Assembly (NCBI GenBank): GCA_035529075.1 | Contig: DATKXK010000006.1 | Span: 1 to 64,000, forward strand | Reading direction: 5' to 3' | DNA from: Acidobacteriota bacterium | GTDB lineage: Bacteria; Zixibacteria; MSB-5A5; GN15; FEB-12 | Length of the DNA: 64,000 bases | In this document: piece by piece, positions 1 through 64,000 of the stretch | How positions within the stretch are numbered: the stretch's first letter is position 1 | Layout of the letters: each line of letters starts with the position of its first letter | Translations under genes and position numbers: made by a program | The notes under the pieces: model-generated | The model's database searches: none | Told to the model about the DNA's origin: nothing | Seen by the model: the letters and a program-made list of their open reading frames with translations, nothing else

Positions 1-300
1 GAATCTGGATCCAGCCACTGGCTGACGTTTCGTATCAACTGAACTGACGAGTCTATATTGAAAGGGATCCGTGGCAGTTTGACTTGACTTCCATTCTTCA
101 TAATTGATGGGACTTCTTCCGTAAGGGTCAACCCACCGAGTCACGTTGTGCCGGAGTATGTTATCGGCCTCGGGAACGGGCATTTCACCCGAATGCGCGA
201 CCGTGTCCGATTGAGACAGGAGATCCTGGCCGCCAGCAGACTGGTCAAAACCTCCCCCCACCAGGAGAATGCATACGTACAGTAAAACTCTAAAAGTCAT
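1..300 (-). CDS. Secreted protein of unknown function, N-terminal part only
   Basis: Reading the minus strand from an ATG at 300, the frame is open for 100 codons to the window edge, so the 3' end is missing. A GGAGG ribosome binding site lies 6 nt upstream of the ATG, which supports the start. Residues 1-25 form a signal peptide (MTFRVLLYVCILLVGGG followed by a polar stretch). The mature part is hydrophilic and contains NVTRWVDPYGRSP. I do not recognise the family. The gene faces away from the MarR regulator on the other strand. Existence is well supported; function is unknown. Confidence 0.7.
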   Translation of the reverse strand, partial: MTFRVLLYVCILLVGGGFDQSAGGQDLLSQSDTVAHSGEMPVPEADNILRHNVTRWVDPYGRSPINYEEWKSSQTATDPFQYRLVSSVDTKRQPVAGSRF

Positions 301-819
301 TCATTGCCTCCGCCGACCGGGATTGCAAGGGATTTGACAGGGAACCCAGGGTCGTCTCCTTGAATCGCACGCATTACATACAATTGTCCGTGATCTTAGT
401 ACCCGTAGCCGAAGCTGGCTTGAAATCGCAACGTCAATTGTGGCTACCGGGCATCCGAATCAAAGGCACTGGCTGCCGGTTGTGAATTCTCTTCATAACG
501 ACGTAAGAACGGTGCCTTCTGTTTCAGTTCTTTTGGCCACAGGGACGGAATACAGGCATCAGGGATGGGATTCAAATGTCCTGTGTCTACTCTGGTCCTT
601 TATGCCTGCTGAGTAGATTCATCAGGGCCAGTGACATACTACGAAGAATCAGGTAAGAAGTCTCTCCCTTCAGCGCCGGGTCGCTCGGACTCACAAAAGA
701 TACGCAACTCTGCCGGTCCGTATAATCAGGCTCATTTCAGCACTAACGCTGCTACAGACAAAAAGAAGTGCAACATTATGTAGGCACCTACGTAGTTTTT
801 ACAGAGAGATCGTCGAGAA
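301..819. other. Intergenic region between divergent genes
   Basis: No convincing coding frame is seen. The region separates the leftward secreted protein from the rightward MarR gene and must hold both promoters. The clearest structure is a 12-bp inverted repeat (GTAGGCACCTAC) at 780-791, just before the MarR start; it is listed separately. Confidence 0.5.
780..791. promoter_or_regulatory. Inverted repeat, possible MarR operator
   Basis: GTAGG-CA-CCTAC is a perfect 5-bp inverted repeat with a 2-nt centre, 28 bp upstream of the MarR-family start codon. MarR proteins commonly autorepress through palindromes placed here. The 11-mer GTAGGCACCTA recurs at 11922-11932. The operator role is inference. 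Confidence 0.35.
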
Positions 820-1356
820 ATGGCCGTCGAGAGAGACTACATTGCGGAACTGGGAGCGCTGGCTTTGGCCAGCAGACTCCGCAGATTTCTGCATCGCTTG
901 CAGAGCGACGGGGAGCAGGTGTATCAGAGCCTGAATCTCGATTTCAAACCCAAGTGGTGTCCGATTCTTCACCTTCTGTCTAATTGCTCACCCCTGAACC
1001 TCGCAGAGGTCGCACAGTTACTGGGCGTCGCCCACCCGTCAGTGATTGAGACGGTCAACGAGCTTGTCCAGGCCGGACTGGTCGAATCTCGGCAGTCGGA
1101 GATCGATCGCCGGTGCCGCGAACTCTTTTTGAGCTCTGAAGGGAAACAACTCTGTAACGAACTCCAGCCGGTCTGGAACGCGTTCAGGGCGGCAGGAGAA
1201 GAAGTGGTCGGGGAAGACGGCAACAGCTTTCTGGAGGCACTCGGCAAACTGGAGCACTCGATTGACGATCGATCCATGTACGAGCGAATAATGGCACGGC
1301 TGGAAAGACGAACCGGACATAAGGAAAGAGACAGGGATAAACACTCAAAGAGGTAG
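820..1356 (+). CDS. MarR-family transcriptional regulator
   Basis: Predicted cytoplasmic DNA-binding regulator of 178 residues, the usual MarR size or slightly longer. A winged helix-turn-helix covers residues 60-105: helices in LAEVAQLLGVAHPSVIETVN (61-80), then the wing with DRRCRELFLSSEG (96-108), whose D-R-R plus LSxEGK pattern is typical of MarR. The N-terminal helix (15-45) and the C-terminal helices would form the dimer interface, and the last 15 residues are very basic. The S41 protease-like gene begins 15 bp downstream, so the two probably form an operon and the regulator may control it. A palindrome at 780-791 could be its operator. The ligand is unknown. The family call is firm. 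Confidence 0.85.
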   Translation: MAVERDYIAELGALALASRLRRFLHRLQSDGEQVYQSLNLDFKPKWCPILHLLSNCSPLNLAEVAQLLGVAHPSVIETVNELVQAGLVESRQSEIDRRCRELFLSSEGKQLCNELQPVWNAFRAAGEEVVGEDGNSFLEALGKLEHSIDDRSMYERIMARLERRTGHKERDRDKHSKR

Positions 1357-1371
1357 ATACGGGAGGCAGGT

Positions 1372-2730
1372 ATGAATCGAATTAACGTCATTCGCAGATG
1401 TGGCAGGCGGATGTTGCTAAGTATGCTTTTCGCTACGCTGCTCACATCCAATGCTATTTCGCAGTCACAGCCGGAAACACCGCTACCGCTGCAGAAGGCG
1501 GACGTTGCCGAAATCATCGATTCGGTCCTGACCGCCATCGAGACCCACTACGTGTACCCGGATACGGCACGTGCTCTGAGTAAACACATTCGAGAGAAAC
1601 ACGCCAAAGGCGCGTATGATGATATCACCGATCTGAGGACAATCGCAGGAAAACTCAGCGACGATGTGCGGGCCTTCACGCACGACAGACACATGCACAT
1701 CTCCGTCATGACACCCGGCGATTCTCCCGCTATCGGCGACACTCTGACCGACGATGAAATCGCTCGCCGCGCCGGCACCAACTTCGGATTCAGAAAAGCC
1801 GAATGGCTGATTGGAAACGTAGGGTATCTTCGAATTGATCGCTTCGACGACGCGGTATTCGCCGGCGAGGCCGCCTCGGCGGCCATGAATTTCCTTGCGC
1901 GCTGCAGCGCCGTGATCATCGATCTCAGGTACAACGGGGGCGGCCATGAGACAATGGTGCGGTTCCTGGCGAGCTATTTCTTCCAACGCCCAACTCAGAT
2001 CAATGCACTCTACTTCACCGAAACCGATTCGCTCGAACAGTCATGGACCTCTGCTCACGTGCCGGGCCGGAAGCTGGTCGATACCGACCTGTACATATTG
2101 ATCAGCAATCTGACAGCTTCGGGAGCCGAAGCGTTTTCCTACGGCCTGAAACACGCCGGCCGGGCCGTCCTCGTCGGCGAAACAACCGCCGGCGCGGCGC
2201 ACTGGACCGAGTACTGGAACTTCCCGAACCTTCAAATACGCGCCGCCGTGCCCATCGCCCGCCCGATTAACCCGGTCACCAAGACCAGCTGGGAACGCAC
2301 CGGGGTGACTCCGCATATTGAGGCCTCGATCGGCAAAGCATTACCCCTTGCCCACCTCGAAGCGTTAAGGCGGATCATGGCACGGACCACCGACGAGCAA
2401 GAAAGAAAGGAACTGACCTGGAATATGGCTGCGGTCAGGGCGCAGGCCGAGCCGGTCAACGTCGCGCAGGAACAGATGCCGGCCTACACCGGCGAGTTTG
2501 CTGACGGGCAGTACGTTATCCTGATCAAGGATGATGCCCTGTACTGGCGCTATGTGGACGGCACCGAGTTCATTCTGGTGCCGCTCACCACTGATCTTTT
2601 CGGGTTCGATGATACCGATGATTATCGAGTCGAGATTATCCGCGACGGCAAAGGCGTGGTCACCGGTTTCCGCCTCCTGATCAGGGGCGGCGAGGCCGGA
2701 CCGATCCGGCCAAGGACCGGTGATTTGTAA
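1372..2730 (+). CDS. Secreted S41-family (tail-specific/IRBP-like) peptidase
   Basis: Exported protein of 452 residues with a signal peptide at about 1-31 (hydrophobic 14-25, NAISQ cleavage region). Residues 44-110 resemble the N-terminal helical domain of IRBP-type S41 proteins (ETHYVYPDTA). The protease core covers about 145-320: GYLRIDRF (151-158), DLRYNGGG (184-191) and LTASGAEAF (247-255) with the probable nucleophile Ser250, followed by VGETTAGAA (268-276). Residues 370-445 form a separate small beta-rich domain (AYTGEFADGQY) like those appended to serine hydrolases. No PDZ domain is evident. It follows the MarR gene by 15 bp, so co-transcription is likely. Substrate unknown; S41-fold membership is well supported, proteolytic activity is inferred. 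Confidence 0.85.
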   Translation: MNRINVIRRCGRRMLLSMLFATLLTSNAISQSQPETPLPLQKADVAEIIDSVLTAIETHYVYPDTARALSKHIREKHAKGAYDDITDLRTIAGKLSDDVRAFTHDRHMHISVMTPGDSPAIGDTLTDDEIARRAGTNFGFRKAEWLIGNVGYLRIDRFDDAVFAGEAASAAMNFLARCSAVIIDLRYNGGGHETMVRFLASYFFQRPTQINALYFTETDSLEQSWTSAHVPGRKLVDTDLYILISNLTASGAEAFSYGLKHAGRAVLVGETTAGAAHWTEYWNFPNLQIRAAVPIARPINPVTKTSWERTGVTPHIEASIGKALPLAHLEALRRIMARTTDEQERKELTWNMAAVRAQAEPVNVAQEQMPAYTGEFADGQYVILIKDDALYWRYVDGTEFILVPLTTDLFGFDDTDDYRVEIIRDGKGVVTGFRLLIRGGEAGPIRPRTGDL

Positions 2731-2731
2731 C

Positions 2732-2848
2732 GCTGCTTGTCAACGATTCCGGCAGGGTGGCGTGTCCGGTGATGTGGCGATCACCCCTGTTTATGTGGCG
2801 ACGGTGGGAATGACAGCTATCTTGGAAAGTGAACAGGAGTTTGTGTGA
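2732..2848 (+). pseudogene. Remnant of a LolA-like/S41 fusion gene paralogous to the one at 4884
   Basis: The 32 bases at 2753-2784 are identical to 5067-5098 inside the LolA-S41 fusion gene. In the matching frame the stretch reads QGGVSGDVAITPVY, against QGGVSGDVAITHVY in the intact gene, and it runs open to a TGA at 2846-2848. Flanking sequence diverges at once and there is no start codon or signal peptide. This is best read as a small leftover of a duplicated copy, or an insertion of a fragment, just downstream of the first S41 gene. Confidence 0.55.
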
Positions 2849-2860
2849 GGATTGTTGCTT

Positions 2861-3808
2861 ATGTCAGCAGGCGAGTCACAAGAGAACAAAGAAGGCATTC
2901 CGCGGGTTCGCTTCGGACCGATCCGATGGTTAACCACACCTCTTTACACGACTGTCGAAGAAGCGGTCTCTGAATACACCGGGCGTGCGTGGAGGATAAA
3001 GAGCGAAAAGGACTTTTCGGAGTTCGCCTGTCACCATGGCGCCATCGTATCGGATGGTTCGTTCGCTGTGTTTTTCAAATACAGCGAAGCGGCCGAGGCG
3101 AAGAGGCAGTTTGAGGTTGAGATATCAGACCTAAAAACTCTTTCGGAGAGAGCCGGGGTCCTGATACCAAAACCGATCGACATAGTAAGCGTGGAAAAGG
3201 GAACGCTGCTGATCATGGAGGCCCTGGAAGCCATCGCACCTGGCCCTCGTCAATGGAGACAAATCGGGACAACTCTGGCGTGTATCCATCGGGTGAAAGG
3301 TGCTGCCTGTGGTTTCGAAACGAACGGCTTTTGGGGTCCTCTTTATCAGGACAACACTGCTGTGTCGGATTGGGCGACTTTCTACAGGGAACGGCGTCTG
3401 TTTCCCTTGCTGAAGACGGCCATCAATTCCGGGAATATCCCTTTGTCCGTAGTTTCACAGGTAGAGATGCTGGCTACGCGCCTGCCGGCGTTGTGCGGCC
3501 CCGAGGTAACACCGACGCTGTTACACGGAGATGCGCAACAGAACAACTTCATAAGCACAGCAGAAGGAACCTATATCATTGATCCGGCGATCTACTTTGG
3601 TCACCCCGAGATGGACTTGGCACTTATTGACAGCTGGCAACCTGTACCAAGGGCCGTTTTTGACGGCTATCGGGAATCAATGCCAATTGACTCAGGATTC
3701 TCCGAGCGGCGCGACTTATGGCGTGTACCGCTCTATCTTGCCGCAGTCGCCCTTGAAGGTTCAATGCATCTGAACAGACTGACAAACGCTCTCAACACTT
3801 ACTTATAG
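2861..3808 (+). CDS. Fructosamine kinase-like protein (APH/protein-kinase fold)
   Basis: Predicted cytoplasmic small-molecule kinase, 315 residues from the ATG at 2861 (GTGAGG lies 10 nt upstream; TTG codons just before it sit too close to that site). The catalytic loop is LLHGDAQQNNF at about 220-230, followed by the metal-binding IIDPAIYFGHPEMDLA (239-254). The FWGPL and FYRERRLFP segments in the middle match the fructosamine-3-kinase/ketosamine kinase family. These enzymes phosphorylate sugar adducts or related amines; the true substrate here is unknown. The nucleotidyltransferase-like gene starts 2 bp after its stop, so the two are almost certainly co-transcribed. An aminoglycoside phosphotransferase-type activity is an alternative. 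Confidence 0.8.
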   Translation: MSAGESQENKEGIPRVRFGPIRWLTTPLYTTVEEAVSEYTGRAWRIKSEKDFSEFACHHGAIVSDGSFAVFFKYSEAAEAKRQFEVEISDLKTLSERAGVLIPKPIDIVSVEKGTLLIMEALEAIAPGPRQWRQIGTTLACIHRVKGAACGFETNGFWGPLYQDNTAVSDWATFYRERRLFPLLKTAINSGNIPLSVVSQVEMLATRLPALCGPEVTPTLLHGDAQQNNFISTAEGTYIIDPAIYFGHPEMDLALIDSWQPVPRAVFDGYRESMPIDSGFSERRDLWRVPLYLAAVALEGSMHLNRLTNALNTYL

Positions 3809-3810
3809 CT

Positions 3811-4659
3811 GTGCGCAGAAAAGACGTGAGTACGACGTCCAATACACCTTATCCTCAGCTAAATGCCGTTCTGCAAGAATTGGTGAGCAGTGTTCAGAAG
3901 ATTCTGCGTGAACACCTCGTCGGAGCTTACCTTCAAGGTTCTTTCGCAGTCGGAGATTTCGACGAACATAGCGATGCCGATTTCGTCATGGTGATCGTCC
4001 GGGAACTGTCGGAGTCCCAACTTCGAGATTTGCAGTCCATGCATGAACGCATCTTCAATCTCGGACCTGAGTGGGCGAAACACCTGGAAGGATCCTACTT
4101 TCCCAAGAAAGTCCTGCGTGATTATACACAAAGTGGTAGTGATTTATGGTATCTGGATAATGGAAGTTGCGTGCTTGTGAGGTCAAATCACTGCAACAAA
4201 ATCGTCGTCAGGTCGATTCTGTGGAAGAAGGGGGTTGTATTAAGGGGCCCGAAGCCGTCAACTCTGATCGAGCCGATCCCGGTTGCGGTCCTTCGCCGAG
4301 CGATTTTGGCGTCTATCAATGAATCGGGTCAGCTGATTCTCACCAATCCTGAGCAGTTCAACAATCGATTCTATCAGACGTTTATCGTCTTGCACTACTG
4401 TCGGAAATTGCACGATCTGCACACTGGTGTGGTTGGATCAAAGCGCTCTGGTGCCGAGTGGGCCAAGGACAATATGGAACAGTCGTGGTCAGGTCTTATC
4501 GATCGAGCGTGGGATGGAAGACCGAACCCGGCTGTTTCCGTTCGGCAACCGGCAGACAAAGCCGATTACAAGAGCACCCTGGAATTCGTTAGGGAAGTGA
4601 TTCGAGCAGCCAATAAATTCGCTGACTCAGAGAGGCTTCTAAAGGGAGAAAGTGACTGA
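3811..4659 (+). CDS. Aminoglycoside nucleotidyltransferase-like protein
   Basis: Protein of 282 residues with a polymerase-beta-type nucleotidyltransferase motif GSFAVGDFDEHSDADFVMV at 43-61 (GS followed by D-x-D, Asp55 and Asp57). The rest is helical, as in AadA/ANT-type enzymes and their DUF4111-like C-terminal domain. It would transfer a nucleotide to a hydroxyl or amine of a small molecule; whether that is an antibiotic cannot be told. The start is a GTG 2 bp after the kinase-like gene, with an in-frame alternative GTG at 3826; neither has a good ribosome binding site, so translation is probably coupled. A copy of the dispersed repeat lies 29 bp after its stop. Confidence 0.75.
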   Translation: MRRKDVSTTSNTPYPQLNAVLQELVSSVQKILREHLVGAYLQGSFAVGDFDEHSDADFVMVIVRELSESQLRDLQSMHERIFNLGPEWAKHLEGSYFPKKVLRDYTQSGSDLWYLDNGSCVLVRSNHCNKIVVRSILWKKGVVLRGPKPSTLIEPIPVAVLRRAILASINESGQLILTNPEQFNNRFYQTFIVLHYCRKLHDLHTGVVGSKRSGAEWAKDNMEQSWSGLIDRAWDGRPNPAVSVRQPADKADYKSTLEFVREVIRAANKFADSERLLKGESD

Positions 4660-4688
4660 CATCTTGAGAAAGGAAGCCGTCACAATTT

Positions 4689-4731
4689 GGTCACAGTACG
4701 GTGCAAGTCCTTGTGTCACAACACAAGTATG
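4689..4731 (+). repeat. Dispersed intergenic repeat, copy A
   Basis: A 43-base element that matches 8550-8592 at 35 of 43 positions without gaps. Both copies share GGTCACA at the left end and the core GTCCTTGTG-CACAACAC, where TTGTG and CACAA can pair as a small hairpin. It sits 29 bp downstream of the nucleotidyltransferase-like gene; copy B sits downstream of the phosphotransferase-like gene. Function unknown. Confidence 0.6.
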
Positions 4732-4883
4732 AATCACACAGGCGATGCCTGTTCTATGCCCTCCGGCATTACTCATGGCTCGAGCAATCAGGACGTTCAC
4801 AACCCTGATTCTATATGGCCACCTCAACACACCGAAACAAAATGAGATCTCGTCCGTAGTCATGATATTCCAAGGAGGTTTCG

Positions 4884-7133
4884 ATGATACGAATAGCGTC
4901 CGTATTGATTGCGACAGTGTGTTTTGTGTTGGCGCTGACTGCGAGTGTATGCGCACAGATAGATGCAGAGAACCTGCTCATTAAGATGATTGAGGCTCGC
5001 GGCGGGGCGGACAGGCTGAGTGAAATCAAGACCTCGGTTATGAAGGGCAAGATTATTATGGTATCGCAGGGTGGCGTGTCCGGTGATGTGGCGATCACTC
5101 ATGTCTACCCTGACAAGTCGCTCATAGAGATGGTGATAGTTGGTACCTCGATCATCCAGGGGTTTGACGGGAATATCGCCTGGATGGACAATCCGCTGGC
5201 CGGAGGCTTTCAGGAATTGCCGGCAGCACAAACAGAAAGCTCAAAACGGGAAGCAGTAGGTGACGACGCCCTGCTGAATCCCGAGAAATACGGCATCAGG
5301 TACACGTACAAGGGGAAGGACACCGATGCCGGCCGGGAATACCATGTGCTTGAGCAGATTTTCCAGGACGGCGCTAAAACAACCATGTATGTGGATCCGG
5401 AGTCGTATCTGGTGCATAAAACATCAATCAACAGGGGATCCCTTCAGCAATCCCACCTTGAAGAAGCTTATTACTCGGATTATAGAGACACGGACGGCGT
5501 CATGCAAGCGCACAAGGTATCCCTATTCGTGAATGGTCAGGAAGCCATCACGTACCTGTTTGATCAAATGACGTACAATTCTGAAATCAATGCCGATGTA
5601 TTTCAAGCGGCTGAAGGACGCTTCTCTCGAGAGGAACTGATTGCAGACGCAAGAGAGCTGGCAGCTATTATCGAAGATGCGCATCCCGATCCTTACAGGC
5701 TTATCGGCGGCAAAATCGCCTATCATCGCCACTTTCAGCACGTGCTGCACGCCATACCTGAAGAGGGAATGACAAAGAACGAATTCACAGTACTCCTGCG
5801 CCCCTTTGTTGCCGCGATTGGGGACGCCCACACTGAGGTCTACGCACATCACAATGTAGACTTAACTGCCCCCGGAGGCCTTCCTCTAAGATTTGATGTC
5901 GCGGGACAGTCTCTTGTCGTTTCCGGTGTCCCCGGTACACAGTATGAGAGTCTTGTGGGAGCGCTGTTGGTTTCGGTTGAAGATGTTTCCATTGATGAAC
6001 TGGGCAGACGGCTGAGAAACCTCAGACCGATCGATAATCAATATCATCTGTTGTGGTACTTCACTACCAACTATCTCTGGTACGGGCCTTACCTTCAGGA
6101 GTTGCTGCCGGAATGGAAGAACACCAACCAGTTGCAGGTCAGGCTCCGACAGTCAGCGGGCGATGTCGTGGAAACTGTCTTTGACCTTCCCATGAACGTA
6201 ACATCCCTAATCGAACCGGAATCACGGATCACCTTACCTTCCACGGACGAATCCGGCTTTGTGGCTGATTTTCTGGGGCCGGACAGGAAAACCGCCTACC
6301 TGCGGATCGATCACATGAAGTACTACCGCGAGAGTTTTGAGGCGCGCAACAGCCTTGGTCTCCAGAGCATGGCGGAAGACGAATTGAACGCGATACCATC
6401 GGCCACGGAGTTTTTCAGATCGCTGGTCAAGACCATGAAAGACGCCGGCACAAAGACGTTGATCGTAGATCTACGCCGGAATGAGGGCGGAGATGCCCTG
6501 ATGGCGGACTACTTGATATATTTCCTGTACGGAAAAAGCACCACCCTGCAGACTCGATGGAACAATATAACGAAACTGTCAAAAACCTACCTGGAGGCTC
6601 GTGAGCGCCTGACCCTGGACGACATCAATAAGAGCCTCGCTGTTCCTTTGGTTGAGGGGGATTATGATTTCAGTGAGGACTATTCGGGTGATGTTCTGAG
6701 TGATGCCTCTTCAATGGAGGAAGGATTAGCTTATGCGCCAACATTTTACAGGGAATGGGAAAGCGGATCCTACGAGAGCTACTACTGCCCGGCAAACGTG
6801 ATAGTCCTGACGAGACCGGCGACGTTCAGCGCTGGCTTCGGTGTTGCAATTCGTCTGTATCGAGCCGGTGCCATCCTGGTCGGGACCCCTTCAGGCCAAG
6901 CTCCCAATTCCGGCGGTAATGCGATCAAGTGGTCGTTACGTAATACCGGCATAGCCGGTAGAGTGTCTCAAACGTACGTACAGAACTTCCCTCACGATTC
7001 CGAGTTGTCGCGTGTGTTGCAGGTGCATTACCCTTTAACGGCTGAATTGTTAAAGTTTTACGATTTCGACCCTAACGCTGAGGTTCTCTACGCGCTTGAT
7101 TTGCTGCCTGAGATTGCAGAACGGAAGAGGTGA
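4884..7133 (+). CDS. Exported LolA-like/S41 peptidase fusion protein
   Basis: Protein of 749 residues with a clear signal peptide (1-24, cleavage after SVCA) and a strong AAGGAGG site before the ATG. Residues 25-240 resemble the LolA/outer-membrane lipoprotein-sorting fold (IEARGGADRLSEIKT near the start, YVDPESYLVHKTSI in the middle). Residues 245-740 form an S41-type module: helical N-domain (ELAAIIEDAHPDPYR), IVDLRRNEGGDALMADY (527-543) and ATFSAGFG with probable nucleophile Ser649. The protein likely acts in the periplasm or at the cell surface. It stands alone between two intergenic spacers, downstream of the nucleotidyltransferase-like gene. A remnant of a second copy lies at 2732-2848. 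Domain calls are good; biological role unknown. Confidence 0.8.
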   Translation: MIRIASVLIATVCFVLALTASVCAQIDAENLLIKMIEARGGADRLSEIKTSVMKGKIIMVSQGGVSGDVAITHVYPDKSLIEMVIVGTSIIQGFDGNIAWMDNPLAGGFQELPAAQTESSKREAVGDDALLNPEKYGIRYTYKGKDTDAGREYHVLEQIFQDGAKTTMYVDPESYLVHKTSINRGSLQQSHLEEAYYSDYRDTDGVMQAHKVSLFVNGQEAITYLFDQMTYNSEINADVFQAAEGRFSREELIADARELAAIIEDAHPDPYRLIGGKIAYHRHFQHVLHAIPEEGMTKNEFTVLLRPFVAAIGDAHTEVYAHHNVDLTAPGGLPLRFDVAGQSLVVSGVPGTQYESLVGALLVSVEDVSIDELGRRLRNLRPIDNQYHLLWYFTTNYLWYGPYLQELLPEWKNTNQLQVRLRQSAGDVVETVFDLPMNVTSLIEPESRITLPSTDESGFVADFLGPDRKTAYLRIDHMKYYRESFEARNSLGLQSMAEDELNAIPSATEFFRSLVKTMKDAGTKTLIVDLRRNEGGDALMADYLIYFLYGKSTTLQTRWNNITKLSKTYLEARERLTLDDINKSLAVPLVEGDYDFSEDYSGDVLSDASSMEEGLAYAPTFYREWESGSYESYYCPANVIVLTRPATFSAGFGVAIRLYRAGAILVGTPSGQAPNSGGNAIKWSLRNTGIAGRVSQTYVQNFPHDSELSRVLQVHYPLTAELLKFYDFDPNAEVLYALDLLPEIAERKR

Positions 7134-7537
7134 GGTTATCGCACCTGGGGAGTATATTCGCATCGGCTCGGCGTTGCCCGCCGCTTCTGACGTAGTCCGA
7201 TCAGACCTCGATCGTGTCCTTCTTCCCGTCAGGTATTCCCCACAAAAAAAAGACGGTCACAACCTGGCCACAGCGTCACAAATATACCTTACCCCTAATA
7301 GTGGGTTGAGAAGGACGCGTTATCGATTGTAGTTGAACGAGTCACTCCTATGGGCTAAGTTGGCACTGTTGTGACCCGCTGTGGATAGATAGCAGGACCA
7401 GAACAGCCAGAACAACCAGAACAACCAGAACAACCTTTGTGATTTACATTAGGTCTCACGGTCATTCTGAATCGGTAGTTTCCGGGCACCGTGGCGTTAC
7501 GATTTGAGTCCACTAAACTGTACTTAAGGAGAGAGCA
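7134..7537. other. Intergenic spacer with repeats
   Basis: No gene is seen in these 404 bases. The segment at 7252-7290 begins GACGGTCACAA and ends CACAAATATACC, resembling a shortened form of the dispersed repeat at 4689 and 8550. Four 9-bp tandem units lie at 7398-7435. The phosphotransferase-like gene starts directly after, with its own ribosome binding site. Confidence 0.5.
7398..7435 (+). repeat. Short tandem repeat, four 9-bp units
   Basis: CCAGAACAG once, then CCAGAACAA three times, then CC. A polypurine-rich, AC-biased simple repeat in non-coding DNA. A similar 10-bp repeat (ACACAACCAG) is at 14275-14304. Confidence 0.85.
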
Positions 7538-8413
7538 TTGTCACATAACGCGATGAGCCTTCGAGAGCGTGTCCAGGGCATTATGCCGGACCTGGAGATC
7601 GAACAGTTCGAAATGAACAACGAGGGGTTGATAAACGACGTCGTGATCGTTAATGGCATGTACGTCTTTCGGTTCGCGAAGAAAAAGGAATATGCCAGGA
7701 CTCTGGATGTTGAAACGAGAATCCTCGACCTTATTCGATCCGAGGTTGGTGTGAACGTCCCAACACCAATATACAATGGTGAAGATTGTGTTGTCTACCC
7801 CTACCTCCATGGCGAACCTCTCTTGCTTGAAAGAATAATGGCCTTGGATGAAAGCTCCCGGATTCGTATTTCGGAGGACCTGGGTAAGTTCCTTTTCAGC
7901 ATGCATACCACGGACATTTCTGGAGTAGAAGAGGAATTGCCGTCCACGCTAGCGCCCGTCACACGTGAAAGATGGCTTAATATCTACCGTAGGGTGAAAA
8001 CAACGGTATACCCATTGCTGTGGAAACACCAAGTAACATGGGCCGAGCATCTGTTCAATGGCATGCTAATGAACCCTCATTCGTTTGAGTACAAGCCCGC
8101 ACTAATTCACGGTGATCTAAGACCGTACCACATTCTGATAGACAATCGGAACTGCGAGATAACAGGTGTGATTGATTTCGGTGTTGCCGGTATTGGGGAC
8201 CCGGCTTCGGATATAGGAACCTTGATAAACACGTACGGCGAGAGTTTCGTAATCAAGATGAAACACGCTTATCCTAATCTGGGAGAGTATCTGGCGAGGG
8301 CGAGGTTCTACGCTCAGTCGATCGAGTTACAGTGGGTGTTATTGGGCATCGAAATGGGAGAGAACTTCTGGTTCGCAGCACATTTAGGCTGCGCGAGAGA
8401 TGTTCGTTCATAG
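7538..8413 (+). CDS. Aminoglycoside phosphotransferase (APH)-family kinase
   Basis: Protein of 291 residues with the APH/choline-kinase fold. N-lobe: GLINDVVIVNGMYVFRFAKK (30-49) with the ATP-binding lysines. Catalytic loop: LIHGDLRPYHILID (189-202), Asp193 being the likely base. Metal-binding loop: GVIDFGVAGIGDPASDIG (210-227). The His at 198, where many family members have Asn, is as I recall also found in APH(2'')-type enzymes. The start is TTG at 7538, chosen because AAGGAG lies 6 nt upstream; an ATG at 7553 is badly spaced. It may phosphorylate an antibiotic or a sugar/amino alcohol; substrate not determinable. It is the third small-molecule-modifying enzyme within 6 kb. Confidence 0.85.
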   Translation: MSHNAMSLRERVQGIMPDLEIEQFEMNNEGLINDVVIVNGMYVFRFAKKKEYARTLDVETRILDLIRSEVGVNVPTPIYNGEDCVVYPYLHGEPLLLERIMALDESSRIRISEDLGKFLFSMHTTDISGVEEELPSTLAPVTRERWLNIYRRVKTTVYPLLWKHQVTWAEHLFNGMLMNPHSFEYKPALIHGDLRPYHILIDNRNCEITGVIDFGVAGIGDPASDIGTLINTYGESFVIKMKHAYPNLGEYLARARFYAQSIELQWVLLGIEMGENFWFAAHLGCARDVRS

Positions 8414-8549
8414 CGCGTATTCCGAGCTTTCGCTCGAGGTGATTCATGATCTGTCGATTTGCACCAGGAAGATGCCGCTTTGCGGATACGCCTCAACCAG
8501 TGATGTGGTCCTGATTCTGGATTTCCGGCGGGATCCGTATATGTGAGAC

Positions 8550-8592
8550 GGTCACAAAAGGGTGTAGGTCCTTGTGCCACAACACGAATATG
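8550..8592 (+). repeat. Dispersed intergenic repeat, copy B
   Basis: Second copy of the 43-base element at 4689-4731, 35 of 43 identical. The TTGTG/CACGA pair can still form the short hairpin through a G-U wobble. It lies 136 bp downstream of the APH-family gene. Confidence 0.6.
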
Positions 8593-8798
8593 GAGGTTTA
8601 CTTCGCTGCGCTCAGCATCTCCGACGATTCCCCCCATCCCCACCATAGACACAGTTTGTTCTGCTTTTTCGGACGGCGGGTGCCGGGTAGGAGAATCTGA
8701 ACCCCTCCTGCGCGAGTTGCCGGACGTAAGGGTCCCCCAGCAAGCTGTGGGGCACCCGGCAGACATCATGATACCGTGCTGAAGGTAGGGAGGCCCAA

Positions 8799-8984
8799 AT
8801 GATTAAACAAATCGTCTCGAATCTACGTCAGTTAGTCAAAAGATGGTCAAATATGTCCTGGACCAGACAGAGTGTATTGTTTGTCAGAGGTAACTTCAAG
8901 CAAAGGAGATACTTTATAACAAATCACCCGGGTATCGCTACTGACAGACTTACCATCCCCATTCTTTCCTTTCTATACTTGTAA
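8799..8984 (+). CDS. Small hypothetical protein or gene remnant
   Basis: A 61-codon frame preceded by GGGAGG 6 nt before the ATG, a better ribosome binding site than chance would often give. The product is basic (MIKQIVSNLRQLVKRW at the start) and ends in a short hydrophobic tail. I recognise no family. It lies in a spacer rich in remnants, so it could be the intact 5' end of a decayed gene. Confidence 0.3.
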   Translation: MIKQIVSNLRQLVKRWSNMSWTRQSVLFVRGNFKQRRYFITNHPGIATDRLTIPILSFLYL

Positions 8985-9060
8985 GGTCTGTTCTTACGGT
9001 TCGACTAGTCTGAAAAACCAACGCGGGAGATAACGATTCAGAAGATCAGTTGTCATAACA

Positions 9061-9324
9061 ATGGAGTTGTTTATCGATTATTTGGTCTATTCTTCGATTT
9101 CAGCCACACTTGCGCAACAAAAAGAAACAACGCCTCTGGACGGAAGACGGGGAGGGATTATTGCTTTTAACTCAGATCGTGATGGTAATGGTAACGTTTA
9201 TTTGATAATCGCTGGCGGGAGAGGACAACGAAATATCACGAATTATCCGGCCAATTATGGATTTGGCACCCGATGAGCAGAAAACTGCTTTTGTGTCAGA
9301 TATAACCAAGGGAGGCACCAGATG
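9061..9324 (+). pseudogene. Decayed TolB/PD40-type beta-propeller fragment
   Basis: The frame from 9061 contains IIAFNSDRDGNGNVYLI and GQRNITNYPANYG, a recognisable PD40/TolB blade (the family typically shows IAFxSDRDGNxEIYxM and xLTNxPANDxxPxWSPDGxKIAFVS). It stops at 9274-9276, but after a shift of one base the next blade motif APDEQKTAFVSD continues to about 9324. The 5' part is also missing. This is a frameshifted remnant of a propeller protein, ending at the start of the dockerin gene. Confidence 0.6.
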
Positions 9325-11418
9325 AGAGGCAACCATATGCGAAGCAACCGGATGCTTGGAAGAATAGCTCTGATAGCGATAATTGCCATATCGGCTTATC
9401 CGTTCACTGTGCACAGTCAGATTCCAATGGAGAATCCGGAGTGCGCTACCTGGGATTTGCCCCACAACCGCTACCTGATTTCGCTCAATGTCGACGGAGA
9501 CATTATCCAGATCGATACTTCCGGGACGCTGACCATGTTCAAACATTTGGGACAGACGATCAACTCGGCTTGCATCGGCGGTAACACGTTTTATCAAACA
9601 GGGATGCAGACTGTTTATGGGTTCGATCTGGAAACCGCAGGTCAAGTGTTCTACGTAGCTCTTCCGGCGGTATACCTCGGCGGCTGCGCGGCCGACACCG
9701 GTGGGTATCTTTATGTTGTCGATATTCCCACCTGGACGGGCGGCGCTGAGGACAGGATCTGGAAAGTCGATCTCAGTAACGGTGCTTACACGAAATTCGC
9801 AAGCACGGACAGGGGGCTGGGCTATCTGCCCCGGGACGTAATATTTGATGCCGAGCACAACCGCCTGTTAGTCATCGGGGCAAGGGAACCGGTATATATT
9901 CAGGCTATCAGCATTGAAGACTCCAGCGTTACTAATCTGGTAAGATTTGAGACGGACTACAGCAACGGCCTTGCCAGAGATCAGTTCGGCAACACATATG
10001 CAACGGGTTACGATAACGGAATCATTTACCGATACGACTCAAACTTCACTTCGCCTCCTGAGATCGTCTCCGTCGGTTATGATGCGCCCTGTAACATCGA
10101 CTACAACAGCCGTGACCACGTCCTTGCGATTCCGAATTACTGGGGGGATAGACTGGAGTTCTTGCGCGTGGGACGGCCTGAACTGACGAGGCGGACCTTC
10201 TCGGACCTGAGTGGGGGCGACGCAGACAGTGTTTTCGAAAGTGGTGAGAGCATCGAGCTGGTTGTGACAGTGACCAACCCACACTTTTTGCCGCTGACTG
10301 ATGTGTCAGTCGATCTGATCGCGGCGACCGGTGGACTGACAATCACCCAGGGTTCGGCTGATATCGGTAGCATTCCGGCGAGATCAGAAATCACTAACAG
10401 CGGCAGCCCATTTCTGTTCGATATTCCGCCGGAGACTGAGAATCAGATGGTTTCGTTCGACCTGGAAATGACCTATACCAGCGACTATGGGACTGAGATC
10501 GACACGGTAATTATCGAAGCGCCTATTGGTGGAGTATCGATTCTGCTGCTCGACGATGATCATGATAATTGGGACGTAGATCAGTACTATCGTGAGGCCC
10601 TGGCTCTGGTTGACTCCACATATCATATCTGGCACACTACCGACGGTCTTCCGGAAACTGCATACCTGCGTAGCTTCGATGTCGTTATCTGGTTCACGGG
10701 AAACCACCGACCAGCATTGCTCGACACCGATGAGATCACGGCCATGAAGGACTACATGGACGTTGGCGGCAACCTGATCCTCACCGGTCAGGGAATTGCC
10801 AGCCACCTGGATACCGTCGATCAAGATTTCCTTAGCGATTACCTGCGCTCAGAGCTGTTGGGTACTGACTTCTGGTATAACATGGCAGCCGACACGGGTG
10901 GTCAGGTGTTCAATCCCTCAGATACGATCAAGATCGGAGGCTCCGGTGGCGCAAACAATCAGACTGTCTTCGATCATGTAGGACCCGTGAACGGTGGTGT
11001 TGCCGAGCTGAAGTACTACGGTCAACCGGGCTGGAGTGCTGTTTCTTACAGTGGCACCTATCGACTGCTCTTTCTGACCTTTGGTTTCGAGGCCGTCATC
11101 AACGATAATCCGTTCTGGACCGATCGCGACCTGATTTTCCCTGAGATTGTCGGCTTCTTTGACTGGATCAATCCGTTCTTCTGCTGCACCGACACGACCG
11201 GCAACGTTGACGGCGACGAAGAAGGCATAGTCGATATCGGCGATTTGACTGCGCTGATTGGTTACCTGTTTATTCCGCCCAACGAGGAACCCGCCTGTCT
11301 GATGGAGGCTAACGTTGACGGCGACGAGGCTGGCGTTGTCGATATTGGCGATCTGACAGCTTTGATAAGCTACCTGTTCATCCCGCCCAATCCGCCGCCG
11401 GCAGGCTGCATGAATTGA
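9322..11418 (+). CDS. Large secreted protein with beta-propeller-like N-terminus and paired dockerin-like repeats
   Basis: Protein of 698 residues, ATG at 9322 with GGGAGG 6 nt upstream. Signal peptide at about 1-32. Residues 35-285 look like a beta-propeller of the NHL/SMP-30 sort (repeated GGCAADTGGYLYVVD and DQFGNTYATGYDNGIIYRYD patterns). Residues 295-405 contain a CARDB-like domain (VTVTNPHFLPLTDVSVDL). Residues 410-610 resemble a ThuA/GATase-like Rossmann segment (ILLLDDDHD, FDVVIWFTGN, MDVGGNLILTGQG). Residues 621-698 hold two Ca-binding dockerin-like repeats (NVDGDEEGIVDIGDLTALI and NVDGDEAGVVDIGDLTALI). No cohesin partner is visible in the window. Probably cell-surface or extracellular; role unknown. 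Confidence 0.8.
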   Translation: MRGNHMRSNRMLGRIALIAIIAISAYPFTVHSQIPMENPECATWDLPHNRYLISLNVDGDIIQIDTSGTLTMFKHLGQTINSACIGGNTFYQTGMQTVYGFDLETAGQVFYVALPAVYLGGCAADTGGYLYVVDIPTWTGGAEDRIWKVDLSNGAYTKFASTDRGLGYLPRDVIFDAEHNRLLVIGAREPVYIQAISIEDSSVTNLVRFETDYSNGLARDQFGNTYATGYDNGIIYRYDSNFTSPPEIVSVGYDAPCNIDYNSRDHVLAIPNYWGDRLEFLRVGRPELTRRTFSDLSGGDADSVFESGESIELVVTVTNPHFLPLTDVSVDLIAATGGLTITQGSADIGSIPARSEITNSGSPFLFDIPPETENQMVSFDLEMTYTSDYGTEIDTVIIEAPIGGVSILLLDDDHDNWDVDQYYREALALVDSTYHIWHTTDGLPETAYLRSFDVVIWFTGNHRPALLDTDEITAMKDYMDVGGNLILTGQGIASHLDTVDQDFLSDYLRSELLGTDFWYNMAADTGGQVFNPSDTIKIGGSGGANNQTVFDHVGPVNGGVAELKYYGQPGWSAVSYSGTYRLLFLTFGFEAVINDNPFWTDRDLIFPEIVGFFDWINPFFCCTDTTGNVDGDEEGIVDIGDLTALIGYLFIPPNEEPACLMEANVDGDEAGVVDIGDLTALISYLFIPPNPPPAGCMN

Positions 11419-11562
11419 CGTAGTTTATTGGTGAAGGAGTCACGACCCGTTCAACCACATCGGACTGGATCCGAATAGTGGCCGGTGGTCTGCATTCTAC
11501 GATGACGTGGAGGTACCTCTGCAAAACCCCTGCGGTTCTGCCGCGTCTGTGATATTCACTCA

Positions 11563-11591
11563 TTGACGGAATATGGCATGGGTGATATATT
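11563..11591 (+). promoter_or_regulatory. Predicted sigma-70 promoter
   Basis: TTGACG, 17-nt spacer, TATATT. Close to consensus and 57 bp upstream of the GTG that starts the small secreted frame at 11649. Confidence 0.5.
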
Positions 11592-11648
11592 CTGTCGTCA
11601 CCGGGGGGTGCTTCATCGAAGAGCTTGTGAGTAACCGAGAGGTCGTTC

Positions 11649-11915
11649 GTGCCGTCAAGTGGCGGAACCATGCTGCGGTGTTCGATGGTCGTATCTCTTG
11701 TGATCGTTGGGAGTAGCGGGCCATTGTCGGTACAGGCGGGTCAGGAGCCGGCAGATAGCGCCTGGCAGTTGAAATCGGCCCAGCAGGTTCTGGACAAGGC
11801 CCTAGCCGATACACCTGGCGGGATCGCCTTTCGAACACAGCGGAACGATTTAAGCAGAGTTGGGCACAACAGTGCAACGTGGAAGGGTTGCGCTGGACGA
11901 TTCATCGCCAAGTAG
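11649..11915 (+). CDS. Short secreted protein, possibly a truncated gene
   Basis: An 88-codon frame with GAGAGG 6 nt before the GTG start and a good promoter at 11563. The N-terminus is a signal peptide (MLRCSMVVSLVIVGSSGPL from residue 8, cleavage near SVQAGQ). The mature region is only about 57 residues (SAQQVLDKALADTPGG) with no recognisable domain. With promoter, ribosome binding site and export signal intact but a very short body, it may be the 5' end of a larger gene that lost its remainder, or a genuine small exported protein. The upstream stretch 11440-11563 carries another short open piece (GLDPNSGRWSAFYDD) that I could not assign. Confidence 0.45.
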   Translation: MPSSGGTMLRCSMVVSLVIVGSSGPLSVQAGQEPADSAWQLKSAQQVLDKALADTPGGIAFRTQRNDLSRVGHNSATWKGCAGRFIAK

Positions 11916-12022
11916 TATTCGGTAGGCACCTAAGAAGACCTGCTAAACGGGAACCTGAAATGCAATCACGCGGTTTCCGGGAGAGGAGCACCGTTGATCG
12001 TTGCGTGTCATCTACGCTTCGT

Positions 12023-12757
12023 CTATGCACTCCTTAGGAAGACTTCCGCGCGGAATCTCACTGACGGTGTTACATGGTCATACCGGAAAGTGTCGCTAAA
12101 CTCTCCCTGGGCTTGCTTGATTGATGGTAAGTTAAACCACGCATCTTGGGGCTTTGCGTACATCGTTACACTGTCATAGCAGGATGACGGAATACTAAAC
12201 TTGAAGTACACCGTTTCGATCTCAGAAAGAAATGAAAAGCCGATAGCCAACTTAGCCGCCGAGCCCCCTGGTGCCATCGGTTCAGGTACACAGCTGGTAT
12301 ACCGTAGCGGTGCCAAAGCATCTAACTCGACCTGCGAGTCTTTTGGACTGCCGAAAAGGCCCTCCAAATCAAAGGAGATGCGCTTTCTAGGATCATTCCT
12401 GCTGACGCCAATGCCGGAGGTCAACGGGATGTTGTTGTTGTTACCAGCTGAATACCTACCTTCCGCCGATTGGATGCTCTCACATCCCACGAAAGGTATG
12501 AAATCTTCAAAGTGGACTGAGCTTTGATAGACTACAATGAAAGACCGCATTGCGATATCTATCTGACGATTCTGCTGAACATAGATCTCATATGTGCGAT
12601 TGTGACAAGTGTATGCAGTAGTCAGTGAAACACTTCGTTTGATGAGTCGGTGGACGGCATGTCGGAATTGAGGGCTTGCTAGGTACCAACCAATGAAGGC
12701 AATAATGACAGGAATGAGAACAGATAAGACACCGAGAATGGTGGGTAGCTCCTCCAT
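12023..12757 (-). CDS. Single-pass membrane protein with beta-rich domain, unknown family
   Basis: About 244 residues from the ATG at 12757; a GTG at 12772 would add five residues and overlap the upstream stop. One N-terminal transmembrane helix (TILGVLSVLIPVIIAFIGWYL, ending near residue 26) is followed by a soluble, strand-rich domain (YEIYVQQNRQIDIAMRSFIVV, ISFDLEGLFGS, TVYFKFSIPSS). It is the second gene of a two-gene unit: its start lies within a few bases of the stop of the 274-residue membrane protein. No family recognised. GC content is lower than in the core part of the window. Confidence 0.65.
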   Translation of the reverse strand: MEELPTILGVLSVLIPVIIAFIGWYLASPQFRHAVHRLIKRSVSLTTAYTCHNRTYEIYVQQNRQIDIAMRSFIVVYQSSVHFEDFIPFVGCESIQSAEGRYSAGNNNNIPLTSGIGVSRNDPRKRISFDLEGLFGSPKDSQVELDALAPLRYTSCVPEPMAPGGSAAKLAIGFSFLSEIETVYFKFSIPSSCYDSVTMYAKPQDAWFNLPSIKQAQGEFSDTFRYDHVTPSVRFRAEVFLRSA

Positions 12758-12759
12758 AT

Positions 12760-13584
12760 CTACCACTTCCACCTTACTGCATAGATGCTATTCAGACGGG
12801 GGTTCGTGAGATGGAATTTAACAAGTTGGCCGTCAAATACTTGGATAAGCGCGTCGTGCTTCACGATGTATTCCTGCGCAGAACCTTGGCTCGATACAGT
12901 CAGCCATACGTTCTTACATGGCCTGTCATGTGGATACTTGATTGACAGTTCATAGTCATCGGCTGGATAGAGGAAGCTGACTGTGAAGAACTCCTCGCAC
13001 AAGGGAAAGCTCCGGGAAAAATTGGCGCTCCACTCAAGAGAAACAACCTCGCCTTTCTTCTTAGGCCCGTCGTTGAACATGAAATGTGCGTCTACTGTCC
13101 CATCAGGATTTGTGTGTTTCGTGACTTTGTGGTTGCAACTTAGAAAATCAATTAGCTCTGGTCGTGGCCCTTCTGCAGGGTTCGGCATGGCTCTGAGATG
13201 CCTGGACGAAAAGCCGGCCGTCCCGTCTACCAATATCTTGAGCTCTTGTTTCTTTGTGTAATGACCGTCTCCATCGGTGGTGAGCGTCAACGTTGCGACG
13301 GTTCTCTTAATGGTGTAAGGAGACTGAAACGGCACAACCAGCGAAACATAGTATCGGAGAGTGTCTAGATAGTAGAGTATGAGTAGGCAAATACAGCAGC
13401 CGCCCGTGAGAGCGATTGCAAATACGTCGGCGGTTGCCAGGCCGTCCGCCGATGCAGCACTGGCCAGCAAACCAATACCGATCACGAACCCCAAGACTAC
13501 TAAGGCTCTAAGAAGGTGAAAAAGCGCGGAGTGCCTACGTGGAATTGTGACGAATTCAGGTATTCTCTTGGCCATGATAGCCAA
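12760..13584 (-). CDS. Two-helix membrane protein with beta-rich C-terminal domain, unknown family
   Basis: 274 residues from a TTG at 13584 (GAGGG 8 nt upstream) or 271 from the ATG at 13575. Residues 22-45 (LLRALVVLGFVIGIGLLASA) and 53-72 (DVFAIALTGGCCICLLILYY) are two transmembrane helices joined by a short loop. Residues 80-274 are a strand-rich domain with many aromatic and charged residues and no catalytic motif I can name. It is translated just before, and presumably coupled to, the single-pass protein at 12023. The 2TM-plus-beta layout recalls membrane effector proteins of some anti-phage systems, but no nucleotide cyclase or sensor gene is adjacent, so that stays a hypothesis. Confidence 0.65.
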   Translation of the reverse strand: MAIMAKRIPEFVTIPRRHSALFHLLRALVVLGFVIGIGLLASAASADGLATADVFAIALTGGCCICLLILYYLDTLRYYVSLVVPFQSPYTIKRTVATLTLTTDGDGHYTKKQELKILVDGTAGFSSRHLRAMPNPAEGPRPELIDFLSCNHKVTKHTNPDGTVDAHFMFNDGPKKKGEVVSLEWSANFSRSFPLCEEFFTVSFLYPADDYELSIKYPHDRPCKNVWLTVSSQGSAQEYIVKHDALIQVFDGQLVKFHLTNPRLNSIYAVRWKW

Positions 13585-14634
13585 TCATGAACCCTCAGCC
13601 GTCGTCGCCGCCGCCTGTCACGATATTAACCCCTGATTGTGAAGATTGTAATGTCCTGCTGCACAGTAGTTCGGAACCGGCTGCCGTTACTTTACTTGCA
13701 GCAAGTATATTGTTCATTTTTTCAACAGTCAAGCTTTTGTTTTTAAACCCCACCAAAAGACTCCTTTTTGGCTGGCCATCAACGACTGGTCCGTTGGGTA
13801 CTGTTATCTCCCGGCAGGCCCTGGAAAGTGCCGTTCAGATCCGGTAGAAAGCCGTCGCAAATCCAGTCAGATTAGTGGTGGCAGGTACCGTGTTGACACT
13901 ACAGTATAATCCAATCTCACGTTTTGTCAAGTAGCAGATTTCACGGCCAAACCTTGCATATCGTGACGTACTAGCTCCCGTTACTGCCGAGCCGGGTGTT
14001 ATCGGCGTCGCACTACCCAGAGTTGGCTTTGTCGTCTTGAGGCGGGAGAATGTGTAACCGGCGGATTTCAAAGATTCGGAGGTAGTTTGGCTGAATCTTG
14101 CCATACCCGGATATCGCTCGCGGCACTTCGGGGAGTTGGTACGATCTTTCGGCACAACGGAAGAAGTACCGTTAGTCCATATCAGGTCACTTTACGCTTG
14201 ACCGACATTCGCTCGGTCAGCTCTAGCCATGAGTTGCTCTGTGTCCATCCTGTGACCACGGCAGACAAAAAGAGACACAACCAGACACAACCAGACACAA
14301 CCAGACAAAAAGAAACAAAAAAAACCTAAATCTATCCTGTTAAGCCGGTTACGGCGTATTTTGCCACACCCCAACAGGTTACAGGAATACCCCTTGGAGA
14401 ATCCCCGCCTCTCCGCCAGATTATTTTGGGGCGGGGTGTTTCCCGACGGCGTTTTTCATTCGCAATGCGCAGAGGGCTTTCAGGCCGCCAGCGGCCCGAA
14501 GAGATGCAGCATCAGTCCGCCATTCAGGTCGAGGCTCAAGGTCGTGCAGAGAAAAGAACCCTTCTTCTGGTCCGGCACGAACTTTTGTCATATTTTGTCT
14601 GTAGACCAAGACTCAACATCAGGAGGGATCCGTT
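13585..14634. other. Long spacer without a convincing gene
   Basis: About 1 kb. Open frames at 13587-13847 (+) and 13835-14155 (-) lack ribosome binding sites and family similarity that I can see; the minus-strand one (many Thr/Ser/Pro) could be a surface-protein remnant. Three 10-bp tandem repeats lie at 14275-14304. CCCCGCC (14403-14409) and GGCGGGG (14430-14436) can pair around a 20-nt loop. The spacer marks the change from loosely packed, less GC-rich DNA on the left to dense GC-rich genes on the right. Confidence 0.45.
14275..14304 (+). repeat. Short tandem repeat, three 10-bp units
   Basis: Three exact ACACAACCAG units, flanked on both sides by AGACAAAAAGA-like sequence (left copy at 14263-14273, right copy overlapping the repeat end). 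Similar in style to the CCAGAACAA repeat at 7398. Confidence 0.85.
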
Positions 14635-15072
14635 TTGGAACTACCGGAATATGTGTCGATGGCTGAAGTGGCCCGGGTCTGCGCGGAACTGGGTATTCGC
14701 GACTGGACGCAACTGAGTGAACTCAGAGTCCGCGAGGACGAAGCCGAGTTGATTCTGGCGGCGCTGGATGTGGCCGACAGGGATTTCGGCCTGGATGATT
14801 TTCGCCAGGGGCTTGAGGTGGAACTCGAGCACGGTACCATGTTTGAAGACGCCAATGTGACCAACAATCATCCGATCCTGACCGCCAAGATAGTGCTTGC
14901 CCACTTCAAGGAGTCGCCGGACTACTACAAGCGGCTGGACGTGGCCGAGATCGAAGGGGATTTGCTCAAGGCACTCGTCTCCGGTGACGCCGGCAAAACC
15001 GCATCATTGTACAAGAAGCTGGTAGCGGCGAGAGCCATAGTGAGTGGAACTGAGTCGGCGCAGTTGAAATAG
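14635..15072 (+). CDS. DUF5661-like protein
   Basis: 145 residues, no signal peptide or membrane segment. The start is TTG at 14635 because AGGAGG lies 8 nt upstream; the first in-frame ATG (14659) is too far away. The central part GLEVELEHGTMFEDANVTNNHP (about 62-83) and the following AKIVLAHFKESPDYYKRL match the pattern I know from DUF5661 proteins (VELEHG, NVTNDD, LTGKIALAHLKEFPDYY). The family has no established function. The N-terminal 50 residues (MAEVARVCAELGI) look like a small helical domain. First gene of the GC-rich part; convergent with the YihY gene. Confidence 0.65.
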   Translation: MELPEYVSMAEVARVCAELGIRDWTQLSELRVREDEAELILAALDVADRDFGLDDFRQGLEVELEHGTMFEDANVTNNHPILTAKIVLAHFKESPDYYKRLDVAEIEGDLLKALVSGDAGKTASLYKKLVAARAIVSGTESAQLK

Positions 15073-15154
15073 CGGCTTGTCCGGAGCCGGCTTACGGTGA
15101 TGGCGGTTCTCCGACGGGCTGTCGTGGGACGCACTCGGGATATGGCGGGGCGGA

Positions 15155-16048
15155 TCAGTCGTGTCTGCGGCGGTGCTTTGTCCTTTCGGCGCGCAAGTGA
15201 CCCACGACGGCGGCAAGGGTGAACACCAGCGACGAATAGTATATCCAGATGGCGGCGACTACGAGGAAGGTGTAGGCCCCATAGACGTGCACGATCGTGG
15301 CGCCATGGCTGACGTAGTACCCGAACACTTCCTTGGCCCCGTGCCAGAGAATCGAGGCTACGAGAGCACTTGTCACCGCCGACCGCCAGTTCGGTTTTCT
15401 CAGCGGCACCAGCCAGTAGATGACAAGGAAGCTGGTGAATACTATCAGTAGTGAGACGACGTTGGTGAGGAACCCGTAGGCGTGCTGCCCGCCGATGCGG
15501 CTCAGCCACGCAAATTGTCCGGCCGCTTCCAGCGCTGCGTCCCAGGCAGGCAGAACGACCACCGACAGAACGAAAAAGGCCATGACCACCACGACCAGCC
15601 CGAAATCCCACAGCTTTCCCGCCACCACTGATCCGGCTTCTCGAACGTGGAAGACCGCATTAAGAATGGTTCGCATACTGCTGAAGAGACCACTGGAAGC
15701 GAGAAACAATCCCACCAGCCCCAGGAACCCGGCCACCTGCCTGCCGGATGAGAATTGCAGGATGCGACTGGCGACCAGTCGCTTGACGTCGGCGGCGTAG
15801 TCTTCGTAGGGGATTACGCGGTCGATGAATGAATCAACGGACCCAACCGCGTCGGGTTGGGCGAGGATTGAACCGAGCACGGCGAAGACTACAAGCACCA
15901 GGGGGATGACACAGGTGAACAGCGAGAAGGCCAGCCCGCCGGACATTAGAAAGACATGATGCCGATCAACCTGCTGGTAGATGCCCCGCGCATAGTAGGC
16001 AATGCTATCCCAGGTTCGATTCCATAGTCTGGCCGGTAAGGTGCGCAT
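15155..16048 (-). CDS. YihY/BrkB-family inner-membrane protein
   Basis: About 297 residues from the ATG at 16048; a TTG at 16090 would add 14 basic residues, and neither start has a strong ribosome binding site. Six or so transmembrane helices are visible, including ALAFSLFTCVIPLVLVVFAV (first), GLVVVVMAFFVLSVVVLPAW and LVVAAIWIYYSSLVFTLAAV (last). The Y-A-G-I-Y / LAFSLF start and the final YGAYTFLVVAAIWIYYS segment are typical of the YihY/virulence factor BrkB family, once mis-named ribonuclease BN. Function of the family remains unclear; a transport role is often proposed. The gene lies downstream of tamA-like on the same strand with a gap of about 250 bp. Confidence 0.85.
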   Translation of the reverse strand: MRTLPARLWNRTWDSIAYYARGIYQQVDRHHVFLMSGGLAFSLFTCVIPLVLVVFAVLGSILAQPDAVGSVDSFIDRVIPYEDYAADVKRLVASRILQFSSGRQVAGFLGLVGLFLASSGLFSSMRTILNAVFHVREAGSVVAGKLWDFGLVVVVMAFFVLSVVVLPAWDAALEAAGQFAWLSRIGGQHAYGFLTNVVSLLIVFTSFLVIYWLVPLRKPNWRSAVTSALVASILWHGAKEVFGYYVSHGATIVHVYGAYTFLVVAAIWIYYSSLVFTLAAVVGHLRAERTKHRRRHD

Positions 16049-16304
16049 GCGTTTCGGCTGTTTCCGCCCGCCATTACAGGGCGGCGTCAAACGATTTCTT
16101 GATGACCTTCATCCACCCGACAGGTGGCTTGTTTCACTTCGTGCACGTCCTGATCGACTTTCGCCGCGAGATCCGCCGGTCGCACGGCTTGTATAACATC
16201 TGACGCGTGCCTGCGATTGTCAACCCCGCTGCCTTTTTTACGGTACGCGGTTCGAGGGCGGATCACTCCGCTCGACCGCAATGCTGTGAGCGCCGGCGCC
16301 ATGG

Positions 16305-18098
16305 TCAGAACGCCTGGCCCATACCGAGAAAGATCTTACCTCGCGGCTCGCCGTGACGACGGTCGAGGTTGACGCCGTAATCAAGCCGGATTATGCCGAC
16401 CGGAGAATTCACGCGCAGCCCGGCGCCCAGGTCCGCGCGGAAGTCAACGAGCCTGAACAGATCGATGTCGGACCAGACACCACCGAGATCCAGAAAAGCG
16501 GCACTGCCGAACAGCTTGTACAGGGTACGTCGCACCTCGATTACGTTCCAGACGATCTTGAACCTGCCTCCAAGCGGCTTTCCGAAGATGTCGGCCGGGC
16601 CGACGCGCTGGTAGCCGAAACCGCGCAGGGAGGTCGGGCCGCCGGCGTAGAATCGCTCATTGACCGGAATCTGCTCGGCCGGGCCGAACGGTTCCATCCA
16701 TCCGATCTCCAGGGCGCTGCCGATCACGGTTTCGCGCCCCAGCGGCCGGAAGTGCTTGACGAGCAGGACGGTGCGCGCGAAAGTGTTTGACCCCTGAAGG
16801 AAGCTTCCGGCCACTTCATTTGTCCAGCTTGCGTACCAGCCGCGCTGGGGATCAAAAAGGTTATCGCGGCTGTCGTGTGACGTGGACAGCGTCAGGCTTC
16901 TGATTCGCGGGTGTAGCTCCTCGATCCCGCCGGCCACGCGGATTTCGGACAGGTTCGTGTTCTCGAACTTGTAGGCGATTGACGCCATCGTATGAGGGGT
17001 CAGTCTGCGGCCGACGGTCAGGCGGGTTCCGAACGTCTCCGCGTGGTAGCCCGGTTCCTGGCGCCACTCACCATAGGCAGTGAGGTCCGTACGCCACCGA
17101 GTGCCGAACGTCCACGGCTCCGAGAAAGACCCGGTAACGCCCTGCTTGATGAAATTAGCTTCAACCGCCACTCCAGCCTGGCGCGCCGTGCCGGCCAGGT
17201 TAATCGTGTTGAGCTCGACGCGGCCGCGGATCTTCTCGATCGAGCCGTAGCCAACCATCACTCCCAGTTCGCTGGAGGCTTTCTCCTTGATCTCGATCAG
17301 GATATCCTTCTTGGTTGAATCGCTCGCTGCGGACGCGACGGGCCGGACGAACACGCTCTCGAAGAGGCCGGTAAGGTAGAGCCGGCGTTGAGACTCCAGG
17401 AGTCGCGAATACCTGATGATCTCGCCGGGGCCAAACAGGAGTTCGCGCTCGACGACGCGTCGCCGGGTTTTGGCGGTCCCCGTGACAACGATGCCGCCGA
17501 CCCGCGTCCGGACGCGCTCCTGTATCACGAAGTCGACGACCGCAAGGTGTGCCTCCGCGTTTAGCTGGACGTTCGGCGTCACGGAGGCATCGAGATACCC
17601 GTGCTCGGCGTACAATGAGAGCAGCGAGACGACGGCATTCTCGATCACTCGACGGCGCAGCGGGTCACCGGGCGCCAGCCTGACGAGGGGGCGCAGCACG
17701 GAATCGGGAAAGAACTCGTTACCGAAGACGGTGACTCCCTCCACGCGGGTTAACGCGCCCTCGTCGAGCCGTATATAAACATCGACCGTCCTGTTCGCGG
17801 TGTCCGGATACACCGCCGTGTCGGCCACCCCGGCCTCCAGGTAGCCGTTCTGACGGTAAAAGATCATCAGGTTCTCCAGGTCGTCGGTAAAGACCTCGGG
17901 ATGGAAGTACGATCGGGCCAGGAAGCGAGAGGGGCGAGTCAGCATCAGTCCCACGAGTCGTGTCCCGCTAAACGCGGTGTTCCCCTCAATGATCACATGG
18001 CGCACCTTCTGACGTTGCTTCTCCTGTGCCGCCGCGCACGCAACCGCAAGGACAGCCGCGATCAGGAGGATTACCTGTATGCGGGCCGGCCGTCTCAT
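16305..18098 (-). CDS. tamA: Omp85-family outer-membrane assembly protein, TamA-like
   Basis: 597 residues with a signal peptide at 1-24. Periplasmic POTRA-type repeats run from about 33 to 260 (VRHVIIEGNTAFSGT, RVEGVTVFGNEFFP, VGGIVVTGTAKTRRR, each opening a repeat), followed by a 16-strand-type barrel to the C-terminal Phe. The Omp85 lid-loop motif GGPTSLRGF is at 486-494. Its start overlaps the stop of the TamB-like gene by 4 bp (ATGA), so the two are translated together; in Proteobacteria TamA and TamB form one complex for outer-membrane protein insertion and lipid transport. BamA itself is less likely because of the TamB neighbour and only three evident POTRA domains. Confidence 0.85.
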   Translation of the reverse strand: MRRPARIQVILLIAAVLAVACAAAQEKQRQKVRHVIIEGNTAFSGTRLVGLMLTRPSRFLARSYFHPEVFTDDLENLMIFYRQNGYLEAGVADTAVYPDTANRTVDVYIRLDEGALTRVEGVTVFGNEFFPDSVLRPLVRLAPGDPLRRRVIENAVVSLLSLYAEHGYLDASVTPNVQLNAEAHLAVVDFVIQERVRTRVGGIVVTGTAKTRRRVVERELLFGPGEIIRYSRLLESQRRLYLTGLFESVFVRPVASAASDSTKKDILIEIKEKASSELGVMVGYGSIEKIRGRVELNTINLAGTARQAGVAVEANFIKQGVTGSFSEPWTFGTRWRTDLTAYGEWRQEPGYHAETFGTRLTVGRRLTPHTMASIAYKFENTNLSEIRVAGGIEELHPRIRSLTLSTSHDSRDNLFDPQRGWYASWTNEVAGSFLQGSNTFARTVLLVKHFRPLGRETVIGSALEIGWMEPFGPAEQIPVNERFYAGGPTSLRGFGYQRVGPADIFGKPLGGRFKIVWNVIEVRRTLYKLFGSAAFLDLGGVWSDIDLFRLVDFRADLGAGLRVNSPVGIIRLDYGVNLDRRHGEPRGKIFLGMGQAF

Positions 18099-21000
18099 CG
18101 GAATTTGAATCCGTATTTCAAGTCGATTCCGGACCGTCCCGCACGATCCGTCTCGCCCTGGAGTGACAGACGCGGCGTCAATCGGTAACCGAGGCGGACG
18201 TTCTGGTCGTTGAGGTGTCCGACGGTAGTCGAGTACGTCAGCTCGACTCTCTCGCCCAGGCGGCGAGAGGCCACGAGGTGCGGTCCCCAGGATTTGTCAA
18301 ACCTGAACAGGTTGCCTTCCACGGTGAACTCATCGAAGCCGAACATCGAACCGACCTTGCTCGAGACGTAGGCCGAGGCTCGCTGGCTGGTCAGCATCGA
18401 CACCCGGTCGACCAGCACGTTCCTGACGCCGCCCTCGCTGCCGTTTTCACCTTTGCCGGCCAGTTGCGTCCGCGTTGCTCCCAGCGTGAGCAGAGCGACG
18501 ATATCGGGTTTGTCCAGGGGTGGCTCCGAATACAGGCTGACCTGCAACTGGTCCAGCAGGCCCTCGGCTCGAATGTACACGTCGTACTTGGTGGCGGCCA
18601 TCCGCTGGTACGTCGAGACCTGGGCGCCGGCATCCAGAAGAATATCCGGATTGAACCTGTTGGGATCGCTGAAGAAGACCCTGCCCTGGTTGAACCGAAA
18701 GCGCCGATCAAGGTACAGAAGATAGCCTTCCTCGACGTTGATCATACCACTCAGGTTAGGTCGGGCGACGGTGCCGATTACGCCGAGTTCGGCATGCATC
18801 CTCATGCGGGCGAGGTTGTTATCCACCCAGAGGTCGTCACTCTCACGTATCCTGACGTCGAGCCGCGTTCGCGCCACAATCTCCGGCAATTCCCATTCAA
18901 CGGTCTCAACGGAGCGGGCCCACGGTAATATCGTCTGGGGGCGAAACCGGGCCGTAAGGCGCGCTTCGCCCAACTGTATGTCCCCATCGAGCACGTAGTA
19001 ATCGTCGACCTGTGCATAGTTCAGCCGGGCATCGTCAACGTTGAGCAGGAACAGCTCGGGAGCCCGAAAGGAGACACCGGCGGCATGAAGATTCACGTTT
19101 ATGTCGGTTATCTCACCGAGGTCGTGCGTCACGCTACCGGCCAGTTGCACGGTGCCCTCGTTCAGGACGGCTACGGCGGAATCGATATTGATTCGCCGTT
19201 TGTCAAAAGCAGCCGCGAGGTAGCCGTGCGTGAGGGCGGAATAGTATTTAGATGAGAAGAGCTGGACGTCGGACAGCGCCAGCGATCCCTGGATTTCGGG
19301 GTCGGACGGCTCGCCCCGGACGTGCACGTCGGTGGTGAGCGTGCCACCAAGCGAGTCGAGGTCCCTGGCGAAGGGTTGGAGCATTGAAAGATCGAGATCC
19401 TCGGCCTGAATCCGCAGGTCCACCAGGTCGTCCGACAACTCGCCGGTCGCAGAGAAAGTGCCGACGTCCGGCAGCACCACGTTCAGGTCGGCAGAGAATT
19501 TCTCCCACTCGCTCGTGGATACGGTGCCGTGCATGGTTAGGGGCAGGGTGGCCACGAGGGCGCCGGCGCTGTCAATGCGCAGCAGGGTATCGATCAGTGA
19601 AACGTCCGCATACCCCTGTTCTATTGCGGCGGCCTGATCCGGAAGCTGAAGTTGCGCGTTTCGTATTCGAAGCCACCCGTCAAAGTGCGGCGCCGACACA
19701 GTACCGTTCCAGGATAAGCGAGCCGAGGCCGTTCCCGACAGCGCACCGTCCGGTACCATGAACGGTCGTACAGCGGCGAGGTCGAGGTTGTCCATGTACA
19801 AGGCGCCGGAGACTTCGCTTTGCTCTGAAAACTCGGGCGAGCCGTCGGGATCGCGCGTCAGAAGCGCCGAGGCGTGGGCCGTTACGTTCTGACCGACGGC
19901 ATACAGGGTCAGGCTGTCCAGTGTAAACAGATTGTTCTCGAAACCGGCCCTGGCCAGAAGCGAATCAATCAAGACGTCGGACAACTCAATAGACCTGGCG
20001 GTGACTGAGAACCGAGCGGCGGGATCGTTCAGAGTGCCGTTGACGGCAAGATCCAGATCGAACGTTCCGTCCCTGACGGTAGTATCTCCGGCCAGGACTC
20101 CAATCAATCCGAGCCAGATATCTCGACCCCGGGCTTCACACGAGAAGGTGGAGCCGGCCGTAAGAGCTATTGTAGACGAAAACTCGCCACGGGGAAGTCT
20201 CGTGAGTATCGTGTCAGCGGCGGCGCTGTCCTCATCGTACAGAGAGGACTCCAGCGTCCAGAGATTCGCCTCCAGATGGCCCCGTGCCGTCGATGTATCG
20301 TAAGCTGCGTGGGCGCTGAACTCCAGACCGCCGCGGAAGAGGTCGAATCGGACGAGCTCGATTCGGGCACCTGCCAGGGCTGCCTGCAAGGCGGCGGAGT
20401 CGGCGGCGTAACTTCCGTACCTCGGTGCCGTCAGTTCCGCCGAGAGTTCCCCCGAGAGGCTGTCGAGCGATCCGGCCAGTTGGGCGCGGTAACGAAGGCC
20501 GCCGCCCAGAGAATCCGTGGCAAACATGGTGCGGGTTGTGTCCGACGCGTCCAGTTCGCCGTGCAGCACGAGGTGATCGATAACAAGGGCACGGTCATGG
20601 TATTGCAGGTGTCCATACAGAGTGTCGGCGGGAAAATCTCTGTAGCGCAGACCGGACCCGGCCAGTGAGGCGTCGACAACCGGGTTCTGCGTGGAGCCCC
20701 TTATCCGGCCCGTTGCCTCCAGGCGACCCGCCAGTTCGGGCTGGTCGAAGAATCTGGTCAGTTTTTGGATGTCAGGAATACCTACTCGGAACTCCCCGTC
20801 CAGGGCGTCTTCATCAAACCGCACCGTGGCCGTGATTGTATCGTTGCTATGTCGTATGCGCAGGCCGGCGACTTCGTCGGCCAGAGACAGCGACATTGTC
20901 ATATCGGGAATGGCTCGCTGCTGATAGCGCATGCTGGATGCCGAAATATCGGCTCCGGCCTTCCAACCAGCCACTTTGCCGCCGCCGCCGGCGACCGAGA

Positions 21001-22156
21001 GCTCCCCGGCAATGACCCCCGTACACGGGGACGGTTCGTCGTAGACGGTCTGCCAGACGTCGGCAACCTGCAAGTTCTCGACGTTCAGCGTGGCATTCGT
21101 TGCGAGGCCGCTGTCAAGGATGACGCGCCCGGTTCCGGTCACGATTCCGCCGAGGGCGGACAGTAAGAGGGAGTCGACGGCCAGCGTGTCTGACGCGTAC
21201 CGGCAGTCGAGCGAGAGGGAATCCAGCAGAATTCCCCGGATGCGGGCATCGTGCACCGAAGTCCGAGCCGTGACCACTGGTGAGCTAATGCTTCCGGCAA
21301 CGTCGACCTCTACCGACAACTCGCGTGCGTCAGTATCGGGCAGTTCGAAGCTTCGGCCGGCGATTTCTGCAAGCCCTTGCGGGTTGCCGTGCAGGGACAT
21401 CGTGAAAGCCAGTTCCGACCAGTCCGGTCCGAAGACGGACCCGCTTGCAAGGCATTCGAGCCCGGCAATCTGCGCGTCGGCCCGGGTGATCGTGATGGAG
21501 TCGCCCCTTATGTGTCCGGCGATCTTCAGGCCGGTTACGCAGATCGGCAGATCGTCATATTCGGCACAGATGCTGTCTATGTCCACCCGTCCAAAGTATG
21601 CCTGCGGCTCTCCGGCCTGAATGCCGGCAGCGGCACCATGCAGATGCAAATTTAGCATCATGCGTGCATCGGCATAGCCGGCGTTTACGCGGGTCAGGGA
21701 CACGGTATCGATACGAATGGCGGCCGAGTCCTCGCCCGAAGGAGCCGCCGGGCGATCGGGTGAATCGACAGCCGGGAGGCCGACCCTTCCGAGGCTGTCA
21801 AGCGTCAACCTTAGATCCACTCCGTCTATGGCCAGCGCCCTGAGACGAGTCTCTGAGCCGATCAGGTCGAAGAGTGAAAAGCCGATTCGAACATGGTCCA
21901 CTAACAAGAGTGTGTCGGCACCACTTGTCGAATCGGTCAGCAGGGCCAGTCGGAACAGTTGAGCCCGGGACCACAGGTTGGTTTCGAACTGACCTATCGA
22001 CACCGGCGCCCCCGTCCGGGAGGTGATCTGTCGTTCCAGCCACTGGCCGGCCAGCCGCTCTCCGGGAGGACTGGTGAGCAGGATCACGGCGCCGGCGAGC
22101 CCGAGGATGATCACGGCAAGTGCGATCGCCGTGTATTTCAATGGCCGTGCAAGCAT
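18095..22156 (-). CDS. tamB: TamB-like translocation and assembly module protein (DUF490/AsmA-like)
   Basis: About 1353 residues from the ATG at 22156 (a TTG at 22171 would add five). An N-terminal membrane anchor (YTAIALAVIILGLAGAVILL, about 8-27) is followed by more than a thousand residues of repetitive beta-strand sequence typical of the TamB/AsmA bridge proteins, and a C-terminal TamB domain from about residue 1000 (NLSGMINVEEGYLLYLDRRF, FNPDILLDAGAQV, KPDIVALLTLG). It spans the periplasm and works with the Omp85 partner encoded directly downstream with a 4-bp overlap. Strong assignment by size, architecture and context. Confidence 0.88.
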   Translation of the reverse strand: MLARPLKYTAIALAVIILGLAGAVILLTSPPGERLAGQWLERQITSRTGAPVSIGQFETNLWSRAQLFRLALLTDSTSGADTLLLVDHVRIGFSLFDLIGSETRLRALAIDGVDLRLTLDSLGRVGLPAVDSPDRPAAPSGEDSAAIRIDTVSLTRVNAGYADARMMLNLHLHGAAAGIQAGEPQAYFGRVDIDSICAEYDDLPICVTGLKIAGHIRGDSITITRADAQIAGLECLASGSVFGPDWSELAFTMSLHGNPQGLAEIAGRSFELPDTDARELSVEVDVAGSISSPVVTARTSVHDARIRGILLDSLSLDCRYASDTLAVDSLLLSALGGIVTGTGRVILDSGLATNATLNVENLQVADVWQTVYDEPSPCTGVIAGELSVAGGGGKVAGWKAGADISASSMRYQQRAIPDMTMSLSLADEVAGLRIRHSNDTITATVRFDEDALDGEFRVGIPDIQKLTRFFDQPELAGRLEATGRIRGSTQNPVVDASLAGSGLRYRDFPADTLYGHLQYHDRALVIDHLVLHGELDASDTTRTMFATDSLGGGLRYRAQLAGSLDSLSGELSAELTAPRYGSYAADSAALQAALAGARIELVRFDLFRGGLEFSAHAAYDTSTARGHLEANLWTLESSLYDEDSAAADTILTRLPRGEFSSTIALTAGSTFSCEARGRDIWLGLIGVLAGDTTVRDGTFDLDLAVNGTLNDPAARFSVTARSIELSDVLIDSLLARAGFENNLFTLDSLTLYAVGQNVTAHASALLTRDPDGSPEFSEQSEVSGALYMDNLDLAAVRPFMVPDGALSGTASARLSWNGTVSAPHFDGWLRIRNAQLQLPDQAAAIEQGYADVSLIDTLLRIDSAGALVATLPLTMHGTVSTSEWEKFSADLNVVLPDVGTFSATGELSDDLVDLRIQAEDLDLSMLQPFARDLDSLGGTLTTDVHVRGEPSDPEIQGSLALSDVQLFSSKYYSALTHGYLAAAFDKRRINIDSAVAVLNEGTVQLAGSVTHDLGEITDINVNLHAAGVSFRAPELFLLNVDDARLNYAQVDDYYVLDGDIQLGEARLTARFRPQTILPWARSVETVEWELPEIVARTRLDVRIRESDDLWVDNNLARMRMHAELGVIGTVARPNLSGMINVEEGYLLYLDRRFRFNQGRVFFSDPNRFNPDILLDAGAQVSTYQRMAATKYDVYIRAEGLLDQLQVSLYSEPPLDKPDIVALLTLGATRTQLAGKGENGSEGGVRNVLVDRVSMLTSQRASAYVSSKVGSMFGFDEFTVEGNLFRFDKSWGPHLVASRRLGERVELTYSTTVGHLNDQNVRLGYRLTPRLSLQGETDRAGRSGIDLKYGFKFR

Positions 22157-22227
22157 CGTGAGTTCACGCAACTTTCAGCAATTCGCTCTCTTGCTGCGGA
22201 TCGGTTGGATATTCCGAGCCGGGCCGC

Positions 22228-23310
22228 CTACAGCCACCGCTTGCGGCGGAAGAACCACAGCAGGCTTCCGGCAACCGCTATCGCAACGCCCCAGAACACG
22301 AAGTAGCCGAACCGAAAGCCGAGTTCCGGCATGTTGAAGGGGCTGGCCGCCGTATCGAAATTCATGCCGTACACACCGGCCAGAAAACCGAGGGGGATGA
22401 ACATGGAGGCGAAAATCGTAAGCACTTTCATGATTTCGTTCATCCGGTTGCTGACGCTCGTATGGTAAAGATCATGCAGGCCGGATACCATATCCCGGTA
22501 GGTTTCCACGGTGTCGATGACCTGAATGGTGTGCTCATACAGGTCCCTCAGATACGGGCCGGTACTGTCCTTGATCAGTTCGGACTCGGTCCGCTCCAGC
22601 GCGCCTATGACCTCGCGAAGCGGCCACACGGCTTTACGCATGAAGATCAACTGTTTCTTCAGGTCGCGTATCGTCCCGAGGCTTTCCGGCTTGGGGTGCT
22701 CGGATATCTCGTCTTCGAGGGTTTCGATCCTTTCCCCGATGTCCTCCAGGACTATGAAGTAGTGGTCCACCACCGCGTCTATAAGGGCATAAGCCAGGTA
22801 ATCCGCCGTCATAAGGCGCACGCGCGGGACCGTCCGTCTGATTCTCTGCCTCACGACGTCAAAAACGTCTTCTCCCGTTTCCTGAAACGATATTACCCAG
22901 TTGACGCCGAACAGGACGCTTACCTGCTCGGCTTTCAGGGCGGCGTCATCCTTCGAGTGGTACAGCATCTTCATGACAACGAAGATGTGACCGACGGCGT
23001 CCTCCATTTTAGGGCGGTGTCCCGTATTGACGATGTCCTCAAGGACGAGGGCGTGCAGGCCGAAATGCCGGCCGATCTTCTCGACCTGTTGCGGGTCGTG
23101 TATGCCGTCGACGTTGATCCACGTCACGGTCGGGCTGTCCTTGAAGGGGAAGCACTCTTCGGCGTCGGCCACGCGTTTTTCCTCAAGCTCCGTCGCCGTG
23201 TAATCGATGATGTCAAAGTGGACCTTCTCGGCGCGTTCTTTGCCCACGTACACGACGCTTCCGGGCATGAGACCGGTTTTCCTGGAAGCTCTACTCTTCA
23301 GTTTTACCAT
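22228..23310 (-). CDS. corA: CorA-type magnesium/cobalt transporter
   Basis: 360 residues, normal for CorA. The long cytoplasmic N-domain contains WINVDGIHDPQQVEKIGRHF (65-84) and the helical stalk (ETLEDEISEHPKPESLGTIR). Two C-terminal transmembrane helices follow, with the signature YGMNF at 314-318 in the pore loop after the first helix, and a basic C-terminal tail (FFRRKRWL). It mediates Mg2+ (also Co2+/Ni2+) uptake as a homopentamer. It lies 71 bp upstream of tamB and downstream of a CNNM/CorC-like gene, so the two magnesium-related genes are grouped. Confidence 0.93.
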   Translation of the reverse strand: MVKLKSRASRKTGLMPGSVVYVGKERAEKVHFDIIDYTATELEEKRVADAEECFPFKDSPTVTWINVDGIHDPQQVEKIGRHFGLHALVLEDIVNTGHRPKMEDAVGHIFVVMKMLYHSKDDAALKAEQVSVLFGVNWVISFQETGEDVFDVVRQRIRRTVPRVRLMTADYLAYALIDAVVDHYFIVLEDIGERIETLEDEISEHPKPESLGTIRDLKKQLIFMRKAVWPLREVIGALERTESELIKDSTGPYLRDLYEHTIQVIDTVETYRDMVSGLHDLYHTSVSNRMNEIMKVLTIFASMFIPLGFLAGVYGMNFDTAASPFNMPELGFRFGYFVFWGVAIAVAGSLLWFFRRKRWL

Positions 23311-23416
23311 CTGCCTCTACACCCCATCTCTTGCGATTTCGTGCGGCGGTGCGCCGGCCCGCCAACCGGGCGCCGCTTGCCGGTAACCCTTTGAGTCGGC
23401 CTGATCTATGTCCAGC

Positions 23417-24430
23417 TTAGTCCTCTCGCACTACTATGCCGTGCAGGAGCCTCCCGAGGATGTCCGCTCCCGTGATGATGCGTTTTCTGTCCGCCCAGAC
23501 CAGTATGATGTCCTTGTCAATGACTTGATCGTCGGGCGTCTGTGGTTCCACTCGTAACCGGTGCAGCACGTCACCGAGGGCGACGGCCTCGTCGGTGACG
23601 ATGACGGGACGGTGGCAAAACCTGCCGGGGTCGCATCGGCCGGACTCGAACAGCGCCGTTCTGAGGAGTCCGTCGGCATCCAGCACCAGCCGGGGTTGCC
23701 CGTCCGTACTCGTTATGACCACCCATTTCCTGCCCGACCTCTGCACCCGTTGCAGGAACAGGTCCGTGGCCGAACGCGTGATCTCCGGGAACACCGGCAG
23801 GTCGGCCCGCCAGGGCAGGGCGACCACGCTTTCGGGATCGATTAGTTGACCTTCCTGGTAGACCGGCAGGTCGTCAAGGGCCAGGAAGTTGAGCGCGCCG
23901 AGTCCTTCCAGGCGGTCAATGTCGGCCTCGTCGGCCTCGATGTGTTTCTTTATGACCTCTCGGAGCTGATGTTCTCGAAAGTAGTGGATTCCCTCGCGAC
24001 CCAGCCACCAGTCGAGCAGCGTGGCGGTGGGTCTTGCCACCGGGTAGAGCACGAACTGGTAGAAGCGAATGACCGGCGAGAGGAGCGCCGCCATGCGAAG
24101 GGCGTGCCGCGAGAAGTAGGCCTGGGGCACGATCTCTCCGATGAACGTGATCAGGAACGTGGAGAAAATGAACGCGTACACTCCGGCCAGCACGGAGTTG
24201 GAGAGCAGGGCCAGCAGGGTGTTGAAGGCGACGTTGCCCCACAGAATGGTGGTCAGAAGAAAGTGTGAGTCCCGACGCAGGTGCAGGGCCTTTTCGGCAA
24301 CGTGGTTCCCGGCCGCGACCTCCACCTCCAGGCGGAGTCTGGTGACGCCGAAAAGAGCCAGGTTCAGGCCGGAAAACACGGCTGAGTGAAGGAGGCACCC
24401 GCAGATTGCCGCCCAGACAAAGGTGGTCAC
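23417..24430 (-). CDS. CNNM/CorC-type membrane protein with DUF21 and CBS domains
   Basis: 337 residues from the GTG at 24430, placed 1 base after the stop of the upstream MscS-like gene with GAGGAG 7 nt before it; a much longer open frame overlaps that gene and is not used. N-terminal DUF21 membrane domain with helices at about 3-25, 55-80, 85-110 and 120-140; the FIGEIVPQAYFSRHAL segment is typical. A CBS pair follows (residues about 215-330, IDKDIILVWADRKRIITGADIL at the end). CNNM/CorC proteins export or regulate Mg2+. The neighbour corA supports a magnesium role. No C-terminal CorC_HlyC domain is seen. Confidence 0.82.
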   Translation of the reverse strand: MTTFVWAAICGCLLHSAVFSGLNLALFGVTRLRLEVEVAAGNHVAEKALHLRRDSHFLLTTILWGNVAFNTLLALLSNSVLAGVYAFIFSTFLITFIGEIVPQAYFSRHALRMAALLSPVIRFYQFVLYPVARPTATLLDWWLGREGIHYFREHQLREVIKKHIEADEADIDRLEGLGALNFLALDDLPVYQEGQLIDPESVVALPWRADLPVFPEITRSATDLFLQRVQRSGRKWVVITSTDGQPRLVLDADGLLRTALFESGRCDPGRFCHRPVIVTDEAVALGDVLHRLRVEPQTPDDQVIDKDIILVWADRKRIITGADILGRLLHGIVVRED

Positions 24431-24431
24431 G

Positions 24432-25499
24432 TCACTTCTCCTCTTTCTCGCGCTCGACAATGTATGCAGACAATCTCTCGATCCGCGTCTTTGTCTGCTG
24501 CGACTTCGTTTCGAGGGCCTGTCTTTCAGCCTCGTCAGAGGCGGCGTCAAGGGCTGTCTTCAGGTTGTTCAGTTCCTCTCTGAGGTCCTGGAGTCGCTGC
24601 TGGAGCCTGCCCAGGGATTCAGCTTCCTCGGCCTTGTCGAAAACCACGGCCTCCGGCAGCTCCTTCGTCTCCGGCTCGGCGGGGGCGACGGGGGACGGTT
24701 TGGGGATGAAGCGTCGGTCGGGGGTCATCACGCGCTGGTTCATGAAGGTGGGCGACACGATCTCGATACCCGCCTCGTGCAGTCGGTCGAGCATCATTTC
24801 GCGCAACCGGGAGCGTGTCGACAGCAGGCTCTTGACCTCGGGCAGAAGCCCGGCGATTCGATAGGTGACGGAGAAGTCTCCCAGGTTCAGGATATGGACA
24901 AAGGGTTCCTGCAGGCCGGCCTCCTGTGCGGCCGCCATGAGCGAGCGATCGACGTCGGCGCGCGGAACGTCGTACCCCAGTGACACATCGGCCGTGATCA
25001 GGGTTCCCGATGAACGGATGACCTTGACCGGGTTCGTGACCAGGTACAGGTTGGGCATGGTCGTGAGGTCCCGATCCTCGGTCTGGATCTCCACGTGAAA
25101 AAGTCCTCTCTCGGAGACCCTTCCGAAATACTCTCCGACGCGCACGAAATCGCCCAGCCGGAAGTTCCTGACGGCGCGGAGCATCAAACCGGCCATGATG
25201 TTGCCGACAAAGGTCGTCGCCGAGAGAGCTATGGCGGCGCTCAGGAGCAGGCCCAGCAGGCTGAGCAGCTGCCCTACCGTTGATTCGCTCACCGGCAGCG
25301 TCAGGACTACCGCCAGCAAACCAACAAAGGATAGTATGAGAATGATAAGTTGAAGGCGGAACTGGTGCCCGGGGGAACCGGCAAACCGTTTCGTAAGGAC
25401 ATAGCGAACGGCCAGAATGACGGCCACTGCTAACACGATGGTCGCCCCGGTGGGGAGCAGGCCGGTCAGCTTGTCCAGGATTGTTTCAAGTTGGTCCAT
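24432..25499 (-). CDS. MscS-family mechanosensitive channel with coiled-coil tail
   Basis: 355 residues. Three N-terminal transmembrane helices (about 19-38, 48-68, 78-105); the last is the pore helix LLSAAIALSATTFVGNIMAGLMLRAV, followed by FRLGDFVRVGEYFGRVSERG, the MscS beta domain, with a cytoplasmic alpha/beta domain to about 255. Residues 290-355 are a strongly predicted coiled coil (RLQQRLQDLREELNNLKTAL), an extension not found in minimal MscS. It would gate on membrane tension. The CNNM-like gene starts 1 bp after its stop. It is divergent from a second, truncated MscS-like gene 285 bp away. Confidence 0.85.
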   Translation of the reverse strand: MDQLETILDKLTGLLPTGATIVLAVAVILAVRYVLTKRFAGSPGHQFRLQLIILILSFVGLLAVVLTLPVSESTVGQLLSLLGLLLSAAIALSATTFVGNIMAGLMLRAVRNFRLGDFVRVGEYFGRVSERGLFHVEIQTEDRDLTTMPNLYLVTNPVKVIRSSGTLITADVSLGYDVPRADVDRSLMAAAQEAGLQEPFVHILNLGDFSVTYRIAGLLPEVKSLLSTRSRLREMMLDRLHEAGIEIVSPTFMNQRVMTPDRRFIPKPSPVAPAEPETKELPEAVVFDKAEEAESLGRLQQRLQDLREELNNLKTALDAASDEAERQALETKSQQTKTRIERLSAYIVEREKEEK

Positions 25500-25784
25500 A
25501 TCACAATCTCTCTCCGTTAACCGTGAGGCTCACGACCTCAGCCTGGCCCGGCCGGCTTGCGTACCATGCGCCTGGGTGATACCACTTGACAAGAACAGCC
25601 CACGGTGCGGTTTTCGGTGCACAGCACATCATCGTACCTCGGCTGGATGACCTGCCGGTCACAAACAACGTTGCCGCCGTCCCTGACCCCGAAGAGATTG
25701 CGTTGGGAAGCAATCGGCAACGGCACCCGGCACTATTCCACGAAATATAGCCTGCCGGGCCAGCAGTGAGAAAGGAGAAAATCA

Positions 25785-26210
25785 ATGGATCTTCGGACTG
25801 AAGGTCCGACGGATCAGTGGGTCCTTCTGGCTCGCGGCAATCTCAAGCCGACCCACAGGAATTTCTTTCGCAACCTGACCGCATGGCTCGCAGGCATGCC
25901 GGGGCTTGTCCTCGCCTTGAACGTGCTGGGCTTGAAGGGCCTGGCGACGAGCCTGGTAGCGGGCGGGGGCATTACCGCCGTCGTGCCGGGTTTCGCGTTT
26001 CGGCAGATCGCCGAGAACTTCCTGGCCGGGTTTTTTCCGGCTTTCAGCCGGCCGTTTGAGATCGGGGACCTGATAGAATCCGGAGACCTGCAAGGCACTG
26101 TAACGAGCACCGAGATGCGGTCGATGCACGTTCGCGCGGTGAACGGCCGGGATGTTTTCATTCCCAGTTCCCAGATCTTTAACATCCCGCTGATCAACTA
26201 CACAAGTTAA
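25785..26210 (+). CDS. Minimal or truncated MscS-like protein
   Basis: 141 residues with an AAGGAG site before the ATG. It contains only the MscS pore-helix region (LATSLVAGGGITAVVPGFAF, FRQIAENFLAGFFPAFSRPF) and the beta domain (EIGDLIESGDLQGTVTSTEM to DVFIPSSQIFNIPLINYTS), then stops. The cytoplasmic alpha/beta domain that normally follows is missing, and I see no continuation in another frame after 26210. Only one upstream hydrophobic segment precedes the pore helix (AWLAGMPGLVLALNVLGL). It may be a truncated gene, or a natural short variant that assembles with other subunits. The full-length MscS-like gene lies divergently upstream. Confidence 0.7.
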   Translation: MDLRTEGPTDQWVLLARGNLKPTHRNFFRNLTAWLAGMPGLVLALNVLGLKGLATSLVAGGGITAVVPGFAFRQIAENFLAGFFPAFSRPFEIGDLIESGDLQGTVTSTEMRSMHVRAVNGRDVFIPSSQIFNIPLINYTS

Positions 26211-26529
26211 CACAGGTCGGGTTCGGAACCTGCTGAAAGGGGGTGAGAAACCGACACCAGGAGCGTTTGGCCGGTGGCGCAGGGAAAATGGCCGGCAGGC
26301 CAAAGCTCCCCGGCCTGAAATATCGTTGACTTTATTGCCGTGGGTAGTATACTTATTTATAGAGTATAGCCCGTCATCAATCTGCTATCGCCCCGTGTGC
26401 TGACACCGGAATTGATGAGTTCGCGCGAGGGGCCACAAGATTCTTCTAGCACGCGCAAGTGCTTCTCGAAAAGCGAAGCCAAATATCTGAGCCGGATTGC
26501 AGATTGAAAACATACCACGGGAGGCAGAG
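26211..26529. other. Intergenic region with promoter
   Basis: No gene seen. A near-consensus promoter lies at 26326-26353, followed by a long (about 170 nt) leader before the FG-GAP gene. Around 26270-26315 there is a GC-rich imperfect inverted repeat (GGCCGG and GGCCTG/CAGGCC). Confidence 0.5.
26326..26353 (+). promoter_or_regulatory. Predicted sigma-70 promoter of the FG-GAP repeat gene
   Basis: TTGACT, 16-nt spacer, TATACT in an AT-rich stretch, about 177 bp upstream of the chosen start at 26530. Confidence 0.55.
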
Positions 26530-28470
26530 ATGAAACACGTTCTCAAATCAGGCTGTATCCTGGCACTGTGGCTGGTTGCCGGGGTGGTGCTGGTCATAAC
26601 TGATGCCCTGGCTGATGAACCACTATTCGCCGCAAGGATCGACTACGCGGTAGGACTTAATCCCGGGTCTGTTTTTTCGATTGATTTGGACGGGGATGGT
26701 GACAATGACCTCGCGGTAGCTAACTCGTACTCTGACAATGTCTCCATCCTGAAGAACAACGGTGACGGGACGTTTCAAACCGCGGTGGACTACGGCGCAG
26801 GAGATTATCCATACTCTGTTTTTTCCATTGATCTTGACGGGGATGGTGACAATGACCTGGCGGTAGCGAACGCTTGGTCTGACAATGTTTCCATTCTGAA
26901 GAATAACGGTGACGGGACGTTTCAAACCGCGGTGGACTACGGCGCAGGAGATTGTCCATGGTCTGTTTTTTCCATTGATCTTGACGGGGATGGTGACAAT
27001 GATCTCGCGGTGGCTAACTTGTACTCTGGCGATGTTTCCATTCTGAAGAATAACGGTGACGGGACCTTTCAAACCGCGGTGGACTATGGCGCAGGAGATT
27101 ATCCGACATCTGTCTTCGCAATTGATCTTGACGGGGATGGTGACAATGACCTCGCGGTAGCGAACGAGGGCTCTAACAATGTTTCCATTCTGAAGAATAA
27201 CGGTAACGGGACCTTTCAAACCGCGGTGGACTATGGCGCAGGAGATGGTGCACGGTCTGTTTTTTCCATTGATCTTGACGGGGATGGTGATGATGATCTG
27301 GCGACAGCAAACTTGGAGTCTGACAATGTCTCCATTCTGAAGAATAACGGTGACGGGACCTTTCAAACCGCGGTCGACTATGGCGCAGGGAATGAACCTC
27401 ACTCTGTCTTCTCGATTGATCTTGACGGGGATGGTGACAATGACCTGGCGACAGCTAACTGGGGCTCTGACAATGTCTCCATTCTCAAGAATAACGGTGA
27501 TGGGACCTTTCAAAGCGCGGTCGCTTACGGCGCAGGATCTTGTCCGTTCTCTGTCTTCTCGATTGATCTTGACGGAAATGGTGACAATGACCTGGCGGTG
27601 GCGAACTTCTACTCTCACAATGTTTCCATTCTGAAGAACAACGGTGACGGGACGTTTCCAACCGCGGTCGCTTACGGCGCAAGAAATGGTCCATGGTCTG
27701 TCTTCTCGATTGATCTTGACGGGGATGGTGACAATGACCTGGCGGTGGCAAACCGCAACTCTGACAATGTCTCCATCCTGAAGAACAACGGTGACGGGAC
27801 GTTTGAAACCGCAGTCGACTATGGCGCAGGGAATGAACCTCACTCTGTCTTCTCGATTGATCTTGACGGGGATGGTGACAATGACCTGGCGACAGCAAAC
27901 TATGACTCCGACAATGTCTCCATTCTGAAGAACAACGGTGACGGGACCTTTCAAACCGCGGTCGCTTACGGCGCAGGAAATGGTCCATGGTCTGTTTTTT
28001 CCATTGATCTTGACGGTGATGGTGACAATGACCTGGCGGTAGCCAACTATGTCTCCGACAATGTTTCCATCCTGAAGAACAACGGTGACGGGACGTTTGA
28101 AGCCGCGGTCGCTTACGGTGCAGGAAATGGTCCCGTGTCTGTTTTTTCCATTGATCTTGACGGGGATGGTGGCAATGACCTGGCGACAGCAAACTATGAC
28201 TCCGACAATGTCTCCATTCTTCTTAACCTGGGAATGTCCTGCTGTGTGGGGGTTACGGGTAACGTGGACGGTGACCCGGGTGAAATTGTGGATATCGGTG
28301 ACCTGACATATCTCATCCGCTACCTTTTCATCCCGCCCAACGACCCGCCCGTTTGTATGCTGGAAGCGAATATCGACGGGGATCCGGGAGAAGTCGTGGA
28401 CATAGGCGACCTGACGGCGCTGATCGACTACCTGTTTATCAGCAACACGCCCCCGGCGGACTGCCCGTAA
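26530..28470 (+). CDS. Secreted FG-GAP/VCBS repeat protein with paired dockerin-like repeats
   Basis: 646 residues from the ATG at 26530 (GGGAGG 5 nt upstream). Signal peptide about 1-28 (ILALWLVAGVVLVITDALA). Residues 47-566 are ten complete 49-residue repeats plus a partial eleventh. Each has SVFSIDLDGDGDNDLA (a Ca-binding DxDxDGxxD loop) and VSILKNNGDGTF, the hallmarks of FG-GAP/VCBS beta-propeller blades. The tail carries two dockerin-like repeats (NVDGDPGEIVDIGDLTYLI, NIDGDPGEVVDIGDLTALI) closely matching those of the 9322 protein. The repeats differ almost only at two short positions per unit (see findings). Probably an extracellular propeller for binding; partner unknown. Stands alone, with its own promoter and terminator. 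Confidence 0.88.
   Translation: MKHVLKSGCILALWLVAGVVLVITDALADEPLFAARIDYAVGLNPGSVFSIDLDGDGDNDLAVANSYSDNVSILKNNGDGTFQTAVDYGAGDYPYSVFSIDLDGDGDNDLAVANAWSDNVSILKNNGDGTFQTAVDYGAGDCPWSVFSIDLDGDGDNDLAVANLYSGDVSILKNNGDGTFQTAVDYGAGDYPTSVFAIDLDGDGDNDLAVANEGSNNVSILKNNGNGTFQTAVDYGAGDGARSVFSIDLDGDGDDDLATANLESDNVSILKNNGDGTFQTAVDYGAGNEPHSVFSIDLDGDGDNDLATANWGSDNVSILKNNGDGTFQSAVAYGAGSCPFSVFSIDLDGNGDNDLAVANFYSHNVSILKNNGDGTFPTAVAYGARNGPWSVFSIDLDGDGDNDLAVANRNSDNVSILKNNGDGTFETAVDYGAGNEPHSVFSIDLDGDGDNDLATANYDSDNVSILKNNGDGTFQTAVAYGAGNGPWSVFSIDLDGDGDNDLAVANYVSDNVSILKNNGDGTFEAAVAYGAGNGPVSVFSIDLDGDGGNDLATANYDSDNVSILLNLGMSCCVGVTGNVDGDPGEIVDIGDLTYLIRYLFIPPNDPPVCMLEANIDGDPGEVVDIGDLTALIDYLFISNTPPADCP
26668..28224 (+). repeat. 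In-gene tandem repeat, 147-bp unit
   Basis: Ten full 147-bp units starting at 26668 and spaced exactly 147 bp, and a partial eleventh from 28138. Nucleotide identity between units is very high, including synonymous sites, indicating recent amplification or ongoing homogenisation. Confidence 0.95.
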
Positions 28471-28559
28471 CGAGCATGTAGGCCACAGCCGGTGCGGAGG
28501 GCGCATGAATAGCCATAAGATGCTTTTGCTGAAGTAGGGCTAGTTATCCGAGATTATCG

Positions 28560-28588
28560 AAAGGGCAGGCCCGGTGGGTCTGCCCTTT
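28560..28588 (+). terminator. Rho-independent-type terminator of the FG-GAP gene
   Basis: AAAGGGCAGGCCC, GGT loop, GGGTCTGCCCTTT: a 13-bp stem with one mismatched or wobble position, followed by TACATATTT. The T-tract is weak, but stem strength and position 90 bp after the stop fit. Confidence 0.6.
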
Positions 28589-28805
28589 ACATATTTAATG
28601 CGCTACTTTCCGACGGGTTGCATCTTCGACGCCCGAGCGGCCTGCATTGTCCTGAAGCGCGGCAGAGCAGGGACGGCGTATGGATAACAGGTCGTCGTTG
28701 GTTTGCTATGCTTGCGATGATTTCCAGTTCAGGGCTAACAATACAAAACATACCCTTTAAGTCTTGTATGACAGATACTAAGGTAGATTTTTTTCAAAAA
28801 TCATA

Positions 28806-28834
28806 TTGACACTATCAACAGGCGACGCTATGGT
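28806..28834 (+). promoter_or_regulatory. Predicted sigma-70 promoter of the formate dehydrogenase operon
   Basis: TTGACA (consensus), 17-nt spacer, TATGGT, preceded by an AT-rich tract (TTTTTTTCAAAAATCATA). It lies 74 bp before the fdhE start. Confidence 0.5.
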
Positions 28835-28908
28835 TCACTAAGGTCAGTGCGCTAACACAACTTCACGTAACGATAGCAAACATCGCGCTGGACCGTAATC
28901 GAATCGCC

Positions 28909-29805
28909 ATGAGTGGGAACCCCGAAGACGTGACAACAACGGCCAGGTTTATCCAGGGATACCGGCGATTGGTCGAAGAATTCCCCTCGTCCGAACTGGT
29001 TGACGGGTCACAATTGAGCCGTCAGGTCCAGTCCGGGGTCGACAAGACAGGCGATGGAATACCCATCTTGTCCGATATTGATGTCAATTTCAGACAGTCA
29101 TCGATGAGCCGGTTCTCCCGGGAGTTGGGGGCACTTTTATTGTCGCACGAAAGTGAATGTTTTCACAAGGTCGGTTCCGTTTTTTCGCGCTCTGAGGTGC
29201 CGGCGGAGGCTCTGTCGTCCTTTGCGCAGGGGAGGCTGCGCGGGGACAGTTCATGCCTGGTCGAGTTGGGTGACGGGCACGATCTGGGTCCGGACACGCT
29301 GACGTTCTTCGGAACCTACCTGGTACGGCCCATCCGGGTGCTTGTGCGCGCGCAGTTTGAGCAAAGTTCATCGGCGGGCGACTGGTCACTGGGCTACTGT
29401 CCCGTCTGCGGGCTATGGCCGCCGATGGCGCGGTTGGAGCCGGAGGTGGGCCGACGGTTCCTGTGGTGTATCGGCTGCGACGGCCAGTGGCAGTTTCCGC
29501 GAATACGCTGTCCGTTCTGCCTGGAGAGGGACCAGGAGAAGCTTGGATATCTGACGGTTGACGGCTGGCCCGGATACCGTGTGTATACCTGTGACAGTTG
29601 CGGCCGTTACATCAAGTGTCGCGACGAGCGGCGTCCCCGTGACCTTATCAGTATGGATATGGACACGGACTACCTGTCCACGTTTTCTCTCGATACCGCG
29701 GCCGGCAACGAGGGTTATCGCAGCAATGAGACGGGCCGTGCTGCATTCGGCGCAGCCGAAAGGGCGGCTGCCACTACCTACCGGGAAAAAGCAATTCACG
29801 CATAG
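28909..29805 (+). CDS. fdhE: Formate dehydrogenase accessory protein FdhE
   Basis: 298 residues, cytoplasmic. The C-terminal half carries four Cys pairs of rubredoxin-like metal-binding knuckles: CPVC (164-167), CIGC (187-190), CPFC (201-204) and CDSC (228-231), the arrangement of FdhE. In E. coli FdhE binds the catalytic subunit before Tat export and is needed for active periplasmic formate dehydrogenase. It is first in the operon, 32 bp before the catalytic-subunit gene, which itself has a Tat signal, consistent with that role. The N-terminal helical part (RFIQGYRRLVEEFP) also fits. Confidence 0.9.
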   Translation: MSGNPEDVTTTARFIQGYRRLVEEFPSSELVDGSQLSRQVQSGVDKTGDGIPILSDIDVNFRQSSMSRFSRELGALLLSHESECFHKVGSVFSRSEVPAEALSSFAQGRLRGDSSCLVELGDGHDLGPDTLTFFGTYLVRPIRVLVRAQFEQSSSAGDWSLGYCPVCGLWPPMARLEPEVGRRFLWCIGCDGQWQFPRIRCPFCLERDQEKLGYLTVDGWPGYRVYTCDSCGRYIKCRDERRPRDLISMDMDTDYLSTFSLDTAAGNEGYRSNETGRAAFGAAERAAATTYREKAIHA

Positions 29806-29837
29806 ACGCTGGCAGTATTATCTAAGGAGGAGGGTTC

Positions 29838-32800
29838 ATGAGCGTATCACGACGTCAGTTCCTGAAACGAAGCACGGCCGGTCTGGCCTCGGGCGTATCC
29901 CTGTTCGGGATGTCCGAGGGGATTGCGGCGCGGCCGCTCGTTTCGACCGAGCTGACACTCAAGACGAGCAAGTCAAAGGAGACGACTACCATCTGTCCTT
30001 ACTGCGGCGTGGGTTGCGGCCAGATCGTTGCGGTCAGGGAAGGAAAGGTCGTCAACATCGAAGGTGATCCGGACCATCCCATAAACGAGGGTGCGGTTTG
30101 CAGCAAGGGAGGCGCGCTCTACCAGATTGCCAACAACGAGCGGCGCATGAGCAAGGTGCTGTACCGCGCTCCGGGCGCGGCCGACTGGGAAGAGAAGGAC
30201 TGGGACTGGGCGGTCAAACAGATCGCGGCCCGGGTGAAGAAGACGCGCGACGCTACGTTCATCGCGAAGGAGAACGGTAAGGTTGTCAACCGCACTGACG
30301 GCCTGGCCTGCCTGGGCGGCGCGGCGCTGGACAACGAGGAATGCTACCTGCTGTCCAAGCTGGCGCGTGGCCTCGGCCTGACGTACCTGGAACACCAGGC
30401 ACGTATATGACACTCTTCCACCGTCGCCAGTTTGGCGGCTTCGTTTGGAAGAGGTGCCATGACCAATCACTGGATCGACATGCAGCACGCCGACGTGGTC
30501 ATGGTTATGGGGTCGAACTGTGCCGAGAATCACCCGATGGCCACCCGCTGGCTGCAGCGGGGCAAGGACCGCGGCGCGGTCGTTATTTCGGTTGACCCTC
30601 GATTTACGCGGACGTCGTCGTTCGCTGATCATTACGCCAAGGTGCGGTCCGGCACGGACATCGCGTTTGTCGGCGGAATGATCAACTATGCCCTGAAGAA
30701 CGATCGCATACACCGGGAGTACGTGGTCGAGTACACCAATGCGTCGTTCATAATCAATCCGGATTACGCGTTCAACCCCGAGGGGATCTTCTCCGGCTAC
30801 GATCCCAAGACGCGGTCGTACGACCGGAAAAGCTGGGCGTATGAACTTGACGCGGACGGCGTGCCGAAGCGGGACAACACCCTGGAGCATCCACGGTGCG
30901 TCTACCGGTTGCTCAAGGATCATTACTCCCGGTACACGAAGGAGAAGGTGTGCAGCATCACCGGGACGCCGCCCGATCAGTACGAGAACATCTGCGACGT
31001 GTTCACGTCCACGCACACGCCGGATCGGGTCGGCACCTGGCTGTACGCCATGGGGACGACCCAGCACACCCACGGGACGCAGAATATCCGCAGCTACGTG
31101 ATTCTGCAACTCCTGCTCGGCAACATCGGCCGTGCGGGAGGCGGGATCAACGCCCTGCGCGGAGAATCGAACGTTCAGGGTTCCACTGACATGTGTCTCC
31201 TGTTCCACATTTTGCCGGGATACCTCAAGTCGCCGCACATCGACAACGTGAATTTGCAGGCGTACCTGGAGGCGTCGACGCCGAAGACCAACGATCCCCA
31301 GAGCGCCAACTGGTGGGCGAATTATCCCAAGTACATCGTCAGCCTGCTCAAGGCGTGGTACGGAGACAAGGCCACGGCGGCCAACGACTTCCGGTACGAG
31401 TATATACCCAAGCGGTCCGGTGACTACTCTCATATATCGCTGTTCGAACGGATGTACGACGGCAAGATCAAGGGTCTGTTCTGCTTCGGGCAGAACCCGG
31501 CTGTCGGCGGTCCGAACGCCGCTATGGAGCGAAAGGCGCTCGGCAATCTCGACTGGCTGGTGGCCGTGGACCTGTGGGAGACGGAGACGGCCAACTTCTG
31601 GCGCCGTCCGGGAATCGATCCCGCCACCATCAATACCGAGGTGTTCATGCTGCCGGCCGCGGCTTCGATGGAGAAAGAAGGCTCGATTACCAACAGCGGG
31701 CGCTGGATGCAGTGGCGGTACAAGGCGGTCGAGCCGCCCGGTGTCGCCAAATCGGACGCCTGGATCGTCGACCGTCTGGCCAAGGCGCTAAAGGCCGAAT
31801 ACGCGGCCGGCGGTGTTTTCCCCGATCCGGTGCGTGACCTGCGCTGGGACTACGGTTCGCACGAGGAGCCCGATATCCACATGATAGCCAGGGAGGTCAA
31901 CGGGTACTTCACGAAGGACACGGTCTTCGCGGACACGAACAAGTCGTTCACGAAGGGCGACCAGGTGCCCAGTTTTGCCTGGCTGAAGGACGACGGTTCG
32001 ACGGCGTCCGGCAACTGGCTCTACTGCGGGAGCTACACGAACGACGGCAACATGGCGGCCCGGCGGTCGTCGGAGGACGCGCCGAACAAGATAGGCCTGT
32101 ATCCGAAGTGGGCATGGTGCTGGCCGGTCAACCGGCGCATTATCTATAACCGTGCGTCGGTCGATCCGCAGGGCAAGCCGTGGGATCCGAATCGCTGGGT
32201 TATCCGGTGGAACGAGGCAGATAAGAAATGGGAGGGCGACGTTCCCGACGGCGGGTGGCCGCCCGGGACAAAGCACCCGTTTATCATGCGTCCGGAGGGC
32301 ATGGCGTGCGTGTTCAGCACGAGCCTGGCCGACGGTCCGTTGCCGGAGCACTATGAACCGCTGGAGAGTCCGGTGCGTAACCTGATGTCGCGGACGCAGA
32401 ACAACCCGGCCATCAAGATCTGGGCTACGCCGGGCGTAGACAGCATCGGCACACCCGACAAATTCCCGATCGTGGCGACCACTTACCGGGTCAGCGAACA
32501 CTGGCAGGCGGGCGCCATGACGCGAAACCTGCCGTGGCTGGTGGAACTCGTGCCGGACATGTTTGTCGAGATGAGTTCGGAGCTGGCCGGGCGCAAGGGA
32601 ATTTCCAACGGTGACCGTGTCAGGGTCAGGTCGGCGCGCGGCGAGATCGGCGCCTATGCCCTGGTTACGGACCGCTTTGAGCCGTTTGTCATCGACGGGA
32701 AGAACGTCGATCAGGTCGGTCTCGCCTGGCATTTCGGGTACACGGGGCTGGCCACCGGAGATTCGGCCAACGTTCTGACACCCCACGTCGGCGACGCCAA

Positions 32801-32858
32801 TACGATGATACCCGAATACAAGGCGTTCCTCTGTGACGTCGTGAAGGAGGTGGGATAA
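29838..32858 (+). CDS. fdnG: Formate dehydrogenase, catalytic subunit, selenocysteine-containing (FdnG/FdoG-type)
   Basis: One gene of 1006 residues interrupted by an in-frame TGA at 30408-30410 that should be read as selenocysteine 191. Upstream: Tat signal SRRQFLKR (4-11) and a [4Fe-4S] motif with Cys53, Cys56, Cys60 and Cys88. Around the TGA the protein reads ARI-Sec-HSSTVASLAASFGRGAM, exactly where FdnG-type enzymes have ARV-Sec-HGPTVASL. A SECIS hairpin follows at 30411-30456. Downstream is the bis-MGD oxidoreductase body (GSNCAENHPMATRW, FCFGQNPAVGGPNA, and the C-terminal molydopterin-dinucleotide domain with RVRVRSARGEIGAYALVT). It oxidises formate to CO2 in the periplasm. AAGGAGGAGGG precedes the ATG. 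A gene finder that treats TGA as stop will split it in two. Confidence 0.95.
30411..30456 (+). promoter_or_regulatory. Bacterial SECIS element
   Basis: Immediately after the UGA: lower stem CAC-TCTTCCA (30411-30420) with TGGAAGA-(G)-GTG (30446-30456, one bulged G), internal loop, and upper stem GTCGCCA (30423-30429) with TGGCGGC (30433-30439) closing a GTT loop. The apical hairpin begins 12 nt after the UGA and its loop carries G-U, as required for SelB binding in known bacterial SECIS hairpins. Confidence 0.88.
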
Positions 32859-32859
32859 G

Positions 32860-33687
32860 ATGGCAAGAAAGGGAATGCTCTTCGATCTGGGAAAGTGCAT
32901 CGCCTGCAGATCTTGCCAGGTGGCCTGTAAACAATGGAACGGGCTTCCGGCCGAGAAGACCACCTTCTTTGCAGCGAAGGGCGGATATCAGAATCCGTCG
33001 GCACTTTCCCCGCATACGTGGGCCCTGGTGAAGTTCTACGAGGCGAAGAAGGACGGCGCTATCAGGTGGCTCTTCAGGACGGAGACCTGTATGCAGTGCG
33101 TCGACCCGAGCTGCGTCAAGGCCTGCCCGGTGGAGCCGGTCAAGGCCATGACGCACATCAAGGAACTCGGGATCACCTACGTAAACCAGGAGCTGTGTGC
33201 CGGCTGCGGAGCCTGCGCCGAGTACTGTCCGTTTGACGTTCCCAAGATCGACGAACGGACGGAGAAATCCACCAAGTGCACCGGCTGTGCGGACCGCCAG
33301 GTCAACGGTTTGATACCGGCCTGCGCGGCCGCCTGCCCGACCGGGGCGCTGTACTTTGACGACTACGACAAGGTTCTCGAAGCGGCGCACCGGGCCAAGC
33401 AGAGGATGGAGGCGAAAGGCAAACAGCCGTGGATCTACGGCGAGAAAGAGCTGGGAACCGGCACGCACAAGGTTTGTGTGTTTCCGGAACCGCGCGAGAT
33501 GTACCCGGACATCATCATGAATCCGAAGGTCTCGGAGGATCTCGGTTTCTTCCGCGAACTCATGAAACCCCTGGGCTCGGTGACCCTGACTGCCGCTCTG
33601 GTGGGGATGGTTATCGCCAGAGTCAGGGAATTCAGGGAAAAGCGGGAAGACTCTGCGGCAAAACGTGAGGAGGAGCTGACTACATGA
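32860..33687 (+). CDS. fdnH: Formate dehydrogenase iron-sulfur (beta) subunit
   Basis: 275 residues with four [4Fe-4S] ferredoxin-type Cys clusters: CIACRSCQVAC (13-23), CMQCVDPSCVKACP, CAGCGACAEYCP and CTGCADRQ with CAAACP further on. This is the FdnH/HybA/DmsB pattern. The C-terminus has one transmembrane helix (PLGSVTLTAALVGMVIARV) and a charged tail, as in FdnH, which anchors the dimer to the inner membrane from the periplasmic side. It starts 1 bp after the stop of the catalytic gene and overlaps the porin gene by 4 bp (ATGA). No Tat signal of its own, so export is presumably by hitch-hiking on the catalytic subunit. Confidence 0.92.
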   Translation: MARKGMLFDLGKCIACRSCQVACKQWNGLPAEKTTFFAAKGGYQNPSALSPHTWALVKFYEAKKDGAIRWLFRTETCMQCVDPSCVKACPVEPVKAMTHIKELGITYVNQELCAGCGACAEYCPFDVPKIDERTEKSTKCTGCADRQVNGLIPACAAACPTGALYFDDYDKVLEAAHRAKQRMEAKGKQPWIYGEKELGTGTHKVCVFPEPREMYPDIIMNPKVSEDLGFFRELMKPLGSVTLTAALVGMVIARVREFREKREDSAAKREEELTT

Positions 33688-34748
33688 ACAAGCAGACTTT
33701 GGTTGTATTGGCGGCGACGCTCCTTGCGTTGCTGCTTTCGGGCGCCGCGCTGGCGGAGACGGCCGGCGTGCAGGTAGGGACCGGCACGTTGAAGCTGGGC
33801 GGCATTCTCCAGGCGGGTTACACGTATCACATGGAGGACCTCGAGGGCGAGGACGAGTTCAGCCTGAACCGGGCGCGGTTTCTGCTCTGGGGAGAAATCC
33901 TTCCGGGCAAGGTGAAGTACTTCGTTCAAACGGAAACCAAGGGCGCGCCCGCTATTCTCGACTACAAGGCGCAGTTATTCTATATCCGCAATACCGAGGT
34001 CACGGTCGGGCGGTTCCTGCCGAACTTCACCCTGTACATGCCGTACTCGACGGCCAAGCTGGAGATGATCAACTACCCGTTGACGACCCAGAAGTTCGCC
34101 GTGTGGCGGCAGGTCGGCGTACAGACAACGACCAAGACCGAGTACGTCGACTTCAACCTCGGTGTTTTCAACGGCGCGGACCAGCCGAACAACACGGGCG
34201 ACAACAACGACTACAAGGACTTCCTGGTGAGAGCGGACATCAAACCGCCCTTGGAGCAGGGGGATGTCGTTTTTGGCGGGTACGCCTGGATCGGCATGTC
34301 CCTGCCGACGTACTACGACGCGGGAACTCTGACAACGACAACATACCCCGAGGAGTCCCTGCAACGGAACCGCTTCGGCGGTTTCGCCAAGGTGGATTAC
34401 AAAGCGAGCGAGGACATCACCGCCAGGTTCAGGGGTGAGTTCCTGATGGCTTCTACAGAGGCGCTCACCGCCGCGGAGATCGACAGTGTGCAGGGCACCG
34501 ATGCCCAGGCGTTTTTCGTGCACCTCGGCGTGCAGCCTCATCCCAGGTTTGAGTTGCTCGCGCGGTATGACTTCTACGACCCCAATACGGACGTGGAAAA
34601 GGACGACGAGTCGTGGCTGACCGGCGGCGTCAACTACTACCTGAGCAAGGGCAACGCCATGGTGTACCTGAACTACATCCACAAGATGGAGGGCGGCGGC
34701 GACGTCGACAACGACCTGGTGCTGGCCCAGGTGCAGATTGCGTTTTAG
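33684..34748 (+). CDS. Outer-membrane porin of the phosphate-selective (OprO/OprP) type
   Basis: 354 residues, signal peptide 1-24 (cleavage after ALA). The mature part is a beta-barrel: alternating strands such as LKLGGILQAGYTYH, FSLNRARFLLWGEILPGKVK, YFVQTETKG and a final aromatic residue (VLAQVQIAF). The R-A-R-F / WG-I-P-GKVKYFVQ start resembles the OprO/P porin family. It overlaps the beta-subunit gene by 4 bp, so it is part of the formate dehydrogenase operon; it may admit formate or other anions, or oxyanions such as molybdate. The specificity is inference. Confidence 0.78.
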   Translation: MNKQTLVVLAATLLALLLSGAALAETAGVQVGTGTLKLGGILQAGYTYHMEDLEGEDEFSLNRARFLLWGEILPGKVKYFVQTETKGAPAILDYKAQLFYIRNTEVTVGRFLPNFTLYMPYSTAKLEMINYPLTTQKFAVWRQVGVQTTTKTEYVDFNLGVFNGADQPNNTGDNNDYKDFLVRADIKPPLEQGDVVFGGYAWIGMSLPTYYDAGTLTTTTYPEESLQRNRFGGFAKVDYKASEDITARFRGEFLMASTEALTAAEIDSVQGTDAQAFFVHLGVQPHPRFELLARYDFYDPNTDVEKDDESWLTGGVNYYLSKGNAMVYLNYIHKMEGGGDVDNDLVLAQVQIAF

Positions 34749-34763
34749 GAAGGAAAGTGCCCG

Positions 34764-35405
34764 ATGAAAGTCAGAACGAAACTGATTCTTGGTGTTGTCC
34801 TTTTCGGGTCTATCTGGGGCGGGCTGGAGGCGACCGTGATATCCTCGATGGAAGGGACGGGTACGCTTATCCCGCGCTCCGTCGTGCTGGCGCTGGTGTC
34901 GCTGGCCGTGCTTTCGTATGCCCGCTTCGCTCTTCCCCGAAAGGGCAGCACCCTGCTCATTGGCCTGGTGGCGGTCGGGTTCAAGTTGCTCGGCCTGCCG
35001 ATGCTCTTCGGGTGCCAGGCGGCGGCCGTGGTCGGCCAGGCGATAGTGCTGGAGGCTGCCTTCACGATGGCGCAGAACCGTGGCTGGCTGACCAGCCTTC
35101 CGGCCATGATGCTGGTGGTGCCGGTCGCAGGCGTGGCTAACGCCCTGCTGTTTTCGTTTTCGCAGGCCTACGTCTTTGCCAACCCGTGGTGGCTGGACCG
35201 GGGCGCTGTGGGGTGCCTGAGCTGGTCGTTTAGCAGCGGGGTACTGGCGGCCGCAGCCGGAGCCATCGGCTTCCTCGCCGCGCGCATGCTGGTGAAGCTG
35301 AGCCTGGCGTCGTATGTGCGGTTTGTCGAGTCTCACTCGCGCGCCTACGTACCGGCCGCGATTACGGTGTCTGCCTGCTGTTGGATAGCCGGTGCGCTGC
35401 TGTAA
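34764..35405 (+). CDS. Integral membrane protein, unknown family
   Basis: 213 residues with about six transmembrane helices (for example LILGVVLFGSIWGGLEATVI, VVLALVSLAVLSYARFAL, LPAMMLVVPVAGVANALLFS, AYVPAAITVSACCWIAGALL). Only one His occurs (VESHSR, near the last helix), so it cannot be the diheme cytochrome b gamma subunit expected after the FdnH-type gene. It starts 15 bp after the porin stop with an AAGGAAAG site. The small polytopic fold could be a transporter component (for example an ECF-type S subunit) but I cannot name it. Confidence 0.7.
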   Translation: MKVRTKLILGVVLFGSIWGGLEATVISSMEGTGTLIPRSVVLALVSLAVLSYARFALPRKGSTLLIGLVAVGFKLLGLPMLFGCQAAAVVGQAIVLEAAFTMAQNRGWLTSLPAMMLVVPVAGVANALLFSFSQAYVFANPWWLDRGAVGCLSWSFSSGVLAAAAGAIGFLAARMLVKLSLASYVRFVESHSRAYVPAAITVSACCWIAGALL

Positions 35406-35444
35406 AGCGGACTTGCATTAGCACAAGTGAACGTGGGTAGCAAT

Positions 35445-35606
35445 ATGGATGACGCTGAGCAGGTCAAGGTGGTCGTAGACGGTAAGGAACTGGAAATAAA
35501 CCAGTTCGTCTCGACCGTTGTCGGCAATGTCGTTTCCGGAGTGATATTGTCGCTAAAGCTCGATCACGAACCACAGACGATTGAGGTTACAGTAGTCAGG
35601 AAGTAA
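35445..35606 (+). CDS. Small conserved-looking protein, 53 residues
   Basis: ATG at 35445 (an in-frame GTG at 35427 would add six residues), product starting MDDAEQVKVVVDGKELEINQ and ending IEVTVVRK. The layout is beta hairpin (VKVVVDGKELEI), helix (NQFVSTVVGNVVSGVILSLK), beta strand (QTIEVTVVR), a compact, believable fold. From memory it resembles 55-65-residue proteins in archaea and some bacteria with the pattern VxVNGxxIxLNxFVxxVLxNVVxGxxxSLK, but I cannot cite a family. It sits 39 bp after the membrane protein, at the end of the formate dehydrogenase operon. No strong ribosome binding site. Confidence 0.6.
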   Translation: MDDAEQVKVVVDGKELEINQFVSTVVGNVVSGVILSLKLDHEPQTIEVTVVRK

Positions 35607-35636
35607 GGCAATTATACAACCCCTAAGCTTGACCGA

Positions 35637-35673
35637 GCCGGACGGCCTGCCGCGACAGCAACGGCCGTCCGGC
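35637..35673. terminator. Long palindrome at the end of the formate dehydrogenase operon
   Basis: GCCGGACGGCC and GGCCGTCCGGC form a perfect 11-bp stem around a 15-nt loop. A second hairpin (CGGGAGG with CCTCCCG) follows directly. No T-tract, so it may be a terminator, a transcript-stabilising structure or a leader structure of the next gene. Confidence 0.45.
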
Positions 35674-35870
35674 CGACAGGGTCGGGAGGGAAACGTCCCG
35701 GCCTCCCGTGTTTGGAAAGGTCGTCATGCTGCCAGTACAGATATTTCCCCGTAATCATCGCTTACTGTCCGCTCGGTGCGGCCAGACCGCCCGCATGAGA
35801 TTACACGTTTCGGACAACTCGGATTCACGACCGACTGAAGAGGGCCGCCGCGGTTCTCAGGGAGGGCGAC

Positions 35871-36674
35871 GTGTTTTGTTGTGATAAGATCAGATTGATC
35901 CTGCTGCCGGCCCTGGTTTTTATCATTGCCGCCGGGTGCAGCAAGGACAGTGACGAAAACAACCCGCTGAATACAGCACCGCCCCGCGACGGCGCTCTCT
36001 GGGTGCATCTGGCCGACGATTCGGTTCGCGTGCCGTTTGCCGGCCTGCCGAGGATCGACGTTGACGGCGAGGAGGCGATTCTCCTGTCGGAGTTCATCGA
36101 CACCAGTATCATCCCCATGTTTGAAGATAAGGGTGGGAAACTGTACGACGCGCGCATCCTGTATGCCTACGAGATCATGGGCGAGGACGGGTTTTCGCCG
36201 TCCGGCACAAGAGGCTATCCGGACAACGTGTGGGAACACCTGTCGCTGGGGTACATCCTGACGTCCGCGCAGCGCGTGGTGTTCCCGGACGACAAGATCG
36301 ACCTGCCGGGCGGGTACAACGTGAAGGACGCCGCGCGGATCTACGTCCACCGCAAATTCGACGTCAAGGCCGTCGACACGATCGATTTCCGCGAGTGCCG
36401 GGACATGGTCACGGTCCAGGTGACCAATCCCGACGGTGACCCCGAGCAGGCCATCGCCCTGAAGGATCTGATCCTTCCGCTCGTGGCCGAACCGGGGAGT
36501 CACGCCTACAACCTGCGGACGCTCGATGATTTCGGCCCGTCGACGGACCTGACCTGGGAAGAGTTTCAGACCGGTTACTGGCTCCTGTCAAGCCAGAAAA
36601 CCATGTTTACCGCGCCCGGTCTCACGGGGGGGAAATACAGGTTAAAGGTTCTGCACCGAATCCTGGTGAAGTAA
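35871..36674 (+). CDS. Lipoprotein with an internally duplicated domain
   Basis: 267 residues, GTG start with GGGAGG about 6 nt upstream. Lipobox IIAAGC puts the lipidated Cys at 23. Two copies of a roughly 95-residue domain can be aligned by eye. Copy 1 (about 65-170): EEAILLSEFID, YDARILYAYEI, WEHLSLGYILTSAQRVVF, LPGGYNVKDAARIYVHR. Copy 2 (about 195-267): QAIALKDLIL, YNLRTLDDFG, WEEFQTGYWLLSSQKTMF, LTGGKYRLKVLHRILVK. The stop codon overlaps the start of the TonB receptor by one base (TAATG), so they are translated together, and the lipoprotein probably acts with the receptor at the cell surface or in the periplasm. I do not recognise the family; molybdopterin-oxidoreductase-like folds have somewhat similar spacing, but no cofactor Cys is present. 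Confidence 0.75.
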   Translation: MFCCDKIRLILLPALVFIIAAGCSKDSDENNPLNTAPPRDGALWVHLADDSVRVPFAGLPRIDVDGEEAILLSEFIDTSIIPMFEDKGGKLYDARILYAYEIMGEDGFSPSGTRGYPDNVWEHLSLGYILTSAQRVVFPDDKIDLPGGYNVKDAARIYVHRKFDVKAVDTIDFRECRDMVTVQVTNPDGDPEQAIALKDLILPLVAEPGSHAYNLRTLDDFGPSTDLTWEEFQTGYWLLSSQKTMFTAPGLTGGKYRLKVLHRILVK

Positions 36675-38626
36675 TGAAGGCGCGAACGGCGCTGCTGACG
36701 ATATGCAGCCTCACGGTAATTGTGCTTGTCGCCCCGGCGTCCTCCCGGGCGCTCGATGAGACCGTCACGCCCGACACGGCCGACGTGTATGAGCTGGAAA
36801 CGGTCGTCAGGGTAAAGGGCGCGGCTATCCACAGCCCGGTCGTCGTCACCGAACTGACACCCGAGGACATCGGCAGGAGGAACGTCGTAACCGTTGCCGA
36901 CGTCTTGCGGAACGAACCGGGGTTGAGCATCACCCGGGGTGGCTCGAAGGCCGAGACGCAGACGAGGATTCGCGGCCTGCCGGCCAGGGATGTGCTGGTG
37001 CTGGTCGACGGCCGCCCCGTCAACCCGGGTTACTACGGCAAAGTGGACCTGTCGATGTTGTCAGTGGACAACGTGGCCAGGATCAGGGTGACGAGGGGAC
37101 CGGCCTCGGTGGCGTACGGTGCCAACGGCATGGCCGGCGTGATAAACATCGTCACCAGCAACGGGCTGGAGAAACCGCGCACGGTCGTCAGGACCGAACT
37201 GGGCGATTACCAGTATCGTAAACTCACCGTCAACCACAGCCGGAGAGCCGGCCGATTCAACTACTGGATCTCGGGCTACGAGGATCACTCCAGGGGATAT
37301 GTTCTCAGCGGCGATTTCGAGCCGAACAGTCTGGAAGACGGCGGCCTCAGGGACTACAGCTTCTATCACATGCTCGGCGTCAGCACCAAGCTGGGGTATC
37401 AGCCCGCCGAAAGCTCCCTGTACTCGCTGTCGCTCGGTTACCACTGGGCGCGACGTGACATCTCACCGTCGGTACATCCCTCCACTGCCGCGCCGCTTCG
37501 GTATTTCCCGGACTGGCAGCGCTTCAACGGGGCGGTGAGCGCACACTGGACCGTCAGCCCGGCGGCCGAACTCAAATCGGTAATCTTCGTCGATGCCCAG
37601 CATGACCGCCTGATAGAGTACACCGGCAGCGAAAAGCGCGAGGACCGGATCGCCTGGGATTCCCGGCTGGAGAACTGGACGGTGGGGGCCAGGATGGATG
37701 CCAAACTGCGCTCCTGGCGGAAGCATGAGGTTCACGCCGGTCTGGATGTCAAGCGTGACCTGATGAATAAGAAGCCCGACGTCGACGAACCGTGGATCTC
37801 CTGCCACACGTATCTGGGCACCGTGTTCCTGCAGGATATCTATCTACCATGGGACAACACGGAGATAACTCTCGGATCGGGATACAGCCTGTTCGCCAAC
37901 CAGGACACTTCTTTAACGGACATGGTCTATACCGGCAGGCTGTCATGCATGGCCGGCCTGGTGCAGCGGCTGCCCGCCGGGTTGGAGGGTCATGCCGGCT
38001 ATGCCCGCGCCGTTCGTTTTCCGACGCTTCACCACCTGTACAGCGAAAGCTCCGGCAATGACAGCCTCAAAGCTGAACAGGCCGACAAGTACGAGATCGG
38101 GCTGAGAAGCCGGTTTGGCATGGGGCAGAAGGACCGGTACTGTATGCTGTCACTGGCGTGGTTTCATAACGACGTGAAGAACCTCATCGACCGGGCGTCG
38201 AGGACCTTTCGCTTCAGGAACATCGGCCGGGCCCGGTCGCAGGGCTGGGAAATGTGGGTTCACGGTCAGTTTTCCCGGCGCCTCTCGGGTGGAGTGAGCT
38301 GGGCGCACCTGCTGAAGGCCGAAACTTCCGATGAGCTGCTCGACGAGCTGTCGCCGAACAAAGTCCGCTTTTACGTCTCGGTCGAGGCGGCATCCGGCAC
38401 CGAACTGAACTACGAGCGAACGTATTTCGATGAACGCACCACGTTTGACGCGTACGTCATGCTCCCGGACTACGTGGTTCACAATGTCAACGTTACGCAA
38501 ACGCTGCGGTATTCGCTGAAGCTGCGACTGGCCGTGAGCAACGTCACCGACGCCTGCTATGAAGAGGAACTCGGGTACCCGGCGCCCGGTCGGCAGGTCA
38601 CCGTCGGACTCATATGGGGAGATTGA
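36674..38626 (+). CDS. TonB-dependent outer-membrane receptor
   Basis: 650 residues with a signal peptide (1-26). A plug domain follows: VADVLRNEPGLSITRGGSK (76-94), RIRGLPARDVLVLVDGRPVN, RIRVTRGPASVAYGANGMAGVINIV, the classical plug motifs. The remainder is a 22-strand barrel whose C-terminal NVTDACYEEELGYPAPGRQV segment is the usual last-strand signature. Size and plug resemble the BtuB/CirA group. Substrate unknown. It is coupled to the duplicated-domain lipoprotein and lies between the formate dehydrogenase operon and the fdhD-mobB-mobA operon, suggesting a link to that metabolism. It converges with mobA, 29 bp apart. Confidence 0.88.
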   Translation: MKARTALLTICSLTVIVLVAPASSRALDETVTPDTADVYELETVVRVKGAAIHSPVVVTELTPEDIGRRNVVTVADVLRNEPGLSITRGGSKAETQTRIRGLPARDVLVLVDGRPVNPGYYGKVDLSMLSVDNVARIRVTRGPASVAYGANGMAGVINIVTSNGLEKPRTVVRTELGDYQYRKLTVNHSRRAGRFNYWISGYEDHSRGYVLSGDFEPNSLEDGGLRDYSFYHMLGVSTKLGYQPAESSLYSLSLGYHWARRDISPSVHPSTAAPLRYFPDWQRFNGAVSAHWTVSPAAELKSVIFVDAQHDRLIEYTGSEKREDRIAWDSRLENWTVGARMDAKLRSWRKHEVHAGLDVKRDLMNKKPDVDEPWISCHTYLGTVFLQDIYLPWDNTEITLGSGYSLFANQDTSLTDMVYTGRLSCMAGLVQRLPAGLEGHAGYARAVRFPTLHHLYSESSGNDSLKAEQADKYEIGLRSRFGMGQKDRYCMLSLAWFHNDVKNLIDRASRTFRFRNIGRARSQGWEMWVHGQFSRRLSGGVSWAHLLKAETSDELLDELSPNKVRFYVSVEAASGTELNYERTYFDERTTFDAYVMLPDYVVHNVNVTQTLRYSLKLRLAVSNVTDACYEEELGYPAPGRQVTVGLIWGD

Positions 38627-38655
38627 CCGCGGCAGGATTCAGAGTGCGCGGCGTT

Positions 38656-39264
38656 TCACAGTCGCTCCAGGTGCCGCCGGTACTGCGCCACCATATCCTG
38701 ATCGTTGAGGCTGACGAATGACAGCGCGTAGTCCGGTACGTCGGCAAACGTCGCTTCTTCGAGGTACCTGACGTTCACCTCCCCGAGAAGATCCGGTAGA
38801 TAGCAGTTGTCCTGTGTGGCAAGTCGTTCTGCCGACGGCAGTATGGTCCGTCGGTAGACGGCGTGGAGCGGTTGCCTGATGCCGTCGATAAGCGGGATCA
38901 GTATGTCTTCATCGGCGGCCGCTTGCAGGACGGTTCGGATGGCCGCCGGTTTGATCAGCGGCATGTCGCAGCCACACACAAAAACAGCCGTCGAGGCGGA
39001 CCGGAGAAGACCGTTGTAGATTCCGCCCAGTGCTCCTTTGCCCGCAACGGGGTCCGGGTGGCTGTCCAGGCCGAGTTCCCGCAGCCCGGCCGTGTCGCCT
39101 CCGGCGATGATGACCTCGTCGAATACCGTGCGGAGTGTGTCGTAGACTATTCGAATCATCGGTCTTCCGCCGATGTCGAAAGTGCACTTGTCCTGACCAA
39201 ACCGCCGGCTCTGCCCGCCGGCCAGTATGACTGCTGTTCTTATGTTATCGCTCCCGTGTGTCAT
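38656..39264 (-). CDS. mobA: Molybdenum cofactor guanylyltransferase MobA
   Basis: 202 residues, cytoplasmic. The nucleotide-binding signature LAGGQSRRFGQDK is at 14-26 and the metal-binding VCGCDMPLI around 95-103, both characteristic of MobA, which joins GMP to molybdopterin. This provides the MGD cofactor needed by the formate dehydrogenase encoded 6 kb upstream. The start codon directly follows the stop of mobB. Last gene of the fdhD-mobB-mobA operon. Confidence 0.92.
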   Translation of the reverse strand: MTHGSDNIRTAVILAGGQSRRFGQDKCTFDIGGRPMIRIVYDTLRTVFDEVIIAGGDTAGLRELGLDSHPDPVAGKGALGGIYNGLLRSASTAVFVCGCDMPLIKPAAIRTVLQAAADEDILIPLIDGIRQPLHAVYRRTILPSAERLATQDNCYLPDLLGEVNVRYLEEATFADVPDYALSFVSLNDQDMVAQYRRHLERL

Positions 39265-39795
39265 TCAGGTCACAGTTACCGGCCGTAAGCGGCCGAGGTT
39301 GTCCGCGATGTGCTGTCCCAGTTCCTGCTCCCGCCCGTAGTCAAAATGCGGCAGGGCGTAACCGAACAGATCGGTCCCGTAGGTGGCCAGAAGCTCCGAA
39401 GCGGGGACGACGCCTGAATCCGAATACCCCGGCCGGCACACTTCGACCTTCAGGCCCGGGTTAGATTTCAGGCCTTCCACGAGCACGAGATCCACGTGAC
39501 GGTAAAACAGGCGGATGATGTCGTCCATGTTGGCCGGAGTGATATCGGCCCGGTTGAAATTGAAAGCAAACGAGCCGGTTCCGATTATGCCGGTGACGTC
39601 ACTGCCGGCTTCCATGTGCCGGTACGTGTCCTTGCCTTCGGTGTCCCAGTTGAAACGGTCGTGTTCGGTGTGTTTCAGAGTCCCGACCTGTATATCCAGC
39701 GCCTTGAGGACCGGCACGATCAGCTCGGCAAAGCGGGTCTTACCCGAGTTCTTGCAGCCGACGACGTGGAGGATTCTCGTCATGTCGCGGCTCAC
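39265..39795 (-). CDS. mobB: MobB-type GTP-binding protein for molybdenum cofactor synthesis
   Basis: 176 residues from the GTG at 39795 (overlapping the fdhD stop as GTGA) or 172 from the ATG at 39783, which gives the more family-like start MTRILHVVGCKNSGKT. P-loop GCKNSGKT at about 13-20. DLVLVEGLK is the MobB Walker-B-type motif. TLKHTEHDRFNWDTEGKDT is also typical. MobB assists MobA in making molybdopterin guanine dinucleotide. The C-terminal 40 residues (FGYALPHFDYGREQELGQHI) extend a little beyond the minimal domain. Confidence 0.9.
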   Translation of the reverse strand: MSRDMTRILHVVGCKNSGKTRFAELIVPVLKALDIQVGTLKHTEHDRFNWDTEGKDTYRHMEAGSDVTGIIGTGSFAFNFNRADITPANMDDIIRLFYRHVDLVLVEGLKSNPGLKVEVCRPGYSDSGVVPASELLATYGTDLFGYALPHFDYGREQELGQHIADNLGRLRPVTVT

Positions 39796-40553
39796 GGCGT
39801 TATCCGATCCACCCGGCCCAGAACGACCCGGTCCGGTCGGTTCAAGCGACCGACCACTGCGATCCCCGCGGCAGCGGCAATTTCAGCCGCCAGTGTCGTC
39901 ACCGACCTCTGTGACGTGACCACGGGCACCCCGGCCCGCGCCGATTTCAATACCATGTCCGATGAAACGCGGCCGGAGGTAGCCAGAATCGCCGCGCCAA
40001 AATCGACGCCGTGGAGCAGGCCGGCTCCGATTGCTTTGTCGACGGCGTTGTGCCGTCCGACGTCGAACCCCATGGGCCAGGCCGACGGATCGTCTCCCGT
40101 CACGAGTGCCGCACAGTGCACGCCCGGACCTCCGCCCCGCGATGCCAGTTCCCTGAACATCATCGACATGATACCCGGCAGCCGCCCGGCGCTGATCGTG
40201 AGAGGCGAAGTCAAGGGGACGAGGTCCCTGAGGTATTGCGATGACTCGATCCGGCCGCCGCCGCAGCCCGTCGGCGTGACCAGAGAAGCCGGGGAAGGTT
40301 GTGACGGCACCGGCGTGGAGAGACAAACGCTGATATCCGGACTGCCGTCGCAGGAGGCCACCCCGAGCGTGTCGATCTGGTCAGGACCGTCTATATACTC
40401 CTGGCAGAACAGCCAGCCGACGGCGAATTCCTTGAGGTCGCGCGGCGTGCACAGAAGATGCGAGAAGAACCGGCCGTTTAGAAACAGCCGGACCATTTTT
40501 TCCTCGGGCAACTGGCCTTTCTGAATCACGCCGAATTCTCCATTGTGGGGCAT
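39792..40553 (-). CDS. fdhD: FdhD sulfurtransferase for formate dehydrogenase maturation
   Basis: 253 residues. Family motifs: LCTPRDLKEFAVGWLF (35-50), GVHCAALV, DVGRHNAVDKAIGAGLL (substrate-binding region), ATSGRVSSDMVLKSARAGVP. FdhD passes sulfur from IscS to the molybdenum cofactor of formate dehydrogenase. The usual CxxC of the mobile loop is reduced to one Cys: the sequence is TPTGCGGGRIE, with Gly at the second Cys position. Start of the fdhD-mobB-mobA operon. The assignment is firm; whether the single-Cys form changes the mechanism is open. Confidence 0.9.
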   Translation of the reverse strand: MPHNGEFGVIQKGQLPEEKMVRLFLNGRFFSHLLCTPRDLKEFAVGWLFCQEYIDGPDQIDTLGVASCDGSPDISVCLSTPVPSQPSPASLVTPTGCGGGRIESSQYLRDLVPLTSPLTISAGRLPGIMSMMFRELASRGGGPGVHCAALVTGDDPSAWPMGFDVGRHNAVDKAIGAGLLHGVDFGAAILATSGRVSSDMVLKSARAGVPVVTSQRSVTTLAAEIAAAAGIAVVGRLNRPDRVVLGRVDRITP

Positions 40554-40673
40554 GATGCGACGGTACCGGAGCGGCAGAACGTCATCGGGCCTATGATACG
40601 ACCTTACCCTCGGTCCGTCAAGGCGAGATCAATGACGGGGTAAATCGACTTGTCCTGGTGGTTCTTGCCCGCG

Positions 40674-41300
40674 TCAGGTCGACGGCCGTTCGGCAGGCAG
40701 GGTGAAAAACGACCTGAAACAAAACAGGAACCACAGGGCCAGGGGCAGGAAGGGATCGACTATCCGCCGGTTGAACTCGAGCGCCCACATCCAGAACCAG
40801 TGCCAGTTGTAGCTGTAGCTGACATACCTCGCGTAGTCCTGCTGAAGATCTTTAACCAAAATCCAGCGCGTGTTCTTGGCGAAAATGAACAGGTCGCATA
40901 TGTGCCACAGAACAATCAACAGCGGCGCGATTAACAGGAAGCGCCACCGTGCGGGAGGTTTGATGAAAACGACGGTGGCCAGGAAAAGCGCCGCCCACAG
41001 GCTCAGGTTGTACGAGACGGTGTCCGTCGGCCTGTTGCCGGGCAACTCAAACATCTGGTCGCGGCCGTACGCTCCGCCCACGGTTATCCGGGCCGCAACT
41101 ACGAAGTCGCCGCGGTCGACGGTGATACGGTAGGACGTGTCCGCCGACTCAAACGCATTGGTGACGGTCTGCGAGACGGACGCCAGAAAGCGGCTGTAGG
41201 CCGGCAGTGCTTTCCCCCAGAGCCACCCCACGGGTATGTAGAGTACCAGGAAGATGACCAGAACGAGTATGATCTTAACCGGTCTTGACAAATTTCTCAT
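40674..41300 (-). CDS. Exosortase H-associated membrane protein (putative)
   Basis: About 208 residues from the ATG at 41300, overlapping the end of the exosortase gene by 26 bp; an ATG at 41324 would add eight residues. About four transmembrane helices: VKIILVLVIFLVLYIPVGWLW near the N-terminus, then a periplasmic stretch of about 70 residues (YRITVDRGDFVVAARITVGG), SLWAALFLATVVFI, RFLLIAPLLIVLWHICDLFIF, and a last one near LPLALWFLFCFRSFF. Proteins of this shape are encoded directly after exosortase H in several genomes, to my recollection. Its job is unknown; position makes a role in sorting likely. Confidence 0.65.
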   Translation of the reverse strand: MRNLSRPVKIILVLVIFLVLYIPVGWLWGKALPAYSRFLASVSQTVTNAFESADTSYRITVDRGDFVVAARITVGGAYGRDQMFELPGNRPTDTVSYNLSLWAALFLATVVFIKPPARWRFLLIAPLLIVLWHICDLFIFAKNTRWILVKDLQQDYARYVSYSYNWHWFWMWALEFNRRIVDPFLPLALWFLFCFRSFFTLPAERPST

Positions 41301-41832
41301 ACCACAGGTACCAGAACGCGGCACCGAGCGCGATTATGACGAACTCCCACACGTACAGGTGCATGGTGTCAAACAGGAACGCGGAGGATGTGCCCGCATA
41401 CCAGAGGGTGAGGATACGGACGTAGTTGAGGAACATGATCAGTATGACGGCCAGTGTCAGGCCGATCAGTTTCGGACGCCAGCGGGCGGGAAAGGCGATA
41501 ATACCGGCCAGCACGATGGCCAGCGCGTAGATGCCGTTGCAGCCCTCCGCGATGTTGACGCCGAACTCCGGGCTGTGAACCGACGTGCCGCCGGAAACAA
41601 CGCCGTTGTCTCCCATCAGCCTGAGAAACGCAGCCGAGGACCAGGCAAGGAACTCGTTGAGCGGCATGATTACTTTGAAGTATACGGCCGGTATCATGAG
41701 GATACTGAAAATGACCACCAGCGTCAGGCCGAACCAGAGGTATATCCGAAACAGCGGCCAGTTGGCCTTTATGATGTGCCGGAGCCGCCCGGGGGACGGG
41801 CGTGGTTTCGGCCTTCGTTTCCTCTTTGCCAT
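41275..41832 (-). CDS. xrtH: Exosortase H (IPTLxxWG-CTERM-type)
   Basis: 185 residues from the ATG at 41832, preceded by GGGAAAGG; upstream in-frame starts at 41868 and 41874 are possible. A basic N-terminus is followed by five or so transmembrane helices. The exosortase active-site residues are all present: Cys98 in AEGCNGIYAL, Arg139 in LNYVRILTLWYAG, His158 in MHLYVWEF. Exosortases are inner-membrane transpeptidase-like proteases that cleave C-terminal sorting signals and pass the protein to a surface anchor. The short length and the IPTL-CTERM protein three genes upstream identify the H subtype. Confidence 0.88.
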   Translation of the reverse strand: MAKRKRRPKPRPSPGRLRHIIKANWPLFRIYLWFGLTLVVIFSILMIPAVYFKVIMPLNEFLAWSSAAFLRLMGDNGVVSGGTSVHSPEFGVNIAEGCNGIYALAIVLAGIIAFPARWRPKLIGLTLAVILIMFLNYVRILTLWYAGTSSAFLFDTMHLYVWEFVIIALGAAFWYLWYEKFVKTG

Positions 41833-42003
41833 GCCGCCTTTCCCGGTGTGCCGCGTAGAACGTGCCATAGGCAATTAACGCACCATAAAGCCTGCACACA
41901 AGAGGTCAGAGACAGGCCGTCCGGATATGGGGAATCCGGGCGACCCGACGGGCCACCCGGATTTCCTGTTTAACAAGGCAGACAAGACACGGCACACCGG
42001 CGG

Positions 42004-42195
42004 TCAGTCTCCCGGAGTGATCCACAGGTGGGCCATGTATGCCAGCATTGTGGCGCTTATGAGTGTCCCGACGACGTCACGCAGGGGCACGGAACTGGAA
42101 ACCAGAAAAGCTATGGCCAGCCCTATGACGGCCAGGCCCAGCGTAACCGCCAGCACCTTCCAGAAGACGTCGGGAACAAACAGCCGACCGTACAT
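42004..42195 (-). CDS. Small two-helix membrane protein in the exosortase locus
   Basis: 63 residues, starting 2 bp after the stop of the IPTL-CTERM gene. Two transmembrane helices (FWKVLAVTLGLAVIGLAIAFLV and VGTLISATMLAYMAHLWI). No family recognised. Tight spacing between substrate and exosortase genes argues that it is real and belongs to the system. Confidence 0.6.
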   Translation of the reverse strand: MYGRLFVPDVFWKVLAVTLGLAVIGLAIAFLVSSSVPLRDVVGTLISATMLAYMAHLWITPGD

Positions 42196-42197
42196 GG

Positions 42198-43058
42198 CTA
42201 TGCGTTCGCCTTAGCTATGACCGTCCGGCGCTGCCTGACCACCACCGTGATGACGGTCAGGACGAGCAGCGCGAAAATGATCAACCCCCACTCGGAGAGG
42301 GTGGGGATGGGGGCCAGGTCCGGCAAGGTGAGCCCCACGCGTGGGCCGGCTGCCCCGTCCTCGAGACCGAACGTGATAGTGGCTGGGGAGGAAAGCAACC
42401 ACGCGTTGGTGGCATTCTCCCAGTCCAGTGCGACGACAGTATCCTCGACCCTGGTCACGACAAAGCCTGCACTCGTAAGCGAGTCCTCCAGCATGGTCGC
42501 CGCCTCTGTTGGTGTGGCACCCGAAGCGAGGGTGGCCGTAACGGTATGCTCATTCAACGTGAGCACGAGGGTGCCCGGATCCGTGACATCAGCATTCGGC
42601 AGGGCGCAAACCCACTCGAATATCCTCTCGCCCGGTATTGCCTCGGATACTGCAAAGCTAGCGTCGACGTACGTGTCGTAATCGAGCTGGTTGTCCTCTA
42701 TGTCGACCATACTGATGGGGTCTTTAGGTTCCGTGCGGCCCGTGATGTTGATGGCGTTGTCGCCATTGGCTTCAGCCTCCCAGCCCTCGTCCGTCAGATC
42801 CGTGAGGATCAGGTTTCGGGCCTGCTCCTCGGTCAGTCCCTGAACATAATGGATCACATTGTATGTTGTCCCGTCTTCGCTTACCGCTGTCACGGTTATC
42901 GTCATCCCTTCCGGAGCTACTTCGCCATAGAAGTGCAGGCTATAGCTGCCGGTCTTGGCTTCAGCCTGCTGGGAAAGCGCGGTGAAACTGGCAAACAACA
43001 GGGCGACAAAGACAACAAGTATCCAGAGAGTTCGATTCCCGTTTTGTCCATGCCTCAT
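42198..43058 (-). CDS. Exported protein with IPTL-CTERM sorting signal
   Basis: 286 residues from the ATG at 43058 (GAGGAG 9 nt upstream; a longer frame reaches 43109 without a site). Signal peptide 1-34 (WILVVFVALLFASFTALS). The mature region is acidic, strand-rich and of unknown family, with a repeated pattern of LTEEQARNLILTDLTDEGWEA (about 78-98) and ATPTEAATMLEDSLTSAGFV (about 187-206). The C-terminus is a textbook IPTL-CTERM: IPTLSEWG at 251-258, a hydrophobic helix LIIFALLVLTVITVVV, then RQRR. It should be the exosortase H substrate. It is the only such signal seen in the window. Confidence 0.88.
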   Translation of the reverse strand: MRHGQNGNRTLWILVVFVALLFASFTALSQQAEAKTGSYSLHFYGEVAPEGMTITVTAVSEDGTTYNVIHYVQGLTEEQARNLILTDLTDEGWEAEANGDNAINITGRTEPKDPISMVDIEDNQLDYDTYVDASFAVSEAIPGERIFEWVCALPNADVTDPGTLVLTLNEHTVTATLASGATPTEAATMLEDSLTSAGFVVTRVEDTVVALDWENATNAWLLSSPATITFGLEDGAAGPRVGLTLPDLAPIPTLSEWGLIIFALLVLTVITVVVRQRRTVIAKANA

Positions 43059-43152
43059 AAGAATATTCTCCTCTGTGTATCCCCGGTCGACGAGACGCGC
43101 CGGGAACACATCGGTTTAATTGCTAAACGTTGTTACATTAGCAGTCGAAGCT

Positions 43153-43842
43153 TCAGCCGGCGAGCGGAGGCCCGCGAGGTTGCAAGGGCAACAGATATTG
43201 GTTTCGCAAACACGCGGGCATATCTGTTTCCGGCAGGCGTGGAGCCACTGCGCAGCCTTTCAGCAGGCGCAACGCGGCACCCCTCACACATATTGCCTCG
43301 GCCAGTGAAAGCAGGAGCGCGTTGACGTAGACGATCAGGAAGGCCACAAAGCCGTACCCGAGCGAGCCTGCGACCATCTGCAAAAACCGGTTGTGGCCAT
43401 GCTCTACCGGAACCAACCCGTGGCTTAAACCAGCCGGCTCAAGCGCCAGCACAACAACTATCCAGCCGAGCGCTATGGCCAGCGGGCTGAACCCGAAACG
43501 ACGTGTGAAGAACGCCCCCAAATATGTGTACACGGCCGGGATCGTCGTCAGCATGACAAAACCTGTCAGCGACGGAGAAATCACGGTGTTGTCAAACAGC
43601 GTGGAGAAGAGAAAGAGGCTGCTACCCCAGACGGCGCCGCAGTAACCGGCCTTGCGCGGACGCAGAAATCTGACCGCGATTACCAAAGGAGCGAAACTGA
43701 TCCAGGCCAGCCACGGATGCGCAGGAGATGCGACGGCAAGAGCCATCGTACATCCACCTGCCACCGCTGGCAGGTAGCGCACGGCCCTGAAGACGAACTT
43801 AATAGATAACTGTACCCTTGCCCTGTCGGCAGCGACAGTCAC
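43153..43842 (-). CDS. Lnt-like multi-pass membrane protein lacking the nitrilase domain
   Basis: 229 residues from the GTG at 43842 (GGGGGGAG 6 nt upstream). Six or so transmembrane helices with the features of the N-terminal membrane domain of apolipoprotein N-acyltransferase (LAWISFAPLVIAVRFLRP, LAIALGWIVVVLALEPAGLS, GYGFVAFLIVYVNALLLSLA). The carbon-nitrogen hydrolase domain that carries the catalytic Glu-Lys-Cys in Lnt is absent. It is the first gene of the minus-strand run ending with the exosortase-associated protein, so it may have a part in lipid or anchor handling there. The C-terminal 25 residues look unstructured. Role is inference. Confidence 0.65.
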   Translation of the reverse strand: MTVAADRARVQLSIKFVFRAVRYLPAVAGGCTMALAVASPAHPWLAWISFAPLVIAVRFLRPRKAGYCGAVWGSSLFLFSTLFDNTVISPSLTGFVMLTTIPAVYTYLGAFFTRRFGFSPLAIALGWIVVVLALEPAGLSHGLVPVEHGHNRFLQMVAGSLGYGFVAFLIVYVNALLLSLAEAICVRGAALRLLKGCAVAPRLPETDMPACLRNQYLLPLQPRGPPLAG

Positions 43843-44123
43843 ACCCAACTCCCCCCGACAAACAAAGACCTTAGTGGGAAGGCCCCAGGATCGGATTATG
43901 CCGCAACGAAGCTTACATTCGTCCGGCTATGGTGCGCTCAGTGTGCTGATGTAGGGTGTGTAGCGAGATGAAAGTCGAAAGTGCTGGATCTCGAATTATC
44001 TATAACATATCGCGGGTCGTGTGTCAAGGGAATAGTGCAAACATCACTATTCTTGTCGTTTTTGACTTCTACAGGTGTGAATGCGGCTTTTAAGAACGTG
44101 ATGCAGGACGTATCATCCGAGCA

Positions 44124-44645
44124 TTACATCTCGCCCCACGTGTTGACGTCGCGGACCACGCGGCTGCGGTGGCCTTCCTTTGAATTCAGTTCGATATAGT
44201 TGTAGACAGCGATATCCCAATCGACGAAATCCCTGACGTTGGTGACTTCGCGGGCCACGATGGCGGCCTTGCGAAGTTCGCCGATCTCTTCCTCGATATC
44301 GGCACACCCCGCGGCCAGCCATTCGGGCTTGCCCGTTTCCATGCAGATGGTGGCGACAATGTAGCGGTCGATATAGCGTGCCTCTGAAAACATCTGCTGG
44401 TCACGTAACATCTTGACCGCTCTCTCGACCAGGTGCACGAGGTTCAGGCGGTAGTCCAGTGAAGCTTTGAAGCTCACCAGGTACTGCCCGCTATCCAGGC
44501 GTTGCACGGTCACGTCCCGGATAGGGTCGAAAAGGTCGCGGGTGGCGGCAATCGCGGCGTTCGGGTCAGAGGCGTGCAGGCAAGCGCGCCCCTCGTTCTT
44601 GCAGAACTCCAGGACTGCCTCGGTGTATCTGAATCTGTGGATCAT
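44124..44645 (-). CDS. Hypothetical cytoplasmic protein
   Basis: 173 residues, ATG with GGGAG 6 nt upstream. No signal peptide or membrane helix. Mostly helical (FRYTEAVLEFCKNEGRACLH, LNLVHLVERAVKMLRDQQMF, EEEIGELRKAAIVAREVTNV). I do not recognise the family. It follows the VanY-type gene by 56 bp on the same strand. Confidence 0.65.
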   Translation of the reverse strand: MIHRFRYTEAVLEFCKNEGRACLHASDPNAAIAATRDLFDPIRDVTVQRLDSGQYLVSFKASLDYRLNLVHLVERAVKMLRDQQMFSEARYIDRYIVATICMETGKPEWLAAGCADIEEEIGELRKAAIVAREVTNVRDFVDWDIAVYNYIELNSKEGHRSRVVRDVNTWGEM

Positions 44646-44701
44646 GGTTACTCCCGGATTATCGGTAGAGACGGCCCGGGGCTTGAAGGCCGGCGGTAAT
44701 C

Positions 44702-45334
44702 TTACTCGCTGTCAGGCTGGTAATACCAGTGCCATGATTCCCAGTGCAGGGAATCGGCGGCGGACTCAGGAAAGGTCTGGCGGAAACCGAAGCCGGCGGC
44801 GTGCTCGGCCAGCCAGGTAAAGCCGGCGGTCCCGGCAAACAACGCCTCGCTGGGTACCAGGTCGACCGCGCGGCCGGTGTGATGCTCCGAATAGCCGGCG
44901 GGGGCGACCATGGAGAGAATATGCTCTATCGTTTGCCCGCCGCGGAGCCGTTCGAGGATTATCCGCTCCTGGAACTTAAGTGAGCGATACCCTGAGTCGG
45001 TCAGAAGCTGAATGCTGTCACCTTTCGCCGCCCGCGCCATGCTGACAAAGGCGTCCCGGGCATCCGGGCGGAGGTATATACGGTAGTCCTCGTACGTAAA
45101 CTCATCCGGCAGTCGAACAAGTTCGGTATCGACGGCAATCCGGGTCGAATCGAGCCGTTTGCCGCACCAGCGCGCGGGAACCGCGTAGTCGTTCTTGCCG
45201 ATGGTCACCGTCTCGGCGCAGTCTCCCGCCGGTGCCGGCCCGGGGAAAAACAAGAACAGCACGGAGAGAAGGCCGCCGGCTGCCAGTGCCGAACCGACCT
45301 GGAGGAATGCCGAGAGTTTGATGCGGGAGCGCAC
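44702..45334 (-). CDS. VanY-type D-alanyl-D-alanine carboxypeptidase
   Basis: 210 residues from the GTG at 45334, 2 bp after the flavin reductase stop; a longer frame up to 45442 overlaps that gene. N-terminal membrane anchor or signal (LQVGSALAAGGLLSVLFLFF). The C-terminal half is a VanY/MEROPS M15B domain: SGYRSLKFQ, SEHHTGRAVDL with the zinc ligands His and Asp, and HWESWHWYY with the catalytic Glu/Asp region and third His. It would trim D-Ala from peptidoglycan stem peptides in the periplasm. Vancomycin resistance is not implied, since no vanHAX genes are nearby. Confidence 0.88.
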   Translation of the reverse strand: MRSRIKLSAFLQVGSALAAGGLLSVLFLFFPGPAPAGDCAETVTIGKNDYAVPARWCGKRLDSTRIAVDTELVRLPDEFTYEDYRIYLRPDARDAFVSMARAAKGDSIQLLTDSGYRSLKFQERIILERLRGGQTIEHILSMVAPAGYSEHHTGRAVDLVPSEALFAGTAGFTWLAEHAAGFGFRQTFPESAADSLHWESWHWYYQPDSE

Positions 45335-45336
45335 TG

Positions 45337-45813
45337 TCAGCCCGTGTACCGGAGGTTGCTGCCGGAGCAGGTCAGTATCGCGGTATCGGAATCCAGAGAG
45401 GCCGCGAGGACCTCGGCGATAAAGAGAGTGTGATTGCCGCACGGCACCCGGTTGACGATTTTGCAGTCCAGGTACCCCGTGGCGCCTTTCAGCAGCGGCG
45501 ACGAAGTAGCCGGTGAATCCTCGACGCTGGTGGCCTTGAGTTTCTCGTAGCCGGATTCCGCCGGGCCGTAGAAGGTCTTCGCGAACGCCTCCTGACCTTG
45601 AGCGATCAGGTGGACAACAAAGCCGTCGATATCCCTGAGCAGCCGCGCCGACTGGTGCTTGTCATGGATGGCCAGGGCGACCATCGGAGGTTCGGAACTG
45701 ACCTGCGTCAGCCAGCTCGCGGTGAAAGCGTTTCCCTGTGAGCCCTTGCCCAGAGTAACCACATATACACCGTATTCCAGCTTCTTCAGGACTTTCTGAA
45801 TCTCTTTGGACAT
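45337..45813 (-). CDS. Flavin reductase-like (FMN-binding split barrel) protein
   Basis: 158 residues from the ATG at 45813 (AAAGGA 7 nt upstream); a longer open frame has no site. The sequence follows the flavin reductase/HpaC family: LEYGVYVVTLGKGSQGNAFT (12-31), ASWLTQVSSEPPMVALAI, FVVHLIAQGQEAFAKTF. It binds FMN and either reduces flavin for a partner or acts as a flavoprotein with its own redox role. Shortness suits the single-domain type. The neighbouring VanY-type gene is co-transcribed by position only. Confidence 0.85.
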   Translation of the reverse strand: MSKEIQKVLKKLEYGVYVVTLGKGSQGNAFTASWLTQVSSEPPMVALAIHDKHQSARLLRDIDGFVVHLIAQGQEAFAKTFYGPAESGYEKLKATSVEDSPATSSPLLKGATGYLDCKIVNRVPCGNHTLFIAEVLAASLDSDTAILTCSGSNLRYTG

Positions 45814-46021
45814 AACGGAGTCCTTTCTTGGCGTGTGACAATTGCGCGGGGAACGATAGTACAGTCGGTCGGGCGGCGCAATGTTTATCGGCCGGCCGTA
45901 AGACGAGCGCACTCAGAACGTTGCGATACCTGATAGGTTTGCGATGGTCGGACACCGGTCAAGGCCGCTGTAATTGTAAATGCAGCAACAGATTAAGAGG
46001 CAACCGGCAATCCTTTTTTAG

Positions 46022-46050
46022 TTGCCTGTCGGCGAGTGATTTAGTAAATT
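46022..46050 (+). promoter_or_regulatory. Predicted gyrA promoter
   Basis: TTGCCT, 17-nt spacer, TAAATT, 54 bp before the gyrA start. A small hairpin AGGAAA-TGT-TTTCCT at 46089-46103 follows and would cover the ribosome binding site. Confidence 0.4.
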
Positions 46051-46103
46051 GAAAGCTTAGGTTGCATTAACAGCAGTTCATTGATTCAAGGAAATGTTTT
46101 CCT

Positions 46104-48533
46104 ATGGCGATTGAGCGAGAAAAAATAGAGACGGTCTTCCTCGAAGAGGAAATGAAATCGTCGTACCTCGATTACTCCATGTCGGTCATCACCAACCGCG
46201 CCCTTCCGGACATACGTGACGGCATGAAGCCGTCCAATCGGCGCATCCTTGTGGCGATGAACGATCTGCACCTCAATCCCGGCCGGCCCCACCGCAAATG
46301 CGCGAAAATCGCCGGCGATACCTCGGGCAACTACCACCCGCACGGTGAGCAGGTCGTTTATCCGACGCTGGTGCGCATGGCCCAGGATTTCAACATGCGC
46401 TACCCGCTGGTCGACGGACAGGGGAATTTCGGGTCGATAGACGGAGACGATGCCGCGGCCATGCGGTATACGGAGGCGCGCCTGACACCCATCGCCGTCG
46501 AGATACTGGCTGATCTCGACAAAGAGACGGTCAACCTGATAGCGAACTATGACGCCACCTTACGGGAGCCTACGGTGCTTCCGGGCAAGTTCCCCAACCT
46601 GATCTGTAACGGCAGTTCCGGGATTGCGGTGGGCATGGCTACAAACATGCCGCCGCACAACCTCAGGGAGATCAGCCGGGCCATACTGCACGTGATTGAC
46701 AACCCGGATTGCACGGTGGACGACCTGCTGGAACTGGTACCGGGTCCGGATTTCCCGACCGGCGGAATCATCAACGGCCGCGAGGGTATTCGTGAAGCCT
46801 ACAGCACGGGAAAGGGGCACATCCCGGTCAGGGCCAAGGCGGTCGTCGAACGCATGCGCAACGGCAAGGAAGCGATTGTCGTCGCCGAGATTCCCTTTCA
46901 GGTCAACAAGGCGAACCTGCTCGAAAAGATAGCCGATCTCGTGCGGGACAGGCACATCGAGGGTATCTCCGACCTGCGTGACGAGTCCGACCGCGACGGC
47001 ATGCGCATCGTGGTTGAGCTCAGGCGCGAAGTGCCGGCCGAGATCGTGCTGAACCAGTTGTACGCGCGTACGACCATGCAGGTGACGTTTTCGGTGATGA
47101 TGCTCGGACTGGATCACGGCATTCCGAAGCTCATGACGCTAAAAGAACTGGTCCAGGCGTTTGTGGATCACCGGCACGAAGTGGTGGTCCGCCGCACCGA
47201 ATACGATCTGCAAAAGGCGGAGGATCGTGCGCACATTCTCGAGGGTTACAAGATCGCCCTGGACAACATCGATGCCGTCATCAGTCTGATCAAGAAGTCA
47301 AAGGACACGCCCACGGCCCGAGAAGGCCTGATGGCGAATTTCAAGCTTTCCGAGAAGCAGGCGACGGCCATCCTGGAAATGCGGCTGCAACGCCTGACCG
47401 GCCTGGAGCGCCAGAAAATCGAGGATGAGTACCTGGGACTGCTCAAGAAGATCAGCGAGTACAAGGCGATCCTTGACTCCAGGCAACTGCGCCTGGAAAT
47501 CATCAAGGACGAGACCGTGGAGCTGGAGAAAAAGTACGGCGACGACCGGCGCACCGAGATCCAGGAGGCGGCCGAGGAACTGACGGTGGAGGACCTGATC
47601 GCCGAAGAGGAGATGGTTATCACCATTTCGCACCTCGGTTACGTCAAGCGGTTGTCCGTTTCGGCCTACCGCAAACAGCACCGCGGCGGCAAAGGCGTCA
47701 TCGGTATTGCCCCCAAGGAGGAGGACTTCGCAGAGCACCTGTTTATCGCCTCCACCCACGACTATATCCTGTTTTTCTCGAACCGGGGTCGATGCTACTG
47801 GATCAAGGTGCATGAAATCCCGGTGGGCGGCAAACTGGCCAAGGGCAAGCCGGTCGTCAACCTGTGCGGGATGGAGAAAGGCGAGACGATTGCGGCGTTC
47901 TGCCGGGTGCGCGAGTTCAGCGACGACAGGTTTGTCGTCATGGCGACCAGGAAGGGGATAATCAAGAAAACCGCTCTCTCGACGTTCAGCAATCCGCGCA
48001 AGGCCGGTATCAACGCCATAAACATCAGCGAAAACGGCGACGAGCTGATCGACGCCGCCGTATCGGACGGCACCTGTGAGATCGTCCTGGCCACCCGCAA
48101 GGGGATGGCCATCCGCTTCCCGGAGGACAAAGTCCGGTCCATGGGCCGCACGGCTTACGGCGTGAAGGGGATCAACCTGGGCAAGGGTGACTACTGCGTC
48201 GGTATGGTCGTTGTCCGCCGTGACAGCACGCTGCTGGTGGTCACCGAGAACGGTTACGGCAAGCGAACCTCCATACAGGATTACCGCATGACCAACCGCG
48301 GTGGCAAGGGCGTGATCAACGTCAAGGCCTCGGACCGTAACGGTGAGGTGGTGGCCATCATGGAAGTGCTCGACCAGGACGAGTTGATCCTGATCACACG
48401 TCAGGGCATCGCCAACCGCCAGGCGGTCAAGGATATCACGGTCATCGGCCGCAACACGCAGGGCGTACGCCTGATTTCGCTGCATACCGGCGACATCGTC
48501 ACCGACGTCGCACGGGTGGTGAAGGAGGAATAA
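46104..48533 (+). CDS. gyrA: DNA gyrase subunit A
   Basis: 809 residues. The breakage-reunion domain has the active-site Tyr122 in [12 protein letters not shown]. The C-terminal beta-pinwheel has a GyrA-box QHRGGKG at 525-531, which distinguishes gyrase from topoisomerase IV. Introduces negative supercoils with GyrB, not encoded here. In the quinolone-resistance region HPHG (78-81) is followed by E-Q-V-V-Y-P: Gln83 and Pro87 replace the usual Ser/Thr83 and Asp/Glu87. AAGGA lies upstream of the ATG but within a small hairpin. The strong similarity along the whole length makes the call firm. Confidence 0.93.
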
Positions 48534-48560
48534 CAGATCCGCTGAAGCGGGGGAGGTTTT

Positions 48561-50789
48561 ATGGGGGAAAACCAGGAGGAAAAGGAAGTGCGGTTTCTAG
48601 CGGACGTTCCGCTGGAATCGCTCGACGACGATCTGCTGGGGTGGGGGCGGCTTGCTGATAATGTAGTAGATGCTCTGCTATTGAACAGCGGTAAGAAGGG
48701 CTATGTGGTCGGGATAAAGGGGAGTTGGGGTTCAGGGAAAACCACGTTTCTGAATTTCGTCCGTCTGATATTTGACAAGCTCTCCACGGAGAAGGGCATA
48801 ATCGTCTTTCGGTATAACCCCTGGCTGTATGCCAACGAATGCCAACTGCCGAACTTCTTCACTGAGCTGGGTAAAGTTATATGGTGGCAGACCGCTGAAG
48901 GAAAACAGAAGGTGGCCGGTGAGTTGGCGGGGCGGCTCGAAAAGTACGCGTTGTACGCGCGTTCTTTAGAAGGAACGGGCGTTGGCCTGACACCGGTCGG
49001 GGAGAAGCTGTCCCGGGTGCGTCGGCTTTTCGAAATGATGGCCATGTGGCTTCGGAAGCGGGCGGGCCAGAACGGACGACCCCTGCTTGAGCTTAAGAAG
49101 GAAATACAGAAACGTTTGGATGATCTGGCGAAGACGGTAGTAGTGCTGATAGACGATGTCGACCGCCTTCCGCCACAAGATATTTGCGACGTGTTTCAAG
49201 TAGTGAAGAACAATGGTGATTTCAGGGGTCTGTCATACGTGCTCGCGTATGATGAGGCAGTGGTGAGAGCAGCACTGAAAAGGGAGTATTGTCAGGAATA
49301 CGAGAGCTTCATTGAAAAGATAGTGCAGATTGAATTTGCGCTTCCGCCGCCCGACAGAGTCGTTTTAGGAGAGTATTTCACGTCCACGCTTGACACGGTA
49401 CTGGAGCGCCTTCCGGCGACGGCCGAACAATACTGGTCGGAGCAACGCTGGTCGAACTGCTATTTGCAGTACATCCGGCATTTTGTCACGAGCTTTCGCG
49501 ACGTGAAGCGGATTGTGAATGGGATCTGTCTTAACGCAAATCTCGTCTGCCGTGACAATACCGTCGAAGTAAACCCGCTGGATTTTGTAGCCGTGGAAAC
49601 CATCAGTGTATGCTTCCCTGACGTGTACGATTTTATCCGCCGGAATAAAGGTATTTTTGTCTATGTCGATGATCCAACGGACCCATTTGGCGTTCCGCGA
49701 AAGGAAGACAAACTTGCGCGAAAGGCGCTCGATGACACTTTAGACCGTGTAGAAACCAAGTACCGTCCTCTTCTCGATGGGCTGCTGAGGGATCTGTTTC
49801 CGCAGCTTCAGCATTGTGACGATGATTGGAGTCCGGATACAGCGTCTGAGCAGGAATGGCTTCGTGACCTGCGGGTTTGTTCCGCGAAAATCTTCGACCG
49901 ATACTTCTTGTACGCAAACTATGTGGGTGACATACCAAATGCAGACGTGCAGTTCCTTATCGCCAATCTCGGGCACGTGAGCGGTTGCCGCACAGCGGTT
50001 GAATCGCTTGCGAAATACTATTACACTCCCGGGCTGCGACGGCTGCTTGAGCACCTCGAGGCGGCGATGCCTATGGTCGTGTCCGCCGGGACAAATCCTT
50101 CCAACATAGTAGCCTTCCTTTTCGACGTAAGTGATTATCTACCCCGGGACGAAGGGGTAATGGGGGGAATCCCCATACGTTTTTGGCTAACGAATTTGGT
50201 TACACAACTCGTTGCTGGTTCCAGCGATGAAGCGAGGGCTTACCTGCTACAGCAGGCTTTCGCGCAATCCGAGGGTGTGTTTGGACCACTGGCCGTGTTT
50301 GCTGTTGCTGCCGTGGAGGCAGAAAAGCAAACTGGACAGCAAGCCTTGGCCCCCGCAAACTCGCAAGGGATCCTCTGTCGGCAAGCTGCTGAGCGTGCCC
50401 TGGCCTGGATGAAAGCCGGGGCCCCCCTTGAACATCGGCATCTTGTCTTCATACTCAGGGTCGCAAAAGATTTTTCGGAACCCAAAGAGTTTGAATTCTC
50501 CCTCCGTGGTATGCTTGAAGATGACATCAACTTCCAACGCTTTGTGACGCGGTACCTTGTGCGTTCGGAGAGCGTCGCCATAGGGCAAATTGCTGGGAAG
50601 GTGGACTACCGATACGATTTCCCTGCGCTGGAGTATATTACCGATCTGGGTGCTATTCGCCGGCGCATGCGTACGACTCTTTTGGCTCCAGATGCGCCCG
50701 ATGAAGTCAAGCTGGCGTTCGACGTTTTCCTACGGGACTTTGACCGGTATGTACATGACCCAAAGCCTTGGAAGCGGACTCGTCTCTAG
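48561..50789 (+). CDS. KAP-family P-loop NTPase
   Basis: 742 residues with GGGGGAGG 4 nt before the ATG. Walker A GSWGSGKT at 54-61; Walker B LIDDVDRLPP near 196-205, with the paired Asp (198, 199) and Asp201 typical of KAP NTPases; PWLYANE around 87-93 is the KAP-specific motif. No transmembrane insertion between Walker A and B is obvious, so this is probably a soluble member. The C-terminal 350 residues are helical without a recognisable effector. KAP proteins are known from phage-exclusion (PifA) and other membrane-linked systems. It starts 27 bp after gyrA but is less GC-rich than its neighbours, which suggests a later insertion. Its role here is unknown. Confidence 0.85.
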   Translation: MGENQEEKEVRFLADVPLESLDDDLLGWGRLADNVVDALLLNSGKKGYVVGIKGSWGSGKTTFLNFVRLIFDKLSTEKGIIVFRYNPWLYANECQLPNFFTELGKVIWWQTAEGKQKVAGELAGRLEKYALYARSLEGTGVGLTPVGEKLSRVRRLFEMMAMWLRKRAGQNGRPLLELKKEIQKRLDDLAKTVVVLIDDVDRLPPQDICDVFQVVKNNGDFRGLSYVLAYDEAVVRAALKREYCQEYESFIEKIVQIEFALPPPDRVVLGEYFTSTLDTVLERLPATAEQYWSEQRWSNCYLQYIRHFVTSFRDVKRIVNGICLNANLVCRDNTVEVNPLDFVAVETISVCFPDVYDFIRRNKGIFVYVDDPTDPFGVPRKEDKLARKALDDTLDRVETKYRPLLDGLLRDLFPQLQHCDDDWSPDTASEQEWLRDLRVCSAKIFDRYFLYANYVGDIPNADVQFLIANLGHVSGCRTAVESLAKYYYTPGLRRLLEHLEAAMPMVVSAGTNPSNIVAFLFDVSDYLPRDEGVMGGIPIRFWLTNLVTQLVAGSSDEARAYLLQQAFAQSEGVFGPLAVFAVAAVEAEKQTGQQALAPANSQGILCRQAAERALAWMKAGAPLEHRHLVFILRVAKDFSEPKEFEFSLRGMLEDDINFQRFVTRYLVRSESVAIGQIAGKVDYRYDFPALEYITDLGAIRRRMRTTLLAPDAPDEVKLAFDVFLRDFDRYVHDPKPWKRTRL

Positions 50790-50902
50790 GCCACGCCCAT
50801 ACGTGTTTTGCGCCATGTGCGGAGCATTGGGTGCTTTGGTTGCGCGGGCAGATCACTATCCCGCGATTTGCCTTTGCGGGCCGGGGGGCGTATCTTGGCC
50901 GG

Positions 50903-51853
50903 ATGCCGTACCTGGGTGAGCTTGCCGCACTTGGCACCGCGTTCTGCTGGTCGTTTACGGCCGTCTTTTTTTCCGAGGCCGGGCGGCGCATAGGCTCGTT
51001 CCGCGTCAATTCCATCCGCCTGCTCTTTGCCGTGACGATCTACTGTATTGTCCTTCTTGTCACCACCGGCCGGATTTTTCCCGAGGATCTCAACAGCAGC
51101 CAGGTCTTCTGGCTGGCGCTGTCGGGCTTCATCGGCTTGGTGCTCGGCGACGGGTGCGGGTTCAAGGCGCTCGTCATGATCGGACCGCGCCTGACCACGC
51201 TGCTGTGGTCGACGGCGCCGATCATGGCGACGGTGATCGCCTGGTTCCTTCTTGGCGAACAACTCGGGCTGCTTCATCTCGTCGGGATAGGCATAACAAT
51301 AGCCGGACTAAGCTGGGTGGTGCTGGAACGGCGCTACGGCGGATCGAATCAGTTCAACCTGCATCGGGAGCACCCTGATTCCGGCACGCTCTTAAAAGGC
51401 GTCCTTCTCGGGCTGGCGGCGGCGCTGGGGCAGGCGGCCGGTCTGGTGCTCTCCAAACACGCCATGCTGAACGCGGGAGGTATCCTCGATCCCATGCCGG
51501 CGTCGTTCATCCGGATGCTGTCATCGCTGATTGTCATCTGGCTGTTCGCCGGCCTCAGCGGGCGCCTGCGTGCCAACGTGAGCGCATTCAAGAACGGTCG
51601 GGCCGTTCTGTTTGCGGCCGGAGGTGCGACGATGGGCCCGTTTCTGGGAGTCTGGCTGTCATTGGTGGCGGTGACCATGATTCCGGCCGGTATTGCCGCC
51701 ACGCTGAACGCCGCCACGCCGATTCTGATCATCCCGGTCGTCATAGCGTACTACCGGGAAAAGGTGACCTTTCGCGCGCTGATAGGCGCGCTGCTTGCCG
51801 TGGGCGGCATGGTGCTGCTCTTTTTCGCCGATGAGCTATCTGGATTATTCTAA
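50903..51853 (+). CDS. EamA/DMT-superfamily transporter
   Basis: 316 residues from the ATG at 50903; a longer open frame to 50768 runs into the KAP gene without a start signal. Ten transmembrane helices in two EamA halves (LGELAALGTAFCWSFTAVFF at the start, GVLLGLAAALGQAAGLVLSK opening the second half, ALIGALLAVGGMVLLFFADE at the end). Drug/metabolite transporters of this type export amino acids or other metabolites; the substrate is not predictable. The Nudix-like gene overlaps its end by 23 bp. Confidence 0.85.
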   Translation: MPYLGELAALGTAFCWSFTAVFFSEAGRRIGSFRVNSIRLLFAVTIYCIVLLVTTGRIFPEDLNSSQVFWLALSGFIGLVLGDGCGFKALVMIGPRLTTLLWSTAPIMATVIAWFLLGEQLGLLHLVGIGITIAGLSWVVLERRYGGSNQFNLHREHPDSGTLLKGVLLGLAAALGQAAGLVLSKHAMLNAGGILDPMPASFIRMLSSLIVIWLFAGLSGRLRANVSAFKNGRAVLFAAGGATMGPFLGVWLSLVAVTMIPAGIAATLNAATPILIIPVVIAYYREKVTFRALIGALLAVGGMVLLFFADELSGLF

Positions 51854-52751
51854 GTTTCAGGCCTTTCTCGCCCGGTATTTCAGCGAGCGGGCGGCTGGCC
51901 CGACCCGGGACAGCGGCTATTTTGACATTATTCGATTCTTCGGCAGGGACGCGGTCGATCCGCGAGACATTGCCGTGCGCTGCGTGCCCGGGCGTTATCG
52001 TTTCTCGGACACGCGCATTGCCCGATTCGCGGATGAAATCGCGACGGAACTGAGGCGGCAGGGGCGGCTTCTGGATGGCCCCACTGTAATGAAGCTGGTC
52101 TCGTTCGATCCGTCTGCAAGGCCGCCGATAATGGCCGTACAGGAGGCCGCGTATGAGCAGTCTTCCGGAAGCTGCTTTGCTCTCGATGTTGAGCACCCGC
52201 TGTTTGCCGATGCCGGAGGGACCCTGCGCGAGTACTACAAACCGCAGTGCCGCTCCCATGCCGTGACGGATAACCCGCTCTGCATATGTCTGGGCGTATC
52301 GGGCATGCTCCTGACCGCCGGTGCGCGAGGTCCGTTGGTGCTGCAAGTGAAGCGAACCGGGAAGGTGGCAACGCTGGCCGGGGAGTATGGCCCGTCGGTG
52401 GCCGGAGTGGTGGACTTCACCGACCGATTTGAGAACCTTGAACAATTGCTGAGGGCGCAGATGGCGGCCGAAATCTCCGAGGAACTGAACCTGCGTCCGG
52501 ACGAATACACCCTGGAGCCTCTCGCGTATGCGCGGGAGATTTTCCGGGGGGAACGGCCGCAGTTGTTTTCGCTGATACGGACAACCCTCGACGCGTCCGG
52601 GCTGGCCCGCCGGCTGAACGGCACCGAACCATCGCGGCGTGAATTCGATTCGTTCGATCTTGTCGCCGCGGAGGCCCTGCCGCCCGCCCGGCTCAACTTC
52701 GAAGCCAAAATGAACTGGCATTTTGTCAGCGAGTACCTTGACACTCTGTGA
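51831..52751 (+). CDS. Nudix-like hydrolase-domain protein
   Basis: 306 residues from the ATG at 51831, which overlaps the transporter gene by 23 bp; an upstream start deeper in that gene is unlikely. Residues 1-150 have no match I can name. Residues 150-300 contain LVLQVKRTGKVATLAGEYG followed by a relaxed Nudix box, AAEISEELNL (about 230-239; pattern REUXEEXGU), and AREIFRGERPQLFSLIRTT. This suggests hydrolysis of a nucleoside diphosphate-linked compound, but several Nudix residues are not canonical, so activity is uncertain. Coupling with the transporter suggests a shared process. Convergent with hpf. Confidence 0.6.
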   Translation: MSYLDYSKFQAFLARYFSERAAGPTRDSGYFDIIRFFGRDAVDPRDIAVRCVPGRYRFSDTRIARFADEIATELRRQGRLLDGPTVMKLVSFDPSARPPIMAVQEAAYEQSSGSCFALDVEHPLFADAGGTLREYYKPQCRSHAVTDNPLCICLGVSGMLLTAGARGPLVLQVKRTGKVATLAGEYGPSVAGVVDFTDRFENLEQLLRAQMAAEISEELNLRPDEYTLEPLAYAREIFRGERPQLFSLIRTTLDASGLARRLNGTEPSRREFDSFDLVAAEALPPARLNFEAKMNWHFVSEYLDTL

Positions 52752-52780
52752 TGCGGGTGGGTTCGGCCGGTTTCCGCCGC

Positions 52781-52811
52781 AAAAAAAAGGCCGCCCTGCC
52801 AAGGGCGGCCT
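52781..52811 (-). terminator. Rho-independent terminator of the lptB-rpoN-glpX-hpf operon
   Basis: On the minus strand a perfect 10-bp stem (AGGCCGCCCT and AGGGCGGCCT) with a 4-nt loop, followed by eight U. It lies 20 bp after the hpf stop. The stem can also serve the convergent Nudix-like gene, though the U-tract faces hpf. Confidence 0.9.
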
Positions 52812-52830
52812 GGCGCTGGTCCGTTGAACG

Positions 52831-53190
52831 TCAGATGTCGACTTCGTCCTCGTCGGTCGACGGCCGGGTGGCGGCCTCGGTGACGTCGGCAATCTGATCG
52901 GGTCTCTTTCCTTTCAGCTTGCCCTTGTACTTTTTCAGTTGGCCCTTCATTTTGTCGACCGCCATGGCGATAGAACTGTACATGTCGTCGGTCTCGGCGG
53001 AACTGGTGAGAACATCCTTGTAGACTTTGACCTTTAGTTCGGCCATGCGGCGGTGCCGTTCCATGTCAAGGATCAGTTCGGCGGAAATGATGTTGTCAAA
53101 GTACCGTGTCAATCCGTCCATCTCAGCCTCAGCCTTCTGCCGAAGCTCCGGGGTGAGATCAAAATGGCGCGCCGTTATCACCTTCTGCAT
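52831..53190 (-). CDS. hpf: Ribosome hibernation promoting factor (short HPF/YfiA type)
   Basis: 119 residues with AAAGGAGAG before the ATG. The sequence follows the HPF/YfiA fold: VITARHFDLTPELRQKAEAE, AELILDMERHRRMAELKVKV, DDMYSSIAMAVDKMKGQLKK. The short length, without the long C-terminal dimerisation domain, marks the short form. It binds 70S ribosomes and promotes hibernation in stationary phase. Placement after rpoN is the usual arrangement. The C-terminal 20 residues are acidic. Confidence 0.9.
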   Translation of the reverse strand: MQKVITARHFDLTPELRQKAEAEMDGLTRYFDNIISAELILDMERHRRMAELKVKVYKDVLTSSAETDDMYSSIAMAVDKMKGQLKKYKGKLKGKRPDQIADVTEAATRPSTDEDEVDI

Positions 53191-53216
53191 GCCGAGTCTC
53201 TCCTTTCCATGCCGGT

Positions 53217-54170
53217 TTAGTACTCTGGATTATAGTCAAAAAAGTGCTCCGTGACAATGTACCTCTTGGTTCGGGTGGACTGACGCATGACCACGGAGTG
53301 AGTGGTGGCGCCGTCGGCCCGGTAGCGCACCCCGTTGAGCATGTCGCCGTCGGTAACCCCGGTGGCCGCGAACATGACGTGGTCCCCCTGGGCCAGGTCG
53401 CTGGCCCGGTAAAGGCGGCTGAGGTCCTCGTATTCCGTGCCCTTGAGCCGCTCGGCTTCGTCGCCGAGCGGAGACAGCCGGGCCTGCATCTCGCCGCCGA
53501 GGCAGCGCAGCGCCGCCGCCGCCAGCACCCCGGCGACCGACCCGCCGGTGCCGACCAGCACGTCAATGCCGGTCCCGGGGGTGGAGGTGGCAACCGCCGC
53601 CGCCACGTCGCCGTCCGGTATCAGGTGAATGCGCGCGCCGGTATCGCGCACCCGCGCAATGAGTTCCTCGTGCCGCGGCCGGTCAAGGATCACCACCGTC
53701 AGGTCAGAGGCACCGTATTTCTTCGCGTTGGCAATGCGCTCCAAATTTTCCTCGATAGGGGCAGACAGGTCGATAACCGAGGCCGCCTCCGGCCCGACGG
53801 CGATCTTCTCCAGATAGCTCACCGGGGGCTTCAGGAAGTCTCCCTGGGGGGCCATGGCCACGACGGCCAGGGCGTTGGTACGTCCAAAGGCCACCGAGTT
53901 GGTGCATTCCAGGGCATCCACGGCGACGTCCACCTCGTCGGAGGTGCCGCAGCCGACCCGCTGGCCCGTATAGAGCATGGGGAACCGCTCCCGGTCCCCC
54001 TCGCCGAGGATAATGTTTCCCTTGAAAGCGATGGAGTTGAAGGCGTGGTGCATGGCCTCGACGGCGGCCCGGTCGGCGGCTTGGGCGTTGCCTCTGCCCA
54101 TCCAGCGGGCGGCCGCCAGAGCGGCCGCCTCAGTGGCCCTCACCATTTCAAGCGCAAGATTTCGATCCAC
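53217..54170 (-). CDS. glpX: GlpX-type fructose-1,6-bisphosphatase (class II)
   Basis: 317 residues, typical length. Features: NSIAFKGNIILGEGD (45-59), DVAVDALECTNSVAFG (81-96), GTGGSVAGVLAAAALRCLGG, EMQARLSP. The metal/catalytic residues Asp33, Glu57, Asp85, Glu88 and Thr90 align with those of E. coli GlpX, but the usual DPLEGT is DALECT (Pro86 to Ala, Gly89 to Cys). It hydrolyses fructose-1,6-bisphosphate in gluconeogenesis. It lies between rpoN and hpf, which is unusual for that operon. Activity is likely but the active-site changes deserve a check. Confidence 0.85.
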   Translation of the reverse strand: MDRNLALEMVRATEAAALAAARWMGRGNAQAADRAAVEAMHHAFNSIAFKGNIILGEGDRERFPMLYTGQRVGCGTSDEVDVAVDALECTNSVAFGRTNALAVVAMAPQGDFLKPPVSYLEKIAVGPEAASVIDLSAPIEENLERIANAKKYGASDLTVVILDRPRHEELIARVRDTGARIHLIPDGDVAAAVATSTPGTGIDVLVGTGGSVAGVLAAAALRCLGGEMQARLSPLGDEAERLKGTEYEDLSRLYRASDLAQGDHVMFAATGVTDGDMLNGVRYRADGATTHSVVMRQSTRTKRYIVTEHFFDYNPEY

Positions 54171-54245
54171 GATACGCGGTCATCCGATAACGATAGTCCA
54201 TTGTTCTGTACGATTTACCGACCGGACCGGTTGATGATTTCTCGA

Positions 54246-55649
54246 CTAAGCAATTCGTTTCCTGAACCGCGCCGGTTTTATCCTTAGCTCTTCGCGATAC
54301 TTGGTCACGGTCCTCCGGGCCAACCTGATGCCTTCCTCGTTGAGCATCCGGAAGATTTCCTGGTCGGAATATGGCTTCTGAGGGTCTTCTGCATTGATGA
54401 TTTCTTCAATGCGCTGCTTGACCGAGCGTTTGGAAACGTCCTCGCCGTCATCTTTGGAAATGCCAGTATTGAAGAAATACTTGATTTCGAACACGCCCAG
54501 CGGAGTTTGCACGTACTTCCCGCTTGACACGCGGCTGATAGTGGCCACGTTCATATTGACTATCTGGGCGATGTCCTCCATTATCAGCGGCTTGAGGAAG
54601 GCCGGGCCTTTCACAAAGAACTCGCGCTGTTCCCCGATAATCGCCTCCATCACCCTGATCATGGTCGAACGCCGCTGGTTGATGGCGTTCAGAAGCCAGC
54701 GAGCCTGCTCCAGCTTCTGCCGCACGTAGGCCTTGGTATCCGCCGGCGTGGCGCTGCCCCGCCTGATAAGCTGCTTGTAGCTCGCGTTGACGCGAAGCTG
54801 CGGAATGTTCCGGTCGTTGTGGTAAACGACGAAATCCTCGCCGTAGCGATCGACAATCAGGTCGGGAACAATCGGTGCCGCCGCCGGGTCAAAACGTCCG
54901 TAGGCGGGCGTCGGCGACAGGCTCCTGATGGTCTCCAGCGCCCGTTGCGCGCGTTCGAACGGCACGCCCATTATCTTGGCTATCTGCAGCGTGGATTTTT
55001 TCTCGAGATCACGGATGTGTTCATCGACCAGCCGGTAGGCCAGCGTGTGCTCCATCTTTTTTTCCCGGAGCTGGATCAGGAGTGACTCCCGGAGATTGCA
55101 GGCTCCCACCCCGGTCGGGTCGAACTTCTGTATCAGTTCGAGAACCCGGCTGATCTTCTCCTCTGCAATTTCGAGCTCGGCGGCCATCTCCGGGACAGAG
55201 AAGGCCAGGTAACCATCCGGGTTGATGTTGCCGATGATGTACTCTCCGATGAGTTGGTCTTCCTCCGACAGCCGCAGGTAGGACAACTGCTCGGCGAGAT
55301 GGTCGTAGAGGTTCCGGGAGGACGCGGCGGTCCCCTCCAGGCGCGATTCTTCCGTCTCACGGTGTTCCCGGACCTTGTATCCTTCCTCGTCGTCGAACAG
55401 GAACTCGTCCCAGTCGAAATCGTCCGACTTTTCGTCGTCGGCCGGCTCGTCGGGATCGCTCTCCTGCTCTTCGGCGGTGTCCTCGGCCGGTTCTTCAAGC
55501 TCCTCCACTTCCTCCAGCAGCGGATTCACGGCCAGTTCGTGACGAAGCGTCTGCTCCAGCTTGAGCAGAGGCATTTGCAGCATCTTGAGCGACTGTATCA
55601 GCTGCGGGGCAAGGGTCAGCCTTAGTGATGTTCGGAGCTCGAGTTTCAT
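54246..55649 (-). CDS. rpoN: RNA polymerase sigma-54 factor
   Basis: 467 residues. Region I (LRLTLAPQLIQSLKMLQMPL, 9-28) is Gln/Leu-rich and contacts activators; region II is acidic (EEVEELEEPAEDTAEEQE); the core-binding and DNA-binding parts follow, ending with the RpoN box ARRTVTKYRE near the C-terminus. Sigma-54 directs transcription from -24/-12 promoters with AAA+ activators, none of which is encoded in this window. Flanked by lptB and hpf, the classical context. Confidence 0.95.
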   Translation of the reverse strand: MKLELRTSLRLTLAPQLIQSLKMLQMPLLKLEQTLRHELAVNPLLEEVEELEEPAEDTAEEQESDPDEPADDEKSDDFDWDEFLFDDEEGYKVREHRETEESRLEGTAASSRNLYDHLAEQLSYLRLSEEDQLIGEYIIGNINPDGYLAFSVPEMAAELEIAEEKISRVLELIQKFDPTGVGACNLRESLLIQLREKKMEHTLAYRLVDEHIRDLEKKSTLQIAKIMGVPFERAQRALETIRSLSPTPAYGRFDPAAAPIVPDLIVDRYGEDFVVYHNDRNIPQLRVNASYKQLIRRGSATPADTKAYVRQKLEQARWLLNAINQRRSTMIRVMEAIIGEQREFFVKGPAFLKPLIMEDIAQIVNMNVATISRVSSGKYVQTPLGVFEIKYFFNTGISKDDGEDVSKRSVKQRIEEIINAEDPQKPYSDQEIFRMLNEEGIRLARRTVTKYREELRIKPARFRKRIA

Positions 55650-55791
55650 GGTCTTTTCAAACGCAGTATTTGCTTAAGTCGACATTCCGGCAAGGTGTGT
55701 TCTCTGCAACTCAATATCGGAACCGTGGCGCAACCGGTTTATACGGTCATCCGACTTCGTTCATTTATTCAACAAATGTCCGGCGCCCGTT

Positions 55792-56517
55792 CTAGTTAAG
55801 CCTGAACTTCTCTCCCAGGTAGATTCTCCTTGCCTCGGGATCATTGGCCAGGTACTCAGAGCCTCCCGACTTGAGAATCTTGCCGTCACACATAATGTAG
55901 GCTCGACTGCATATCGACAGTGTTTCGCGGACGTTATGGTCGGTAATAAGTACTCCGAGTCCACGTTCCACCAGGCGGCGAATGATCTTCTGGATGTCTT
56001 CCACCGCGATGGGATCGATCCCGGCAAACGGTTCATCCAGGAGAATGAACTTTGGTTCGTTAACGAGAGCCCGGGTGATTTCCACGCGGCGGCGTTCGCC
56101 GCCGGACAGGGTATAGGCCTTGTTTTTTCGAAGGTGAGCGATATCAAGTTCACCGAGGAGTTCTTCCAGGCGGGCGCGCCGCTGCTTGTTGGTCATATTC
56201 CGGAACTGCAGGATGGCCATGATGTTGTCCTCGACGGTCATTTTCCTGAAGACCGAGGCTTCCTGCGGGAGGTACCCGATACCGAGACTTGACCGGCGAT
56301 ACATCGGCCACCTGCTGATGTTGGCGTCGCCGAGAAAGACCCGTCCGCCGTCGGGCCGGATAAACCCGATAATCATATAGAAGGTGGTAGTTTTGCCGGC
56401 TCCGTTGGGGCCGAGCAGCCCGACGACCTCTCCCGGTTCCACTACGATCGAAACGTCGTCGACGACCGCCCGCTTCCGGTAGTACTTCAATAAATGTCTC
56501 GATTTCAAGATTGTCAT
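55792..56517 (-). CDS. lptB: LPS export ABC transporter ATP-binding protein
   Basis: 241 residues from the ATG at 56517; upstream codons to 56577 are in frame but have no start site. Walker A GPNGAGKT (36-43), signature [11 protein letters not shown], Walker [17 protein letters not shown]-loop [12 protein letters not shown]. The [20 protein letters not shown] segment is typical of LptB. With LptF/LptG it powers lipopolysaccharide export; LptA and LptC are not evident next to it here. First gene of the lptB-rpoN-glpX-hpf run. Confidence 0.93.
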
Positions 56518-56699
56518 GCTATCAATATACGCCGTCAGGAAGGTCAAACACAATTTTATTCTACACGGGAAGCACAAAATTTGCTTACGCTGCGTATCCC
56601 TCGTGGAAATAATGCTTTACGGGCGCGTATAAATGGTATTATGTACTACCCAGTTACCCGTAACCTGGCGATTACCAAGACCAGAGGCAAAGGATACCC

Positions 56700-58880
56700 A
56701 TGAAGAGATCGCTCGTTCTCGCCGCCCTGATCGCTCTGGTGGCGAGTTGTGCCAAGTCCCCGCAGGAGCAGCAGCAGTCCCTCCTTGATGAGGGAACGAA
56801 GCAGATTGAGAAATATCAGTTTGCCGAAGCCGATGAGACATTCAGCAGGCTTACGGCTGATTTCCCTGCGTCGCCGGCAGGCCGGTACGGATCCGGGCTG
56901 GCCCTGGAGAGCCAGTTCCTGTTCTATGATGCTTTACAGGTTTATATGGCCGTCATCGAGGTGGCCCCCTCATATGCGCCCGCCCATGCGGCGGCGGCTC
57001 GCGTGTACCTGCGGCTGGGCAAGGCGGAGCATGCTGTCCGGAAATACGCGGCGGCCGCGGCCCTTCCGGGCTGCGATCCGCTCGTCCGCGGTCGGCGGGT
57101 GGCCGCGCTGATCCGAATCAGAGACTTTGACGCCGCGGAGGAGGCGTTGCGCGGCGCGGTGGCCTCCGGGCTGGGCGAAGGGCCGGTCGACATACTTACT
57201 GCCCGTCTTCAGGTGCATCGCCAGCAGCGAGATTCCGCTGCCGCGACGTTTGAGCAGGCGCTTGCCGCCGGAGTAGAGACGCCGGAGTTTTACGTCCTTG
57301 CCGCCGAGTATTGCGAGGACCGGGGTCTGGTGGATTCGGCCATGATGTTCAGCGCGAAATCGCTTGAGGCAGGTAAACCGGGTTTCGAGCGCCGCCAGGA
57401 TCATTTCTTCCGATGCCTGGAGCACCGGTACCTGTATGATGCCCGCCGGTTGATGCAGCCGGTGGCGGCTCAGGATCACACCGGCTCGGTAATCTCCGTC
57501 ATGCGGATGCACTACTACTGGTCCGAGGGGGACAGCCACGCGGCCGAGAAAGCGACCGCCAGGTTCTGGCAGCTCCACGATGGCAGGATCAGCCCCATCA
57601 TTTACGACATGAAGACTCGCTGGATGATATCTGACATGATGACGTGTATAGGTGACCTGGACATGGCTCGTTCCAACGTGGGTCGGTCCGATTACGTTCA
57701 GTCGTTTCGGGACTTCATGAACGATGAAATCGAGTTGGTGGGGCAGATCATCCCTGATCTTCCATCGTCGCCGGTGATGATGCGCGGTACCCAGGGTTTC
57801 AAAAAAGGGGAGAAGGAATTCTGGCTGGCCGATCTTTTCATGTTGCGCCGCAACCGCATGATGAAGGAGTTCAATGCAAGGGTTGACTCGCTGTTGGCCG
57901 AGCACGGCAGCGACCCATCGTGGCTGACCGGGCTGGCGGACGTCTGTGCTCGAAGGCTGTCCGCCCTGTACGACGACGCTGAGCAGTACTACCGCCGGGC
58001 GTTGCAGCACGACCCTTACTACCGGCCGGCGCTGGAGGGCTGGGTCGACATGTACCAGCGGCGCCAGATGTTTGCGCAGGCGCGGGACGTCATGAAAAAC
58101 CATGCCCCTCTGGTCGATGCGTATCCGGATCTGCTCCTGCGGCAGGCCGCCATACTGGCTCGAACCGGTGACCTTGAGGCCGCAAAAGAGAAGTTCAGGG
58201 CAAATTACATGCATGACCGGGGCGACCTGGCATGGTACGTAGATTTTGCCGACGCCCTGGCGAGGAAGGACGACCTTCAGGGCGCGGCGGAGGTCATAAC
58301 GCTGGCCGTCCAGGCAAATACGGAAAACCCCGACGCATACGTAGCCGCGGGCAGGTGGCAGGCTGACCGCGGTGAGTACGACACGGCCCTGGTGCTGGCC
58401 GACAAAGGTCTGGCTCTCGAACTGGAAAACGCCGCCGCCGGGGCGATCAGAGCCTGGTCCCTCTGCGGGCTGGGCGAAACTGAGAGAGCCGGGGAGGAAT
58501 TCGAGCAGCTGCTGAAATCGGCGCGCGGAAACGTGGATGTCAACACGTACTACTCGCGGTGTCTCGCCTCCACGGCGACCGATTTTCGCAAGGCGGAAAA
58601 TCTTGCGCGCACGGCCGTCTTTCTCGACGGTGGCTCTCTGGCCTCACTGATGAACCTGTGCCACGTCTACCTGCAGAGCGACAAGATCGACTTCATGCGG
58701 GGCGAAGCCAGCCGCGCCAGCCATTCGTACGCCGACAGTCCGGACGCCTACTACTACATCGGGCTGGCCGATTTCAGGAACGGCAAACCGGCGGCCCGGG
58801 AGAACCTCGAGAAAGCAATCGACCTCGGGCTCTGGGGAGAAAAGCTCGTGCAGGCCGAAGACATGCTGGCTAAACTGTAA
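56700..58880 (+). CDS. TPR-repeat lipoprotein
   Basis: 726 residues. Lipobox LVASC gives a lipidated Cys17. The rest is tetratricopeptide-type helical repeats (for example FAEADETFSRLTADFPASPA, YDALQVYMAVIEVAPSYAPA, GRWQADRGEYDTALVLADKG). Such proteins scaffold complexes in the periplasm or on the outer membrane. It is divergent from lptB and precedes the sugar-nucleotide genes by 82 bp. No specific partner identified. Confidence 0.82.
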   Translation: MKRSLVLAALIALVASCAKSPQEQQQSLLDEGTKQIEKYQFAEADETFSRLTADFPASPAGRYGSGLALESQFLFYDALQVYMAVIEVAPSYAPAHAAAARVYLRLGKAEHAVRKYAAAAALPGCDPLVRGRRVAALIRIRDFDAAEEALRGAVASGLGEGPVDILTARLQVHRQQRDSAAATFEQALAAGVETPEFYVLAAEYCEDRGLVDSAMMFSAKSLEAGKPGFERRQDHFFRCLEHRYLYDARRLMQPVAAQDHTGSVISVMRMHYYWSEGDSHAAEKATARFWQLHDGRISPIIYDMKTRWMISDMMTCIGDLDMARSNVGRSDYVQSFRDFMNDEIELVGQIIPDLPSSPVMMRGTQGFKKGEKEFWLADLFMLRRNRMMKEFNARVDSLLAEHGSDPSWLTGLADVCARRLSALYDDAEQYYRRALQHDPYYRPALEGWVDMYQRRQMFAQARDVMKNHAPLVDAYPDLLLRQAAILARTGDLEAAKEKFRANYMHDRGDLAWYVDFADALARKDDLQGAAEVITLAVQANTENPDAYVAAGRWQADRGEYDTALVLADKGLALELENAAAGAIRAWSLCGLGETERAGEEFEQLLKSARGNVDVNTYYSRCLASTATDFRKAENLARTAVFLDGGSLASLMNLCHVYLQSDKIDFMRGEASRASHSYADSPDAYYYIGLADFRNGKPAARENLEKAIDLGLWGEKLVQAEDMLAKL

Positions 58881-58962
58881 GACGACGGTTCGGGAGTTTT
58901 CGGTCCAGGCTCGGCGTCGGGCCGGAGCCGAATGAGCTTCCGGGCCGGGGGAGCGGACGATC

Positions 58963-59961
58963 ATGCCGATCAGCGAGAAGAAGGTGCTTATCACGGGGGC
59001 GGACGGATTTATCGGGTCTCATCTGGCTGAACTGCTGGTGCGGCGCGGTGCCGAAGTCCGGGCCATGATCTGGTACAATGCGTTCGGTCACGCGGGCTGG
59101 CTGGATCAGACCGAGCCCGCCCTGAGGGAAAAAATCCGGATAGTCCCGGGCGATATCCGTGATCCGGACGTTGTCTCGGATGCAACGGCCGGCGCCGATA
59201 TTGTCTTCCACCTCGCCTCGCTGGTGGCCATCCCGTACTCCTACCGGTCACCGGACAGCTACGTTGACACCAACGTCAGGGGGACGCTTAACGTGCTCCA
59301 GGCGGCCCGCCGCCATGGCGTTGCCCAGGTGATTCACACGTCGACGTCGGAAGTATACGGCAACGCGCAGTACGTGCCGATCGACGAGAACCATCCCCTC
59401 GTGGGGCAGTCCCCGTACGCGGCTACGAAGATAGCGGCCGACCAGCTTGCAGTTTCCTTTCACTGCTCGTTCGGCCTGCCGGTGACGATTCTCCGCCCGT
59501 TCAACACGTACGGACCCCGCCAGTCGGCGCGTGCGGTCATTCCGACCATCATCGTCCAACTGCTGGCCGGTAAGCGCGTGATCAAACTCGGCAACGTCGT
59601 CCCGAAGCGAGACTTTACGTACGTCGATGACGTTGTCGAAGGATTTCTCGCCGCCGCCGGGAAGGATCGCACGGTCGGTGAAGTAATACAGCTCGGTTCG
59701 GAGACGGAGATCTCCATCGGTGACCTGGCGCAGAAGATCGCGGACCTGATGGAGGTGAAGGCAACAATCGAGACCGATCCACAACGGGTCAGGCCCGAGG
59801 CCGGAGAGGTTCAGCGGCTGCTGTGCAAGCGCTCAGAGGCCGAACGGCTGCTCGGGTGGGCGCCGACGGTGCCGCTCGAGGCGGGACTTCGCCGAACGAT
59901 TCGGTGGCTGGCCGACCATCGGGATCTACCCGGCTACATGGCTGATCAGTACGTGATATAG
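58963..59961 (+). CDS. NAD-dependent 4,6-dehydratase, LegB-like
   Basis: 332 residues of extended SDR type. NAD-binding GADGFIG at 12-18; catalytic Tyr152 and Lys156 in SPYAATK with Ser/Thr at 126-130 (TSTSE). The segments AIPYSYRSPDSYVDTNVRGT (89-108), STSEVYGNAQYVPIDENHP and FNTYGPRQSARAVIPTII closely follow the LegB family (UDP-GlcNAc-type 4,6-dehydratase in legionaminic acid or related sugar pathways). It is 18 bp before a sugar-1-phosphate nucleotidyltransferase. Other legionaminic genes are absent here, so the final product is uncertain. Confidence 0.8.
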   Translation: MPISEKKVLITGADGFIGSHLAELLVRRGAEVRAMIWYNAFGHAGWLDQTEPALREKIRIVPGDIRDPDVVSDATAGADIVFHLASLVAIPYSYRSPDSYVDTNVRGTLNVLQAARRHGVAQVIHTSTSEVYGNAQYVPIDENHPLVGQSPYAATKIAADQLAVSFHCSFGLPVTILRPFNTYGPRQSARAVIPTIIVQLLAGKRVIKLGNVVPKRDFTYVDDVVEGFLAAAGKDRTVGEVIQLGSETEISIGDLAQKIADLMEVKATIETDPQRVRPEAGEVQRLLCKRSEAERLLGWAPTVPLEAGLRRTIRWLADHRDLPGYMADQYVI

Positions 59962-59979
59962 AGAACGGGTCGAAGGGTT

Positions 59980-60681
59980 ATGCAGGCAGTAGTGCTGGCA
60001 GGCGGCAAGGGAACGCGGCTCAAGCCGTACACGGCTGATCTGCCCAAGCCGCTGGTTCCGGTCGGGCAGCGCCCGATCATTGAAATACTACTGACACAGT
60101 TTCAAAAGGCCGGCGTCAGTACGGTCTATCTGGCCGTCAACCATCTGGCACACCTGATCCGGTCGGTGCTCGGGGACGGCAGCCAGTACGGGCTGGACCT
60201 GCACTACTGTGTTGAGGACCGCCCGCTGGGGACGGTAGGGCCGCTCAGGCAGATAGACGGTCTGCCGGAACACTTCCTGGTGGCCAACGGCGATATCCTG
60301 ACCGACCTGGACGTGTTCGACCTGTACCAGGATCACGTTCAGTCGGGGGCCCTGCTGACGGTAGCCACGCACCGGCGCCGGGAGAAGATCGATTACGGTG
60401 TGCTCGAGGTGGGCGCTGACCGCCTGGTGACCGGTTTTTCCGAGAAGCCGGTACAGGAGTTGTCAGTCTCGATGGGGATGTACGTATTCTCGCGGTCGGT
60501 CCTGGATTTCGTTCCCGAAAACGAGCCGTTCGGCTTCGATGACCTGATGCATCGCCTCCTTGAACGCAACCAGAGAATACGCGCTTTTCCGTACGACGGC
60601 TACTGGCTGGACATCGGCCGGCCCGACGATTACGAGCGGGCGCAGACGGATATCGATCGGATCAATACGTGGTTGGTGTGA
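59980..60681 (+). CDS. Sugar-1-phosphate nucleotidyltransferase
   Basis: 233 residues, cytoplasmic. N-terminal LAGGKGTRLKPYTADLPKPL (6-25) is the nucleotide-binding signature; VANGDILTDLDVFDLY carries the metal-binding Asp; FSEKP and DIGRPDDYERA near the end are typical of the GlmU/RfbA/ManC-like family. It charges a sugar-1-phosphate with NTP. The LegB-like dehydratase upstream would act on its product, as PtmE and LegB do in legionaminic acid synthesis. Substrate is inferred. Confidence 0.82.
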   Translation: MQAVVLAGGKGTRLKPYTADLPKPLVPVGQRPIIEILLTQFQKAGVSTVYLAVNHLAHLIRSVLGDGSQYGLDLHYCVEDRPLGTVGPLRQIDGLPEHFLVANGDILTDLDVFDLYQDHVQSGALLTVATHRRREKIDYGVLEVGADRLVTGFSEKPVQELSVSMGMYVFSRSVLDFVPENEPFGFDDLMHRLLERNQRIRAFPYDGYWLDIGRPDDYERAQTDIDRINTWLV

Positions 60682-60738
60682 GTTCGGGGGAGGTTTCCCC
60701 GCGCCTGCCGAAGGCCGGGCCGGGCACACTTACATTTG

Positions 60739-60767
60739 TTGACACCGCCGGGGCGCGGTCATATACA
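60739..60767 (+). promoter_or_regulatory. Predicted sigma-70 promoter of lpoB
   Basis: TTGACA, 17-nt spacer, TATACA: near-perfect consensus, 69 bp before the lpoB start. Confidence 0.6.
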
Positions 60768-60835
60768 TATGGCCGAATTGCGACTATGGATGGAAACCAG
60801 GTTTTCGTGTTCTTTAGACAAGGGAAGGTACAGGT

Positions 60836-61432
60836 ATGAAAGGGAGCTTCGCGATTCTGTTACTGGCTGCCCTGGTGGTGGGGTGTGGAGGCTCAAAGAC
60901 GGTCACACGGCTGGACCCGGGGTCGACCACGGACCTGAGCGGTAAGTGGAACGATGCCGACTCGCGGCTGGTCGCGCAGGAGATGATCTCCGACTGCCTT
61001 TCGCGGGCTTGGCTGACCGAATACGCCGCCGCCCAGGGGAAAAAGCCGGTTGTGACGGTAGGATCGATCCGCAACGAAACCAGCGAGCACATCAACACCG
61101 AGACGTTCACCAAGGACTTCGAACGGGAATTGATCAACTCCGGCCAGGTGCGCTTTGTTGCCGCCAAGGATCAGCGCGCTGAGATCCGCGAGGAACGCCA
61201 GGAGCAACAGGAGTTTTCCTCTCGCGAGACGATGAAGCGGTTCCGCGAGGAGACGGGCGCCGATTTCGTGCTGGTCGGCTCGATCAAGACGATCATTGAC
61301 CAGGAAGAGGGCACGCGGGTGGTGTTCTACCAGACCGATCTGGAACTGATCGATGTTGAGACAATCGAGAAGGCGTGGATCGGCACCAAGAAAATCAAGA
61401 AGGGGATTACACAGGGTAAGTGGAAAACGTAA
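60836..61432 (+). CDS. lpoB: LpoB-like penicillin-binding protein activator lipoprotein
   Basis: 198 residues; lipobox LVVGC with Cys17. The sequence follows LpoB: VTVGSIRNETSEHINTETFT, INSGQVRFVAAKDQRAEIRE, FREETGADFVLVGSIKTI. In enterobacteria LpoB sits in the outer membrane and activates PBP1b; here it probably serves a similar cell-wall role. It is directly followed by a COG3014-like gene whose ATG abuts its stop codon, the arrangement seen in many genomes. Confidence 0.88.
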   Translation: MKGSFAILLLAALVVGCGGSKTVTRLDPGSTTDLSGKWNDADSRLVAQEMISDCLSRAWLTEYAAAQGKKPVVTVGSIRNETSEHINTETFTKDFERELINSGQVRFVAAKDQRAEIREERQEQQEFSSRETMKRFREETGADFVLVGSIKTIIDQEEGTRVVFYQTDLELIDVETIEKAWIGTKKIKKGITQGKWKT

Positions 61433-62842
61433 ATGACGCGGGCCTGTCGATCCCAGCATTTTCGAATCGGCGCGGTGCTGTTGATCGCGGCGGGTCTGTC
61501 GGCCGGCTGCAGTTCGCTGGCAACCCGCCGCGGCTTTTATGATCCGGTCATAGCCGACGTCAGGACCGGGGACTACGAGGCGGCCGCGGCAAAACTGGAG
61601 GTAGCCAGGGAATCCGGCCAGTACGCCAACAAGGACCGCCTGCTGTATTTCATCGATGCCGGCCTTGCCGCCTACTACGCGGGTGACGCCCAGACCAGCA
61701 ACGAGAAGCTTCACCTCGGCGAGACGGCCGCCGAGGAACTGTTCACCCGGAGCATCTCGAGAGCAGCCGCGACGGTCCTGCTCAATGACAACGTTCTCGA
61801 GTATGCGGGCGAAGATTACGAAATCCTCTACACCAATCTCATTAAGGCCCTCAACTACCTGGCCCTGGGGAAGTTTGACGACGCCTTCGTCGAAGTCCGA
61901 CGGGCCAACGAGAAGCTGGAACTGCTCGAACTGAAGTACGGTGACGCCGTCGCCGCCCTGCAGGAGGGAATCGACAAGGACAGCGCCGGCTTCGGCATAT
62001 CCTATGAAGCCGCGCGCGTGCGCTTTCACAACGACGCTTTTGCCCGCTACCTGAGCATGCATCTGTACGCCGCCGACGGCAAGTGGGACGACGCCCGGAT
62101 CGACTACGATCTGCTCAGGCAGGCGTTCGCCGTGCAACCGTACGTCTACGGTTTTCCCATGCCCGACGTCCGTTATCAATCCGAAGAGGGGGCCATCCTC
62201 TCGGTGGTGGCCGTGACCGGTCTGGCTCCAAGAAAGGAGGCCCTGAACCTGCGCCTGCGCACGGACAAGGACCTCGGTTTGGTCCAGATTCTCTACACCG
62301 ACCCGCAACGCAAGGACACCGAGTACGGGCACCTGCCGCTGGACGTACGTGCCGACTACTATTTCAAGTTTGCGATTCCGGTTCTTGTGCCGCGCCCGTC
62401 CGTCGTCGAACGCATTCGCATCCTGGCGGGCACCGATCCTATCGGCGAGCTTCAACTCCTGGAGGACGTTTCCAGCGTCGCCGGGGAGACGTTTGACGCA
62501 AAGAAGACGCTCATGTATATCCGTGCGGTCGCCCGGGCGGTGGCCAAGGGGCTGGCCACCCACAAGCTCAAGGAGCAGTCGGACACCGGCGGGCTGGAGG
62601 GCTGGCTGAAAAAGCTGGCGATCGACGCGGGCGCCGACCTTACTGAAAACGCCGACCTGCGTTCGTCGCAACTGCTGCCCGGCCGGGTCCACGTGGGTGA
62701 TTTCGACCTTGCGCCCGGTACGTACGACATCACGGTCGAATTCTACGCCGCCGGCGATCAACTGATCACCAGGAAGCGGTTTCCCGAATTCCGGGTCACC
62801 CGGCGGGGTTTGAACCTGATCCAGGCGCATCTTCCCAACTGA
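61433..62842 (+). CDS. COG3014-like lipoprotein with TPR-type helices
   Basis: 469 residues; lipobox LSAGC with Cys26. Helical first half (DYEAAAAKLEVARESGQYAN, NLIKALNYLALGKFDDAFVE) resembling TPR repeats; strand-rich second half ending in EFRVTRRGLNLIQAHLPN. The family is often encoded next to lpoB, as here. Probably periplasmic or outer-membrane and linked to envelope assembly. No catalytic motif recognised. Confidence 0.8.
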   Translation: MTRACRSQHFRIGAVLLIAAGLSAGCSSLATRRGFYDPVIADVRTGDYEAAAAKLEVARESGQYANKDRLLYFIDAGLAAYYAGDAQTSNEKLHLGETAAEELFTRSISRAAATVLLNDNVLEYAGEDYEILYTNLIKALNYLALGKFDDAFVEVRRANEKLELLELKYGDAVAALQEGIDKDSAGFGISYEAARVRFHNDAFARYLSMHLYAADGKWDDARIDYDLLRQAFAVQPYVYGFPMPDVRYQSEEGAILSVVAVTGLAPRKEALNLRLRTDKDLGLVQILYTDPQRKDTEYGHLPLDVRADYYFKFAIPVLVPRPSVVERIRILAGTDPIGELQLLEDVSSVAGETFDAKKTLMYIRAVARAVAKGLATHKLKEQSDTGGLEGWLKKLAIDAGADLTENADLRSSQLLPGRVHVGDFDLAPGTYDITVEFYAAGDQLITRKRFPEFRVTRRGLNLIQAHLPN

Positions 62843-62874
62843 CGGCCGCCAGGCACACGGCATCGGATCACACG

Positions 62875-62903
62875 TTGACAAAGATGTGTACGTAACGTAC
62901 TCT
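62875..62903 (+). promoter_or_regulatory. Predicted sigma-70 promoter of the alginate-export-like gene
   Basis: TTGACA, 17-nt spacer, TACTCT, 80 bp before the ATG at 62983. Confidence 0.45.
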
Positions 62904-62982
62904 TGGAGGACCGTTGCACGGGGCAGGCCGTTTCATCGGTCCGGACTAATCGGCAACTCCAATAGATGTACGGAGGGCAGCC

Positions 62983-64000
62983 ATGAGCAGAAAACTGATC
63001 GCAATAGCCATCTTTGCGTGCCTTCTCGGCGGTCGAGAGGCGGTGCTCGGCGGGACCGAGTGGGGGCAGATTCATCCCAACTTCAGATTGAACGTCTCGG
63101 AACGGTTTCGCATGACCACGTGGGACAACACCATCGACCGTGATTGGTGGTCATCTGACTCCCGTTCTTTTGTCCGTCAGCGCATAGGCGTAACAGGTCA
63201 GTGGTTGCCGTCCGACCGTTTCGAGGCGGCCCTTAAGTTGACCAACGAGTTCCGTTACTATTTCGTGCCCCAATACTGGGATTTCGATCTCGACGAGGTC
63301 ATTGTCGATCAACTATACCTCCGCTGGCGCAAGGCCCTGGGACGTCCGGCAACCATAACGGTGGGGCGTCAGAACCTCATCCTGGGGGAGGGCTTCGTGA
63401 TGATGGACGGGTACCCACTGGACGGATCACGGACGATCTACTTCAATGCGGCCCGCCTCGATTACCTGTTCGGCGCGGACAGGCAGTTGACGCTTTTCTA
63501 CGTATATCAGCCGGAGAATGATGACCTGTTGCCCATTATCAACGATCAGGACAAGCAACTGATCGAGCAGCCGGAGGTCGGGTTCGGGGTGTATTTTGCC
63601 GGGCCCGTCGGGAAAGCAGACCTGCATGCCTACGTCATACGAAAGAACATGCGGGCTACTTACTCACGTCCGAACCAGTCCGAGATCAACACGGTCGGCG
63701 CTCGGGTCACGGGAGCGGTGATGCCGCGTCTTTCCGCGACCGCGGAGGGAGCCTACCAGTTCGGCAAGTACGGTGACGCTGACCGATCCGCCCTGGGCGG
63801 GTACGGGTACCTGACCTATGCGACGGCATGGCCGGCCTACCTGCCCGGCTCATTTACGGGCGGTATTATCTACCTGAGCGGCGACGACCCCGGGACCGGC
63901 GACCATGAAGGCTGGGATCCGGTGTTTGCTCGCTGGCCCAAGTGGAGCGAATCATTCATCTACACGCTTGCGAATGAACGCGCGGTCGCTTACTGGACGA
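62983..64000 (+). CDS. Alginate export (AlgE-like) domain outer-membrane protein, 3' end missing
   Basis: Open for 339 codons from the ATG at 62983 (CGGAGGG upstream) to the window edge. Signal peptide about 1-25. The barrel-like sequence starts with LNVSERFRMTTWDNTIDRDW. Later motifs LYLRWRKALGRPATITVGRQ, GEGFVMMDGYPLDGSRTIYF and FARWPKWSESFIYTLANERA match the alginate_exp domain family. Such proteins export or import polysaccharides or other solutes; AlgE-type identity beyond the domain is not claimed. The C-terminal strands lie outside the window. Confidence 0.78.
   Translation, partial: MSRKLIAIAIFACLLGGREAVLGGTEWGQIHPNFRLNVSERFRMTTWDNTIDRDWWSSDSRSFVRQRIGVTGQWLPSDRFEAALKLTNEFRYYFVPQYWDFDLDEVIVDQLYLRWRKALGRPATITVGRQNLILGEGFVMMDGYPLDGSRTIYFNAARLDYLFGADRQLTLFYVYQPENDDLLPIINDQDKQLIEQPEVGFGVYFAGPVGKADLHAYVIRKNMRATYSRPNQSEINTVGARVTGAVMPRLSATAEGAYQFGKYGDADRSALGGYGYLTYATAWPAYLPGSFTGGIIYLSGDDPGTGDHEGWDPVFARWPKWSESFIYTLANERAVAYWT

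What the first reader, a model, noticed from the sequence alone, without database searches (positions are those of the whole stretch)
40674..43842. Self-contained exosortase H locus with its own IPTL-CTERM substrate and an Lnt-like partner
Five minus-strand genes in about 3.2 kb: an Lnt-like membrane protein without the nitrilase domain, an IPTL-CTERM protein of unknown family, a 63-residue two-helix protein, exosortase H with Cys98/Arg139/His158, and an associated membrane protein. Single-substrate, co-encoded exosortase systems are less usual than genome-wide ones. The Lnt-like membrane domain hints that the cleaved protein is passed to a lipid or another anchor.
Basis: partly seen in the sequence, partly recalled or inferred. 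Interest (0 to 1): 0.65.

Follow-up and report, generated by a model that had tools for sequence, protein, structure and literature searches.

The report
Ribosome-arrest sensor precedes exosortase substrate
In a little-known bacterial phylum, many genes for surface proteins trimmed by an exosortase are preceded by a membrane protein that ends in a known ribosome-stalling sequence at a fixed distance from its last membrane helix, so it looks like a built-in switch that senses membrane insertion and controls production of the surface protein.

Summary
The five minus-strand genes are real. Exosortase H and the IPTL-CTERM signal pass their curated cut-offs, and this is the only IPTL tail in the genome. 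The lipid hand-off reading is not supported.

The "Lnt-like" protein belongs to a family of orphan LNT_N membrane proteins found in about 38 of 132 Zixibacteria genomes. It travels with exosortase substrates rather than with the exosortase: 51 of 55 evaluable copies lie directly upstream of a secreted gene with an IPTL/VPSL-type sorting tail.

All 56 complete members end in R[A/G/S/V]PP (30 RAPP, 23 RGPP), against 1 of 584 background ORFs. RAPP/RGPP is a known ribosome-arrest motif. It sits 48 residues (SD 0.34) after a conserved Asn in the last helix, across a linker of near-random sequence (10% identity). That is roughly ribosome tunnel plus translocon.

Best reading: a membrane-insertion-sensing arrest peptide that controls the downstream substrate. 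Stalling and its effect on the next gene are untested; unmasking of the downstream ribosome-binding site was not supported by RNA folding.

The 63-residue protein is a separate gene in three genomes and fused to the substrate in two.

The parts
43153..43842 (-). Orphan LNT_N membrane protein, six predicted membrane helices, no nitrilase domain; proposed arrest-peptide sensor
   Evidence: PF20154 28.4 bits; Lnt fold; family of about 60 genes
43165..43176 (-). Arg225-Gly226-Pro227-Pro228, ribosome-arrest motif; stall expected with Pro227 in the P-site
   Evidence: R[A/G/S/V]PP in 56 of 56 complete family members, 1 of 584 background ORFs; motif chemistry from PMC10951233 and PMC12992588
43059..43152 (-). 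Spacer between the Lnt-like stop codon and the substrate start, with a stable hairpin and the ribosome-binding site AGAGGAG
   Evidence: Sequence, fold, start assignment
42198..43058 (-). Secreted exosortase substrate with signal peptide and IPTL-CTERM signal
   Evidence: TIGR04174 25.5 bits; start from ribosome-binding site and signal peptide
42213..42314 (-). IPTLSEWG sorting signal, membrane helix and basic tail
42004..42195 (-). 63-residue two-helix protein; fused behind the IPTL signal in G054 and G057, separate in G110 and G113
41275..41832 (-). Exosortase H (from Met15 of the longest ORF), C98/R139/H158
   Evidence: TIGR04177 93.6 bits, cut-off 86; alignment A3
40674..41300 (-). Associated membrane protein (four helices and a small three-stranded part in the model), overlaps the end of XrtH
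   Evidence: 46-63% identical in four relatives; model pLDDT 84, no confident PDB match

Best explanation
The Lnt-like gene encodes a membrane-integrated translation-arrest peptide that controls the exosortase substrate encoded next. [quoted passage not shown] at that moment the 48-residue linker spans the ribosome tunnel and the last helix is at the translocon. Step 2 (inferred): insertion or folding of that helix in the membrane pulls on the chain and releases the stall; slow insertion, or a missing partner or lipid, prolongs it. Step 3 (inferred, route unknown): the stalled ribosome, 56-220 nt upstream of the substrate start in most loci, changes expression of the substrate gene, for example by remodelling spacer RNA, coupling translation to transcription, or holding the mRNA at the membrane near XrtH. 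Step 4 (family knowledge): the substrate is exported and cut at IPTL by XrtH. Shown here: the motif, its conservation at protein level, the fixed spacing, C-in topology by charge, linkage to substrates and co-occurrence with short exosortases. Not shown: stalling, release signal, regulation.
For: R[A/G/S/V]PP in 56/56 complete members against 1/584 background ORFs; R, P and P are the only invariant residues. Wobble bases vary, so the selection is on protein. The second residue is A 30, G 23, S 2, V 1: residues reported to give full or partial arrest in ApdA/ApdP, with Arg irreplaceable. Asn-to-Arg spacing 48 (49 members), 49 (6), 47 (1), linker identity 0.10 against 0.28 in the domain. Tail cytoplasmic by positive-inside rule; narrow spacers are typical of C-in membrane monitors such as MifM; helices pull until their C-terminal end is about 45 residues from the catalytic centre. 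Proteins under 300 aa with a localisation signal and a C-terminal motif upstream of a same-strand gene match the published class. 51 of 55 evaluable copies precede a sorting-tail gene. Presence with short exosortases in 132 genomes: 37/1/14/80, Fisher 5e-20, phylogeny not corrected.
Against: No stalling data. Predicted unmasking of the downstream ribosome-binding site by a stalled ribosome does not exceed shuffles (38 loci, 0.093 against 0.079, p 0.6); the spacer is only modestly structured (mean z -1.0; against in-gene control p 0.09). About two thirds of sorting-tail genes have no Lnt-like gene directly upstream. Four copies in G033 precede giant secreted proteins without the tail.
Confidence: 0.78

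Rival explanations
1. One reading: the Lnt-like domain is a working partner of XrtH that binds a lipid or another acceptor to which the cleaved substrate is passed; the RxPP tail is a cytoplasmic docking motif for another protein.
For: True LNT_N fold; linked to substrates, one per substrate, and co-occurs with short exosortases.
Against: No catalytic domain; a docking tail would not need a 48 +/- 1 residue linker of random sequence; the motif's allowed residues match ribosome arrest. The two views could both be partly true, since an arrest sensor may also have a function once released.
Confidence: 0.15
2. The RxPP tail is a C-terminal tag (degradation or localisation) unrelated to the ribosome.
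For: The motif is near the C-terminus in all members.
Against: The distance to the C-terminus varies from 0 to 24 residues while the distance to the last helix is fixed; a tag read from the end would show the opposite.
Confidence: 0.04
3. For the 63-residue ORF: the split from the substrate is a sequencing or assembly frameshift of a single fused gene.
For: Single fused ORF in G054 and G057; in the window the small ORF is in a different frame, two bases after the stop codon.
Against: In G110 and G113, another family, the domain is also a separate ORF right after the IPTL gene, with stop and start codons abutting or overlapping.
Confidence: 0.07

Closest known systems
RAPP/RGPP-class arrest peptides (ApdA, ApdP, ApcA, CruR; PMC7897499, PMC10951233, PMC10987492, PMC12992588)
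   Same: R[A/G]PP close to the C-terminus, localisation signal, under 300 aa, gene directly upstream of a same-strand target gene
   Different: Sensor is a folded six-helix LNT_N domain; target is an exosortase substrate, a class whose keywords are absent from the text of the two surveys searched; ribosome-binding-site unmasking not supported
MifM, monitor of the YidC insertase in Bacillus subtilis
   Same: Membrane protein with C-in helix and a short spacer of nearly constant length to the arrest site (median 54)
   Different: Unrelated arrest sequence and a different target, the insertase gene yidC2
Apolipoprotein N-acyltransferase (Lnt)
   Same: Membrane-domain fold
   Different: No nitrilase domain, about 230-290 residues instead of 500-540, R[A/G]PP tail
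Exosortase H with IPTL-CTERM and 'midcut-by-XrtH' substrates (TIGR04177, TIGR04174, NF033207)
   Same: Exosortase and sorting signal; IPTL signal lies inside the protein in fused relatives
   Different: The two-helix domain is not covered by NF033207 (29.5 bits, cut-off 45); the associated membrane protein matches no NCBIfam family

Membership tests
RAPP/RGPP arrest peptides | R-[A/G]-P-P near the C-terminus, conserved at protein level | tested here: met
   56 of 56, wobble bases vary
RAPP/RGPP arrest peptides | Localisation signal and size under 300 aa | tested here: met
   Six helices, 231 aa here; a few members are longer as called, up to 359 aa from the first start codon
RAPP/RGPP arrest peptides | Encoded directly upstream of a same-strand target gene | tested here: met
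   51 of 55 evaluable
RAPP/RGPP arrest peptides | Stalls the ribosome at R-x-P/P | not testable with these tools
   Needs cell-free translation and toeprinting
RAPP/RGPP arrest peptides | Stall exposes the ribosome-binding site of the next gene (SecM-type) | tested here: inconclusive
   No excess over shuffles in 38 loci; modest spacer structure
Lnt (apolipoprotein N-acyltransferase) | LNT_N membrane domain | tested here: met
   PF20154 28.4 bits, cut-off 27.1; fold match
Lnt (apolipoprotein N-acyltransferase) | Nitrilase (CN hydrolase) domain with catalytic residues | tested here: not met
   Absent; TIGR00546 9.8 bits, cut-off 132.9
Exosortase H | TIGR04177 over the cut-off and Cys/Arg/His | tested here: met
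   93.6 bits, cut-off 86; residues present
IPTL-CTERM substrate | TIGR04174 over the cut-off, signal peptide at the N-terminus | tested here: met
   25.5 bits, cut-off 20.5; signal peptide by eye
midcut-by-XrtH (NF033207) | Score over the family cut-off | tested here: not met
   29.5 bits, cut-off 45; fused relative in G054 20.0

The most novel reading that the evidence does not exclude
A phylum-wide family of arrest peptides whose sensor is a folded lipid-enzyme-like membrane domain. It reads out insertion, exosortase or lipid-acceptor availability by pulling force and sets the dose of each exosortase substrate, one sensor per substrate. It would be the first translational feedback known for a sorting-enzyme system.
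Probability: 0.4. Interest if true: 0.85.

Novelty: new variant of a known kind. Interest (0 to 1): 0.74.

Why it matters
I found no report of translational control of exosortase substrates. Arrest peptides are known mainly upstream of export machinery, metal-related and Dsb genes. A family with a natural 48-residue ruler between the last helix and the stall site would be a good model for force-released arrest by multi-pass membrane proteins. It also shows that orphan 'Lnt-like' annotations can hide regulators, and it offers a way to find exosortase substrates.

Tried and rejected
(1) Unmasking of the ribosome-binding site by the stalled ribosome: no excess over shuffles. (2) Spacer RNA structure: modest, not decisive; one attempt timed out. 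(3) A nucleotide-level origin of the tail (anti-Shine-Dalgarno-like CACCTCC): rejected because wobble positions vary. (4) Frameshift artefact for the 63-residue ORF: judged unlikely because other genomes also have it separate. (5) NF033207 'midcut' membership: below the cut-off. (6) Fold of the associated protein: no confident match. (7) Promoter and terminator scans explain nothing in the layout. (9) The supplements of the arrest-peptide surveys could not be read.

Full report
Observation. The window lies in a 3.04-Mb, 21-contig genome; the named relatives of the associated protein are mostly 'Candidatus Zixiibacteriota' assemblies, so I take the phylum to be Zixibacteria. All five ORFs exist on the minus strand. 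XrtH passes TIGR04177, the IPTL tail passes TIGR04174 and PF18203, and the first gene is an LNT_N protein without a nitrilase domain. The genome has one IPTL tail, one other exosortase of the EpsH type, and three PEP-CTERM tails.

Neighbours in relatives. XrtH occurs in 24 of 80 genomes of the order. Three close XrtH relatives (57-64% identical) also share the associated protein, which is well conserved in only five genomes, this one included. The order Lnt-like > substrate > XrtH > associated protein recurs in G054, and in G057 where two contig ends overlap; G055 has substrate > XrtH > associated protein > Lnt-like. In G054 and G057 the 63-residue domain is fused behind the IPTL signal. In G110 and G113 it is a separate ORF directly after the IPTL gene, so the split here is most likely natural.

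The Lnt-like family. A profile from four copies found relatives in 30 of 132 phylum genomes. Printing their ends showed an R[A/G]PP tail in nearly all. A 36-row profile raised this to about 38 genomes and 60 genes, apart from genuine full-length Lnt (count). Of 56 complete members collected, all 56 have R[A/G/S/V]PP (30 RAPP, 23 RGPP, 2 RSPP, 1 RVPP) with 0-24 residues after it, against 1 of 584 other ORFs of similar length in the same loci. One further short ORF without the motif (L114, 914-1577) is a second frame of a gene that carries the motif in its other part. R, P and P are the only invariant residues of the family. Codons vary at wobble positions.

A ruler. From the conserved Asn of the last helix to the Arg is 48 residues in 49 members, 49 in six and 47 in one. 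The linker has 10% mean pairwise identity while the membrane domain has 28%. The N-terminal length (SD 23) and the length after the motif are free. Positive charges place the tail in the cytoplasm. The model (pLDDT 84) has the Lnt membrane fold: its 19 best PDB matches are all Lnt, at modest scores.

What the motif is. [quoted passage not shown] Arg cannot be replaced, Gly is as good as or better than Ala, and Ser (and Val in ApdP) is partly active (PMC12992588): the same set as here. RAPP/RGPP proteins tend to be short, carry localisation signals, hold the motif near the C-terminus and lie upstream of sec, TonB, copper and Dsb genes. Monitors with a C-in helix have a short, narrow spacer (MifM median 54; PMC10987492). 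In force profiles, helices stop pulling when their C-terminal end is about 45 residues from the catalytic centre (PMC7886326). [quoted passage not shown]

What it controls. Pairing family members with sorting tails gave 49 of 60 with a same-strand tail 305-1864 nt downstream. One more pair in G078 (L051) and one tail cut by a contig end in G036 bring it to 51. Six cannot be judged (contig ends or a run of N), and four, all in G033, precede giant secreted proteins without the tail. Nearly all downstream genes with an assigned start have a good ribosome-binding site and a signal peptide. Across 132 genomes, those with the family almost all have a short exosortase (37/1/14/80, Fisher 5e-20; two genomes assigned by hand, 35/3/14/80 and 3e-17 without them; phylogeny not corrected). 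About two thirds of the tails have no Lnt-like gene directly upstream, so the device is common but not obligatory.

Mechanism. The best explanation is an arrest-peptide sensor: the ribosome stalls at RGPP when the last helix is at the translocon, insertion or folding force releases it, and stall duration sets expression of the next gene. The first part rests on motif and spacing; the last part is inference. I tested the simplest coupling, unmasking of the downstream ribosome-binding site: it is not supported (38 loci, p 0.6), and the spacer is only modestly structured. Transcription-translation coupling, mRNA held at the membrane, or RNA folds not captured by energy models remain open.

Novelty. 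No paper in the held library contains both 'arrest peptide' and 'exosortase', or both 'translation arrest' and 'apolipoprotein N-acyltransferase'. The 2024 and 2025 arrest-peptide surveys do not contain 'sortase' or 'acyltransferase' in their text; their supplements could not be read. I rate it a new variant of a known kind: known motif, new sensor domain, new class of target.

Noticed in passing
L173 (G033:C1:176500-192000) and L039 minus strand, about 3737-4456: Four further Lnt-like genes with RAPP/RGPP tails in G033 precede very large secreted proteins (over 1,100 residues, starting around YPPSGYDV; one ends in a dockerin-like repeat) rather than IPTL-tail genes: a possible second target class.
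   Followed up: partly
L195:5245-5466 and L196:5019-5258 (G114, G115): A relative of the 63-residue two-helix protein lies alone beside a heavy-metal ATPase gene, away from any IPTL substrate.
   Followed up: partly
G114 and G115: 18 and 12 or more IPTL/VPSL tails, some at the end of proteins of over 1,000 residues, but only one Lnt-like gene each: multi-substrate systems.
   Followed up: no
G000 contig C11:87762-88520 (L002, L063): A second, long EpsH-type exosortase in the same genome, with three PEP-CTERM tails elsewhere (C1, C11).
   Followed up: no
window 38656-40553, minus strand: MobA, MobB and FdhD genes (molybdenum cofactor) directly downstream of the exosortase cluster; no functional link seen.
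   Followed up: no
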